In this document: one piece after another, positions 1 through 64,000 of the stretch
Numbering within the stretch: position 1 is the first letter of the stretch
How the letters are laid out: each line of letters starts with the position of its first letter
From: Hexactinellida sp. DTS-2022
Taxonomy: Eukaryota > Porifera > Hexactinellida
Length of the DNA stretch: 64,000 nt
Reading direction: 5' to 3'
NCBI GenBank assembly: GCA_028753945.1
Contig: JAPNXP010000005.1
Location: 2,108,001 to 2,172,000, forward strand
Notes under the pieces: generated by a model
The model's input: the letters and a program-made list of their open reading frames with translations, nothing else
Told to the model about the DNA's origin: nothing
Databases searched by the model: none
Translations under genes and position numbers: made by a program

Positions 1-37
1 GGGATCGCCTAAATTTCCCGGGATCTAGCCGGGAATT

Positions 38-151
38 AAAAAATTGCAGCTGTGCCGACGCATGTTCCTTTGGTGGCACTATATTTTGTTGGTGGTTTAT
101 TGATAGTGCCTCCAAAGGAACATGCTGTCGGCACAGGCTGCAATTTTGGAT
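38..151. repeat. palindromic (hairpin) repeat
   Basis: Two arms of about 45 bp (roughly 38-81 and 107-151) are near-perfect reverse complements. They share the blocks TGTGCCGAC/GTCGGCACA and TTCCTTTGG/CCAAAGGAA, and the complementarity continues outward through AAAATTGCAGC/GCTGCAATTTT. The loop is about 25 bp. No coding capacity. A diverged partial copy sits at the other end of the window (63527-63600). Confidence 0.75.
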
Positions 152-895
152 TTTTTTTCCGCCATGTCATCAACGCCTCAAGGTGTCAAGAACCATTTGT
201 TAATTGGTCCGAGTCACAAGGAATGGTAGATACATTTGAAGTTTGTTTCTATCATAAACCATCTAGAGTTTAATGCCATTCATTCATTATGTATTGATAA
301 TATATTATATTATTAGTTAGTTATTTTAGCAATGTTATCCACGGTGATTTGAGTTTAGTCAACAAATTCCTTATATTATTATAATATATTTAATCCATTG
401 TATAGTAATACTAGAATTAGATAGAAGCCAGCTGGAATTTATAAGTTAAATCAATATAATTATCGCTAGTTGAATCACTAGAGTAGGATTTAACAAGTTA
501 AATCAATATAATTATTACAAGTTGAAACAATAGAATTAGATTTAACAGTTTTCTGAAATTGAAGTGTGAGTAAACAAATAAATTTCAACCCCCATTTATG
601 GCAGAAATAAAACTCTTTATTGAAAGTTTTCTTCTCCCATCAGACGCAGAATTTTATGGTGAATCCAAATATTAAATAAAAATTAGGGGTTTAGTAAAAC
701 ATTTTTTGAGTTATGGACCAGACAAATTTTGAAAGGTGTTAAAGATGTGTCCAAAATTTGTTAATCCAAAATCGTAACCCCAGGTGCAAATTAGACGGTC
801 CCATCGCACCTACATGCCAAGTTTAAGCCCATCAACTACAAAGCTCTGGCCAGGGCACCGTCTACGGAGAAGAAAAAAATAAAAAAAATAATAAT

Positions 896-1033
896 AATAA
901 TATTAAAGGCAGTAAGATTAGTACTGGGCCACTATACTATAGTATAGTCGGCACAGTAAAATACAAAAATAATATTAAAGGCAGTAAGATTAGAACTGGG
1001 CCACTATACTATAGTATAGTCGGCACAGTAAAA
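896..1033. repeat. 72-bp direct duplication with an 18-bp palindrome in each unit
   Basis: Two nearly identical units start at 896 and 968. Each contains the palindrome ACTATACTATAGTATAGT (931-948 and 1003-1020) followed by CGGCACAG, the same string that ends the hairpin repeat at 38-151. Confidence 0.8.
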
Positions 1034-1905
1034 ACTTTATGCAATGTAACTCCGAAATATTAATATTCAACTTATTAATTTATGGTTAAACGTATTTATT
1101 ATACACTATGGACATTAACATCAATTTTTTCAGAATTCTGGACACCCTGCTATTCCGAATCCCGACCATTCTTTTAGGACGAAACCCTACCTAAGGCTAC
1201 CTTTACCCTCAGAAATACGGTACATTCATAACATCAATAGTTTACAACTTGTTGAATCAATAGTTTAAGTGTTAAACCAAAACATTTTATTGACAATTAT
1301 ACGAGTAGACGAGCCAATATATTGCATTGTAGATACATACATATCTATAAATGATGTATATCCTATTTAGTCATCCTTTTTAGTACCTTCATATAGTTCC
1401 AAATAATAGATAAACTTCATAATGTGACATTTAGATTCTCATACTACTATACTAGTATATAATTGTGTATTACGTACGTTTATGTCTAATCCCAGAAAAA
1501 TCCCGGCAAGCCGGGAATCCCGGAAAATCCCCTCCCGGCATGAAAATCATATCTCGGTCGATCCCTAAATCTAACAAACAGTATTACATTATACTACTCA
1601 CACACTGCTTGTGAACTCTTTGCCCTGGTCGTACTGGATAACATCAAGCACGGACTACTATATTATCGCGTGACAAAGCCAAACTAAAGTAAAAAATGCT
1701 TAGGCTGAACATTCTATGACTGAAAATATGGTCAATTCTGTATTTTTAGTCAATAAATTTGGTAACTAACACAATATTTGGGCGCTGAATTAAAAAATGA
1801 CAATTTCAAGGTTCAAAGACTCACTCCCCGTCCTAATTTTGGCAAAGAGGCGTAGTCACACCCAAATATGGTCAATTCCATATTTTTGTTCTATTACGTC
1901 ACCAT

Positions 1906-2062
1906 CATAGGCGTCTTAACCCGCCCGGATTCCCGGAAATGTTCGGGCGGCCCGGAAGGGTTTCCCCTATGCTGCTAATGCTATACCCCGGAGTTTACCC
2001 GGACATCACCCGGAATTTCCGGGCGGGCCGAAGAATAGACCTTTGCATTTACGACGCCTATG
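1906..2062. mobile_element. hAT-type MITE, 157 bp
   Basis: TIRs CATAGGCGTC / GACGCCTATG enclose CCCGGA/TCCGGG-rich subrepeats. Flanking 8-mers GTCACCAT (1898-1905) and GTCATCAT (2063-2070) form an 8-bp TSD with one mismatch. No coding capacity. Confidence 0.8.
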
Positions 2063-2222
2063 GTCATCATAAAACTAAATTCGCAATATCCTCTTAACTA
2101 GGAACGATATTGATGAAAATATTATTAATAAATTGTTCAGCTAAATATATATTGCCACGTGACCTTCGGTATGCAAGGCCTGACTTGCTAAGCGAAAATT
2201 TGTGTACCATGGATTAGTGCAT

Positions 2223-3209
2223 TGAAAAATGGAAAATTGATCTTTATTCCAATAATTAGCAATGATAGAGCTGAAAAGTGTATTATAACTATATAGGAAT
2301 ATGGTATCCAGGGGCCTTATTCACTAAACTTCTTGAACTTAGTTTGTGCTTAAACTAAGCGTAAACTTAGTTAGTGCTTAGTTTAAACTAAGTTTATGCA
2401 CAAACTAAGTCTGAAACTAAGTCGGTATTCACGAAGCAAAACTAAGTTCTAACTAAGTCTAAACTTAGTTTGAACTTAGTTTGTGCTTAGTTTTGAGATA
2501 AAACTTAGTTCTTGCTTAGTTTTCTGTTGAAAACTAAGCAAAAAGTTAAGTCTACTTCTTACCAGACTTAATTGAATATTTCACGATAATATACTTGTAT
2601 TTACAATATTTAATTTATTTACGAATTATATCTCGCATTCTTTGTAGTATACAAACATAAAATACTGTATTATTTCTTAAGTTGTTGTATTTTCAATCCT
2701 TCATTACACATTAATTCCATTTAATGTAATATGACGAAGTTCGTATATATTGGGCTGTGTTAACTCGATAAACTATCAACAATTAACTCATCTATACAAT
2801 CTATACAAAAGGAAAATTGTATTTATACGTATAACTTATCGTGGTTGTAATACTAATAGTCGTTGTATCACTCTGAGTTTAGTTTTGAGAAGTTAAGAAA
2901 ACATTGCAAAAAGTAAGTAATTACTTAGTTTAGACTAAGTTTAAGTTTGAGCAAAACTAAGTCAATACTTAGTTTAGAGAACTTTAGACTAAATTAAGTT
3001 TAAATTTAAGCAAAAACTAAGTTTAATCAAAAACTAAGTTTTTGGATAAGTTTTGAGAAGTTAAATAAACTTAGCATAAACTAAGTCAAGACTTAGTTTA
3101 GACTTAGTATAATCTAAGTTTAAGTTAAGTTTAAGTTTAAGAAATGTTAGTGAATAAGGCCCCAGGTATATATAGCACTCTCCAGAATTGTGATATGTCA
3201 TCATCTGAT
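2223..3209 (+). repeat. repeat copy split by the 2311-3163 insertion
   Basis: Positions 2223-2310 joined to 3164-3209 are the reverse complement of 3738-3873, at clearly high identity. The copy is split exactly at the TIR element. Confidence 0.8.
2311..3163. mobile_element. TIR element rich in AACTAAG/CTTAGTT repeats
   Basis: A perfect 17-bp TIR, GGGGCCTTATTCACTAA at 2311-2327 and its reverse complement at 3147-3163, bounds an element whose two flanks are filled with CTTAGTT- and AACTAAG-type repeats in both orientations. It is inserted inside one copy of a repeat whose other copy (3738-3873, inverted) is uninterrupted, which confirms both ends. The TSD is ambiguous because CCAGG borders the G-rich termini: CAG (3 bp) and CCAGG (5 bp) are both possible. 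A 3-bp TSD would suit a PIF/Harbinger-type element. No transposase is seen. Confidence 0.8.
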
Positions 3210-3737
3210 TACCTCTCTTTAATCTCTTTATTTGTTTTTGTTTTTTCTGTTCTTGTTTCTGCACTTTTTTAAAAATGTACTTTCCTGACGGTGTGGTCAG
3301 GGTTACGGAAGGCTTACGCTGCCTGTACCATAAATGGCCCCCGTCTACAATTAAACTTCAACTTCAACTTCAATATTTGAGATAATGAGATAATTAACAC
3401 TTAATTCATTATTAAGTAATGACTCAAGATTATTGAAGTTAGCCATAGAAAATGTATTATCGATGGATAGGAAGTTACCTATTCCGGAGAGATCAATACC
3501 AGCCTAGTTTACATAACATTCATAGTTTTTGAGTCATGTCACATTTTAGGAAATATACAATTTCCATGGCAACCGTAGAATGTGTCGACATTCCATTTAT
3601 AATTTCGATATATTTTATTCAACTAATTCTGAGTATAACCAACCATGTTCCAATTTTGAACATTTATAACGCGTTTAACTATGTAAAAAGTATGCTAGAA
3701 AAACAAGATAATTTGCAACCAAAATAACCATAACGTC

Positions 3738-3873
3738 ATCAGATGACGACATATCACAATTCTGGAGGGTGCTATGTATACCTGGATACCATATTCCTAT
3801 ATAGTTATAATACACTTTTCAGCTCTATCATTGCTAATTGTTCGAATAAAGATCAATTCTCCATTTTGAAAAT
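3738..3873 (-). repeat. uninterrupted inverted copy of the 2223-3209 repeat
   Basis: About 136 bp, inverted with respect to the split copy upstream. It serves as the empty-site reference for the insertion at 2311-3163. Confidence 0.8.
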
Positions 3874-4039
3874 TAGAAACTGGCCTCTTTGTTTTATGGC
3901 CTTCTCGGCGACATATATAGCCGTCTATTAAGTAGTTCATGGCCTACGCTAATTTGACCGTAAAACGAAGTTTACAGTCCCTATATTAAAGAAGTCCCTG
4001 CTATTGTATAGTTTAATATGTACTACTATGTTACAAATA

Positions 4040-4881
4040 GTGGGGGAAAAATCTAATATTCCGTGACCAACCTCTGGCAAGTTAAGTTTTATGCCTGATT
4101 CTGATACTTTAGGGTATATCTCGCGATTTAAGCTTCAATGCTGGTCTCGAAAATTTGGGCAAACTTTTTTATAGCGACAAATTCAAAGGGCCTCCGGGAA
4201 TCATTTTGAAAAATTAAGACCCATATCTGAACATTTCATAAATTGAGATTAGAGTGTTTCTGAACAGTATACAATAAGTACTAGCTGCACTGGAAATTTC
4301 AACTCAATCGGGACTATATGTACTTTTAACGTAATAACCTTTCGAAGATTCCTACGTCATTTGTCACCATGAGAGGTCCATTCGTTAAACTATTTTTTCA
4401 AGGGATTTGAAGCATATCTTTTCCTATATGCATTTAGGTCTATTACCGAGATTTACATGGAGACTTACTACATAGCGAGTTAAAAGATTATTGCATGTAT
4501 ATTGGATAAGATATTCTTCCAATCCCTTAAAAAAATAGTTTAAAGAATAGACCTCCCATGGTGACAAATGACGTAGGATTCTTTAAAGGTTATTACGTTA
4601 AAATTATAGTCCCGATTGAGTTGAAATTTGCAGTGCAGCTAGTACATATTGTATACTGTTCAGAAAAACACTAATCTCAATTTATGAAATGTTCAGATAG
4701 GGGCCTTAACTTTTCAAAATGATTTCCGGAGGCCCTTTGAATTTGTCGCTATAAAAAGTTTGCCCAAATTTTCGAGACCTGCATGGGAGCTTAAATCGCG
4801 AGATATACCCTAAGGTATCAGAATCAGGCATAAAACTGAACTTGCCAGATTTGGGCACGGAATCTTAGATTTTGTCCCCAC
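4040..4881. mobile_element. foldback transposon, arms about 360 bp, TA-flanked
   Basis: Positions 4040-4400 and about 4510-4881 are long imperfect reverse complements, starting GTGGGGGAAAAATCT and ending AGATTTTGTCCCCAC. TA dinucleotides flank both ends (4038-4039 and 4882-4883), as for Tc1/mariner-type insertions. Only about 110 bp of unpaired spacer separates the arms. No coding capacity. Confidence 0.75.
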
Positions 4882-4954
4882 TAAAACCTGAGTGAATAGT
4901 TTCAAATCATTATGAATTTGCGATTATTTCCACTGAGCTACAGCCACATTCCCT

Positions 4955-5022
4955 TATGTACCACTTGTCCCTATGTACCACTTGTCCCTATGTACCACTT
5001 GTCCCTATGTACCACTTGTCCC
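4955..5022. repeat. 17-bp tandem repeat, four copies
   Basis: Four identical copies of TATGTACCACTTGTCCC stand head to tail. The copies show no mismatches among themselves. Confidence 0.95.
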
Positions 5023-5112
5023 ACAAGTAGCCGTCACATAGACACTAATAACACTTCATGGTTATTGGATAAACATTATTTAAAATCATAATGTTATGAT
5101 ATTTTTAATTAT

Positions 5113-6178
5113 ACTACAAGATAAAGTCATTTGAGACTAGTTTAATTCAGCAGGCTTTATTACGCAAACGACTAGTATATTGTATCAGGAATAAAAATTA
5201 ATTTGTTTAGAATGTTCAAATGAAACGAGATAGGTAGGCAAATTTTATAAAGTGTGAACAAAATACAGAATTGGTCAGGCCAAAATGGACTATGCTTTAT
5301 AATAATGTCACTGTAAATGGCAAGTGGTCCGGCTATGACTGAACCACGTGCTACCTAGGAAAGTATACCGTATACTTAAACTCACATATTCTTTAATGTC
5401 TTGGGAAACGCCTGCTGATGTGTATCTTTGCTGAACTGAATGTAGGGTCGTATTTATTCCGGGATGACCGACTTCGTCATGGAACTTCTCATAGATGCTG
5501 TCCAACTCAGACTTCAATGGAACTGCCAAATCTGTCTTTGTGCCTTCCACTTTTACTCTCTAAAAGGAGAATTCAATTAAAACATGGGATATTTAAAAAT
5601 GGTCTAGGGAAATAAGGAAGTTAATATTACCTTTAAAAGTACGTTGGTATCTCCAATAAAATAGGAAGACAATCAATTTTGTCTGCGTGAAGCTTGAGAT
5701 GCCTCAGGATTTTTTTTTCGCGAATTTTGTAAATGATTTCGTCATATTCATTTGGATTCATTTCAAAATATGAAAGGATCTGATTGTTTATTTGTTGTAA
5801 ATGAATAAGAGATGTAATGCATACGTATATTAAGTTTATTATATAGTTAATTTGATAATAGTATAGGGTTTATCTATATTATGATCTCAAAATAATAATA
5901 TTCTTAAATTCATAATAAAAAGTAAAAAATTCAAAAATTCCATTTATAGTATCTCAAAATATCACTGTATTATTTCCAATAGCACATCCATGGTTTACTA
6001 ATAACTTCTCAAGATCTCACGCGTCTCATTCTTAAATTAATTTCATATCAAAAAGTAAAAGTAAGCCAAAATTCCTTTCATACGTTTCAAGATATCACTG
6101 TATAATTTCTAATAGCACATCCATGATTTGCTAATAGTATGTCTCAAAATCTCACGCGTCTCAAAATATCATGCAACA
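5113..6178 (-). mobile_element. truncated Ginger copy, 5' part only
   Basis: On the - strand this repeats the first 1.1 kb of the full-length Ginger at 41628-48184: the TGTTGCATGAT terminus (ending at 6178), the GAGACGCGTGAG subterminal motifs, the first coding exon and the second exon with the integrase zinc-binding H2C2-type sequence (HDEVGHPGIN near 5440-5480). Homology stops near 5113, at the point where the integrase exon would follow. No right-hand TIR is found nearby. The second exon still reads open, but its splice neighbours are missing. It is a fragment, not a deletion derivative with both ends. Confidence 0.75.
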
Positions 6179-6534
6179 GGCCTTCAAATACCCAGCTAAT
6201 GCACTTGGAAACGATTTACATAAAATAGCCGAATTATTAGTCACATGACCATATATGGACAAAATTGGAACCAAATTAGCTAACACATTTTTTGTACAAG
6301 TTAGATTTTAGATTATAACAGTAAATGTTCAGAATAGCCAACTTCCTATACCTAATAATACATTTGGAAGCAATATAAGGTTAAGTAGCTGAGTACTAAT
6401 AGTCATTTACCAATTTACCATATATGGGCATTAAAATGGCTTAATTGGAACCATAGAAGTCGAATTCTAGGTGCCTCCCGATCTTAAATCATTATATATA
6501 CATTTTCACAACAAATTTGATGCTTTTATCACTA

Positions 6535-7057
6535 CAGTGGAACCCCGCGTATCGGGGCACTCGCGTATCGGGGCACCCCTCGTATCGGGGCAGTAGGTTG
6601 GGAATTTGCTTTTTTCACATAAAAAATAACCCCGCGTATCGGGGCGCCATTCACTTATCGGGGCACTCCACCGAAGATTATTTTCTCTTGAGTAACATTT
6701 TTTACTTTTGAGCAGCTTAGTACTCTTTGTCATGGCCGCTAAGCGTTCCCACTCACGCTAGAGACTCGTGCTGAGGTAATCGAGGGAGTTAAAAAAACAA
6801 AAATTCCGTGAATATCATGGATTTGTGACTCCTAGTGTAGGTAAAGTATAATGTGAAATTGTAATGTGTAGTAATGCTTAAATATCATCCTTAACTCTAT
6901 GTTTTGACTACATGTTATGATTTGTTGTGTATGTGCTAATTTAATTGTTTTAACCAAACATATTGGAGTTCTATTAGAACCCCGCGTATCGGGGCACTCC
7001 CTCGTATTGGGGCGCTGAGCGCTTGGACGGAGGTGCCCCGAACGCGGGGTTCCACTG
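6535..7057. mobile_element. Tc1/pogo-type MITE, 523 bp, TA TSD
   Basis: TIRs CAGTGGAACCCCGCGT / ACGCGGGGTTCCACTG are flanked by TA (6533-6534 and 7058-7059). The motif CGTATCGGGGCRC is repeated several times inside near both ends. The short open frames here come from these repeats and are not genes. Confidence 0.85.
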
Positions 7058-7410
7058 TATATGCACAATTGTTAAGCCAATCCGCCCCACTACTATTATA
7101 TTCTACGGCTAGATAAGTCAAGTATTTGCTCATTTGATTTCCAGGCTAGTTTTTCTTTCTATTTGCTCGTAAAGTGAATTACCGATTGTCATGGAATAAG
7201 CTAAACTTAGGTTTTCAAATTCGCTAGAAACATCTAAAATACTTTTGAGAATGATTTCGCATCGGATTTATCTACAATGGCGTAATCAAATATACATACC
7301 CATATATGGTAATTAATTACTAATTATTATACTTGAATTATTCTCTCTATTCTCTAATAAGACAATAAACACAGAATATCCACTATAGTACAATAGGTCA
7401 AGGTACACAA

Positions 7411-8222
7411 TTAACTATTCTGCTGCTTGTTGGATTTAAATGCGGAAACTTGATCCCTACGGTAGGTTTCACTAATCTGCTTTTTCAAGTTGTTAAAATA
7501 TATATTGGAAAAGATAATGTTCACGATTTCTCTTGATTTAATCGAGTGTTCTATACAGGTAATCGAAGTATCCCAATCAGTTGTTGTTAGATTGAGTAAT
7601 TTTTTAGCTAAACCTTTCCTAGGATAGTGAGAAACTCGAATTTGTCCTTCTGGAAGTTCTAACAAGCAGAATGCATTCGATACATATGGATGTAAAGCTG
7701 TATTAGAAAAGTTAAACCTCCCTGAAGTAGTCAGATAAAAGTTGGTCATTCTGCAAGAAACATAGAAAGCAGGACAATTCAATCTTTCAGCAAACGACAC
7801 GGAAATATTTCCGGAATTATAAACAGCTACTTGTTGGGAATCTCCATTTAATTGTAAGTGATCTAAATCATTTATGAGTATTTCATGAGCGTATTCCTTG
7901 ATTGATGAAATGGAATCATTGGTGGATCATAATCATAATGGGCTGATGTCGATGTTTCTCTTTAGGAGAGTTTCAACTTTATCATTTACTCAGACTTAAG
8001 CACTTCGTGCAAATTCACCAAAACTGTCACTCAGCTGCCTATACTGTGAAAACCTTCGGGTTCCAATGGATCACTTTGAAAACGACCAGTTATTACGAAA
8101 CAATATCCTTCATTGAGCAATTCAAGAGACAGTTCAGATATGGCATAATTCGTATGTATTATGCTTTTAATGTTTGTTGTCATGAACCCAAATTTTTTAA
8201 CTCTTGACATGCATCCAGCCAA
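7411..8222 (-). pseudogene. P-superfamily (THAP9-like) transposase C-terminal remnant
   Basis: Read on the - strand, 8222-8031 encodes ITGRFQSDPLE. It continues in shifted frames with FSQYRQLS and LVNLHEVLKSE, then KVETLLKRNIDIS near 7965-8000. The stretch 7800-7411 is a 129-codon open frame ending in FNNLKKQISE-type basic sequence. From memory of the family, the order SDPLE-(R/H)F-x-x-YR-x-x-SG and a basic C-terminus is that of P-element/THAP9-like transposases. The same order occurs in the clear P element at 27892-31295 (DPLEHHFGLYRMMSG). Frameshifts and stops break it, and no N-terminal THAP or catalytic part is seen here. No TIRs were identified. It could instead be a related domesticated gene fragment. 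Confidence 0.5.
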
Positions 8223-9338
8223 TTACTAAAACGAACAGATAAATTCAGGTTTGCAATCATTTGAAACTAAAGCGCTCCCTCGACTTAATGGGTAAATCTT
8301 CACTTTAGAATGGACGCAAAGCCACCAAACCCGAATTTAGTTAAAAACCCAGGAATAGTGTCTTATTCAGGAAGGTATAAACGATTACCTGCTATAGTCG
8401 TCTTGTGGAATAGATCAAGAACTAAAGCAACATACCGTATTGCGTGTTAGTTCCTGGGTGTAGTACTCAATTGTATATTTTATTTACAGCACGGAAGTGT
8501 GGAAATAAAATTAGGTATCTTTCATGAATAGTGTATAGATGAGACCACCAGGGGCGTCCTGGCCATACAAGCCAGCTGGGAATCCCCGCTGGGCCCCCTT
8601 GGGGATTCCTAATTTGGGCTCCTAGTTTGATAAGAGCCCCCTTGGGGCCCTTATCTAGCTATTATATCAGTAGAAAAGCACAGAAAGTTCCCCACAACAA
8701 ATACTATATTAATATTATTCTTCATTAAAAGTAAATCGAAAAAATTCGAAAAGATTCCGATAATCTACAAATTTGTTGATAAAAATCCAATCGATGAAAA
8801 CTTTGGGCAATCGATAATCGATAAGTTCTCTAGATTGTATTAGCAAACCTGCATATAACCAACAATTGTTGTAATACAATAACGAATCCATAGAAATGTC
8901 GACAACTCGCCAAAGTTTTTCTAACCGGTTTTCCCGGGAATTATCCTAGTATTTTATACAAACAATCAAGTATCTTATACTTTTGATAACATCTTGAAGG
9001 CTTATTTATTAAGCCTTCAAGATGTCATCAGATCACGAATGTTCTAATTATTTGAAGAAAAATTAACGTCTTTCAGTCACAAACAGGGTACAGATAACCG
9101 AGATTTTGGAAGAAGGTTCCAATGCTGGGGAGGTCTTGAGAGGTTCAACTGAAGCCACTGTGTGACTGCAAACTATATTATTTGGAACCACCATGAAAGG
9201 ATTGCAGTTTAGTTAATTGTTATTACATAATTTCTGTCCTCGAATGGCTATAAAAAAAATTAATGCAGGGAAATATATTCCGCCCTATTACAAGATACAC
9301 ATGGTTTTTTTAAGTACTGTTAAGACAATGTGTCTGTG
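8223..9338. other. non-coding stretch with one hAT-like left end
   Basis: No gene seen. At 8549 CAGGGGCGTCCTGGCC resembles a hAT terminus and is followed by CCCCTTGGGG-rich sequence. No matching right end was found, so it is probably truncated. Confidence 0.4.
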
Positions 9339-9873
9339 TGAGACCTCTGCGCGGGTCATATTCGGGTCCCCCAAACTTTCCCGCATCTATTAGTGATTGA
9401 CCCGCCCCGGCCTGCAATAAATTATAATTATATAAAGGGGTTATACACTCGTGCCCGCAATTCGGGCACAAAATATTAACAGCCTAAGGAATAAGGAAGG
9501 CGGGAGCCAGTTTTTTGGGCGGGTATTTGATCAAATAATTATACTAGGAAATGAGCTATAGCTTTTATTTCGATCTCAAAGTTTCTTCCATCTTCAAATA
9601 TATTCAGTAGGTATGTTTAGGCACAATACATTATTACTAAAGGTGTACTGCGCCCAAAAATAGCATTAGAGAGAACACTGGCGTTAACCAGCATCAACCC
9701 GCGCTACCCGGCCATCCCGATCTAACCCGCATCAATTCTCATCAATCCGCAGGAAGAATTATTGACCAGCACCCGCTCCGCCCGAAAAATATTAGGATCC
9801 TTTGACCCGCAACAACCTGCGGGTTGCTGGTCTCGCAATCCACATTAATTAACCCGCTTCGCGCAGGGCTCTG
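9339..9873. mobile_element. decayed hAT-like element rich in CCCGC motifs
   Basis: The left end TGAGACCTCTGCGCGGGTC and the inverted right end CAGAGCCCTGCGCG-AAGCGGGT are similar. The interior has many CCCGC/GCGGG motifs. No TSD is visible, so the boundaries are approximate. Confidence 0.4.
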
Positions 9874-10319
9874 GTATGTATATGTCATCCGAAAGACATT
9901 TTATAAATTTGGTCAGGTTAATATGGCATCGGATTGATACGATTTTATCCCACACCCATATTTTCGGAAGTGGGCGGATGCAAAAATTTAACTCCGCGGA
10001 TTAAATTTTCATCCTTACATCTTGTATGCGGATGGCATGCGGAGTGCAAACCTAAAGCCTTTCATATATACTACAATAGTACTCTATAATTTACTTTAGT
10101 GGATACACCATATAAGTAACCACTGTAATCATTTATAATCAGCTCTTCACTTAATCAAACGTCAGATACATAGATTTCATTTATGATACAAAGCTGAAAA
10201 TAAATCTAATTTGTTTAGGTAAAATTACTAGCATAAGTATATAGCTAGCATGTTGTACGAATTAAGCATTGTCTCTGACATCATAGTTGAGTCAATAACG
10301 GCAAGATGGTACGTAATTA

Positions 10320-11813
10320 CAGTGGCGTAGCCAGCTTTTTTATTCTGGGGGGCGGGCAAGGTAGTTCCAAATTCTACTATAGTTTGTCGGAATGGCGGAA
10401 ATTTCGTATCCGGAAATTTGGTCTCTTGGAATTTTCGTATCCGGAATTTTCGTATCCAGAATTTTTGTCTTCGGAATAGATTTTATTTATGGACCTATTA
10501 GCTCGGGGACCCAGCGATAACTTATTATTGTAAAAAATCTCGTCGATAGATTAGGGATCCCTTTTATATATACGAAACTAGCCATAAATATTTTTTTATT
10601 GCAACTTTTTATTAGTATGTAGTAGGTAAATAGTACAATAATTAAGAGTAAATATGATGGAGATATATTAAAAGTCAAAGTTATTTGCTATTCCCTTAAG
10701 GTATTCTGATTTGCGAAATCTGAAACCAATGTTCGGATACATGCACAACGTTCCATTGATTTTTACTGGCTAACTTCCTCTGCCCAGCCTCCCACTTCAC
10801 CAATGTATTAAGTACGTACTTAGTTAAGTACATACTTAAGTCGTATTCACTAAGAATATTGTTGTACTTAAGTACATACATACTTAACTAAGTACGTACT
10901 TAAGTACGAAATTGAATTATATTATTCAATTATAATTAAGAGCATAGCATATTAGTGTATGGAATTATTTTGTAATAGCTTGCTATATTCTTTTAACTTT
11001 AAAAAGAATATTATCAATGAAGTTCCTGTGATTTGTGTGCTTGAGAAAAAACAGAACTTTTAGAAAACAACAACCAATAGTAATAAATGTTGAAAATAGA
11101 GTCATAAACTTCCCCTAAAGTAAAGCAAGTACCACTAGAGATATATTACAATGTTCTAATTAAAGACCAACGTCTAAAGAGTCAATAAAAGTAAATTTTT
11201 ATAAGTTAAGTTAACTTAGTAGGTTACTTAAGTTTTGTACTTAAGTATGACTTAAGTACGCACTTAAATCTTAGTGAATACCATTCTTAGTGAATTCGAC
11301 TTAAGTACATACTTAGTACTTAAGTACAAATTGCGTACTTAACTTCTTAGTGAATAAGGGCCCAGATTAGTTTAAAAAAATATACAATGCATATAACAAA
11401 GAGAATCTCTTGTTGTCGATTTTACAATAATAATTGTCTAATTCTTCATTTTATAGTTTCTAGAGTACTATTACTAGTATATATTCTATGAGAGAAGAAA
11501 GATTATCAGGTCTTGCAATAATATCTGCCCATGGACGTGAAATAAAAATAGTGCCAGAGGAAATAATCAACGAAATGGGCAAAACTAACAGGAAGTTCGA
11601 CATTATTTTATAGTAGTCACTTGTAGTAAAGTAAAGACAACAATATTTGCTAAAATGAATATTATATATAACAATATTTCAGGTAATTTTAGACCCATAG
11701 TCCCCTGGATTTTCCACTGATTGGGATAGATAGATATAATTGTAACTAATGAGCAAAATATTTCGGGGGAGGGCCATGGCCCCCTTGCCCCCCCACTCCT
11801 AGCTACGCCACTG
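10320..11813. mobile_element. hAT-like non-autonomous element (CAGTGGCGTAGC ends)
   Basis: Termini CAGTGGCGTAGCCAGC / CTAGCTACGCCACTG are inverted and adjoin G/C homopolymer-rich stretches, a common style of hAT derivative. No 8-bp TSD is visible, though TA flanks both ends by chance or by mechanism. It lies just upstream of the SPT16-like exon, presumably in its preceding intron, and carries a nested repeat. Confidence 0.6.
10790..11365. mobile_element. nested TIR element with AAGTAC/GTACTT repeats
   Basis: The right end reads CTTAGTGAATAAGGGCCCAG, closely matching the terminus of the element at 2311-3163 (TTAGTGAATAAGGCCCC). The flanks are full of ACTTAAGTAC-type motifs in both orientations. 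The left end is diverged, so the start is approximate. Confidence 0.55.
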
Positions 11814-11930
11814 TATGTAAAGTATAAAATGTATTAATCTTTGAGGAATTGAAAAATATATTCGAATACTTTTGGCCAGCGAGTTATTTGTCATAAAACA
11901 TTTGCTAATGTAACGGTGGCAATATTATTT

Positions 11931-11964
11931 ATATACTAACTTGCTTACTCTATTTTATATTTAG
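11931..11964 (+). promoter_or_regulatory. 3' splice site with TACTAAC branchpoint-like motif
   Basis: TACTAAC lies at about 11933-11939, followed by a T-rich tract and TTTAG immediately before the SPT16-like exon. This supports the exon start at 11965. Confidence 0.6.
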
Positions 11965-12301
11965 TAATAGCGAAGGACGATCGGATTCAGATGGTGAATC
12001 TGAGGAGTATAATCCTTCTGAAAGTGCGGAAAGCATACCCGATCAAGATGCAGGACTGACTTCTGATTCAGAAGAGTACAATTCTGATGATGGTCAATCT
12101 GGATCTGATCAGTTTAGTGATACTGGTGAGTCAAGTGGTAAAGATTGGTCGGACCTAGAGGAACAAGCAAGAAAAGAGGATAAAGCTCGAGATTTTGAAG
12201 ATGAAGAAGATAGAAGAGAAATCACTACAAAACCCCCCCGAAATCCTTTAAATGCAGGAATCAGTTTGACTAAAAAGCGTAAAGTGAATTTCCAATATTA
12301 A
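11965..12301 (+). CDS. SUPT16H: FACT complex subunit SPT16-like, last coding exon
   Basis: Open exon of 112 codons (the first base completes a split codon) ending in TAA at 12299-12301. It encodes an acidic, serine-rich C-terminal tail (repeated SDSD/SEEYN clusters), then SSGKDWSDLEEQARKEDK, then a glutamate/aspartate run and a basic end (LTKKRKVNFQY). The order acidic tail, SGKDW-x-ELE-x-EAR-K, basic end is that of the SPT16 C-terminus as I know it. SPT16 is the histone H2A-H2B-handling subunit of FACT, which helps RNA polymerase II pass nucleosomes in the nucleus. The acidic tail contacts histones. The exon follows a good 3' splice site. Upstream exons were not recognised, and the preceding intron is filled with mobile elements. 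There is no start codon because this is an internal-to-terminal exon. The tail is short compared with vertebrates. Confidence 0.78.
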
Positions 12302-12908
12302 ACTAAATATATAGCATTGACAAAGAAATTCTATGTATTTTTAATTATATTTATCAATTTTGTGCTTAGTTTGTCTTATATATTACTATTATTTTCTTAT
12401 AGTATGTATTACAGAATTTAATTCACGATAAATTTATACTTTGTTATCGTAATTTGAATTGTTCTTATATATTTCAAATCTCATAGGTATAACATTCTTG
12501 GATGCGCATGGGGCACATTGTCTTATCTCATGGAAATAGGCATATATTCTATGGTTATCAGAATGCTTCTAAATAGTGTTAAATCAAAGTTAGATAAGGT
12601 TCTTATGAAATTTCAATTAATTCGAACACACCTACGCATAATGTACTTTTGAATTTGTAGTAACGGAGACTACGACGTTGGGCAACTGTAGACTAGTAGC
12701 GTACATAACCTACTAGTGGGGTTTCGTTCCATTACAGGAACTCATCAGGAGGGTGACCCTCGACCCCATGACTCCACTCACGTCTGTGGGTGGTCACATT
12801 TCCTTATTGCCACGGTGTCTCCATCACGACACTCGTGCCTCCTGCCGGAGTGTGTCTCCATAACAACACGATCCCGGCCCCGATACTACAGAATTATATA
12901 AATATATA
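12302..12908. other. 3' flank of SPT16-like gene; possible SINE-like stretch
   Basis: AT-rich 3' UTR/flank with no canonical AATAAA seen. Positions 12660-12890 are GC-richer and contain GTTTCGTTCCATTAC, loosely like an RNA polymerase III B box, so a tRNA-derived SINE is possible but unproven. Confidence 0.35.
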
Positions 12909-13175
12909 CAGTCAACCCCAGTTATAACGAAGTGCTCGAGACCTTAGTTTCATTTCGGTATAAGTGGAGTTCGATCTTAAGAGAGTTGATTACAAGTTGA
13001 ATTTCGTTGTAACTGCAGCTCTTTATAACGGATTTCGTTATAACCGAGTAAATCAATAGCTTAGGGACTATATTGGATTTAAATGACTTCGTTGTAACCG
13101 AAGTTTTAACAATGTAATAATATACGGTAGAAGGATTTCCGGATCATTGAATGACTTCGTTTTATAGGACTTGGT
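12909..13175. mobile_element. pogo/Tc1-like MITE, left end clear
   Basis: TA followed by CAGTCAACCCCAGTTATAACGAAG, then several TTATAACG/CGTTATAA motifs. The right end is decayed, so the end coordinate is approximate. Confidence 0.5.
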
Positions 13176-13573
13176 ATACGGGAATAGACTAGTTCCATTT
13201 GTGGTTTTGAGAATTTTAAAAATACAACATGGTATTTCATTTCACTCTAAATTACAATGTATAAGGAATCGTGGTTAATTTTTATTCAAATATTTCCAAA
13301 ATGAGTAGGCTAAATATATATTTCTACACTGATTCACAGTTACAGTGATGCATTTGAATTTTAACTGGTGAAAAAGTCTCCAAAATATAGAATTTTAATA
13401 AAAGTGAATTCTCAGGTACGCTGTAAAAAGTATACTAAAGTTTGAACGAGAAATTCTGACCGGTTATAGATACTTAAGAGACTCCATACATCATTATTGA
13501 TGGTGCTATTCAATTCGCAGCTATTAAATACTTATATGTCAGTAATACAGTACATAATGGGTATAGTGATAAT

Positions 13574-13886
13574 CATAGGCGCCAAGTTTGGGTTTTTTTT
13601 GGGGGGGCTGCCCCCCCCCAGTATTGTTGATCGCCCCCCCTCCCCCCCATATTGCTGATTGGGGGGTGGGGGTCACTGCGAGCGACCTCCCGGGCCTTTC
13701 AGTGGATTTAATTTTTGTATGAAAGTGGTCCTTTTGATCGACCAAGGGATGATAGAGGGTGAGAATCACGTTTGTTTACTCAATATATCCAGATTTTATT
13801 TATGAAGAAACAAATCTGGAAATATTTAGTAAACCTCCCAAGGCCCCCCCATCCTTGATTATATTTTCCAAAACTTGACGCCTATG
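13574..13886. mobile_element. hAT MITE, 313 bp, exact 8-bp TSD
   Basis: TIRs CATAGGCGCCAAGTTTGG / CCAAAACTTGACGCCTATG are flanked on both sides by GTGATAAT (13566-13573 and 13887-13894). G/C homopolymers occur near the left end. Its terminus matches that of the smaller MITE at 1906-2062. Confidence 0.92.
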
Positions 13887-14081
13887 GTGATAATGTTGGG
13901 GGATGAGATTTGGCCAAGTTATCAAGATATCCAATTTACCACTATAACTACTATATCACTGCATCTAATATATAACTGTATAGTATACATTGTCAATCTT
14001 ATATTCTTATTAGTACCATCAAGTTCTTTAACGAATTAAACTGGTAACGATATTTATGGTAAATTGGAAATGGTTCGAAAA

Positions 14082-14208
14082 ACCTAAATAGGAAATAGTT
14101 CGAATTTTTCAGTGTTGCTGCACCATGGATATGGGGAAATCCCGGCTTGAATCCATGGTCCAACAATACAAAAATGAAAGTCGAACTATTTCCTATTTTG
14201 AATTCTAA
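14082..14208. repeat. inverted repeat, about 127 bp
   Basis: AAATAGGAAATAGTTCGAA and TTCGACTTTCATT..GAACTATTTCCTATTT form imperfect arms that continue inward through CACCATGGAT / ATCCATGGT. Likely a small MITE. No TSD was identified. Confidence 0.65.
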
Positions 14209-14388
14209 ATTCCCGAAAGTTCCCGATAATTTAGTTTAGTTACCTCGAACTTAATTTGTCACTAGAAATATTTACAAATTTCAAATTATAAGTTGTATGT
14301 AACATTGTGGTTGCTTAGCTGAATTATGAAAAAACATCTAATTTAATCAACAATTAGTAGGTAATGTATTTTAATGCTTATTTAGAAT

Positions 14389-16486
14389 ATGAACAACTCT
14401 GAAGCTTTTCAGTTTTTGTGCGAACACAGAACACATAGTTCCCGCTCGATTGCCGACCAATTTATTTCATCTTTCGGCTTCGAACGAAATGATTGAATTT
14501 CTTCCGTTTGAAGTTTACTGAGATTCAGAAAAAGAGGGACTTATTCCAAAAGAACTTGGACATTGATACTTGGAATTCTATGTATTTTGTCATATTCCGA
14601 AGAGGCCTAAGTTGAGCACCACTTCTACCATAAGCTTTGAAGAAGACCTCAATGTAATCAAAAGAAAAGCGATTGATGATCTAACCACTAAAGCGTTGAA
14701 GAATCGTCTCTATTCCCTCAAATCGCATCTAAATACTGTTGCTCAGAACGAAGGTGTATCTCCTAAGACACCTACTACTTATCTCTTATTACTTTGCTCT
14801 AATGAGGACCTCGACTTTAGTAGTGCTAAGGTTTGCAAAGAGATAATCGATAAGGGAAATTATTCTAATATGTGCCCACAATTATCGTTGGATAAATCCG
14901 CGTTTCTTATTGACTCCCTTGAGATTGGCAAAAGTAAGTATATATAACTCCGACGTACTTTGGTCTCAGATGATCTCAAATTACCAGGATATAATAGAGT
15001 AGCTGTTCATAGGTCTCAAAAAAACTTGGTTGATGAGGTGCGGCTGATTCATAGGGAATTTCCGATTGGAGTAGGGATTTCTTACACAAAACTACTCTCC
15101 CATACTGTTGAGCGAATTGTAATGAACTTAAGTGTTGGTAATCAAGACTTTCCTCTCAAAGTTAAAATGTCCGATGGCCTAGATGGATCAGGGTGTCATC
15201 GAGTGTATCAACAAGCAAGAAGTTATCCTGAGCTCTCAAAGTCATTTTTGTTATTTGGGTTTAAAATTAACGCCATCTAAATGCAAACAACAATATTCTG
15301 TGGAAACCAAATAAACCAAATTCACCATATTCTACTAGACCTGTTGCTATTTTAGCCATTCCGGAGAATGAAGAAAATGTGAAGTTTTTGATGGAATCAC
15401 TAATAAATCAAGAAACTTTAGCGATTGAAGAAAGTGGGTTGTGTTTACAGAATGGTCATGCCGAGGTTAAGATAATTCGTTCTCATTTCGATACGAAGAT
15501 GGCAAAAATCTTAAGCGGCGCTGGTGGAGCAAGTTGCCAATTATGTACTTCGTCAATCGCTCAAATACATGATATTAGTTTTGTTAAAACTGGCTATCCT
15601 GTGAATAGGACAATTCATGATGTTCTTGCTTTATTTGAGGAGGTTGATGAGGATGAATTTTTGTCTTTGCCATCAAATCACAGATTCAATTTAACTCGCA
15701 TGCCAATCTCAGATAAAGATATAGTTTCAGCTTCTCCTCTACATGCTTATTTGAGAACTTTCAGCTGGTTCTTATTATTCATCTCCCATTTACAGTGTGG
15801 TGCTAAAAAATGGTCACCGACTTCGTTAAAAATTGCGTGCTAAGAAGTTTATACCAACTTAATCGAAGAAAAGATAAATATATCGATTGACGCACCATCA
15901 GTCCAGGGTGGAACTTCAACAACAGGAAATGTTGTTCGGTTGTGTTTCACACGTAAGGATGATTCGGTCAAAGATTTTCTTTATTGTGTTTTGACAGTTA
16001 TCCCCCAAGAAAATCATCAAAATATCACTAAAAATTTTAATAATTTCGGTGTAACTTTAAGGCTATACAATGGCAATAGGAAAATAGACACTGAAGGCCT
16101 TGACAATGTATGCCGAGAGACATACTGTATGAATCAATTTTGATAAATTTTTCATGGGCACACGTAACCCCAACATTACATAAACTTCTAGCACATGCAG
16201 CTCAAATCATTCAGATCACAATGATTGTTATGGGTTGGAAAATTTATCAATGGAAGGGTTAGAAGCTTGTAATAAGCTTGTGAGACGATACCGCGAGAGG
16301 TTGTCTAGGAAATTTAGCTTTGAAGATAATTTCAGAGATGTATTCATCAGGCTTACTTCCGATAGCGATCCTATTTTGTCTTCATTTCGTAATAATACGA
16401 AAGAAGTGTTGGAGGTAGATGTATCGGAGCTAAAGAGCGATCAAGACATTCTCGTAAATTCACTTATTATTGAAAATCTTCCGTAA
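14389..16486 (+). pseudogene. RAG1-like (RAG1/Transib superfamily) transposase, decayed
   Basis: Consecutive open blocks on the + strand match the RAG1 catalytic core in order. KMSDGLDGSG (about 15165-15195) sits at the first catalytic Asp region. KPNS...PVAILAIPENEE and ILSGAGGASCQLC (about 15510-15550) follow, the last giving the Cys-x2-Cys of the zinc-binding site. Then come PISDKDI...SPLHAYLRTF, STTGNVVRLCF, LHKLLAHAAQII (16175-16215, the His pair of the zinc site) and SMEGLEACNKLVRRYRE (16248-16290), which aligns with the last catalytic Glu. The second Asp is uncertain. RAG1/Transib proteins are DDE transposases, and RAG1 is the V(D)J recombinase. Lesions: a stop near 14491, a frameshift near 15285, a stop at 15841-15843 and a frame change between 16143 and 16235. 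Positions 14934-14969 (GTAAGT...CAG, 36 bp, contains a stop, frame-preserving) may be a tiny intron. There is no RING finger, and no CACTATG-type terminal repeats were found. Confidence 0.78.
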
Positions 16487-16968
16487 TTGATATCAAAAAA
16501 GTTCTTTTTCCTCAAGAATTTGTACATAAATTAGGAAATTTAGATAATAAGGCTAGTATAGATATAATGTTCAATTGTATAAACTTTCTAATTACAGATT
16601 GGGGTAACTAAGTGAGTTAATTAAAATTCTTAAAAAATGTGACAATGACGTCACAACTCTCACACCTGAAGCCAGGCTTTTATAATTCCCGCTACTATAT
16701 TTTGTTAGAGCTCGTTCAGTTTTAATTTTGTACGCCTAGATTAGTCATCTTGTATTAAGTCTATGGCAGCATCTCTCGATATTGTAGGCCTAGAATCCAT
16801 TTTTACGCCTGGATAAAAATCTTGCCAAATGTCTCTCCTTTAGGCGCGCCCAGCTCGCCTAGATAACACCCTACCTTAAGCCATTCAAAAAATCTAATTA
16901 TACCAATCGATTCTATGGATACGATTTCCCATATGTAAATAATATAGTTTAATGCCCTATCTCATACC
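16487..16968. other. non-coding stretch downstream of the RAG1-like gene
   Basis: No gene seen. Positions 16730-16875 contain several TAGGCG/CGCCTA-type motifs, loosely like 51460-51600, suggesting a degraded dispersed repeat. Confidence 0.4.
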
Positions 16969-18300
16969 CAGGGCCGGATTAGCGTATACGCCAAATACGC
17001 CTGGGCGTAGGGCCCCGTTCACTTGGGGGCCCATATATATCTCTGTAAGTGCAAGGCCGGGGCCCGTTCAGAATGGTCATGAGTTGTGACCACTTCAAAT
17101 ATCGTGGGGCCTAACTCTATGCAAGTATATACTGTGCACCGATAATATTTGTTGACACAAATTGAACAATAATTATATGTACTTTGTCATGCTAATGCTA
17201 TGGTTGTAGGCAAATATAACCAATAATTAGCTCATCTTAAGTGATACTTTGTTATTCATTTGTTACGACTAGATTGGGATTCGTCACCCCTAAGCAATAG
17301 GTTATTTAGATTGTATATAAATGATACTACAAGTTACATTAAGCATCACACATTCCTGACTTAATTAAATTCACGCATTTATTACTTGCATTCCGAGTCT
17401 TTACTCAATTACGCAATAACAAAGCAAGTATACCATGCCTACTAAACCAAAAGGTGGAGCTGAGAAGCGTAAGATTAAGGAAGAGAAAGAAAAAATATTT
17501 CTAAAGCAATTATTTTCCTTCTGCCTACTTTAGTCTGATTATTCAGAATTTTTTGACACTACAATTTGACTCATAGTAAAGACGAACACTCATTTTCAAA
17601 ATTGACAAAAGTCATTTAAGAACATGGGCAAAATAGCTTAAATGCACATGTCAGCACGTTGTCTTTCGGAAGTACCATTAACAAGCTTTCTTGTTTAAAA
17701 TCACGCAAAAAACTTATGTGATATTTAATGGGTCCTAATTATCGTTCTATCAAATTTAGTTAAAAGTCTAACAAAATTCGTTCTACCTTTAACAAAAGTT
17801 GTGAAATGTCTAACAGATTTGCCATTACCAAAATTACTAGAAAGTTTATCAAAATCAATGAGGGGTCTAACAAAATTAGTGAAAAGTCTAACAAAATTAA
17901 TGAAAAGTCTAACAAAATTAATGAAAAGTACAAAATTACTGATGCAGCTACTGCTCTAATTAACCTAATCCTGCAATTAATGAAAAGTATTTCAGTAATT
18001 TTGTTAGACTTTTCAATGATTCTGTTAGACTTTTCAGTGATTTTGTTAGACTTTTTAGTAATTTTGGTAATGGAAAATCTGTTAGACATTTCACAAATTT
18101 TGTTAGAGGTATAACGAATTTTGGTAGACTTTTAATCAAATTTGTTAGACCGATAATTATAACCGATATGTAATTAACAAAATATAACTTCTGTTTTACA
18201 TTAATTTTCTGTAATTAGTTATGATTACTATACCACTTCATAAATATGGGGCCAAATTTCCTCTTGGCGTAGGGCCACTGCTGTGTTTAATCCGGCCATG
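16969..18300. mobile_element. hAT derivative, 1332 bp, exact 8-bp TSD
   Basis: Left terminus CAGGGCCGGATTAG, right terminus TTTAATCCGGCCATG. CTCATACC flanks both sides exactly (16961-16968 and 18301-18308). Inside, 17435-17500 reads MPTKPKGGAEKRKIKEEKEK, which resembles the basic N-terminus of hAT/ZMYM-type transposases, so this is probably a deletion derivative that kept its first exon. The rest of the transposase is absent. The interior also holds an unusual tandem palindrome (17760-18140). It shares its ends with the element at 51818-53386. Confidence 0.9.
17760..18140. repeat. tandem-repeat palindrome (GTCTAACAAAATTARTGAAAA units)
   Basis: The left half holds about six tandem copies of a 20-22 bp unit GTCTAACAAAATTAGTGAAAA. 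The right half holds the same unit inverted (TTTTCA..AATTTTGTTAGAC). The halves mirror each other around about 17950-17990. The long open frames on both strands are by-products of this repeat and not genes. Confidence 0.85.
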
Positions 18301-18505
18301 CTCATACCTAAATAGCTACTTCCAGGATTTGACCATTTCGTGACACTGTGGATGGTTACTTACAAGTTTTTTTTCAGGCGCCTTGCCGGCACGAGTTAAC
18401 AGGTTGCGTTGATTTTGTGTTCAGCGATTATACGCTCCCTTTATCGTTCTTTAGACTTTAAAATACATCAGAACCTCGTTAATACGAACACTATTTCAGT
18501 CATTG

Positions 18506-18577
18506 GTTAAGTTGAACCACGATACGCTGCACATCCTGGCATCAATGCCACCATTAGAGCCATCAAGCAGAAACATT
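18506..18577 (+). pseudogene. Ginger integrase zinc-finger exon, left part (split by Merlin)
   Basis: In one frame the sequence reads AHPGINATIRAIKQKHW, the H2C2-type zinc-binding region of Ginger/Gypsy-type integrases (compare HPGINTTLHSVQQRYTW in the Ginger at 41628). The exon stops at the Merlin insertion and resumes at 26588. An in-frame stop lies just upstream. Only this short piece of the gene is seen. Confidence 0.6.
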
Positions 18578-19012
18578 GGTACAATTCTAGAATCTTACAC
18601 CCCCCATTTTTTCTAAGTAACCATAATACCTGTTATTCTCGTGTATAGCACTCGTTAATTAAAAGAAACAAAATGAGACAAAAAGAATCTAAATCGGTCC
18701 ACTTTTGACTGATTACAGTTAATTTTCGTTTATAAGCCAAAGTCAATGGAGAAATGTTGTTACATTAAAAGAAGCCAATTATGCATCAAAACACTGTTAT
18801 GCGATGCCGATACGCATACTGCATTCTTTTACCTTTTCAAGTAATACAATTCTAACTCAGTTACGTAATATCGAAATTCTCACAGAGCAACAGTGATTCA
18901 CTGTAATTGTATGTTGCGATAGTTCATAAGAATATTATTGAAAAAGAACTGCTTTGGAATGTATTAACATGAGTACATGCAGATAGTATTACAGATAGAT
19001 AACAAACAATTT
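18578..19012 (+). repeat. Merlin left TIR, about 435 bp
   Basis: Reverse complement of 26145-26579 at high identity by eye. Terminal sequence GGTACAATTCTAGAATCTTA. Confidence 0.88.
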
Positions 19013-19192
19013 TGAGGATAATATTTAGTAATTGTATGTTCACTAGAGAGTAGTAGAATAAATCCTACGGATGTTAAAATTTAGGATGGATGGAGATGAT
19101 AAACAAGTATTCAATATGCATTAACTTAATTTATCTCTCTAAATAATGTCGTTCTTTGTTACATGCTAGTACCTTTAAGATTTAGCTAATGC

Positions 19193-19503
19193 ATAGTAAC
19201 CGCGTACGTTCGTACGGTACGAAATAATACTTTGTGAACAACCAGACAATATATACAAGTATTTCTATAAACAAGGATCTTATCTATTATAGTTCTATTA
19301 TAGTTTCTACAAAGAATCGACAGTAAATCTTGATAAATTTACCTAACTTATGCTTCGATAAAAAATAAGAATCAAGTGCTAAAAGATAAGCATCTATACT
19401 ATCATTAACTAAGTACGTACATAGTGCTTAAGTACGGTACGAAAGGATAATCTGCGTACTAAGTTCGTACCGTAGCGTACAGTACGCCGTACTAGGTTAC
19501 TAT
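19193..19503. mobile_element. TIR element with GTAC-rich ends
   Basis: ATAGTAACC and GGTTACTAT bound a stretch with CGTACGGTACG/CGTACC motifs near both ends. No TSD could be established. Confidence 0.45.
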
Positions 19504-19529
19504 GAGCAAATCTGAAGTGAACTCAACTA

Positions 19530-19619
19530 CAGTGAAACCCCGGTATCCGAACTTCGATTATCCGAAATCCCGATTATCCGAACATTTTGTCTGGCTCCTT
19601 GATAATCGGGGTTGCACTG
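19530..19619. mobile_element. pogo/Tigger-like MITE, 90 bp, TA TSD
   Basis: CAGTGAAACCCCGGTATCCG / TGATAATCGGGGTTGCACTG are inverted and flanked by TA (19528-19529 and 19620-19621). Internal repeats CGATTATCCGAA. Confidence 0.85.
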
Positions 19620-19869
19620 TATATCTAGGTATTAATTTTGATGAGAGCAGGGGTTTATCCAGAAATTTCTTGGCCAACAAATCTTGCCAAACACCCGGAT
19701 TCGGAACCTAATTAAGAGCCACACTGTAACCAACCTCTCAAACGATGCTGGGCCCTTTAGGTGCTGACAGGCACCTAGGTAAACCCTGGATGAGAGAGTA
19801 CAGTAACAATTCATTTGGATAAGCATAGAGAATATATGAACTACACATAACTTTGGAGCAATGCAAATA

Positions 19870-19952
19870 CAGGTAAACCTCCCAAAGCGGCACCTCCGAG
19901 TAGCGGCACAAAATCATTCTCCCGATGGGTGCAGCTTTGGGAGGTTTACCTG
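19870..19952. mobile_element. palindromic MITE, 83 bp, TA TSD
   Basis: CAGGTAAACCTCCCAAAGCGGC pairs with its near-perfect inverted copy GCAGCTTTGGGAGGTTTACCTG. TA flanks both ends. Confidence 0.88.
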
Positions 19953-20007
19953 TATACTAATGGAATAAAGTTAAATCATTATTATAATATCATACAGAAT
20001 ACTTGCT

Positions 20008-20922
20008 TTAGACTACAGGGTATTGATTTCTAAATTCTATTACTAAATTATTGAAAATGTTTTCATTCTGCCTCTTCTTCCAACAATATTCGGCTAAGTA
20101 GGTATCCAGTAATTCAGGATTGGTTGTCATAGAATTCCTCATTTTCTTCTTAGCCTGTCCCCAGGTACTCTCAATCGTTTGAGTATGTATATCTGTCCCC
20201 GGAACTACGAAATGGATGCTATGGTTCACCGTCAAATGAGTAAAGTTAGCTGGAGGAATTAGATTATATGATGCCCATTCATCACTTAAGATTGTTGTTC
20301 CTGGTTTTATATACCGCTCAATTATGGGAATCAAGGTAGCAGCTGATCGATCATCCACTGAAATCATAAAAGCCTCTTTGGAATCTCTGTCAATTCCTCC
20401 AAAGACCCATTTTCCAGATAGTTGTCTACCACGATGGTATTTCCTCCTTCTGAATTTGCTTTCATCAATCTCTACTATATGTCCAGGACCACCAATTAGT
20501 TCTGGGTTAGCGAGGTATCTTTCAACACAGAGATCACGTAAGAAATTTTTCCAATCGGTGATGGTAGCTGTTGCCCATCCCAAATTCTTGTGTAAAAATT
20601 TGGTGTCTTGTAGGCCTTCTGCCCAAAAATATAAAAACTCTACAAGTTCTGTTAATGACAAGTTTGATCCTTCAAAAAATGATCCTACGCGTCGATGTGC
20701 AAACTTTTCGCAGTTTTTCTTAGGACATCTCCAGCCCACCCCATCAATGACTTTTGTGAAAATTCCCTCGCGCATATCTGTGCCGCACTTACAAATCATA
20801 CCTCTCGCTAAGAGTCCGTGAACTCTCAGCCAATCGGTACACGTATCTTCATTGATAGTGATTTGTGAGAATAGTTCCTTCAAGTTCACTTCCTCAATGT
20901 ATGGAAAAGTAGAGGGTAACAT
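20008..20922 (-). CDS. Merlin transposase (ISXO2-like DDE), intact
   Basis: Uninterrupted 304-codon frame starting at an ATG and ending in TAG. A zinc-ribbon-like region (CKCGTDM around residue 44, WRCPKKNC around residue 64) is followed by a helical region and the DDE catalytic core: VEIDESKF (first Asp, about residue 149), LSDEWASY (second Asp, about 214) and TQTIESTWG (Glu, about 249). The layout is that of ISXO2/IS1595-type transposases, which move Merlin elements by cut-and-paste. The length is typical for the family. The gene sits between matching 435-bp TIRs within an element that has a near-exact TSD. The reading frame is intact although two younger hAT elements sit beside it, so the source may have been active recently. 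No introns are needed. Whether it is expressed cannot be told. Confidence 0.9.
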   Translation of the reverse strand: MLPSTFPYIEEVNLKELFSQITINEDTCTDWLRVHGLLARGMICKCGTDMREGIFTKVIDGVGWRCPKKNCEKFAHRRVGSFFEGSNLSLTELVEFLYFWAEGLQDTKFLHKNLGWATATITDWKNFLRDLCVERYLANPELIGGPGHIVEIDESKFRRRKYHRGRQLSGKWVFGGIDRDSKEAFMISVDDRSAATLIPIIERYIKPGTTILSDEWASYNLIPPANFTHLTVNHSIHFVVPGTDIHTQTIESTWGQAKKKMRNSMTTNPELLDTYLAEYCWKKRQNENIFNNLVIEFRNQYPVV

Positions 20923-21482
20923 AATTGGGATAAAGAGAGGGTAGAGGGTAACATAATTGGGATCGCCATAATAAAGTGAAGAGATTCAAGTTGTCTAGTC
21001 GAGTACAAAAGTATATTTTAGGTAATACATTTTTTTAATTTATAGCAAATATGATAACATAAATTGGCTTTAAATATTGTGCATGAATGAAAATGCTATT
21101 TGTGAAGTATAAACTACTAATTTTAGTTAATGGATGAGCTAACTTTCACAATGTTCCTTTAACTATATAATTTCAATAGCATGCTGCATTATAATTCATT
21201 CAAAAAGTCTAATTACATGGCTATAGATTGTTTTCACACATAAGTTAATATGGTAGGGATTTATATTTACAAGTTGTATGGATCATTGCATACATAATTG
21301 TACAATATAAGTTTGCTCTAATAACCATATCTAAGTGTTTAATTGGAAACTTTAAAATTATTTTCTGTCAAAATTGATGTGATTTGAGTTAAGAAGTTTT
21401 TAAAAATATCCTATTCGCATTGGTTAGGGCAATCTTGATCCTTTAAAATATGAAAGCTCACCAATAATATATCTGTAAATAC

Positions 21483-24260
21483 CAGGGGCGGATAGAGGGG
21501 GGGGGGCTATAGCCCCCCCTGAGATTTTTCAGGGAAATGAGAGTTTTTGATTTCCCAATCTGATTAGACTGATATAACAACTGGAGTTATTCTATTTTAT
21601 TTTGTAACTGTTAAATCTGCTATGATTAATTTATAACCACAATATTAATAGTTATTTTGTATGATTATCATTCTAGTAGCAAACTCTCTACAGTGAAACA
21701 TATAGAGAGTCAAAATGGAACCCAAACGAATGCGAGTAACAGGATCAATTTTGACATACTTTGGCAACCAAAGTGTCAATAGTGTTGCTGATAGTGAGTC
21801 CTGTGAGGGAGGGGCTATTTCAATCGAGTTATCCCAGTCGAACATTCACGGAAATATGGCTGACAGCGAAATGACAAGTAATAACGACACTACAAAATTT
21901 CCTAACGATTTTGGACTTTTTCCAAAGCCGTTAAGTAAGGAAGATCGACATTTTCTTGTTTCTAGCCCTCCTTTTCAGCCAACTGTGAATAATATGCCTA
22001 GAAAACACTTCCCGAGGAAGATTTACTCCGGACAATATAGGTCGTTTCTATCTTCATGGTACATGAAAACGCTCGAGTCGGGAGAAAAGGTACCTCGATT
22101 GTGGTTGACCTATTCACTTGTTAAGCATGCCATGATGTGCTTGCCATGCTTTCTGTTTGCCTTAGAGACTAGTGGAGTATCAGGGAAATATCGTTATTCA
22201 AAGGAGTGGTCAGTGGACGGTGTTAGTAATTGGAGGAAGGGGTTGGAGAAATTATGTGAGCATTAAAAAAGTGAATCACACCAAATTTGTTCAGAGAAGT
22301 TGGAAAACCTTCAATGTGGTGTGCCAATAGATGAAGGAATTGACAAGGAAAGGGCATTGGCAGCACAAAAAAGCCATGAGAAAATTCTCAGAAACAAAGC
22401 AATCCTGTCACGTGTCATAGAACTTGTTGAGCTGTTTGCAAGGCAAAATATTTCATTCCGTGGACACAGAGAAGATTCAGAAAGCCTTAACCGAGGGAAT
22501 TTCATCGAATTTCTACATCACCAAGCTCGATATGACCCGTTACTGAATGAGCACCTCTTTTCTGGAACTAGAAATGCTCAGTACATAACAAAATCTACGC
22601 AGAATGAGCTAATTTCACTGTGTGCAGAAGATATTCGTGAGCAAATTTTAAGCCTGCTGACAGCAGCAAAGTATTATACACTTATATGTGATGAGACAAA
22701 GGACATTTCCTGTGTTGAACAGGCAAGTCTAGTGCTTCGGTATGTCACTGAAGATACATGTGAACCAACAGAACGTTTCATGGGGTACAAATCACTGGAA
22801 GTGACCAACGCTGAAAGTATAACAGAAATGTTAAAATCCTTTGTTTGCGAGCTCGGTCTTTCATTGTCAGATTGTCGGGGTCAGTCATATGATGGTGCGG
22901 CGGTGATGTCAGGTAATATAGTGGTGTTCAGACTCGGCTAAGACAGCTGGAGCCCCGAGCACTGTTTGTGTTATGCAATAGTCATTCGCTTAATCTTGCA
23001 GTTGTTGACGCATGTAAGAACTCTTATATCCGCAACATGTTTGGTACTCTACAGTTTCTTCACACATTCTTCAACGGAGCTAAACGTCAAGCAGTATTAG
23101 AACATTGCAAACAAAACTCCAATATATCCTCTAGTTCCAAGCAGCGGAGATTGCAATCATTGTCAGACACACGTTGGAGTTCTCGTTTCAGTGCTCTAGA
23201 ATCCTTTCAGTGTCTGAACCCTGTCGTTTTGGAAGCGTTAGAGAAACTCAGTACCAGTCCAGGAATGGACAGAAGTACAGTTTCAGATGCTAATGGAATC
23301 CTCTCTAATATAGGAACATTCGAGTTCGTCCTTTCTATTAATGTAGCCAAAATGATTCTTGGTGTGACACAACCATTTGCGAACTTTTTGCAGGCTCCCA
23401 AGTTAAATCTACATCAGTTTAAAACAACTGCAGAGAGTGTGTATGATACACTGTGTGAGATGAAATCGATTCAGGTGTTTACAGACGCATTCAATATATG
23501 TTCTGAAAGAGCAGCTGAACTCGGGATCGAAGTACGTTCAACAACAAGAAGAACAAAGAGGCTTGGACTGGCTGATGAGTGTACCGAATCCTATTATAGA
23601 AGAGAATTGTACTTTGCAGTGCTCGATGAACTTACTTCCCAATTTCAGGAGAGACTGCTTGGAAGAGTAGGTGACGTAGTGACATCATTCGGAATATTCA
23701 ACAAAGAGGCCTTGCAATCTCCTGACTTAGCAGCACCTCACATTACATTGCTTGCACAGTTCTATGGATCAGAAGAAAATGCTGATATACAGGGCAATGC
23801 TCTTGCAGCAGAGTACAAAGTGTTTCTAAGATGGTGCACAAGAAATATAGACCTCACTAATCCCATTGACTTATTTGATTTACTCTGCTTATTAAAGAAG
23901 AAACAAGCTGAATGCATATACCCGAATATCTTCACCCTATTGAAGATTGGATTAACCCTTCCTGTTACTTCATGCACTTCAGAGAGAACCTTTAGTGAAC
24001 TCAGGCTTCTGAAATCTTACCTGAGATCAACTATGGTTGAAGAACGACTTTCAAGCCTTGCAACCATTTTTTGTAATAAGGATCTCCACGTGAACATTGA
24101 AAATGTCATTTCAAAGTTTGTTCAGGCTAGTAGTAGAAGACTAGAATTTTTGTTTTAGTTTGTGTCTAATTTTCTGTCTCAAAATGAATAACTAATAAGA
24201 TGAATTAACTTAAATTGTTAGCTTAGCCCCCCCTGAGATTATATCCTGGATCCGCCCCTG
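21483..24260 (+). mobile_element. hAT transposon, 2778 bp, exact 8-bp TSD
   Basis: Termini CAGGGGCGGATAGAGG / CTGGATCCGCCCCTG. GTAAATAC flanks both sides exactly (21475-21482 and 24261-24268). The single transposase gene fills most of the element. It is inserted in the Merlin at 18578-26579. Confidence 0.93.
21715..24158 (+). pseudogene. hAT transposase (ZMYM1/DUF4371-like), two lesions
   Basis: One gene of about 810 codons runs from the ATG at 21715 to TAG at 24156-24158. An N-terminal low-complexity part is followed by a TTF-type zinc-finger region (PRKHFPRKIYS...WLTYSLVKHAMMCLPCFLF, 22000-22160). Next come a DUF4371-like region and the RNase-H-like core (VCDETKDIS-type Asp near 22690, SYDGAAVMSG near 22890, NSHSLNLAVVDAC near 22980, SDTRWSSRF near 23165). 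The C-terminal dimerisation region is LPVTSCTSERTFSELRLLKS (about 23960-24020). hAT transposases cut and paste their own element. Only two defects are seen: an in-frame TAA at 22264-22266 and a one-base frameshift between about 22905 and 22945. It is therefore a young, barely decayed copy. The ends and TSD are intact. Confidence 0.88.
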
Positions 24261-25236
24261 GTAAATACTTGTATTTACAGAGCAAAGCAACGTAAACAAT
24301 CTAGGCCAAAAAACTAATGTTGTTTCATATATTTAACATAATTATTTTCTTTCGGATTGTTTTAAGTACTCTTCCAGTTCTAACTTTACTGCTTAGTTTT
24401 AATTGTCAAGAACTGATTGAGCAACTGGATAAGTGCTACAGAATCGAAATTTAATAGTTGGTAATTGGAATATTAAATATAGAACTAAGTTAGATATACC
24501 CAAATTTAAATACCTACTTAAGAAAATTCTAGAGTTGTCCTAGTATGGATTAGCAGCTTGATTTCAATTCGTTTAAATTCATTATAATGTCTCTTCAGTT
24601 GTTATTGTGCAGGATAGAATGCCTGACTCAGACTGTAATTTAATTGGCTGAGAGTAAATTAATCCATCCAATTAGTTATTTGATAATCAATTAGTATCAA
24701 TCAAATAACAGCCTAAAGTTAATTAATTAAGGATCGACAGCAGAAAAAAATTCGGAATTCCCAAATAAACTAGTGAGAGCTAGCAGAAATGTTCTATTTG
24801 TAGTTCGTACATGAAGTTAGATAAATATAATATAAATTAATAATTGTTTGAGGAACTAAATATCAATTCTTACTTTTATTTGCATAGTACATAGTATAAA
24901 AACTCAATTTATAATATTTGATAGTATTTTAGTAATAATTACCGAAAAATAATGGTGAATCCAGAAATTTTATTACTGTGCGGATGGGGAAATACCCTAC
25001 TTCGAAATAAGTCAGTTAGATAATTGTTCATTGTCAAGCTATTATTGGAATAAATTATCTAGTATACAGGGGAGGGTCCAGGGTAGCGTCACCTCCTGGT
25101 GGGGAAAAATAGATTTCAAGTTAAACTTGAAATATTTTGGAATTATGAACAAATAAGAACCATCGAATAATAAGTATTACTGTTTAGATTGATTTCCAAG
25201 TAAAATATATATTGTAATGGGGGGGGGGGTAGCGCC
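24261..25236. other. Merlin interior, non-coding
   Basis: AT-rich with no gene seen. Positions 24535-24660 resemble 63336-63450 (shared TCCTAGTATGGATTAGCAGC), a dispersed repeat. Confidence 0.4.
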
Positions 25237-25244
25237 CAAGAATC

Positions 25245-25749
25245 CAGAGCATTAGAAGAGCGCGCTCCATTTTTCAGGAGCGGAAGGTGGAGCGCGCGCC
25301 TTTGAAATTGAGGAGCGAAAGCTGGAGCGCCGCTAGATTTTTTCGGGACGTGCTCACTGGAGCTCACTCCTTTTTAAAATATCACTATTCCAATATAAAA
25401 TTAGCTGAATAATAGAGTTATAACGAAGGTTGGATAATTTGAGCATGCAGAACATACAATTGCCTTATATAAACTAGGGCACGTGTAATTTGGTACGTAA
25501 TTATTTTATTGATAATGTAATAAAATAACTAAGTTACCATGGGGTTTCCGCAGTTTTTAATTAAGCGCGAATCAGAATTAATTAACTAGATAAACATCTT
25601 TGTTTATTTAGCATATTTTGGTGCAAAAGAAATGAAGGAGCGCAAAGTGAGCGCGCTCCTTTTTTTATCGGAGGGCGAAAACAGGAGCGCCGCTCTTTTT
25701 TATGGTTAGGAGCGCGCTCCAAAAATAATAATGAGCGCTTAATGCTCTG
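25245..25749. mobile_element. hAT MITE with GAGCGCGCTCC subrepeats, 8-bp TSD (7/8)
   Basis: TIRs CAGAGCATTA / TAATGCTCTG are flanked by CAAGAATC (25237-25244) and CGAGAATC (25750-25757). The interior repeats GGAGCGCGCTCC-like palindromes. No genes. Confidence 0.82.
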
Positions 25750-26144
25750 CGAGAATCCAATAACCCTATCTGCTACGTAAATAAATCAGGATACTAATTT
25801 AGATAGTGAGGAGTTACCATTTGTTGAATGTGTTATTATTTAAAAAGAATTTTAAATTAGTTAAGTAATGTGTAATGTGATTTCGCTGAAAAATTAAAGT
25901 GTACAGCATATACAGTTGGATTGTCAATGTGATCACAACAAATCAATGACTAAGAGATTATATTTGATAAAATTAACACAAATTGAAATTCCATTCATGT
26001 TACTAGGTACATTGAAATGTTTAAAGTAGTGAATAGTAATTGAATTTTATAAATAATACTTAAATTATAAACATAATATTTTCGCAAGAACATGAGATAT
26101 ATTACGAATATTATGGACCATAATTATACTGCACCCCTAGTGGA

Positions 26145-26579
26145 TCAAAATTGTTTGTTATCTATCTGTAATACTATCTGCATGTACTCATGTTAATACA
26201 TTCCAAGGCAATTCATTTCAATAATATTGGTATGAACTATCGCAACAAACAATTACAGTGAATCACTGTTGCTCTGTGAAAATTTCGCTTATTTAATACG
26301 TAACTGAGTTAGAATTGTATTACTTGAAAAAGGTAACAAGAATGCAGTATACGTATCGCATAACAGTGTTTTGATGCATAATTGGCTTCTTTTAATGTAA
26401 CAACATTTCTCCATTGACTTTGGCTTATAAACGAAAATTAATTGTAATTCAGTCAAAAGTGGACCGATTTAGATTCTTTTAGTCTCATTTTGCTTCTTTT
26501 AACGAGTGCTATACACGAGAATAACAGGTATAATGGTTTCTTAGAAAAAATGGGGGGTGTAAGATTCCAGAATTGTACC
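26145..26579 (-). repeat. Merlin right TIR, about 435 bp
   Basis: Reverse complement of 18578-19012. The pairing breaks down inward of about 26145. Confidence 0.88.
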
Positions 26580-26587
26580 GAAACGTT

Positions 26588-26632
26588 TCTTGCCAGGACT
26601 AAAAAAAGACGTTATTGAATATGTAAGTTATG
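26588..26632 (+). pseudogene. Ginger integrase zinc-finger exon, right part
   Basis: LPGLKKDVIEY followed by GTAAGT. The exon ends at the same residue (DV-x-EY) and the same intron position as exon 2 of the Ginger at 41628-48184. It continues the frame broken at 18577. Confidence 0.6.
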
Positions 26633-26669
26633 AACTTTATGTCAACCTGTTTGTAAGGCAATTGTTTAA

Positions 26670-27799
26670 CGCTACTGCTAGGCAAGTTCCGGCTTTAAAA
26701 TTAGTGAATTCGAAATTTACAAATAGTTTCAATATTTTTACACATACTGAGGAAGGATGTTATCTTTCGATAGGACTTGGGTTTTCATCGATTCGACAAT
26801 TATTTCCAGTGTTATAAACGTTTTAGTGGAGCGGCCTTATATATTCATACTCGGTTTTATAAATTCAAAGGTTTTCACTACGGTAAATTAACTAGTAATT
26901 GTGATAACATTGTTTCAATATTCAGACATATGATAGTCTGCGGGAATTTTTGCAAAACTCAACAAAAAATCTATGCAATAAGTGAATATTGCAAAAGTTA
27001 TAGCCCTTCGGCGATCATTAGGGTACGGATTCTTGACAAATTTGTAACTCAGAGAGGAAAAGAGATAAAATAAAATTTCACGAGTGAAAAATTATCAGCA
27101 TACATGGTTTCCCATATGTAAATAATACATTTTGTGAGCCTAGGACGCCCCGTTTCCGTTTTCGTTGGGAAAACCGTCCGTTTTGTCTAAAATTGAGCAA
27201 TTCCGATGAAAAATTTGACTTTTTGATATTAACACCTTCCTAGAGTAACTCAAGGGGACATGGTAGAATGGCATAGACCAAAAATTAGAACTGTGCCCTT
27301 TTTCAATTTTTCAAGACTAAGCTTTTAATACTATATTGTTCTCTATAGGACCTTAAATATAGAATTTCAAAAAAATCAGTAGTTAGAAGCCTTATATTAG
27401 AGCAGTAGTAGTCTTAAAATAGCTTACATATACCGTATTTCCTTGAATAGTAGCCCCCCCTCGAATAATCGCCCCCATTGAATAATCGCCCCCATTGAAT
27501 CATCGCCCCCCAAAATAGGTCCTAATTATTTTTTGACACCGCCTAAAATAACCGTTGATATCAAATATTCGCCTCCATACAATTATTGACTCTCAAATGA
27601 TTATATTCCACAAATATTCGCCATTGACGAAAATCATAACATTTTCTTGGGCCTAAATGGGACTTGAAATCAATAATCGCCCCGGCTACTATTCAAGGCA
27701 ATACGGTATACACCTTACAATATAGAAAATATCAGCTTACTAGGATATGCGAGTAGTGTGTTGTATATACTCACTCCATGCACTTGGACTGCAACAGCG
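26670..27799. mobile_element. piggyBac-like non-autonomous copy A
   Basis: TTAA at 26666-26669 precedes CGCTACTGC. The inverted right end is GCAACAGCG at about 27791-27799. The body matches copy B (59153-60555), for example GGACTTGGGTTTTCATCGAT and GAGCCTAGGACGCCCCGTTT, but lacks about 560 bp of B and carries its own MITE insertion. The ends are more diverged than in B. Confidence 0.6.
27433..27706. mobile_element. MITE, 274 bp, TA TSD, nested in piggyBac-like copy A
   Basis: CCGTATTTCCTTGAATAGTA / TACTATTCAAGGCAATACGG are inverted and TA-flanked. ATAATCGCCCCC repeats occur inside. Confidence 0.87.
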
Positions 27800-27891
27800 T
27801 ATTATTAAGTCTTGTAAAATAGATTTTTTTCAATCCTTGTAGCAGAAAAAGATTCATTAATTGGAGCGTTTAAACTCAAAATATGTAATAC

Positions 27892-30800
27892 CATAGCCTA
27901 CTCTATATAAGGCCTACCATCAAAGGTGATATTTTGCACCAAGGATGAAGTAGTGTACGATATTATTATTGACCCATAGTTATTTACATTTATCTCTGTA
28001 CAGTTAGAAATATTTTTAAAATAGTTGGATCAACTTGTTACTGATTTTTGTTAATATTTAGTAATTAATTAATACAATTCTCCTTCCACCGATGTTTTAA
28101 GCGCTTCCTAGTACTATATTTGACTTTGTTTCTCTTTAATAGTTAGATATTTAAAAATTTTCTCAATGCCGAACTGTTCTGCCCCTGGTTGCAGTGGTAA
28201 TTATACCCCCGAAGAGCGCGTCCCAGTTTTTAAACTTCCAGATCGTCCACCTGAGTTACGACATGCCTCGATACGTGCTCTCCATCGTGAGGATATTTCT
28301 GACCTCAAAATGGTGTTTGTGTGTGTGCTAAGCATTTTCCGAAGGAAGATATTCAATATTTTCACACGGTACCCAGAGGAGATGGCACATCCTATGAAGT
28401 CCCGCGAGGAAGACCCAAATTAAATCCTGGCGCTGTCCCCTCTCTCCTTCCTGGTTGCCCGTCTTATTATTCCTCTACCCCTTCAATTTGAATCAAACGA
28501 ACTCGGTTCTCTTACGACTCCAAAGAGGAAGATTTATTGAACCAAGCAACTAATCTCAGCTTGAGATCAGAGAATACAGAAATGGAGAAGTTACGTGTTG
28601 GTTGTATACAAGAAATACGAGACAAGTTAGCTTTGATAACAATCCCAACTGACTGGTTAGTTTGGTTTCAAACAGATAATTGTGTGAGATTTCTTTTCCT
28701 AAGATGGAAAATCATAATATTTGTGCAGATGTTTCTCTTGAAATATGTAAATTATTTTTTATCTGTGAACGGATATATATATGGGGAGTCCATTTCTCTC
28801 TCACTTATCTCTATCACTGATATCCGACAAATTGAAACGATGTTTACAGAGATTATTCTAAAATTAAGCTCTTCCCCTCAGAAGAAACATCCTCACCATA
28901 TCTCTAAAACCTAATAACATATTGAGGAGGCCATATGTAATCTATTAGATAGTGATGAAACAAAATCCAATTGTTCCGATTTGACAAGATTACATTTTAT
29001 TCTTGGCCAACTAGAGAATGTGGGTATTTCAAAGAAGAGAAGGAGATATAATGTTATTACACAAATTCTGGCTATAAAAACTCATCTCGTTTCCCCTGCT
29101 AGTTACAAATTTCTCCAAAGTTCAGAATGCATTTCTTTTCCACATGTTCACACACTAGAAAAGTTGTACTCTTCTCTTGGGCTGGAAAACGACTCTTGTA
29201 CTTACCTTAGCCAGGTAACTTCTTCTTTTAGTTCTCAAGAGAAGAATGTAATTATTCAGATGGATGAGATCCACGTTAAGTCTGATATCTCATATAAGGG
29301 TGGGAAAATATTTGGTCCCAACTTATCCCCTGAAAACCCCACAAGAACTGTATTTGCTATCATGGTTTCTAGTTTACACAAAAAATGGTCCTGTATTTCT
29401 CGTTTGATACCTTGCGCATCTATATCTGCTGAATACATCTTTCCTATAATTAAGTCTTGTATTTTGGATATCGAATCTTGCGGTTTGAAAGTACAGATTA
29501 TTTCTACCGACAATTACCCTTTAAACGTGAACTTATTCAAGTTATTTTCTCCAACTAAACAGTTAGAGACTAGTGTACCACACCCTTCTGATAATAAAAG
29601 GAAACTCTATGTTACTTTGGACTTTGTGCACATTTTGAAAAGTATTCGAAACAACTGGTTGAATCAGAAAGATATTCGGAAACCTTTCACTTTCCCAACT
29701 TTCAGAACATTAAGCTGGATTACTGTGTGTATCCTGTTCAAGTTTACTCTGCATCTTTTAGTGATGTGCGTCTCCTCTATAATTTAGAGAAAGAATCCTT
29801 AGCTAAGTTAGCACCTAGCTTGACTATCAAAGCTTGTTATCCTTCTGCTATTGAGCGAAAAAATATGAAACTTGTTTTGAAAGTATTCAACGAATTAACT
29901 GTTGCAGCTCTGAAGTTACAGAATGAACTCCGTAACCAAGAAGACCGAAACAATACACATGACTTTGTTGAAATGCTTCTTCAAATTTGGAAACTGTTCA
30001 ACATAAATTCCTCACTTAAAGGTAAAAAATGTTTGAATGATGATATCTCAAGACCTCTAACATACCAGGACGAACGATTTTCATTCTTAGCTTGTGTTGT
30101 TATTTGGTTAGAGACTTGGCTGGCCTTGCCAGCAAATGTAGGAAAGTTAAGTAAACAAACGTTTACCAGTTTTAAACATGCTTGTACTGTATTGCCTCAG
30201 ATAACTAACCATTTAACTGGATTTTGTGGATTTAACTATCTTTTGACATCCTTTTACAGACAGATCCATTGGAACATCACTTTGGCCTATATCGTATGAT
30301 GTCAGGTTCAAACTATCATATCTCGATCTCGTATCTTCAAATCCTTGAAACTGAACGCCGCCTCAAGTTATCCAACATATTAAAGATTTTTGCTTCACAA
30401 CAAGATTGTGGCTTATATTCAATTCAGACATTTATTGATTCATGCTCATCCCTTGATACGAATAATGGCGATGAAATGGATGTCCAACTAGTCTGGGATG
30501 AAATTGATGTTCTAACTTCCATTGAATGTAGTTTACAGACTCTTCACTCATTAACTTTTATTGCTGGTTATGCAGTACATAAATATATTTTTTAAACTCA
30601 GCCATGTCATGTTTGCATTGATCTTTTTACCATTGACAAAGAATTATCTTTGATGAAGATTCACAACCCGAGTTCAGGCTTTTACAATTAACTGACCGTG
30701 GTGGCCTGAAGTATCAATCTGAGTTTATCCTCGAATCTATAGCAACTTTATGGAAGACGTTAATTGCAATTGAAAGCAAAGACAACTTGTTGGCGATATT

Positions 30801-31295
30801 GATGCAATGATCATCCAGAAAAATTATTGTGAAAGTAACCTTGATATTCTTAGAAGAGACTGATGCGATATCTAAATCGAGTTGCATTTCTTGTGGTGTC
30901 TCTATTTTGATAATCCTAAAAAATCTTATTTTCACTTGCGCCAACTGTTTACTAGCTAACAAGGTTAAAAATTGTAACTCCGCTGTTGCATCTAAAGGAA
31001 TAGAAAAGCGAAAACTGAAGAAGTTCTCACATTAATGAAATACACCAGAAGCTACTCTTCTATTATTATTATTGTTATTTGAACCCACATTATTCTTTAT
31101 GTATTCTTATCATTGTTGTTAAGTGAGCAATAAAGACTCAATAGAGAAAATCTATTAATTTACTAGAATTATTTATTATAACAGATTAATTTCTAAATGA
31201 AGTTGAAAACATTGAACTGTGTTTATCACTTTCTCATCGTACACTACTTCATCCATGGTACATTTGATGGTAGGCCTTATATAGAGTAGGCTATG
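27892..31295 (+). mobile_element. P element, 3404 bp, 7-bp TSD
   Basis: TIRs starting CATAGCCTACTCTATATAAGG (27892) and ending in the reverse complement (31295), about 70 bp with one small gap, are flanked by GTAATAC (27885-27891 and 31296-31302). It contains one decayed THAP-domain transposase gene. Confidence 0.88.
28166..31035 (+). pseudogene. P-element transposase with THAP domain, frameshifted
   Basis: The start (28166) encodes a THAP zinc finger: NCSAPGC gives the Cys pair. After a frameshift near 28315 come the Cys-x2-His part and GAVPSLLPG (AVPTIF-box position). THAP domains bind the element's ends. The core is in pieces: VIIQMDEIHVK (first Asp, about 29260), ISTDNYPLN (second Asp, about 29505), DFVHILKSIRNNW (about 29620-29660), DPLEHHFGLYRMMSGSNYH (about 30262-30320), DRGGLKYQSEF (about 30700) and a Lys/Arg-rich end (about 31000-31030). 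The order matches P-element/THAP9 transposases. At least four frame changes (near 28315, 28500-28550, 29720 and 30290) and several stops make it non-functional. About 950 codons if whole, similar to the family. Confidence 0.88.
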
Positions 31296-31302
31296 GTAAT
31301 AC

Positions 31303-31534
31303 AAGTTATTCATCGATTCCTTTGATCCTCAGAAAGTAATATAATTTTCACACATATAGTATATGTTGACTGATGAATGATATTTACATCACATGGTGTA
31401 GTTTCGCACTGCAAGTGAAGCTTTAATCCACTAGTCAAACATAAATCTTGTCGTTGCATCAATGTTGTTTTGCAGAATAGAAAGTAAGTGTTGAAAATCG
31501 CACTAAATAGAATAATCAGCTATTGTCATGCATT
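31303..31534. other. short spacer between P element and Gypsy LTR
   Basis: No feature recognised. Confidence 0.4.
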
Positions 31535-31660
31535 TGTAAGATAATTTAATTGAACAGTATACACGATCGGTACAAGAATTAACTAACTAGAAACTAATAT
31601 ATATATAATCTCAATACAGCCTATTTAGATTTCCCCGCCACACTATTAATAATTTCCGGA
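31535..31660 (-). repeat. Gypsy 3' LTR
   Basis: Matches 36539-36664 with two visible mismatches in 126 bp. If TG..CA termini are required, the limit could be 31642 rather than 31660. Confidence 0.75.
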
Positions 31661-31731
31661 AGACTCTAATGTAACTCCTAATCTTGGAGATATCTAGGAG
31701 TCCTTCGAATCCGTCCAGATCTCCTAGGTAT

Positions 31732-32283
31732 CAGAGTTGTGGATTTGATTTGGATTTGATTTGGATGGATTTGATGCATTTTAAAAGGAAAATGATTTGA
31801 TTTGATTTGGATTTGATTGACTATTATTTGATTTGATTTGGATTTGATTTAATGTTTGAGTCAAATCCTTTTTAAAATTTAATTTACGTACTATACAATG
31901 TGTACTACATATGATATTGATGATATTACACTAACAGTAGACTCTTAAATCCGAATTTTGGGTAATTCGAACAGATTTTGTTGGCTGGCATTCGTATTAA
32001 CGTGAATAAATATCTGTATAATTCAGTGTCAGTAGTAGTATATATTATATTATATTATATCTAACTAAGTACGCATCTCAATTAATTATCTCTAGTATTT
32101 GGATTTGATTTAGATGGATTTGATTTGGATTTGATTTGGATGGATTTGATTTGTATTTGATTTGATTTGGATGGATTTGATTTGGATTGAATTAGATTTG
32201 GATTTGATTTGGATGGATTTGATTTGGATTTGATTTGATTTGATTTGGATTTGAATGAAATATCAATCAAATCCACAACTCTG
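31732..32283. mobile_element. hAT MITE of GATTTGATTTG repeats, exact 8-bp TSD
   Basis: TIRs CAGAGTTGTGGATTTGATTT / AAATCCACAACTCTG are flanked by CTAGGTAT on both sides (31724-31731 and 32284-32291). Much of the interior is GGATTTGATTT tandem repeat. The Ile/Lys/Ser-rich open frame at 32082-32276 is an artefact of this repeat. Confidence 0.92.
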
Positions 32284-32309
32284 CTAGGTATATCTCTAAT
32301 TTCCTCATC

Positions 32310-33209
32310 TTATGGTGAATTTTCCTCCTCTTGCAAACTACCTGTCTCAATTAATTTTTCCTGAAAGAAAATATCTATATTTTGCGAATCTTGAGATAAG
32401 TCTCTTTTGTAACGTGACCTCAATCTATTTACATGGACGATTCGAACTCTACCATCTGTATGTAGAATCTTAACATTTACTGGGCCCAATGACTCTTTCA
32501 CACACCAACCAGTTTCCCACTTAGGATCCAGTTTTCCTTTGCGCGGTACATTTAACCATACTTCGCCACCAGAGTGAAACTCAATAGTCTCTCTTGCAGT
32601 TAAATCATACCAATATTTCTGACTCCTTGCCGCTTCTGAAGGTGGGTTTTAGTTTTACTAATTTAATACATCCACGCAGCTTGTTCTTTAATCTTCCCTC
32701 ATAGGTTACCGTATCAAATCCCCATTCTTGTAAATTTTCATGAGTTTATCCCGCTTCTCTTCCATAGATTATTGTGAATGGTGTTGTCCCGGTTGAAGAA
32801 TGATAAGACGTATTATATGCATAAAGGATTAATGCTAAATATTGTTCCCACTGTTCTTCTCTGTCCACATAGGAACGCAATATATCTAGAATAACTCGAT
32901 TTGAACGTTCAACCATCCCATCTCCCTGAGGATGATAAGGAGAAGTATGGGTTTTCTTATGCCAAAGGATTTGCACAAACTAGAAACAAGATTACTTTCA
33001 AAATTTCTTCCTTGATCGCTATGTAACTCTTTCGGAACCCCCATACGGCAAAACAAAATGGATAAAATATCGACGATTCTATCCGCTTTTTGATCAGGCA
33101 TAGGAAAAGCTTCCCACCATTTTGTAAAATAATCTTGGACGACTAAGATATATTTTTTTCCTTTCGAATTTATCGGACCTTCATAACATCCATGGCAATC
33201 CTTTCCCAA
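32310..33209 (-). pseudogene. Gypsy integrase, decayed
   Basis: Read from 33209 downwards: an integrase core with DYFTKWWEAFP (33209-32886 block), ELHSDQGRNFES (second catalytic Asp), SPYHPQGDGMVERSNR (catalytic Glu, 32976-32746 block) and FTIIYGREA. A C-terminal chromatin-facing tail with GRVRIVHVNRLRSRY lies at 32501-32310. The zinc-binding region should lie upstream near 33300 but is broken. The blocks lie in different frames, so no functional protein can be made. Confidence 0.85.
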
Positions 33210-33417
33210 ACTGTGCCAATTGGAAAGTTAACCAATGGGGCTTTTGGTGGCATAGTCTGTTTGGCCTGCATACACCTCTCACAAGATTTGCAATACTCTT
33301 TAACATCTGAAGCCATTCCGACCCAATATGCTATTCTCTTCAGCCTTTCAAGAGTCTTTCTCCACCCTCGATGATCTGCACTAGGTATATCATGGTTTTT
33401 GAATAGGAAGTCATTTC

Positions 33418-34855
33418 TCAGTCTTCTGGAACTACTATTACCTTGATCTGTTCTCCAAAATCGTCCGGTTGGTATTCTCTACATAACAGATCATCCACTA
33501 CCTTCAGTTGTTTCCAAATGTGCGAAAAACGTCTTGGAATATGGATAAATATTTCATGATCCTCCGGATCACTCGAGATACCACGAATGATCCTACTCAA
33601 TAAAGGGTCAATCTTTTGACTAGCAAGAATATGTTTCACATCCAATTTCGTTGTGAACTGGAGAATTGGACTTGTGATATCTCCTTCGACTGGTTTCCTT
33701 GAAAGTACGTCTGCATTTGTATTCTCTACACCACTACAATATCCTATCTCAAAATCAAACTCTTGTAACACCAGAGCACATCGACATAATCTCCCTTCCA
33801 TCTTCTGAGCCGAGAGCCATTTCAATGGACGATGATCCGTGACTAATTCGAAATGACGTCCTAAGATATAATGACGAAACTGCTTGGTACCAAAAACCAT
33901 AGTTAGGCACTCTTTCTCAATTGTACTATAATTTTTCTCTGCTCTGTTGAGTGTGCGACTTGCAAAAGAAACAACCTTACCTTCTTGCTCCAAAACTGCA
34001 CCAAGTCCAACATCACTAGCATCGGTATACATGACAAACTGGCTTCTTAGAGATGGGTAACAAAGCACAGGGCTATTAGTCAATGCTATTTTGAGTTTCT
34101 CGAATGCAATTTGACACTCACCACACCAGATGTATTGAACGTCTTTCTCTAACAGTCTGTATAATGGTGAAGCGATCTCTCCGAATTTATTCACAAATTT
34201 CCTATAGTAAGATGCCAAACCCAAAAATTGACGCAATTTCGAGACATCAGTTGGTTGAGGCCAATCTCTCACAGCGAAAATTTTCGAAGGATCCGGTAAC
34301 ATTCCTTCAGAAAAAAAAAAGTACCCCTAATATCGCACTCTTGACTTTGCTAAGCAGCACTTATTCCCACGTAATGTTAAGTTTGCTTGCCTTAACCCGG
34401 TAAATACCTCCTTTAAGTGGAGAATGTATGTTCTCATGTCACTAGAAAAAATGAGAATATCATCGATGAAAACTTTTGCAAATTTCAAATCACGTAAACA
34501 GTTTCCATTAACCTTTGAAATGAACTAGGTCCGTTGCAGACTCCAAACAGCATGCAAGTGAATTCATACATTCCCATTCCAGGACCTGGAGTAAATGCTG
34601 TTTTACACAGTCATCCGGGTGGATTGGAAGCTGCCAATACCCAGTGTGGAGATCCAAAGTAGAGAAAATCTTCGCATCTGCCAGGTACGATTGAACATCC
34701 TCTATTAGAGGCAATGGATAAGCGTCTTTAACTGTTCTCTTGTTCACTTCTCTATAGTCCACGCAAATACGTAAACCACCATTTCTTTTCATTACATAGA
34801 CTGCCGGTGCTACCCAGGGACTGTTACTTTCTTTAATTATTCCCTGTTCCAACAT
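33418..34855 (-). pseudogene. Gypsy reverse transcriptase and RNase H, decayed
   Basis: RT motifs in order on the - strand: IIKESNSPWVAP and LRICVDYREVN (34855-34740), STLDLHTGYWQ (about 34650), then FIDDILIFSS (about 34445-34475, the catalytic FxDD box) in another frame, and LRQFLGLASYYRKF (about 34210). RNase H follows with MYTDASDVGLG (about 34010-34040), ASRTLN, EKECL and TDHRPLKWL, and ends with NADVLSRKP. Frame changes separate the RT palm from the connection domain. Length and order are normal for Ty3/Gypsy pol. Confidence 0.9.
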
Positions 34856-35020
34856 AGTTTTTAATTGGTTCTCAACTTCCTGCAGATAATTCGCTGGTAC
34901 TCTTCTGGGCGGTACACGAACTGGATGGCTATCGCCTGTTGATATCCTGTGAGTTAATATATCAGTTCTATCTGGTTTGGATGAAAATCGATCCTTGAAT
35001 TCTAAAATTAGATCTTTAAG

Positions 35021-35798
35021 CTATTCAGGATATTCTGGAAGCTCAAAATGAATACCTTGATCAAAACAAGGTATATAACAGTCGCTACACCCATCTGATT
35101 CCGAACGAAATTTTTCTGTAATTACTTGAACTCCAGAAGAATGTCGATTTTTATTATGCAAATGACAATTTGGGTTCATCTCTCCCCCACCATTAATTTC
35201 CTTTGGAATATCCGATTCGTGAATACGTTCGATTTCATTTGCTCTTATCTGTGATTTGAAAGAATCAAACGATATTTTCAAAATTGATGACTTAACCGGC
35301 TTGTTTTTGAAATCAATGCAAATCTCATTCTTGACAAGGAAATCAATACTTAATATAACAAGGATGACTAGTTTAGATACGACGATAAATTCATGATCTT
35401 GAAACAATTCTCCAATTTTTATAGGAAGGCTCACTTTCCGATTACACCCATTAATTTCCTGTAGCTGATACGAGTCTTTTAGAATGTCGAGTATCAATGT
35501 CTTTTCCTATCATTTCAACAACTTCAAGAACAATTAGAGAAGTTGAAGAACCAGAATCAAGCAGTGAGGTTACTTTAATACCCCTGATAATTATTCCCAG
35601 TGTAACTGAATACTCCAAGTCAGAATTTCCGTATGAAGCAGATACAACATACTGTTGATTTATATTCGTTTGGGGCCAAACTGATATGTCGGTCGACCGG
35701 TGGCCCTTCCAATCGACCTGTTGGAGTTTAAAGGACACTTCCGACGAACATGACCAAATTTCTGACAACCATAACAAATAATCCCTGAACTCCTGCAT
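35021..35798 (-). pseudogene. Gypsy aspartic protease region
   Basis: LLDSGSSTSLI (about 35560) is the retropepsin active-site Asp-Ser-Gly. The flanking sequence is hydrophobic as in the protease fold. It continues in a second frame (35497-35021) with a weakly conserved linker to RT. The gag and protease frames overlap at 35660-35798, so a ribosomal frameshift or a mutation joins them. Confidence 0.75.
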
Positions 35799-36461
35799 TC
35801 CCTAGCCATATGTCCCATGCGTTGACATTTGTAACACCTAATTGGTATAGCCTGATTAGAACCTTTATGTTCAACCACCATTATTTCTTCTCTCCGTTCA
35901 TCCTTCTGATCTTCTGAACTTGTTAATACCTTATTCAGTTTTTGTTCCAATCTATCCAGTCTTATGTTATTATCCATATTTTCACTAACAGCCGGGCGAA
36001 CGGGTGCTATTAAGCTGTCGCTGGTTTGATATATCATCAATAACTTTACCTTCTTTAGTGCTTCACCAACGAAAGTAACGTCTTGCGATGTACGAACAGA
36101 CCTACTCAGATTTTCTGGTATCCCTGATAAGAAACGATGTAATAATATCTGTTCGCGAGAGTCTTCTTCCATCCCTGGAACTGATTTACATGAGTTTCTT
36201 GATCGAGTAAAGGAACTCTTGAGGGGATTCACCAGGTAGTAATTTCCTAGTTTCGAATTCATGCAATGCTATGAAGCGAGCCTCAGGTGGCTGAAAAGCT
36301 CTAACTAATGCATGCTTTACATTCTCGTAAACTTTTCTATCCTCTTCAGGAATATCTAGATATACCGCCAAAGCTTCTTTCTCTAACAATGTAGGTACTC
36401 TTAATGCTTTTGCCTCGTCATTCCAACCATTAGCAGATGCACATATGTCATATCTTAACAC
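35660..36461 (-). pseudogene. Gypsy gag with two CCHC zinc knuckles
   Basis: Two open frames overlap at 36186-36262. The capsid-like helical part (36461-36186, with LPGESPQEFLY) is followed by a nucleocapsid with two knuckles, CYKCQRMGHMAREC and CYGCQKFGHVRRKC (about 35730-35850). Gag packages the RNA in the cytoplasm. The one frame break near 36200-36260 looks like an indel. Confidence 0.85.
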
Positions 36462-36524
36462 CCATTCCTAAATATCGCCGCAGGCAAACACTTATGGCAG
36501 GCTAACATAACGTTCGGCCATTGT

Positions 36525-36535
36525 CTCTGCTACCA
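36525..36535 (-). promoter_or_regulatory. primer-binding site for tRNA-iMet
   Basis: TGGTAGCAGAG on the - strand, 3 nt from the LTR end, is complementary to the 3' end of animal initiator Met-tRNA. It fixes the direction of reverse transcription. Confidence 0.75.
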
Positions 36536-36538
36536 ATT

Positions 36539-36664
36539 TGTAAGATAATTTGATTGAACAGTATACACGATCGGAACAAGAATTAACTAACTAGAAACTA
36601 ATATATATATAATCTCAATACAGCCTATTTAGATTTCCCCGCCACACTATTAATAATTTCCGGA
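36539..36664 (-). repeat. Gypsy 5' LTR
   Basis: Matches 31535-31660. It lies next to the primer-binding site on the side expected for a - strand element. Confidence 0.75.
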
Positions 36665-36798
36665 ATACTGAGTACATTACACATATATTTACACGAACAA
36701 TGCTACGTTGCAGATTAAGTTAAGTGTTGACAATGCATACAAATTGATACAATACAATAAATCGATTACTGTTGTCATTTTACATCTATCTCTTTCAG

Positions 36799-39700
36799 GT
36801 GAAAACATGTCACATCTGCTCTGCCACCGAATCCTAACAAGAAGCTTCAACCGATCCCACCTCCTATGCTACCCTGGTATCACATTGGAACTGATCTTGT
36901 TTGTGATTTGCAAGACAATACGGAGGCCTATAAATATCTCTTGGTGACCACATGTTATCTCTCCAAGTTCTGTCTGTTCGACCCCTTAGAACAGGGGTCG
37001 GCAAACTTTTCGGAATATTAGGCCATTTCAGGGGGTTAAGAAGCCGCGCTAGGCCAGAAGAAACAAGATGTCCTAGGAAGTGTTGTTTTGTTCAAGAATA
37101 CAATACAATCATTGGAAACATGATGTTGCATTTTCATGGAGACAGATACAATATCAGGTTCCATGATGAGGTGGCCAGCGACAGTATGTCATTGAGGTGA
37201 TCGTCAGTGAGCTGAGAGCGGGGCTTGTTCTTACAATACTTCATCTTGGAGAACAGCTGCTCGCACGAGTAAGTGCTTCCAAACATTGCTACCACACGCT
37301 TGGCACGGGGTAACAACATAGGAAACTGAGCATGTGGAAGCTGACGGCCATTGAAAAGGCAACACCTTGAAGGAAGTCGATACGTTAGGCCGGACTGGAA
37401 TACAAGCTAGGCCGTATCCGGCCTAAAGGCCGGAGTTTGCCGACCCCTGCCTTAGAAGAAAGACAACCAAGGAGGTGTTAAGTCAGCTACAGGATATATA
37501 TCTCACGTTGGGCGTTCCTTGCATAATACAACATGATCAATGGCGTGAGTTTGTCAGCAAGGTAACTTGAAAACAATCTGCTTGATATGTTCTTATAGTT
37601 GTATTTAATTAATTAACATATTCTTAAATATCTCCAATTTACTTCCAATAGGAGTTTCAAGAGTTTCACGAACGATTGGGAGTGGATAATCGTAAAACTG
37701 CACCTTACCATCCACAGAGTGATGGCCTTGTGGAAGCGCATAATAAAATTCTCCAAAGTAAGTATAATATGGGTTGCATCTTTTATTATATTCAGTATAC
37801 TTTATTTACATTGGTACTTATAATTAGGAAACTGAACAAAATGGTTGCTGAGACAGGAGAAGAATGGCCAAGTAACTTCAAGCTACTGTTTTGGCTGCTA
37901 ATACTATTTGGAAAAAGTCGATTAAATTCACGCCATTCTTCCTAATGTATGGGCGAGAAGCTAACTGTTCCCACCTCCTAGAACACAACAGAATTGAGGA
38001 GTCTGAGTCCCAACAGCCATCGGATGACAATGCACCACCAACTGATGAACAAGACGATTGGGTAGGCGAATTAATCGATATCCGTGATTTGTCTAGAGAA
38101 GCTGCTAATGACAACATCAGAGACGAACAATTGCTACAAAAACGAGCATTTGATAGCAAAGTAAAGAATAATATGTAAGTTTGGATCTAATTATATACTA
38201 CGCTTTTATGTGAACTTAGACATAACAAGCATTGTTTTAGGTCGGATATTAAGAAGGGAGATCAGATTCTGGTTCGCAATATGCGAAAAGCGAAACATAT
38301 GCCTGGAACGAAGGGAGAACCTAAGTACCTCGGGCCCTTGACAGCTGCAGAAGTAACCGAGACTCATGCTGTAGTGTTGAGTAAAGATTCAGACATAAAA
38401 AAAGTTCCACTACACATTTCTCGACCTTACCACCAGAGGAAACAAACTAAACGAAAATCCAGCCCCAAACCGACAGACATGCAAACAAGGAAATTAAAAA
38501 GTCTGAGCAAGGTACTTTTTCTTGAAATGTACTTTTTAAGCTAACACGATTGCTATTTTATCTATTTAATTGAAGGATAAGACTATAGATGTTTCTTCCC
38601 GATGGACGTTCGGAGTATCTAAGACGTCAATTCTAGGCGTTTTGGACGAGTTCAAAGTGAGTAGTCACTAACCAAATAACTATAATTTAATATTGTATTT
38701 CTCTGTAGCTGGCGTATTCAGAGTTTTTGGAAGACGGAATTTGCATTTCCAAACTCCATGAAGAACTTGAGGTCAAGCCAAAAAAAGGATTTTACGTTCC
38801 AGAAATCATTATCTATCAAGTTCTGAAAGATTCAGATCCTGAAACGATGGTGAATATCATGTTTAATTGTTATTATTTTATAATTTAATTTTACTGTGGG
38901 GTTCAAGTAATCAAGTTGTTATATTTATTTTTAGCGAAGAGAGATATTGTACTCCCTAATGGAATGGCAGGAAATCCTTTTTCCATAATGGGGAGCATAC
39001 CGTATGCGTGATTACACTAACGCAGTTCTATATGCAGTGGTAAGTATTATAGTAACAATGATAGCTTTACAATAAATAATGTGTAATATAATGCATTGTT
39101 GTGGTAATCTATTTAGGCAATGGAGTTCATCGAGAACAAATTGCTTCATGTAGAACCTGTTTCTCAAATCCTTTACCACCTCACTACGACTGATTCCACT
39201 ATTAAGCCCATAACAGTTGAGTGGCAAAAAGAGAAATGCGGCCTTCTCGGAATTCCGTACAACCGGCCGATAGACCAACACTCAACCTTGTCAGGGCAGA
39301 AATTGCAAGTGTATGAGCCCGGGACTTGTGATGATATTGGCACTGACGGGAACTGCCTATTTAGATGCCTATTTTAACTGGTATGCGGCAGTGAGGACTA
39401 TCATGCAAAGATCCGAGGGGAGATATCACGATACATGCTGGCTGACGGAAAGGACATTATCGGCTGATACTTCGAGCAGATATTAACCACTACTCCAGCT
39501 CGAATTTCATGTACGAACTGGAACTGATGCCGAACTTATGGCCGCTTCAGCCCTACTCCAGACGGATATTTATGTCGCCAACAATGTCTATAAGCCCAGC
39601 AATAGCATAATCTCTCAAGTCCGCTGGTCTCTTATCAGACCAACTAGCTCCAATAGCTCCGACTTTACTCTCTACATTGCAAATTTCCACGATCATTACC

Positions 39701-40041
39701 AACCAGTATTGAAGATGATCAAATCTCTGACTCCTACATTCTCAGACGATGCAACAATCTTCTTACAAGTCGATTAGCATCTCAATTCAAAATTCGAAAG
39801 CGCTCAAAGGAAAGCTACATCGAACTTAGTGGGGACCTCTTCCCGAGGTTATTCAGGCAACGCAATCCCTATCATGGTGATCCAGATAATGAAACGCGAC
39901 CTGCGACGGTACATCCCCAGTGGCGAATTATCAAGTAACACTCAACCAACACTCCTCCATCTAAAGTGTATTGCGGGAAAAGCAACACAACTGACGAGTC
40001 CAAGCCGGGACGAAACACAAAGATTATCAGTTGAGTTGTAA
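36799..40041 (+). pseudogene. Ginger-type integrase plus OTU gene, second copy (B)
   Basis: The exon order matches the Ginger at 41628-48184. The first recognisable exon (36799-37561) carries the end of the zinc finger, IGTDLVCDL (first Asp) and, beyond a hAT insertion, IIQHDQWREF (second Asp). The next exon (37652-37757) has YHPQSDGLVEAHNKI (Glu). A frameshifted exon (37826-38176) has FTPFFLMYGREA. The GPY/F-like exon near 38250-38500 is KHMPGTKGEPKYLGPLT. Small exons lead to the C-terminal OTU protease exon (39118-40041: GTDGNCLFRCLF with the Cys, NFHDHYQPV with the His). GT..AG sites are preserved. Defects: a frameshift near 37890, a stop after GNCLFRCLF (39375-39377) and the hAT insertion. 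The 5' exons and both element ends are missing, probably lost where the Gypsy lies. Confidence 0.8.
36992..37449 (-). mobile_element. hAT-Charlie-type element, 458 bp, exact 8-bp TSD
   Basis: TIRs CAGGGGTCGGCAAACTTTT / GAGTTTGCCGACCCCTG are flanked by CCTTAGAA on both sides (36984-36991 and 37450-37457). The terminus is that of the hAT-Charlie group. On the - strand (37319-37134) it still encodes a hAT C-terminal dimerisation segment (FGSTYSCEQLFSKMK...), so it is an internal-deletion derivative keeping the 3' end of a transposase. It interrupts the integrase exon of Ginger copy B. Confidence 0.93.
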
Positions 40042-40078
40042 TTAATTCATTGTTTTAGCTGTGAGTGTCTGTTTAAAT

Positions 40079-40389
40079 TAGGGCTGAAACGAATATTCGA
40101 TATTCATTCGTTTTGATGGCTAAGCATTAGATCAAATTCAAGACTCTAAATACAGTGGAAATTAGTTATTTGTTTATATTACAATAGTTTATTCCAATTA
40201 GACACAAGTTAGTTATTACAAAGGTTAGTTTAGGTAGAAATGTATATTGACGATTTCTCCAATCTAAACACAAGTCATGTTGTTATCGTAAAGTGGTTAA
40301 CGAATAACCGATTCAATCTAATATTCTTTCAGACGAACGAATATTTGTTCAATCATTTCGAACGAATATACGTATTCGATTCATCCATA
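40079..40389. mobile_element. hAT MITE, 311 bp, exact 8-bp TSD
   Basis: TAGGGCTGAAACGAATA / TATTCG-containing inverted right end CGATTCATCCATA, with GTTTAAAT on both sides (40071-40078 and 40390-40397). CGAATATTCG-type repeats near both ends. Confidence 0.9.
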
Positions 40390-40398
40390 GTTTAAATA

Positions 40399-40467
40399 CA
40401 GTCGACTCCGCTTAATTGGGTAACTTTGATCCGAGGATAGTTTGACCCAATTCAGCAGAATCGACTG
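40399..40467. mobile_element. MITE, 69 bp
   Basis: CAGTCGACTCCGCTTAATTG / CAATTCAGCAGAATCGACTG are near-palindromic. TA flanks the left side only. Confidence 0.7.
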
Positions 40468-40491
40468 ATGTATGTGTTTTGTCTGAGCTGC

Positions 40492-40789
40492 GTCTGGTTT
40501 ATATAGTTTAGTATTATAATTACAATAGTTACGCTATATGAGTACCTGCTATCTGGAAATCACCACCAGCTTAGGGTTAGCAGAGTATATCAGCTAGGTT
40601 ATAGCGGTACTAGTATAGTGTAGCTGTTGTATTGTATGTGTCTGGTTTATATAGTTTAGTATTATAATTACAATAGTCACGCTATATATGAGCACCTGCT
40701 ATCTGGAATTCACCACCAGTTTAGGGTTAGGAGAGTATATCAGCTAGGTTATAGCGGTACTGGTATAGTGTAGCTGTTGTATTGTATGT
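40492..40789. repeat. 148-bp tandem duplication
   Basis: Two units starting GTCTGGTTTATATAG at 40492 and 40640 differ at only a handful of positions. Confidence 0.9.
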
Positions 40790-41623
40790 GTCCTGTCTAT
40801 TCTGTGTCTGTGTAGGCTAACTAATAATTCTTCTCTAGCCATTTATTTTTTATATGCTTTTGTAAATTGTATCATAAATATAGTGTATTTTTGTAATACA
40901 TTTCTACTAATTTTGCATTGCAAACCCTGTTAGAAATATATTTATAAGTAAATATGATATATTAATTATGTTAGTTTTGAGTTTGGGTTTAGTAATCAGC
41001 ATTTATTTTAATTTAATCGGAAGCTATTTAATCTTTCCTCCTAATAATCAATCATGAAGTATAGATTGAATTCAACATAGCTTCAATATTTAGTATAATA
41101 GAATTTAACAGTAGATATGTTCATACCGTTGGGACAGTGCATTACAATAAGTTGGAGATGCGAGGAGCAGAAAGAAATATAATCTAAAATAATATAAATG
41201 ATCATTATCAAAATTATATTATACAGAATCCAATTAAACAAGACTTAATGACAAAACGGTTTAGAAAAATAAATTAAAATGAAGGAAAATTAGCAATTGA
41301 AAAGAACTAGTTATTGATCAAAATGTATATGTTGATCAAAATGTACAAGTTTGTATATCTATACGTATAATAGTGAAACTTCTGTGAAAGTAATCAATAA
41401 GTAATCATTAACGAGCGAGAATCATACTTTAATGCAGTATCCATGGTGTGAGCGAAAATCAAACAGCGAGCGAGAATCATACGCAACAGTCCTATCTTAG
41501 GGCTACTTTTTGGATATAACCAAGATACGCATAATAACTACTAGCCAAGTGACCCGTCGCCTTGCGACGAATTAGTCGGCATACATAGTTAATATCCCAG
41601 TTAGCAGTAACCAATAGGATTAG
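40790..41623. other. AT-rich non-coding stretch
   Basis: No gene seen. A small direct repeat GCGAGAATCATAC occurs near 41416 and 41470. Confidence 0.4.
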
Positions 41624-42051
41624 ACCTGTTGCATGATATTCTGAGACGCGTGAGATTCTGAGACATTGTATTACCAAACCATGGATGTGCTATTACAAAT
41701 TATACAGTGATATTCTGAGACGCTATAAAAGGAAATTTTGGCTTATTTTTACTTTTTATTATGAATTTAATTTAAGTTTGAGATGCGTGAGATTTTGAGA
41801 CATTGTATTAGCAAACCATGGATGTGCTATTAGAAATTAAACAGTGATATTTTGAGACACATAAAAGGAAATTTTGGCTTATTTTTACTTTTTATTATGA
41901 ATTTAATTAAAATACTATGATTTTCATATCATAGTATAGATAAACCCTATACTATTATCAAATTTACTATATAAGACATTTAATATATGCATTAATTGTC
42001 TTATTCATTTACAACAAACAAACAAACAAACAAATCTATTCTTATTTCTAA

Positions 42052-45000
42052 ATGAATCCAAATGAATATGACGAAATCATTCACTTCGTGAAGAAAAATA
42101 TCCTGAAGCATCTCAAGCTTTACGTCAGACAAAATGGAACTACAAAAGTGTCTTCCTATTTTATTGGAGATACCAACAGACTTTACAAGGTAATATTGAC
42201 TTCCTTATTCCCCTAGACCATTTTTATATATTCCATGGTTTAATTGAATTCTCCCTTTAGAGAGTAAAACTGGAAGGCACAGAAGCAGATTTGGTAGTTC
42301 CATTGCAGTCTGAGTTGGACAGCATCTATGAGAAGTTCCATGACGAAGTCGGTCATCCCGGAATAAATACGACCCTACATTCAGTTCAGCAAAGATACAC
42401 ATGGGCAGGCGTTTCCCAAGACGTTAAAGAATATGTTAGTTAAATTATCCGGTATACTTTCCTATGTAGCACGTGGTTCGGTCATTGGCCGGACCACTTC
42501 TGTATTTTGTTCGTAGCTTGTAAGATTTACCTACCTATCTCGTTTCAATTGAACATTCTTATTTATATTATTCAATTTGGGTATTTTAATTTTGAATCAT
42601 TTCAAAGGGTATGATGCATTCTAACTTAATGTATACTAAGTCACCAAAACTATTTGAACAGTATTTTTATTCCTGTTAAAAAATTACAATATACTTCTCA
42701 TTAGCGTAATAAAGCCTGCTGAATTAAACTACTCTCAAATGACTTTATCTTGTAATATATTTCTTAAATTATACACTAGTAATGGCTTTCTTATATTATT
42801 AAGGTAAAGACGTGCCATATATGTCAGATGACAGCGGCCTTGCCACCTCAACCGCAAAAGAAACTCCAACCAATACCACCTCCTTCTAAAACGTGGAGAC
42901 ATATAGGAATGGACCTTATATGCGACCTCCCTGAGAGTGAAGACGGCTACAAACACGTTCTAGTCACTGTATGCTACCTGAGCAAATATGTTGCAGTAGG
43001 CCCTCTCAAGACCAAGACTTCACAAGAAGTTATTCAGAATCTGAAGGACATCTATCTCGATATGGGATTACCTGATATTATCCAGCACGACCAGGGCAAA
43101 GAGTTCACAAGCAATGTGAGTAGTATAATGTAATACTGTTTGTTAGATTAGTGTTAATTAATTAATTAATTCATTAAAATTAAATAACTTATATAATTAT
43201 CATAATTATCTAATTTTACACACTAACATTAATAATTATATTATAGTATGTATTGTTATTTGTATTTATTTATTTATTGTATTTTTATTTATTGTATTTA
43301 ACAGATATTTAAGGAATTCAACCAGAAATTGGGTATCGACAATCGTAGCACTCGTGCTTACCACCCCATGGCTAACGGCTTAGTCGAAGCGCACAACAAG
43401 ATTCTGAAACAGTTATTATTTTGTAATATAATTTTAGGACCAATTTACGAATTATCCATATAGAAAACTGATTAAAATGGAGAGCCAGATAGGGGATCAT
43501 TGGTCCAAACTGCTCAAACAGGCTGTGCTTGTAATGAACTCCTGCAAGAAAGCTCCCTCGGACAAACTCCATTCAAGGTTATGTGGGGAAGAGAGTCCCG
43601 GCATCAAGATCTCTTGTCCACCATTAACGACCTGCATACCAACGATGAGGAAGACTTTGATTTGGAAGAATCGATTTTCTCAGAACTCACAGATCCACTA
43701 GATGATACCGAAGGTATAAACGACATCTTTTGCCCACCTCCTGATAATCCCCTCGAAGCAGTTAGCAACATAGATGAATCTAGAACTTCAACACAGCAAT
43801 CAGCTATGGACTGCATCAGTTTTGAACAACTCAAGCAGAAGATACAATATGATAAGAAAGTTAACACTAGTCGGTTAGTTGAACTGCTGACGATATTTAA
43901 TTCATACATAACACACAGTCTATCTTGTTACTAAAGTTCGATTCATTCCTTCGATAATAATTATTTCCATAATTATTATCTCTGTAATTAGTACACCTCT
44001 AAAGAAGGGTGATAAGATCATCTATACCAACATGCCCAAAATAAAACACATGCCCAAAACAAAGAAGCAAACGAAACATCTCGGGCCTTACACGGTGTCG
44101 AAATCAACAGAAAGCCATGTTATAATTTCTCAAACAGAATTAGGAACGAAGAAGGACAAAAAGATTCCAATCCATATCACAAGACCTTACTTCGAAAGAT
44201 CCTCTAGTCCCAAGAATACTAAGAAGAAAGTAAGCCTCGATACTAGCATCGGAATCAACACCTCACAGGTAAATTCATTGTGATTGAGTTGTTATTTAAA
44301 ATATAAAATAGTGTTAATAGTAAAATATTCCTTTTTTAGATGTACCAGAATCTCTTCGGATTTTCTACGGAATCTATATTTCAACACCTTAATAACTTAA
44401 AAGTAAGCTTCCCGTTTCACATCTATAGTCTAATTCATTTAGTGTAATCTTTATTGACACTCATTGTTATTTTCGCTTTACACCTTCTCTTGACGTCAAT
44501 CCAGAATATTTGTAACATTCCATAATATTTTTCTTATTACAATGTTGTCATTTGTAGGAAATCCTAAAGCAGAATATACGTGGGCAGACCTTCATGACTC
44601 CTCTACATGAAGAGCTGGACCACTTGCTATACAAAGCGCACAGCTACACTCCCAACACGATGTTATTCGAGTATTTGGATGGCGGAAAAGAAGAGGAAGT
44701 TGTAAGTTAATTAACAATGATTCATACGATAACTACAAATTACCATTTTACCCATTTATTGTAGAAGAGAGACATTATGGAGATTATACTCGGATGGACA
44801 TCAGATCTCTACCCCAGCTATACAGATACCCAACGTGCTAGATACACACACAAAGTACTGTATTTCCTGGTAAGTCAAAACTATCTACCAATACACTCAC
44901 TCATACAACTCAATTCAATTTAAATTAGTATGTTTGTTTAGTATATCAAAGCAAGTTGTGACATTATAATAATTCTTATATTTATTAAATTGTAAACGAA

Positions 45001-45875
45001 TTAATATTTTAGGGAATGCAGTATCTAAACACAATGCTATGGGAATCATTTCACGACGCAGTTCCGCTTCGTAATCCCTACGACACACCGATGGACCCAA
45101 GGATCACAGTGATAGATGAAAATTGGCAGCGAAGTAAATGCGATATGTTGGGGATATCATTTGAATCAGTTTGTAGACAACCATTTAATAGCGTTGGGAA
45201 GTTACTTAGCGATTTTGAACCTTGCGAAGCGGAACATATCGAAGGAGATGGTAATTGTTTATTTTTGATGCATATCCAAATTAATAACTGGGAGTGAAAA
45301 CAGCCACCTACATCTTCGTTCCATCATCTCTCGCTTTATTGCCAGTGAAGGAACAAGGAAACTAGGATGGTATTTTAAATCCAAACGAACGACGCCGTGT
45401 GAATACCTTAGCACACAAAGACTTATGAATCGTGAATCCATTTGGGGAACAGATGTGGAAATTTATGCTGCTTCTGCTATTCTTGATGCCGATGTATACA
45501 TTGCCAATAACTTCTACACAACGAAAGACTCATTAATTCGCGAGGTGCGTTGGAGTTTACACAGAGCCACAGATAACCCTACAGCCATCCTTTATATCCA
45601 AAACTACTTCGACCACTATCAACCTGTCGTATCAATGCTGATCACGAATTACAAGACATATGGAACTATTTCAGATGATGTCCAAACGATTGAATAACAG
45701 CTCACAACACTCTATCGAAAGCGCTCAAAGGCAAGGTACATCGAACTTTGTGGGGACCTCTGCTCGAGGTTATTCAGGCAACGCAATCCCAATCATGGTG
45801 AGCCCAGATTATGGAAACGTGACCTGCAAAGGCACATCCCCAGTGGCGAAAGACGAGCTGTTATCTACGATCTAG
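42052..45875 (+). pseudogene. Ginger transposase: zinc finger, integrase, OTU protease; ten exons
   Basis: Exons bounded by GT..AG: 42052-42189 (ATG start), 42261-42434 (HDEVGHPGIN zinc-binding), 42804-43115 (TCHICQ, IGMDLICDL first Asp, IIQHDQGKEF second Asp), 43305-43410 (ANGLVEAHNKI Glu), 43464-about 43875 (FKVMWGRES), 43992-44268 (GPY/F-like, LGPYTVSKSTESHVI), 44340-44402, 44558-44701, 44765-44869 and 45013-45875. The last exon is an OTU-type cysteine protease: EGDGNCLF (Cys, about 45243-45263), DADVYIANNF, and NYFDHYQPV (His, about 45603-45628). The integrase would cut and paste the element. OTU removes ubiquitin, and its role in transposition is unknown. Two lesions were seen: a frameshift near 43550 and a frameshift with stop near 45270-45297. 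Intron positions match copy B and the Merlin-split exon. Confidence 0.85.
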
Positions 45876-46042
45876 GATGCAAAAGACTGACGACTAGTAT
45901 GTAGGTAAATTATCTGTGGAATCAAGTGAGTTAACATTTTTAATCATCTACTAATATACTTTATACTAAGTAATTAATTAGTTTCTATTTAGTAAGTTCT
46001 CCATAGACGATGTAACTTTGTTACATCGTATATTATTAAGTA

Positions 46043-46274
46043 TAGTGAACTCCCGTTATAACGAATTGCGGACATCGATTTAATATTTGTATACACCAAA
46101 TTTGTTATAAGCTGATTAAAATTAATTACTCAGAAATTTATGGGGTAAGAAATATCTTCGTTAAAAAGAGATTACATATATCAATTTATTTGACTATAGT
46201 ATAGTTAAATATAAGGATGTCCGGACTATTGAACTTTGTTATAAGCCGATTTATAGCCGACTTGGAGTTCACTG
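46043..46274. mobile_element. pogo-like MITE, 232 bp, TA TSD
   Basis: TAGTGAACTCCCGTTATAAC / GGAGTTCACTG ends flanked by TA. Repeated TTATAA-CGA motifs inside. Nested in the Ginger. Confidence 0.8.
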
Positions 46275-46352
46275 TAATAGTGTTTAATTTCATAGTTTGA
46301 GTAATTTACTGTAACTTAATTAACCTATTTTCCTTTGAGAGTTTTTTTTGTA

Positions 46353-46485
46353 CACTGGGAACCGCATTATCAGGGCGCATCAATGCGATGCTCATTCTGT
46401 TATGTCGTTAGACACATACGAACGAAGGCTAATTAAATTATAAAATGGGTCCGATTGAATGGCTATAAATGTGCGGTTTCCACTG
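46353..46485. mobile_element. MITE, 133 bp, TA TSD
   Basis: CACTGGGAACCGC / GCGGTTTCCACTG (one shift and one mismatch) flanked by TA. Nested in the Ginger, 78 bp from the previous MITE. Confidence 0.75.
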
Positions 46486-46812
46486 TATGAATGGAGAGGA
46501 CAGGGCGGCTGTGTGGGGAAAAGGAGGAGGCCCCCAAAATAATAATAATAGGTTAATACAATCAAAACTGATTGAAAAAATAGTTTACCTTTTACTGATC
46601 TTATAAATATATGTATATCTCTTTCTAGACATTCTCCAAGTTTAAGTATGATACATTAAGAAATAAGTTAATCGTTGTGATTATTTCTTTTAGCTATTAT
46701 ATTGGTAGGCTAGTAACCATAAGTCGTCAGAAATCTAGGAATATATTATAGAAATTCAGGAGAAATATAAAGGTTTGAACATTTTTAAAAAATCGTTTTA
46801 TTTCGTAACAAG

Positions 46813-47095
46813 AAAGTTTGTTATAAATATTTTGTTTGTATTATTTTGTTAATCGTATTCAGATAAGTTAAGTGCTGGCAATTGACGTAATTGACACTAT
46901 GTATTATAATTTCGTAGGCGGGCAATACAAAGTTTACTTTAATTAAAGTAAAAGGTAACAAACTTACCTAACTTAAAAAAACAAAGTTTGTTAGAAATAT
47001 TTTGTTTGTATTATTTTGTTAATCGTAATCACATAAGGTATGTGCTGGCAATTGAAGTAATTGACACTGTGTATTAGAATTTCGTAGGTTGGCTG
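46813..47095. repeat. direct repeat, about 110 bp, period about 171
   Basis: AAATATTTTGTTTGTATTATTTTGTTAATCGTA and about 75 further bases recur at about 46820 and 46992 with few differences. Lies inside the Ginger 3' region. Confidence 0.8.
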
Positions 47096-47169
47096 TGAAA
47101 ATTTAATAACTATAAGTAATAGCTAACAAAGCTACATAATTTAAATGTTACTATTATATATATTATTGT

Positions 47170-47385
47170 TCTATTTAAGAAAGTGGGAAGGGGAGAGGAG
47201 GGATTGGGAAGGGGAGAAAAGGAAATGGCGGGAGGTATCCTTTTGGAAGGAGGGGGAAATACTTACCCTGAGGGGGTTATTGAGGGAGACGATGAGTAGG
47301 AGGAGGAGGAGGAGGGAGGACAGGAGGAGGAGGAGGGAGGACAGGAGGAGGAGGCTGTGGCGCAGGAGGGGGGTTTTGATGGGGG
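47170..47385. repeat. purine-rich (GGA)n tract
   Basis: Over 200 bp almost free of C and T on the + strand, with long AGGAGGAGG runs (47297-47355). The Arg/Glu-rich open frame across it is a low-complexity artefact. Such tracts can form triplex DNA. Confidence 0.8.
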
Positions 47386-48359
47386 TATTATAATAAATTA
47401 TTTAATGTTGTGTTTTTTTATTTAGTTTATGTATTTATTATTAGGTTTCATTTATATTAATTTAGTTTGTTTATTCTGTTTGTTTGTAATAGTTGTTTTT
47501 GTTTTTACTTAATTAAAGTTGTGTCTCTGCAATTGTTAATATTATAACCATATAGTGAATTGGGAAATTAGTAGATTAGGAAAACTAGTCAAATCAGATA
47601 TACATTGGAAATTGGGCGTTTAAGTTGCTATAATTATCAGTAATTTAAATTAATTTAAAAGGGATACTTATTGCAGATATAATATAACATATAGTGAGAC
47701 GTTCAAAACAGGTATTCACTCAGAAATTGTTATATACCAGCGTCTCAAAAGAATATATAATAGCACATCTATGTCTCTTGTTTATCTTTACTATCGTCTC
47801 AAAATTGTTAGAATCTTTAATTCATAATAAAAAGTAAAAATAAGCCAAAAACTAGTTTTATAGTGTCTCAAAATATCACTGTATAAATTCTAATAGCACA
47901 TCCATGGTTTGATAATACAATGTCTCAAAATCTCACGCGTCTCAAAATATCACTGTATAATTCCTAATAGCACATCCATGGTTTGGTAATACAATGTCTC
48001 AAAATCTCACGCGAATCAAATTATATTATTCTTAAATTCATATTAAAAAGTAAAATAAGCGAAAAATTTCCTTTTATAGCGTCTCAAAATATCACTGTTT
48101 AATTTGTAATAGCACATCCATGGTGTATTTAGTGTATCACATAGGCGTCTCAAAATCTCACGCGTCTCAAAATATCATGCAACAGACCTTTAACAATAGG
48201 CATATATATGCACATTAGTACGTAAACACAAAATGCTGTGTAATTCTGGAACTAACACCTTTTAGTGGAACCCAGTATATTTCCCGAGGTCTCCCTTGGA
48301 AGAGTTTTCGATTGATATTTATTTCGTCAGGATCGGGTAATGTAGCAAATAGTTACAGG

Positions 48360-48363
48360 GGCG

Positions 48364-48414
<51 letters not shown>

Positions 48415-48423
48415 GGACGGACC
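48360..48423. repeat. (ACAG)n microsatellite
   Basis: About twelve uninterrupted GACA units flanked by GGAC variants on both sides. Confidence 0.95.
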
Positions 48424-49511
48424 AAGCTTTCTTAATAATATAGATAATTTTATTGCCACATCATAGCAATCCATAATTGTTATTTGCAATATTTATTATA
48501 TATTAACAATTTTGAAAATATTGTTGTTTATTCGAAGAGTGCTTTGAATACCTTTCTAATAAGATGACAACTTGTATTGTACGTACCTTGTTGTAATTCC
48601 AACTACCATAATCAAATAAAGTTTACTTCTATCTTTTCATTTTTCCTAATGACATCGTTTTGCGTGAGAAGTGGTTCCGAGCGATACCTAGGCCGCGAGA
48701 AGATTATGAGATGAACAAACATTCAACCGTAGACTGCCGGAGTGATTTTCAGGAAAATAGAATACCCTGTAGTTCTTTGAGTTTAATATTTAGAACCTAT
48801 TAATTTGAAATCCAACAAGAACACAATAATTTAACAATATGCTAGAATTTTTAAAAAAATTTACTATAGGATTTCGTCAAAAAGTGGTGACACATACTTT
48901 CTCTTTAAATCGATATAACGCCGTTAACATGTAAGTAATCCTTTGTTTCTAAACTCGAACAATTACGACTATCTTATTAGTAATCAGATCTCAAAAATTG
49001 AACAAATCCGATTTAGTAAACAAAAGTTACAACATTTTTAAAAAATCGACAAATCTGTCTTTGATGAACCATGGATTACGAAAAAATACCTATATTTGAG
49101 CTATATCTCTCACAACTGTCTAGCCACACCAAATATACCAAAATAGATAATATTTCTACGGTGAAATTATAACATTTAGAATTTACAAAAGCATGTGGCA
49201 TGCAAGTGGAGCAGTTCACTTTTATGCTACGTCATCATGACAATTTCTGAAAATTTGATTTTTTGAATGAAATCGATAGAGAGTAGAAAACCATGTCTAA
49301 ATCCAAATTTTCTTGAAATTTGAATTATTTGATCGACCTGTTTTCCTCCTGTTACAACGTGTATCAGTTAGGGAGTCTACAGTTAAAGGTGAACTTTTTA
49401 TTTTACACAATTTGAATTTGTAATTCCTTTTAATCATTTATATTTTAAGGTTTGTATACACATTGAGAGAACGTTTATATTCCATTATGGGAGTAAGATG
49501 GTGGAGATGGT
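48424..49511. other. non-coding stretch
   Basis: AT-rich. No gene, TIR or tandem repeat recognised. Confidence 0.4.
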
Positions 49512-50088
49512 CAGTGGCGGATTAACTGCACTTGGGGCCTGAGGCAAATTGCCTTTGAGGCCCCTCTTATATACTGACACATTTCTTGCTAAACAATAAG
49601 TTCCTATATAATACCGATTACCTGACCTCATACACGCAAGAAACATACAACTTATTAGCTAATGCTGAATAATATTGAATAAATTAAGTTAAGGAAACAA
49701 ATGAAGTGTTCCTTGAATGCAAATTCAATGTTTACGTCATGAAGAAACTAGACATTCTACTACATATTCTAGAAATAACCTGAAATTTTTAGAACATGAT
49801 TTCACAAAAATGAGGAAATTACATCTATATATGTATCAGGTTAAACTTAATTAATTAAGAGTGATATCTGAGGAGAGTAAGGCCGCGAAGCGGCCGTTAA
49901 TTAATTGTGTTGCGTAGTGTCTAATAAGAACGAACAAATTGCGAAGCGACTTTTGTGAGAGAGTGATCCGTCGCGAAGGGCTCGTTATTATAAATAACAA
50001 ACAATCTCAACATTATGGTTAATATAATTTAAGAACTCCTAATGACGCAGTATATTATTTAACCGGGGGGAGGGTGGGGGGTGGGCAG

Positions 50089-50461
50089 CAGAGATGGAAG
50101 CGGTCGGAATTTTCATTACCCGACCCGACCCGACCGGTGCATTTGAAAATTTCACCCGCCCAATCGGCCGGTCAATTATAGCTAGCAATAATTTATTAAT
50201 AATAGATCAAGAATCTACTGTAGAGTCATGTCATATAATTTAGGATAAATATTATGGCCATAGACCTTTAAGGGAGCCTTAAGACTACTAAGCTCTCAAG
50301 GGCTATTGGAGCCAGATTCAATCAAAACCAATTTTGATATTATGGTATCGAATAGATCTTATAGAGATCTCGACCGGCCGGTCAGGGTTCGACCGGTACC
50401 CAACCCGACCCGACCCAACCGGTCGACCGGTGCCGGTCAGACCCGATCGGCTCCGTCTCTG
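50089..50461. mobile_element. GC-rich element with CGACCGG repeats
   Basis: CAGAGATGGAAGCGGTCGG / CCGATCGGCTCCGTCTCTG ends. Many CCGACC/GGTCGG motifs near both ends. After removing the younger neighbour, the flanking 8-mers GTGGGCAG and GGGGACAG agree at 6 of 8 positions. Confidence 0.65.
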
Positions 50462-50464
50462 GGG

Positions 50465-51105
50465 CAGTGGCGGCGCTACGGGGGGGGCAATGAGGCTTGA
50501 GCCGCCTCTGAGCCCCCCCCCCCCCGGGATCTGCAATAGAATATCATCCTCATAAGGATATTACAACCTCTGTATGACGTTGTAATATAGAAATTACATT
50601 CATGTTGTCCCTGTACCTTTGAATTAGAATGAATATTTGAAAATGAAAGCATATCAGTACATAATAGATATAGTGATATTGGATATAGTGATATATTGGA
50701 TATAGTGATAATTTGGCCACAAATCAGATGTCCCCACCAATATCACTATATCCAATATGTACTGTACATAGTAATTGCAATTCATTTGTTTCATTTCGTA
50801 ATCACTAAGTCACTATCTAAGTTATATAATTCATTAAAAATGGCAAATAATCTTTATTTATTTTTATTATGATATTTTCAAGTATTCCTAAATGCCTTCA
50901 CCGCTGTACTAATCAACAATTCCCTTTTCTGCTGTAGCTCCTTTATTACTATAAATTTGATGGATTTCTTAAACTTTATACTATAATCTTGAATGGACCA
51001 TTTAAAAATATATATTAATTGTGCATCCCCTAAATCTCCCTGCCCCCCCGAGCCCCCCCGAGCCCCCCCCCCCCCCCCCTGTTAAAAATCCAGACGCCGC
51101 CACTG
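50465..51105. mobile_element. hAT derivative, 641 bp, 8-bp TSD (7/8)
   Basis: CAGTGGCGGCGCTACGG / CAGACGCCGCCACTG ends with long C runs inside. CTCTGGGG (50457-50464) and CTCTTGGG (51106-51113) flank it. Inserted 3 bp from the end of the preceding element. Confidence 0.82.
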
Positions 51106-51299
51106 CTCTTGGGGACAGGCAGAATCGTCTGAGTAGTATGGAGTTTTAGACTCATCATATTATTTTGAGGCCCCCCAAATTGTGAGGCCTGAGGCTTCAG
51201 CCTCATTAGCCTCAATGATAATCCGCCACTGATACTTATTACTTATGTGCTTGTAAACAATGGGAAATAACGGATTGGTGCTTGATCGTTTGTCCAATC

Positions 51300-51440
51300 T
51301 AGGATGAGTTCAGACCTATGAACGGTCTAGACCGATGAACCGATCCAGACCGTTATATCGTTAATTTAAACCGGTCCAGACCGCACTTGAAAATAAACGG
51401 ACCGTTCGGTCCGGTCCGGTCCAGATTGCTGCGTCTCTGA
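51300..51440. repeat. CGGTCCAGACCG-type repeat block
   Basis: Several GGTCTAGACC/GGTCCAGACCG/CGGTCCGG motifs ending in GCGTCTCTG, which resembles the right end of the 50089-50461 element. The left end was not found. Confidence 0.5.
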
Positions 51441-51817
51441 TACAGGCTATCATCTAGGCACGTAATTTTGAAGTAAATATTCTAGGCGCGGAGAAAATCG
51501 AGAGATGCTCCCTTAGACCTTCGATAGATGCTCACATTGAGTATTCAGGCGCGTGTGAGCGTGCTCAAATTTAATCTAGGCGCTGGGAAAATTTTGCCAG
51601 GATGAAAGCCTTGGTCTCACCAGATCACCAATATGCTTACTCATTATCACGTAATGACGTAATCACTAAAATTTCACATTGTTAAATTTTACCATTTAGG
51701 CCTATTTACGCTTTATAATCAATGTTAGAAGTGTATAAACCACACATCAACCGCGAAGCGGTTGGCGTGTGTGTGTGGTTGTATTCTGCCGCGAAGCGAC
51801 CTAGCAAGCGAAGCGTG

Positions 51818-53386
51818 CAGAGCCGGATTAACCACTAAGCCAAATAAGCCATGGCTTAGGGCCCCACAGTTCTGGGGGGCCCACCCAGGGCCTGATTACC
51901 GCATATGCAAAGTAGGCCATGGCCTAGGGCCCCGCGGATTTGGGGGCCCAGCGCTTTTAGCGGCTGCGGGGCGTTTAGGTGAATTTTTAGAGAAATTATT
52001 AAAAATGAGGCTTCATGTATTGGACAGATGGACTCATCGTGTCAAGCAAGTATGCCAATATTTATTTTGTGTCCGTTATCATCGGATATAGTGTTACTAA
52101 TTTTAAATTATAAATTGATATTGATGCATGGAATTTTCTATTATTTATAAGGCAACCAAATTCAATATAGGTACGTTTTTACAACATTGATATGATTGTA
52201 CTTCATACATCCTTTTTTATTCATCGTTCACTCCCGCTAAGTTGTTTAAAACACTCTTTTTCAATGAACATATATTTGTAATAAGTATTTACCTTTTAAA
52301 ATATCTGTTGTGTTCTTTGAAGTTCTACACTGTCAGACTGTCACGAAAAAATTGGTCCGGGCCAAAACTGGTCCGGGACCAATTTTGGCCTGCTATAAAT
52401 GGTCCTAGCTTGCTAAAATAGGTCCGGCCTAAACTTTTTGTTAGATCGCATTGTTAGATCGCACTATAGTTGCTATAACAGACCGCCTACTAGTGCGAAA
52501 TTGTATAGGACAATCAATTATTAAATTGAAAATGTATCTTTTTCTAATTGTCTACTATGGTTCAGGGGAAAAAGGAGTCCCTTGTAGGTATTAAGGCATG
52601 AATAATAGTGAAAAGAATTGGTTTTGTAATTGTGATATATGGAGTTACGGTGTAAAGAATCAACTTAGTAATTGTGTATTATTGACTATTGTGAAAACAT
52701 TTGCATCTTCTATCTATTCTTGTGTTGATGAATGATAAAAAGCTCTTTAATTATTGTCTTGGAATGGCTGTCCGGCGGGGACCACCTTTGGCCAATGGGG
52801 ACCGCCTTTGGCGACCAAAACCGGTCCGGCCGGACCATTTTTGGCGACCAAAACTAGTCCGACCGGACCTTTTATCTCCAGCCAAAATTGGTCCCGGACC
52901 ATTTTTGGCAGTCAAAATTGGTCCGGCCGGACCACTTTTGACCCTGACCAATTTTGGCGTGACAGGGACTACTAATGTTTGAGAACCTATTTCTAAACAA
53001 AATATTACCTTGTAATTGAAGTTAGATTGATTTTAATACATCTAAATTATTTAATGATACTTTTAGTCTAGAAACTTAGACTGGTTTGACATTTCGTCAA
53101 TTAATAATGTGACCTGAATGTTTAATAATTATGTCTCGAAGTGGCAACTTATTATGTATAGTACGTAATTTAAGTTTAACTAGTTAGACATGCAGTCTTC
53201 GCACGGATATCATTGACGACTTAGCAAGAATAAAGCTTGAAAAAAGTTGTTTGATGGATATGTAATGATTCATGTATCTAAGAAAATAATACTTAATAAA
53301 TTTATTTTCAATAATATGTATTTAGTCTTAGGGGGCCCCAAAAAAACTTTTGGCCTAGGGCCCCGCACAGTCTTAATCCGGCCCTG
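51818..53386. mobile_element. hAT derivative, 1569 bp, exact 8-bp TSD
   Basis: CAGAGCCGGATTAACC / TCTTAATCCGGCCCTG ends with GGGGCCC blocks. GAAGCGTG flanks both sides (51810-51817 and 53387-53394). A second left-end-like block, CAGGGCCTGATTACC plus GGCCTAGGGCCCC, begins about 70 bp inside, as if two left ends were stacked. Same family as 16969-18300. No transposase. Confidence 0.9.
52338..52965. mobile_element. nested element with GGTCCGG/CCGGACC repeats
   Basis: CTGTCACGAAAAAATTGGTC / GACCAATTTTGGCGTGACAG ends. The interior next to both ends is a string of TTTGGCGACCAAAA and CCGGACC motifs. No clear TSD. Open frames across it follow the repeats. Confidence 0.7.
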
Positions 53387-54604
53387 GAAGCGTGCTAGTA
53401 TAAATTGAGATGAAATGTAATTGAATATTCAAATTCTATTTACATCAAACATTGGTTGCGGCCTGTGCAACCAGAACACTCCTATCCCGTATGTGAGGGG
53501 GTTTTTCGTCAATGGGAGTGGATCTGAAGTGTGTCTAATATTTGCTATACAGGCGAGCAGTTTCTCTGTATTTGTGATTAATTAAGTCAGTTAACAGATT
53601 TTCATACTCTACACATACGCATTTCTTATCAATTTATATTCTGTAAATTGGATTACATTTTATTTTTATTCTTGTTCTTGTACCGAAGATAGTATAAATT
53701 TAAATGATTAGTATTAAGGATGTAATTCTTCGTTATGCTACTGTTGCAGTCAAAGTGCGTTTTAGTCAAAACGCGTTTTGACTGAAATTTTCAGTCAAAG
53801 TGCGTTTACTTATGAATAATTTATATTATTATTTTGCTTTAATTAAAGCATGTATAGATAGTTATGTAACATTATTTTAATAGATTCAGTAGTTATAAAG
53901 AATATAAGAGCCCTTCGGTCTCTCACAACAATTGAGTTTTATTCTATAATCTACAGATTAACGTTTATCCATTTTCCCACCTTTTTTAATTAAAATAAAT
54001 TATAATTATAATTATATAAGTTATAATCCCTCCAATACATTAGAATGTTATTCTAAATTTTAAAATACATTATATGTTTGATGTTAGTATAGCTAGATGT
54101 TTGATTGTAATATCTTTTGATTGTATACCTTTTGATCTACTTTGTGTGCAATAAAATATACATATTCAAAATAGAAATTTCATTCTCAAAGCAGGAAATA
54201 CTTTAAGTTCTTAAACAATTAAAGTGTTGCTCATTTGTATTGTTACAAGTGCCTTTGATTTTAGATGAAGTCAATATTCGGGAATAGTATATAAATGTGA
54301 GACTAGATTTCCTATTTATTCAATCATATAATTGCACATTGCCCAATTCTTGTACTAAAATGCAAAGTCATGAATTGCAATTTACAAATCTTGTAAATGC
54401 CAACAACAACATAAACAGCGTTCTCCTATCGCGAGACAGATCTCGGAGATCGTTAATATCTTCTCTGCGCCATGTCCCACTACTTCTGCAGCAGCTAGAC
54501 AGCGATTCTACAGGATACAGAAAAAGTACACCGTAAACATACCCAATCCTGTCAGATACTGTACCAAAGTAGTTCTGATACCTCTACGCTGCTTCGAGTT
54601 CTAG

Positions 54605-57497
54605 CGAAGGAAGAGCTTTTTGACTTATTCTCCCGCGTACACTGTGAAGGTGGGAAGCATCTAGGGAGAGATCGAATGGTTATCGAACTTAAAAAGCGAT
54701 ATTGTGGATACTCGATTGCCGTAGTACAAGATTATGTCAACCTATGTCAAGAGTGTCAACTTAAGAAGGGCAAAAAGTCTCTTAAAGGCACCACTTTTAA
54801 ACCTATACACAGTCCTGATTTTGCATCGAGAGGTCAAGTTGATTTAATAGATTTTCAGAACACGGATCAAGCTAACAGACCTTATAATTTTCTTTTGGTG
54901 TACCAAGATCACCATACTAAGTTCGTAGTACTCCGTCCGCTAATTCATAAATCTGCTGAAGAAGTATCTCGTACCCTCTTTGAGATATTCTGTCTCATCG
55001 GTTCCAGGGCTTTACATAAATCATTGATTTTGATTTTAAATCAAAATCATTCAAAAATTAGTGTTGTAAAAATCAATCAAAATCAAATCATTCAAAATGT
55101 GAGATTGAAAAAATCAATCATCAAATCATTTTGATTCACCACAAAATCATCAAAAATCAAAATCAAATCATTTCCAATTACGATGATATAATTAGTTTTT
55201 TTGTTACTCCCGAGTCCCGAAGATATTCTTTTAGCCGAATACTAATGTACACACAATAACAGATTTTTTATAGGTGATCGAAGAATCTTAATCAAGATAA
55301 TAGCTATAATAACAAATCACTTTGGTTATTTGGACCTGGGAAATAAAAATACATGTTACTATAAATTAGTAATCCTTTTCAGATGTACCTATTAATAGGT
55401 CAAAATATCTCATTCCGAGGAGACTAATAAGCGGAGTCGATAGTAATAGTATACTTATACGTTAGTATATTTCACCCATTAAACCGGAGCAATCTAAGAC
55501 TATTGGTATTGGGTTGTTCCTGGTAAAACTTGGGTTTCGATTTAGCTGAGTGATTGTAGTTTCAAACGGGGGTGAAGTAAAACGATAAAATGCACATAGA
55601 CCCGCAATTGTATTTAACGTGTTCATACTATAACCTCCTGATGTGGAAGCAAATATAACATAAATCTGGGTTAATAATATTATACAGAGCAGAAAAATGA
55701 TTTGATTTAAATAAAAATCAAATCATTAACTTTTCACAAATCAATCAAAATCAAATCATTCTAAAAATGAAATAGAAAAAATCAATCACCAAATCATTGA
55801 ATGTTACCCAAAGATCAATCATAAATCATTGATTTGATTTGAAAATAAAATCATCAAAATGATTTATGTAAAGCCCTGATCGGTTCACCTCACATTCTCC
55901 AAAGTGATAATGGTAGAGAGTTTAAGAACATCAATTTAGCTACCATGATAAGAGACTTATGGCCGGAATGCAAAATTATTCATGGTAAACCCAGACATCC
56001 CTAGTCACAAGGGTCCGTGGAGAGAGTTAACCAAGAAATCAAACGCGTGATCGGTTTCCTAATGAGACAAGCGTATGATGACTGCTGGGTTAAGTACATT
56101 CCCATTGTATAGCACTCAATTAACACTAACCTTCATTCAACCTTACAAGGAAATAGCCCTTATCGAATACTATTTGGAAGGGAACCTGTGAAAGGCATGG
56201 GAGAATTCGGAATTCCCGATGAAATGGCAGGTGACGTTACTACGGAGGAAGGAATGATAACGTAAGTATACTATACAACTTAGATATACTGTATTTAAAT
56301 ATTTATAAATTATGTCATTAGATTACTTCAAAACGCAGATGAAATGGAGAATCAGGCTATCAATTCTCCGTCTGAGTTTGAAGAACCTACAGAGACAAAT
56401 AATGAAAGTCCAGTTTCTTCACCATATTCTGCCAACTATTCAGGTCAGGTGTTCATGACACACTACGAGAGTTGCACGATTCTCCGGACTCCTACATGAG
56501 GGACATCAATCAGACGTGTTATAATGCACAACAGTCTGAGCTGGGCGCTGTTAATTACGACATACCTTTACCTTGTTCTTCAGGATACACTCATAACAGC
56601 GAGTATAACCCTTTCCGTTACATTTCATCCATTCTACCAGAAACTCCATTTACCAGCCCGCTGTTCTCTAATCCACCACCTATGAGTTTCAAATCAATAC
56701 CAAACTACATGTGTCCACCTACTACATCTGAGTTTACTCCTACAGTAGAAGCGTCTACTTACTTACCTTTCGAACCTCTCCCTCTCTCTCTCCCAGAAGA
56801 ATCCAGTCTGGTCACATTAGACCCACGCTGTGCTGTTTGCAACGAAGCTTGCAGCAACGCTCATGTCTGTCCTGACTGCAGCAAGCCAGTTCATGTCATC
56901 TGCGGACATGCAGTTGACGGTGTCGAGGGATATGGATCTCAAGTGTACTGCAATTCTTGTTGGCTACAAAAGAGGGAAATAGTTATCCATAAGAGTAGAG
57001 AAAGCTCCAAGCGTGGGCAATCTAAACAGATCGATCGTATGGGTAAACAGTCACGAAAAAAGGTCCATACTTTCGATGTCGGGGATAACATTGTTTTAAA
57101 TATACCCGAAGTCAATGAGAGATCACCTTTCGACCCACCAAATATTCTTGGTGTTATCCTCAATCGTTCACAAGAGGGGTTTTATCGCATCGGTACGAAG
57201 TCAGGGAGAATAAATCGACTTTACATTGGAACGGAATTCGATCTGACACACGGTAACTTTCTTTCGTCAGATGATGTACCTGACATAGATGTCTCGTTTA
57301 GATCTGCCGTATTTCGTGAATCGTTGAGCAATCGCAGGCAATTTTGCAACTGCACTAGTGGCTGCCGTACCAATCGGTGCAGATGCAAAAGTGCTAATAT
57401 TAAGTGCAACTCTAAATGTCATAAGCAGTTAGCTGCCAAAATAAATAGATACAAACCTTATTTGTATTTCCTTCTTTCAGGCAACTATGAATCTTGA
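54605..57497 (+). pseudogene. Ginger transposase: integrase, zinc finger, Cys-rich tail
   Basis: The zinc-binding region (HCEGGKHLGRDR, LCQECQ, 54640-54760) leads to the integrase core: VDLIDFQ (first Asp, about 54840). After the hAT insertion come SDNGREF (second Asp, about 55905) and SVERVNQEIKRVIG (Glu, about 56015), then NSPYRILFGREPVKG. An intron (56263-about 56321) precedes a long exon. That exon has a PHD-like Cys/His finger (AVCNEACSNAHVCPDC, HVICGH, YCNSCW, 56830-56965), an integrase C-terminal-like part (FDVGDNIVLNIPEVN, 57073-57115) and a Cys-rich end (FCNCTSGCRTNRCRCKS, 57343-57395). This architecture is that of Ginger elements and the host genes derived from them (KRBA2/SCAND3-type). 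Defects: a stop at about 56003, a frameshift near 56460 and the insertion. The 5' part near 54360-54600 is frameshifted and unclear. Confidence 0.85.
55005..55878. mobile_element. hAT derivative, 874 bp, exact 8-bp TSD, in Ginger integrase
   Basis: CAGGGCTTTACATAAATCAT / ATGATTTATGTAAAGCCCTG ends. ATCGGTTC flanks both sides (54997-55004 and 55879-55886). AAATCAATCAAAATCAAATC-type repeats fill the ends. It splits the integrase between the first and second catalytic Asp. Confidence 0.93.
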
Positions 57498-58595
57498 ATC
57501 TAGCTAGAAATATATTCAAAATACGGTATAAACCGCGGGAATTTCGGAGGGATAATAATTAAATGAACAGTTCGTTACAGGACTGTTTGGTACTACTAAA
57601 TCTTACCAATAACTGTAGTAGATTGATAAAAACCACCTGGCTTCTTTGAAAATACTAGTAAACTTATCATGTCCATATACCATGTAACGAGGGCCACTGC
57701 ATAAGGGATAATTATGAAGTCCGTTATTTGCAACAGGTAAGAAGGATTTGTCTGGGGTCTTTGTAAAGTTTTCATAGATAAATTGTTATATATAAGTAAC
57801 ATATTTTGGAAAATGGTAATAAACATAACGCGACGCTTCTAAAATTAGTAATTACAGTCAATATATGCATTACGTGCTTAGTTTTGATCTTATTATCTTC
57901 GCAGTTATGTGGATTTTCTCGGCATTAAACAGTAAGTATTTGGGTACAACTATATTATTGTTCCAGTATTTGATTTGTATATTGAGCACATTTAATTAAT
58001 TGATTTGTAGATTTGAATACATATTAATTCTAATTCATTAACAGCAAGTCGGGAACTTAATTATAGTAAGTCTATAATTACTACATGCTTTTAGCCTTTT
58101 TCACTTTCAATTTGTATCAAACAAATATTAGTTAGGATGGTTATAAACAAAACATGTCATTAGAAAAGGTAAATTTGCATACATCCTGTTTTAAGGTAAC
58201 CATGACAATATAAATGTATATTTCGTTGACTAAGTGATATACTAACATCAAACATGTAATGTATTTTAATATTTTAGAATAACATTCTAATGTATTGGAG
58301 GGGATTTATAACTTATATAATTAGAATTATAATTTATTTTAATTAAAAAAGGTGGGAAAATGGATAAACGTTAATCTGTAGATTATAAAATAAAACTCAA
58401 TTGTTGTGAGAGACCGAAGGGCTCTTATATTCTTTATAACTACTGAATCTATTAAAATAATGTTACATAACTATCTATACATGCTTTAATTAAAGCAAAA
58501 TAATAATATAAATTATTCATAAGTAAACGCACTTTGACTGAAAATTTCAGTCAAAACGCGTTTTGACTGAAAACGCACTTTGACTGCAATACTAC

Positions 58596-59148
58596 TACTA
58601 AAACTAATCATGTGTAAATTCATCAAAATTATTATATAATATTTTAATTAACACTGGCCTAATAGTGCAAATGTTACTAAAAACAGTATCACTGCTGAAA
58701 ATTGCCTGATCAGTGCTGTGTTTAACTGAAACCGTATTGATGCTGTAGAAAAACCATACGAATTCTCCGTGCCAACATCTTCCATAACATTATCATTACC
58801 GGTGCCACTAATACATCCGAATAAGATTGAGTTGCAATGACGAGTTATTTGTTCGAAGTCCATCGAGAGAAGTTAAGGCAGTTTCGTGGCATACTTGAAA
58901 AGAAGCTATTTTTGAATGAATTAGTTTATTATTCCTAATTCTCACGACTAGTTAAAATAGATTTAAATAAATACTTCTAGCTGTTGAACTGTAAATGGAA
59001 TATACGAATTATCATAGTACTTGACACATAATTTCAACCAATACCCATGCTTCTATTAAACTAGCCTCTCTCTTTACTAATCTAACAGAATGAAATTTGT
59101 ACATTATAAATTAGCTAAATCTAACAGATTCTTTATAGAGTTCTTCAT
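58596..59148. other. spacer between Ginger and piggyBac-like copy B
   Basis: No feature established. A 71-codon - strand frame (58863-58648) ends in a hydrophobic segment (FSAVILFLVTFALLGQC), but there is no further support for a gene. Confidence 0.4.
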
Positions 59149-59152
59149 TTAA

Positions 59153-60555
59153 CGCTGGTTCCGCATTGTAATCACCCATTATTAGAAATGTCCAAATTTT
59201 TACAATATTTTCATAGATACTGCGGAGGGAGGGTATCTTTCGATGGGACTTGGGTTTTCATCGATCCGATCATTATTTCCAGAGTTATGACCGTTTTAGA
59301 AGATCGGCATTTAATATTAAAACTCGGTTTTATAACTCCGAAGGTGTTGCCCACGTTAAAATAACTATTTATTGTATTTACAACGTTTCAATATTCAGAC
59401 ATATGATAGTTTGAGGAAATTTTTGCACATCTCAACAAAATCTTTTAGGAAAAAGTGGAAATTGCAAAAGTTATAGCCCTTCGGCGATCTTCAGGGTACG
59501 GATTCTTAACTAAATTGTAACTCGGAGAGGAAAGGAGATAAATTAAAATAGCACTAGTGAAAAATGATCAGCATACATGGTTTACCATATGCAAATAATA
59601 CATTTTGTGAGCCTAGGACGCCCCGTTTTCAAAAATGCCCTATATGGTAGTGTGAATGTGACCAATTTTGATGACACATGCAAATTTGAAACTTCTAAAC
59701 GAGAGACTCTAGAGCTTAGCTCTAAATTACTAATCACATTGATATATCATCTCGAAATCATTGCAATGTCTAAAATCACTCAAAACCAAATGGTTACCTT
59801 CCTAATAATCCCGAATGCCCATATATGGAGGTGTCATGTGACCATCGAAAGAGAGAAATCCAAATTCGAAAGTGAACTGGAGCTTAGTTCTAACTTTCAG
59901 ACACTATCAGTGAATGAATTCCAGCTTGATGGCCGATTTCAATTCCTTCCCGGAACAATATTCTTCGCTGTAGACGTGTCGAAAATCGTCTCTGCCACCT
60001 GAAAACCACCAAATCTAAATATAGACTGCCACAATCTTTAAAGCTTAGTTCTGGGGAACTTTATGAAGTTATATCGCTGAAATTTGGAACATAGCACTCT
60101 AATAAGTAAACTAAGACCTGTTTCAGTTCCGATTGTCCGAATTCGTCCTTAAAATACAAACTGGGGCCCTTTGGGAGCAAAAATGTGGCTCAAATGTGGG
60201 AAAACCGTCCGTTTTTTTTTTAATCGAGCCATTCCAAGAGAAATTTGAATTTTTTCTCTTAAGAAGCTCCTAGGAAATCTCAAGGGGACATGCAATAATG
60301 GTTTAGATCAAAAATTAGATCTGTGCCCTTTTTCAAATTTTCAAGACTAAGCTTTTAGTACTTTATTATTCTATATGGGAGCTTAAATCCAGAATTTCAA
60401 AAAAAATCAGTGCTTATAAGCCCTATATTAGAGTACTAGAAGTCTTAAAATAGCCTATACATATGAGCCCCTATGTACTTGGAAGTATTGACTTACTAGG
60501 ATCAACGAGTACTGTGTTGTATAAACTCACTAATTTGACCAAGGCGGAACCAGCG
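59153..60555. mobile_element. piggyBac-like non-autonomous copy B, TTAA-flanked
   Basis: CGCTGGTTCCGC / GCGGAACCAGCG are exact 12-bp inverted ends, with TTAA immediately outside both (59149-59152 and 60556-60559). TTAA flanks suggest piggyBac, although ends starting CGC are not the usual CCY. Compared with copy A it has about 560 bp more in the middle. The 141-codon frame inside (59577-60002) resembles no protein I know. Confidence 0.72.
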
Positions 60556-60559
60556 TTAA

Positions 60560-62552
60560 GAGATTGTATATATCACTAGTACATGGACACTCAATGCTAA
60601 AAATGTGAGAGCATCTAGCCACACAATATTATTTCCGTTTACGTAAGTCAAAAAATGCTTATTGTTTGCTCCTGTAGAGGGAGGGAGAAGAAGTGATAGA
60701 GAACACTAAATGATAAAATTCAGGCTCTTCACACCAGATGCCCACAAAGCTAGGATTCGAGTCAATCTGAGGCCCTCGAAAAATGCTCTATTTCCACTTG
60801 TTTGCCCACTGTGCATGCACCCCCCCTAGCGTTTGAGAGTTTCGGCGCCCATGGCTATATCATTCATTTATTAAACAATTGTGTTTTAATTAAAGTTTAG
60901 TTGATTTTTCTGTTCTAATTTCAGGTATTCACAGACATTATTTTTATATATATATTAGCCAATTAAAAATAATTTGTGAAGAATAGTATATTTATACTGT
61001 GTCGACTACCACGTAGTGGGCCAGTATTGATTGAAACCACTCCCTTTATAAATATTTTTTCTCGGTAGCCGTTTCCCTGGTAACAGCATTATATATATAA
61101 GGAGCTGAAAATTGGCATGTCGGTGCCGGAGTTCCCTCTAATTTGTACCTGGGGTTACGATTTTTGATCAAATAATTTTAGCACCCACGAGCCATTCGGC
61201 CTCGTTCTCTTCGCGACGGATCACTCTCAACAAAGGTCGCTTCTCAACCAAGGATTTTTCTAGCAGACGAGACGCTTCTTTTGGAGTATGATTTTTTGGA
61301 AAAAATTATTATTAGCGCGAAAATTTGAAATCTTTTCTTATACTGCAACATTAATATGTGATTTAGGCATTGAAAATTGCATCAGACCAGGATAGGAGCG
61401 TATTTACAAATGTCTGTATATTACACTGTTCTCTACCTTTGTTCTTTCGTATTGGACTCCTCGCAAAATCACTCATCAACCCCCTGTGACTTTTAAATTA
61501 CACGTACTTAATTAAGAAGATAGAATATCGCATTAATGTATATTTATAATATTAAAAAATGCAAAATTCTTATTTATGCATTCCCAACTATACTCTGATA
61601 AACTATCTATCCAATTCCGAAAGAAAATTTCGATTCGGACATTTTTTGACCTTTTTGACGTCCCCCAAGTTCAAAATCATCGTCCTATAGAAAAATATGG
61701 CCATAGAATCCTGAATTATTGTCAATTAATGAAAAAGGATACATTTTTGTAAACCACTCGTAGATATACTTTGACATGCTATCTATCCAAATCCAAAAGG
61801 AAAATTTGATTCGGACATTTTTTCTACCTTTTTACCGTCACAAAAGGTCAAAATCACCGCCATTTTGTACAAATACATTCCGTAAGAATTTCCGGGGAGT
61901 GACCTTGATTATGTAGGGGATATCTCAAAGAGTATAAGTCGTAGAGAAAAAACTATCCCTCAAAAATGATCCTTATCAGTAGAGCTACCAGATCCGCCCC
62001 TTGATTCTCAACTGTAATACAAAGTTATAGAGTTAATAATTAATCAGAGCCAAATATTGGTAAATTTGTCATTATTTTAAAATCTATGGAAAAAATAATT
62101 AAATTGATTCTGACAAATGTACGTGGCGGATCTGATGTAACTAATAGTAAAGAGTTAAATTAGCCCTATTACAGAACTTGCGCCTAATAGAGTAAATTGC
62201 TAGCTCTTACATTATCTAGTATGGATTCACTATTAGGCTAAACTTTGACTATGAATATCTAATTCAAATTTTTCGATTTTTGAAATTCTGAGTATCTACG
62301 TCCTTAGAATAACTAGTACTGTCCAAAAACGCAATAATAATCATCGGGTGTCGAAAATGCGATATTCTATCTCCTTAATTCTGCTTGCTCTCCTTTAAAA
62401 ACTATTCATAATAAGTCTATTGGTACTGTTAGAGGCATGTAGCGCGAACAAATGATTCGTTAGATGAATTTATTATCACTCAAAGCTAATGCATACTAAA
62501 CAAACCCTAGAATTTAATTGGATCCATATTTGTCACCCATTTGGATAAAAAT
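60560..62552. other. non-coding stretch with a direct repeat
   Basis: AT-rich with no gene recognised. Two copies of a block containing TTGATTCGGACATTTTTT-like sequence (61590-61700 and 61758-61875) are spaced about 170 bp. CCAGATCCGCC / GGCGGATCTG at 61989-62140 may be ends of a small MITE. Confidence 0.5.
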
Positions 62553-63132
62553 CAGTGTTTGCCAGAAAAAACCACCCCGGAAAAATCCCCATGGAAAAAC
62601 CGGTTTTTTTCCCACCGGAAAAGGGCAGTAAATTTGGTAAAAACCACTTATGACCATATATGGCAACACTGCATGCCAATTTATGGTCAGCTTCTATATG
62701 CAAGAGACAGATTTTCTAAAGAGATTCTACACTTCTAGTCCACCGATTGTAAAATTTAGGACTTTTGAGAGTGGGTCCCTAATGTTAAACTAAGGTTAGT
62801 AGATTAACCACTGAATACACTGATATTCGTATATGATTGTTTACTAACACGTAGTACCAAACGTGCTAGGTGAACGCTGATAAGTGTGGTATGTAGGAAT
62901 TCTTCGATACCAAATATCATTTAAAAGTAATCTAACCGTGTGAAAGATATCAAATTGTGGAATAAGCATTTACTTACTATATACAGTAAATAGTATCCGC
63001 ACTGTCACCGAAATATATTAATCATGCGAGGTCAGTAAATAGAAAAGGCAGAAAAGGGCAGTTTTCCGGAAAAACCGGTTTTTCCAGCTGCCCCGGTCTT
63101 TTCTAGAAAAGGGCGGTTTTTCCCGAACACTG
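62553..63132. mobile_element. hAT MITE, 580 bp, 8-bp TSD (7/8)
   Basis: CAGTGTTTGCCAGAAAAAACC / GGTTTTTCCCGAACACTG ends with repeated GGAAAAACCGGTTTTT motifs. ATAAAAAT (62545-62552) and ATAAAAAA (63133-63140) flank it. Confidence 0.82.
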
Positions 63133-63526
63133 ATAAAAAATTGAGAATATTTCTCTACAAACCAATAGATCGTTGTCGCAAGACAAAATTACACCTATAT
63201 ACAATTTTTCAGCTTTCTGGGACTCAATAGTCTTTCCAATTAATTCTGGACAAACAACAAATAAACACATAACAATTGTCCTTTAATATATAGTTTAATC
63301 ATATTATTGTTTTTAGCCATTAAATACAAGGGTTATCCTAGTATGGATTAGCAGCCAGCATTCAATTAGTATAAAAGGATTTATAAATATCAATTGTTAA
63401 GTGTGCATTATTTATCTAACAGAGACTGTAATTTAATTGATCGAGAATATATTGATGCATACAATGAGTTATTTGTGTTTCGTCTATCTGGCCATACATT
63501 TCTAACATTATATTGTCTATTTTCTC

Positions 63527-63600
63527 TTGGAGGCACTATTAATCAACCAACAGCAAAAATATAGTAACTCCAAAGGATATGCTGTCGGCACAGTTGTGAT
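63527..63600. repeat. partial diverged copy of the 38-151 hairpin
   Basis: GGAGGCACTAT...TAACTCCAAAGGATATGCTGTCGGCACAG parallels one arm and the loop of 38-151. Confidence 0.6.
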
Positions 63601-63749
63601 TTTATATTTTCTAATTTGAGGTATTGACTTTCATTTATGTCAGCCTGTTCATTAATCGTTAATTAACATCCGTATTCTTTTTAGATTATAAAATATATAA
63701 TAACGAATCTACTATTTGTTGTTCTCCATAAAACTTTTAGTGGAGTCAT

Positions 63750-64000
63750 ATGAACTGCTCACACAACGATAACGTGGAACACTTTGTTACAAAGGTAAAA
63801 GTTAGGATAGGCAAGCTGCTAGATGGTCGAAAAAAAAGTAGTGATAAACCCCTTGATTTATTAAAATATATTGGATATTTATCTAATATTGATATAACTT
63901 GTGATATTTTGAATAAAACCAAAATAATAGATACTCTTAAATTACTTGAACATATTAATGATGATATAATGATTTCTGTAAGCGAATTACTTGATTCATG
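63750..64000 (+). CDS. TFIIS-like transcription elongation factor, first exon (partial)
   Basis: An ATG at 63750 opens a frame with no stop to the window end (83 codons plus 2 nt). An N-terminal leader is followed by VRIGKLLDGRKKSSDKPLDLL, then KYIGYLSNIDIT, DILNKTKIIDTLKLLEHIND and ELLDS. This is the pattern of the TFIIS N-terminal (LW) helical-bundle domain. The VRIGK...KKSS...LDLL start resembles TCEA-type TFIIS more than elongin A or Med26, which share the fold. TFIIS restarts arrested RNA polymerase II by stimulating transcript cleavage. Its N-domain contacts other elongation factors in the nucleus. The central and zinc-ribbon domains would lie beyond the window. No upstream in-frame coding sequence suggests an earlier start. 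The gene has the same strand and same functional class as the SPT16-like gene. Confident on the domain, less on the exact paralogue. Confidence 0.78.
   Translation, partial: MNCSHNDNVEHFVTKVKVRIGKLLDGRKKSSDKPLDLLKYIGYLSNIDITCDILNKTKIIDTLKLLEHINDDIMISVSELLDS

Follow-up and report, generated by a model that had tools for sequence, protein, structure and literature searches.

The question raised by this locus is whether the RAG1-like blocks at positions 14,389 to 16,486 of the window, a 64,000-nucleotide stretch of a glass sponge genome, derive from a RAG1-like transposon, a Transib transposon, or a host gene. A first-pass annotation, made from the letters alone, had described these blocks as following the order of the RAG1 core; all of the quoted blocks were found, with their order kept, on the plus strand and spread over three reading frames (Table 1). 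An intact protein of 719 residues from the same genome, encoded at locus L007, aligns with the broken coding region in four pieces at 55–59% identity (E 0.0), which bears out the description of a RAG1/Transib-type transposase fossil in an invertebrate. Judged from its sequence, the region encodes a RAG1/Transib-type transposase whose reading frame is broken. When the broken copy was compared with distant kin by tblastn, the E values were 1.4e-7 for a HzTransib-like protein, 0.009 for RAG1, and 0.022 for RAG1L. The top PDB match of a 190-residue piece of the window taken alone is HzTransib (E 0.11), and the five window pieces taken alone gave nothing above any Pfam cut-off.

Table 1. Features of the window copy and of the element that contains it, in window positions.
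Feature	Position	Strand	Basis or remark
Transposon remains	14201..18350	+	body 14201-16674, ~16873-16968, 18301-18350; blastn against relatives
Transposase pseudogene	14389..16486	+	stops and frame changes; ORF list, motifs in three frames, homology to intact 719-residue L007
MNNSEAF block	14389-14409	+	motif position
ORF pieces of the broken frame	14567-14947, 14948-15280, 15271-15843, 15844-16143, 16184-16486	+	ORF list
First catalytic Asp block KMSDGLDGSG (LDG)	15164..15193, Asp 15182-15184	+	D283 of L007, invariant in alignment
Second catalytic Asp block RSHFDTKM (FDTK)	15478..15501, Asp 15490-15492	+	D386 of L007, nearly invariant
Zinc-binding Cys pair CxxC (ASCQLC)	15529..15546	+	C401/C404 of L007, invariant
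Long zinc-domain segment, RAG1L length	15547..15762	+	CxxC-to-LH spacing; absent from Transib-search proteins
ISDKDI	15706-15723	+	within zinc-binding segment
SPLHAYLRTF	15733-15762	+	within zinc-binding segment
Zinc-binding His pair LHKLLAHAAQII	16176..16211	+	H615, K616, H620 of L007, invariant
Catalytic Glu block SMEGLEACNKLVRRYR (GLE)	16247..16294, Glu 16262-16264	+	E643 of L007, invariant
Short insertion in element	16675..16872	.	~198 bp, edges approximate; alignment gap
1.33-kb insertion	16969..18300	.	8-bp duplication CTCATACC (16961-16968 / 18301-18308), CAGGGCCGGATTA-type ends
3' terminal repeat	18301..18350	+	CACAGTG on minus strand 18350-18344, then internal block CCTGGAAGTAG

The alignment, profile, and structure comparisons show a RAG1-type DDE core together with the zinc residues of the CxxC and HxxxxH motifs. 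As the annotation had proposed, the Cys pair, the His pair, and the last Glu are placed as in RAG1, aligning with their counterparts in RAG1, RAG1L, and Transib. The second catalytic Asp, which had been suspected of displacement to the region reading ISDKDI...SPLHAYLRTF, is in its usual place: the block RSHFDTKM aligns with the Asp-x-Lys that, in Transib, RAG1L, and RAG1 alike, closely precedes the CxxC, and the displaced position is ruled out, the two suspected motifs belonging to the zinc segment. We take the first Asp, the second Asp, and the catalytic Glu (D283, D386, and E643 of L007) to correspond to D600, D708, and E962 of RAG1, respectively.

The element extends beyond the coding region, because relatives match the three body segments given in Table 1. 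Of seven relatives compared by blastn, five begin to show similarity at 14186-14201 and the other two at 14350 and 14948; in five of the seven, the similarity restarts past two gaps and reaches the outer 3' pieces. Judged from the twin copy L002, approximately 480 bp of the 5' end, including the 5' terminal repeat, are missing from the window copy; this part is retained in L002 and in L026. The window copy retains the 3' end only, with 18350 as the final element base before the flank. Both insertions postdate the element copy. The shorter one is not found in L002 and has AAGCCA at each edge, as read by eye, and the longer one is, to judge from its hallmarks, presumably hAT-like. Within the longer insertion lie inverted arms of 178 nt (17728-17905 and 17990-18167, 87%) that contain repeats at 21-nt spacing. 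Adjoining the point of 5' loss is an imperfect palindrome at 14086-14198 (75% over about 120 columns), with GGAAATAG as one arm and its complement as the other.

The twin copy L002 (C14:2180145-2183714) has the orientation opposite to that of the window copy, and the 3' ends of the two are about 54 kb apart. A comparison of the coding parts of the twins across 2120 columns shows no substitution and one internal 1-base indel. Direct comparison shows frame lesions common to both and absent from five other relatives; one further gap of the pair is also present in L026. Both ends of L002 are complete, with a TATGG duplication on each side. A segmental duplication as the origin of L002 is ruled out, because the 3' flanks of the two copies are unlike and L002 has its own TATGG/TATGG duplication. 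Gene conversion could alternatively be the source of the likeness. Most simply, an already dead copy would have been copied or moved recently by the transposase of intact copies; dead copies probably moved in trans, because the twins share lesions and L002 has its own duplication.

Searching the genome with the 190-residue window piece gave at least 152 matches, and among the matches listed, 13 places have a stop-to-stop frame of at least 700 residues in which the match is free of stops. Intact copies encode a single RAG1-like DDE transposase of roughly 710 residues. Twenty loci were taken, 17 of them with long frames (L009-L025), and 15 elements bounded by terminal repeats are 2.9-4.2 kb long with one gene each. 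Near-identical copies at different sites were observed directly: five pairs of elements are 98.8-99.8% identical over about 2.8-3.7 kb, one pair being matched in three pieces and one having an interrupted 3' end. The word “fossil” therefore holds for the window copy but not for its family, of which intact, recently moved copies lie elsewhere in the genome. The 121-base 3' end of the window's subfamily occurs at 40 places in the genome at 83-100% identity. Some of these places apparently lie without a nearby transposase match, so non-autonomous copies of the subfamily are likely.

The locus is very probably a dead copy of an abundant, recently active Transib-type cut-and-paste transposon of the sponge genome that would have moved by the mechanism outlined below. 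The family is a Transib by architecture, because the 15 bounded elements hold one gene. The closest solved structure and the closest profile to the sponge family are both those of Transib. Profile scores are 412 for sponge with Transib, 183 for sponge with RAG1L, and 129 for Transib with RAG1L, and against RAG1, whose profile is narrow, they are 91 for the sponge family and 63 for Transib. By phmmer, the sponge transposase scores 84.8 bits with HzTransib, 37.7 with BbRAG1L, and 27 with RAG1. The earlier view that this copy resembles RAG1 more than classical Transib is thus partly right: the sponge family scores higher with RAG1L and RAG1 than Transib does, but its own best partner is Transib. 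The Pfam RAG1 cut-off is passed by the proteins of L007, L008, L021, and L040, with L018 falling below it (20.1 bits), and eight of the ten members of one alignment match Pfam RAG1 with E <= 0.001.

The nearness to Transib in structure and profile, the single gene, and the 5-bp duplication would also suit an ordinary insect-type (Subgroup II) Transib that is merely RAG1-like in look; the length of the zinc segment and the C-terminal tail make this improbable. The CxxC-to-LH spacing is 64-68 residues in all 23 sponge rows (from 19 distinct places) versus 27-32 residues in 109 of 120 Transib-search proteins. It is 64-67 residues in 46 of the 59 proteins returned by a search of 5.8 billion proteins and 61-68 residues in 42 of 51 RAG1/RAG1L proteins, the motif having been found in those 109, 46, and 42 proteins. 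Every source-named protein among the 59 is from the glass sponge Oopsacas minuta, and several of these are automatically named “V(D)J recombination-activating protein”. Such transposon kin point to a hexactinellid as the probable host, although transposons can pass from one host to another. A CCHC tail, by a strict pattern, is present in 10 of the 23 sponge rows (7 of the 19 places), two rows ending before or beside it, versus 0 of 120 Transib-search proteins; it is found in 7 of the 59 and in 16 of the 51 RAG1/RAG1L proteins, many proteins in the last three sets being partial. L022 has a shorter CCHC variant that the strict pattern misses, and the tail is missing in the lineage of the window copy; of the intact copies, L021 has the tail and L007 does not.

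The placement of the sponge proteins in a tree also argues against an insect-type Transib. The tree comprises 48 chosen rows, with Transib-search, RAG1L, and RAG1 rows as references; it has no outgroup, and because it is unrooted it is silent on which group came first. In it, 21 of 22 sponge rows form one clade (100/100) that falls outside both the Transib clade and the RAG1+RAG1L clade (each 100/100). The sponge rows thus lie outside canonical Transib, the named Transib-search rows being insects, but they do not group with RAG1-like proteins either, as the annotation would have had it. L009 is the partner of one Oopsacas protein (100/100), and a second Oopsacas protein groups with L012 and L013 (93/89). 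The tree program warns of long branches meeting. By sequence comparison, the sponge protein fits neither the bilaterian type of RAG1L nor the insect type of Transib.

Still less probable is that the locus is a true RAGL transposon, or a RAG1L gene, of the kind known from amphioxus and molluscs, its RAG2L partner lost or yet unseen. The RAG1L-length zinc segment, the CCHC tail of some lineages, and profile scores to RAG1L and RAG1 that exceed those of Transib are what such an element would have. However, a mollusc RAG1L compared with the whole genome gave 71 matches of which the best, L040, is 25% identical (E 3.2e-21), whereas molluscan, acorn worm, and sea star RAG1L proteins have 44-51% identity with amphioxus RAG1L; L040 reaches 40% over one 107-residue stretch, and many of the places matched by the mollusc protein are also matched by the 190-residue window piece. 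The GTT..GN-type and SDP motifs, which the alignment shows to be common to the sponge proteins and Transib, are absent from RAG1L, and the sponge rows stand outside the RAG1+RAG1L clade. The adjacent RAG2-like Kelch gene that the annotation suggested looking for is absent from the 15 bounded elements, in which no RAG2-like frame, and no frame of more than 150 residues besides the transposase, was found. Element anatomy was used here in place of a Pfam RAG2 search of the genome, which was silent but carries no weight, its controls being silent too.

L040 (G000:C2:3226500-3231500, 1222-3312, plus strand) encodes a divergent RAG1-type transposase of 696 residues that also has a weak DUF1280 match and forms a long branch of unsure placement in the tree. 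Against Pfam RAG1 it scores 37 bits, the highest of the scanned proteins with the exception of RAG1L itself. No terminal repeats of L040 were found.

A domesticated host gene is scarcely credible: pN of 0.20-0.33 versus pS of 0.79-0.84 between families (six pairs) does denote strong protein constraint, but the protein has at least 152 matches, terminal repeats with target duplications, and near-identical copies at different sites, and dN/dS is 0.55-0.68 in four recent pairs, relaxed after insertion. Together these ratios read as the pattern of a transposon protein kept functional during spread and decaying once inserted.

Among Transibs, the features of the family fit a Subgroup I-like member. 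As described by Tao et al. (2022, PMC9435367), Subgroup I shares with the sponge elements asymmetric ends, the absence of RAG2L, helices α11-α12 of the RAG2-binding type in the zinc domain (judged here by segment length and alignment), and a type-I CCHC tail, which only some sponge copies have. The sponge elements differ from that description, the sole basis of the comparison, in their host, in the CACAGTG heptamer of the bounded copies, and in the loss of the CCHC tail in the window's lineage. Kinship with Subgroup I is drawn from these features because the tree has neither an outgroup nor a Subgroup I reference and contains long branches that meet. Tao et al. use bacterial Transibs as the root of their tree, and Candidatus Thioglobus is one of the species they name (PMC9435367). 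A prokaryote genome collection was scanned twice, with two and with three short patterns, which yielded 18 and 117 pattern matches, and tblastn detected no relative among these; the patterns are too few to judge whether such bacterial records could be sponge DNA.

With HzTransib and the insect Transibs (PDB 6pqn family), the sponge elements share one gene, the DDE core, the GTT..GN and SDP motifs, and the 5-bp duplication; the Transib-search proteins differ in having neither the long zinc segment nor the CCHC tail, and the ends of HzTransib are described as symmetric in the text available from PMC8289069. ProtoRAG and other RAG1L transposons (PDB 6b40) have the same zinc segment length, a CCHC tail, and asymmetric ends but carry RAG2L, and ProtoRAG starts with CACTATG according to the same source. 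Vertebrate RAG1 and its 12/23 RSS resemble the sponge system in the core fold, the CACAGTG heptamer, and a two-part signal with unequal spacing; the sponge elements differ in being without RAG2, in a spacing difference of 9-10 rather than 11, and in an inner block that is not an A-rich nonamer. Fold comparisons match the sponge protein to the RAG1 core, including the nonamer-binding region, at 16-19% identity, and it is this predicted fold that suggests a nonamer-binding-like domain in the sponge transposase, at about residues 90-163 of the L021 protein. The sponge N-terminal profile has no match to RAG1L or RAG1 (0.17% and 0.10% probability), and the Transib N-terminal profile matches RAG1L with 81.9% probability.

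No published Transib or RAG1-like elements in sponges were evident from titles or abstract openings. The portions available of three papers are likewise silent: the main text of Tao et al., whose supplement holds hundreds of metazoan Transibs, does not mention sponge or Porifera (PMC9435367), and neither the Oopsacas genome paper, which gives DNA transposons as 15.44%, nor the Aphrocallistes paper mentions Transib or RAG1.

The ends of the sponge elements, their duplications, and their asymmetry can be read directly. CACAGTG, the consensus heptamer of the RSS, was found here where the annotation had expected CACTATG-type terminal repeats. In an unguided scan for the same 5 bp outside similar ends, a pair starting with CACAGTG ranked first in 8 of 17 loci and second or third in three more. 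A scan guided by CACAGTG placed the heptamer at both ends in 15 of the 17 loci, counts that are not independent of the motif sought (at most one mismatch in the end scan, exact in the first-pass offset scan). The 5-bp target duplications also proposed by the annotation are perfect in 13 of the 17 loci and match at four of five bases in L009; the guided scan yielded no end pair in L016 and L019 and no duplication in L025.

Asymmetry of the ends was assessed in twelve families, one locus each, L011, L015, L021, and L025 having been dropped from 16 for near-identical ends; for the window's family, the 5' end was taken from L026 and the 3' end from a relative. When the two ends are compared at offsets other than zero, the strongest inner match falls at +9 or +10, deeper at the 3' end, for 11 of the 12 families, and shuffled 3' interiors placed at most 5 of 12 families there in 300 trials. 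In a first pass with offset zero allowed, 9 or 10 was best or tied best in 12 of 16 rows. L018 has no such offset. The inner block varies by family, as in TCGAATAGG, GGTCGATTAG, and GGAAGTAG, and its two copies within a family agree at a mean of 10.3 of 14 positions, versus 7.1 for ends of different families; no sum as high as the one observed arose in 20000 permutations. The inner block is not alone in this, because the six bases that follow the heptamer also agree better within a family (4.5 of 6) than between families (1.8). The result is one of family-specific ends in general; a more doubtful possibility is that each transposase recognizes the variant of the inner block that its own family carries. 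Around positions 28-37, the 5' ends tend to be rich in A or T.

In the mechanism proposed for this Transib-type family, a transposase dimer would bind two CACAGTG ends through its core, and the second, inner block may be bound by the nonamer-binding-like domain, by the CCHC tail, or by both. A 5' end would pair with a 3' end, with a preference for such asymmetric pairs; this pairing is proposed because the 3' end has its inner block 9-10 bp, or roughly a helical turn, deeper than the 5' end does. As with RAG and Transib, cleavage by nicking and hairpin formation at CAC would come first, and insertion, producing a 5-bp duplication, would follow; dead copies with intact ends, such as L002, would move in trans.

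Asymmetric Transib ends have already been published. In the sources as available, the end spacings are 4/13 for AanRAGL, a 9-bp difference (PMC9435367), and 12/23 and 27/31 for the RSS and ProtoRAG, respectively (PMC8289069), and some fly and mosquito Transibs have 12/23 ends, some of them with RSS-identical sequences (PMC8355894). How V(D)J recombination came by its paired 12/23 signals is debated there from few elements (PMC8355894, PMC8289069, PMC9435367). It is possible, if somewhat doubtful, that a RAG2-less RAG1-type transposase of an early-branching animal already uses a two-part signal pair with unequal spacing, made of the CACAGTG heptamer and an inner block shifted by one helical turn from one end to the other, in which case a 12/23-like pairing rule would predate RAG2 rather than having arisen with vertebrate immunity. 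As a copy, the one in the window is ordinary and broken, but its family is unusual. That family has many intact copies in what is probably one of the earliest animal branches, and its bounded elements offer no RAG2, a canonical heptamer, RAG1L-like parts, and twelve natural variants of unequal spacing to compare, so that the age of the end asymmetry could be tested with a single protein and two short DNAs.

Two further features lie downstream of the element in the window. A 325-residue frame at 20008-20985 on the minus strand contains an ISXO2/IS1595-type DDE domain (PF12762, E 1.6e-17) and is, we presume, possibly part of a Merlin-type transposon. A short repeat at 19867-19959 recurs in the loci of elements L009 and L018.
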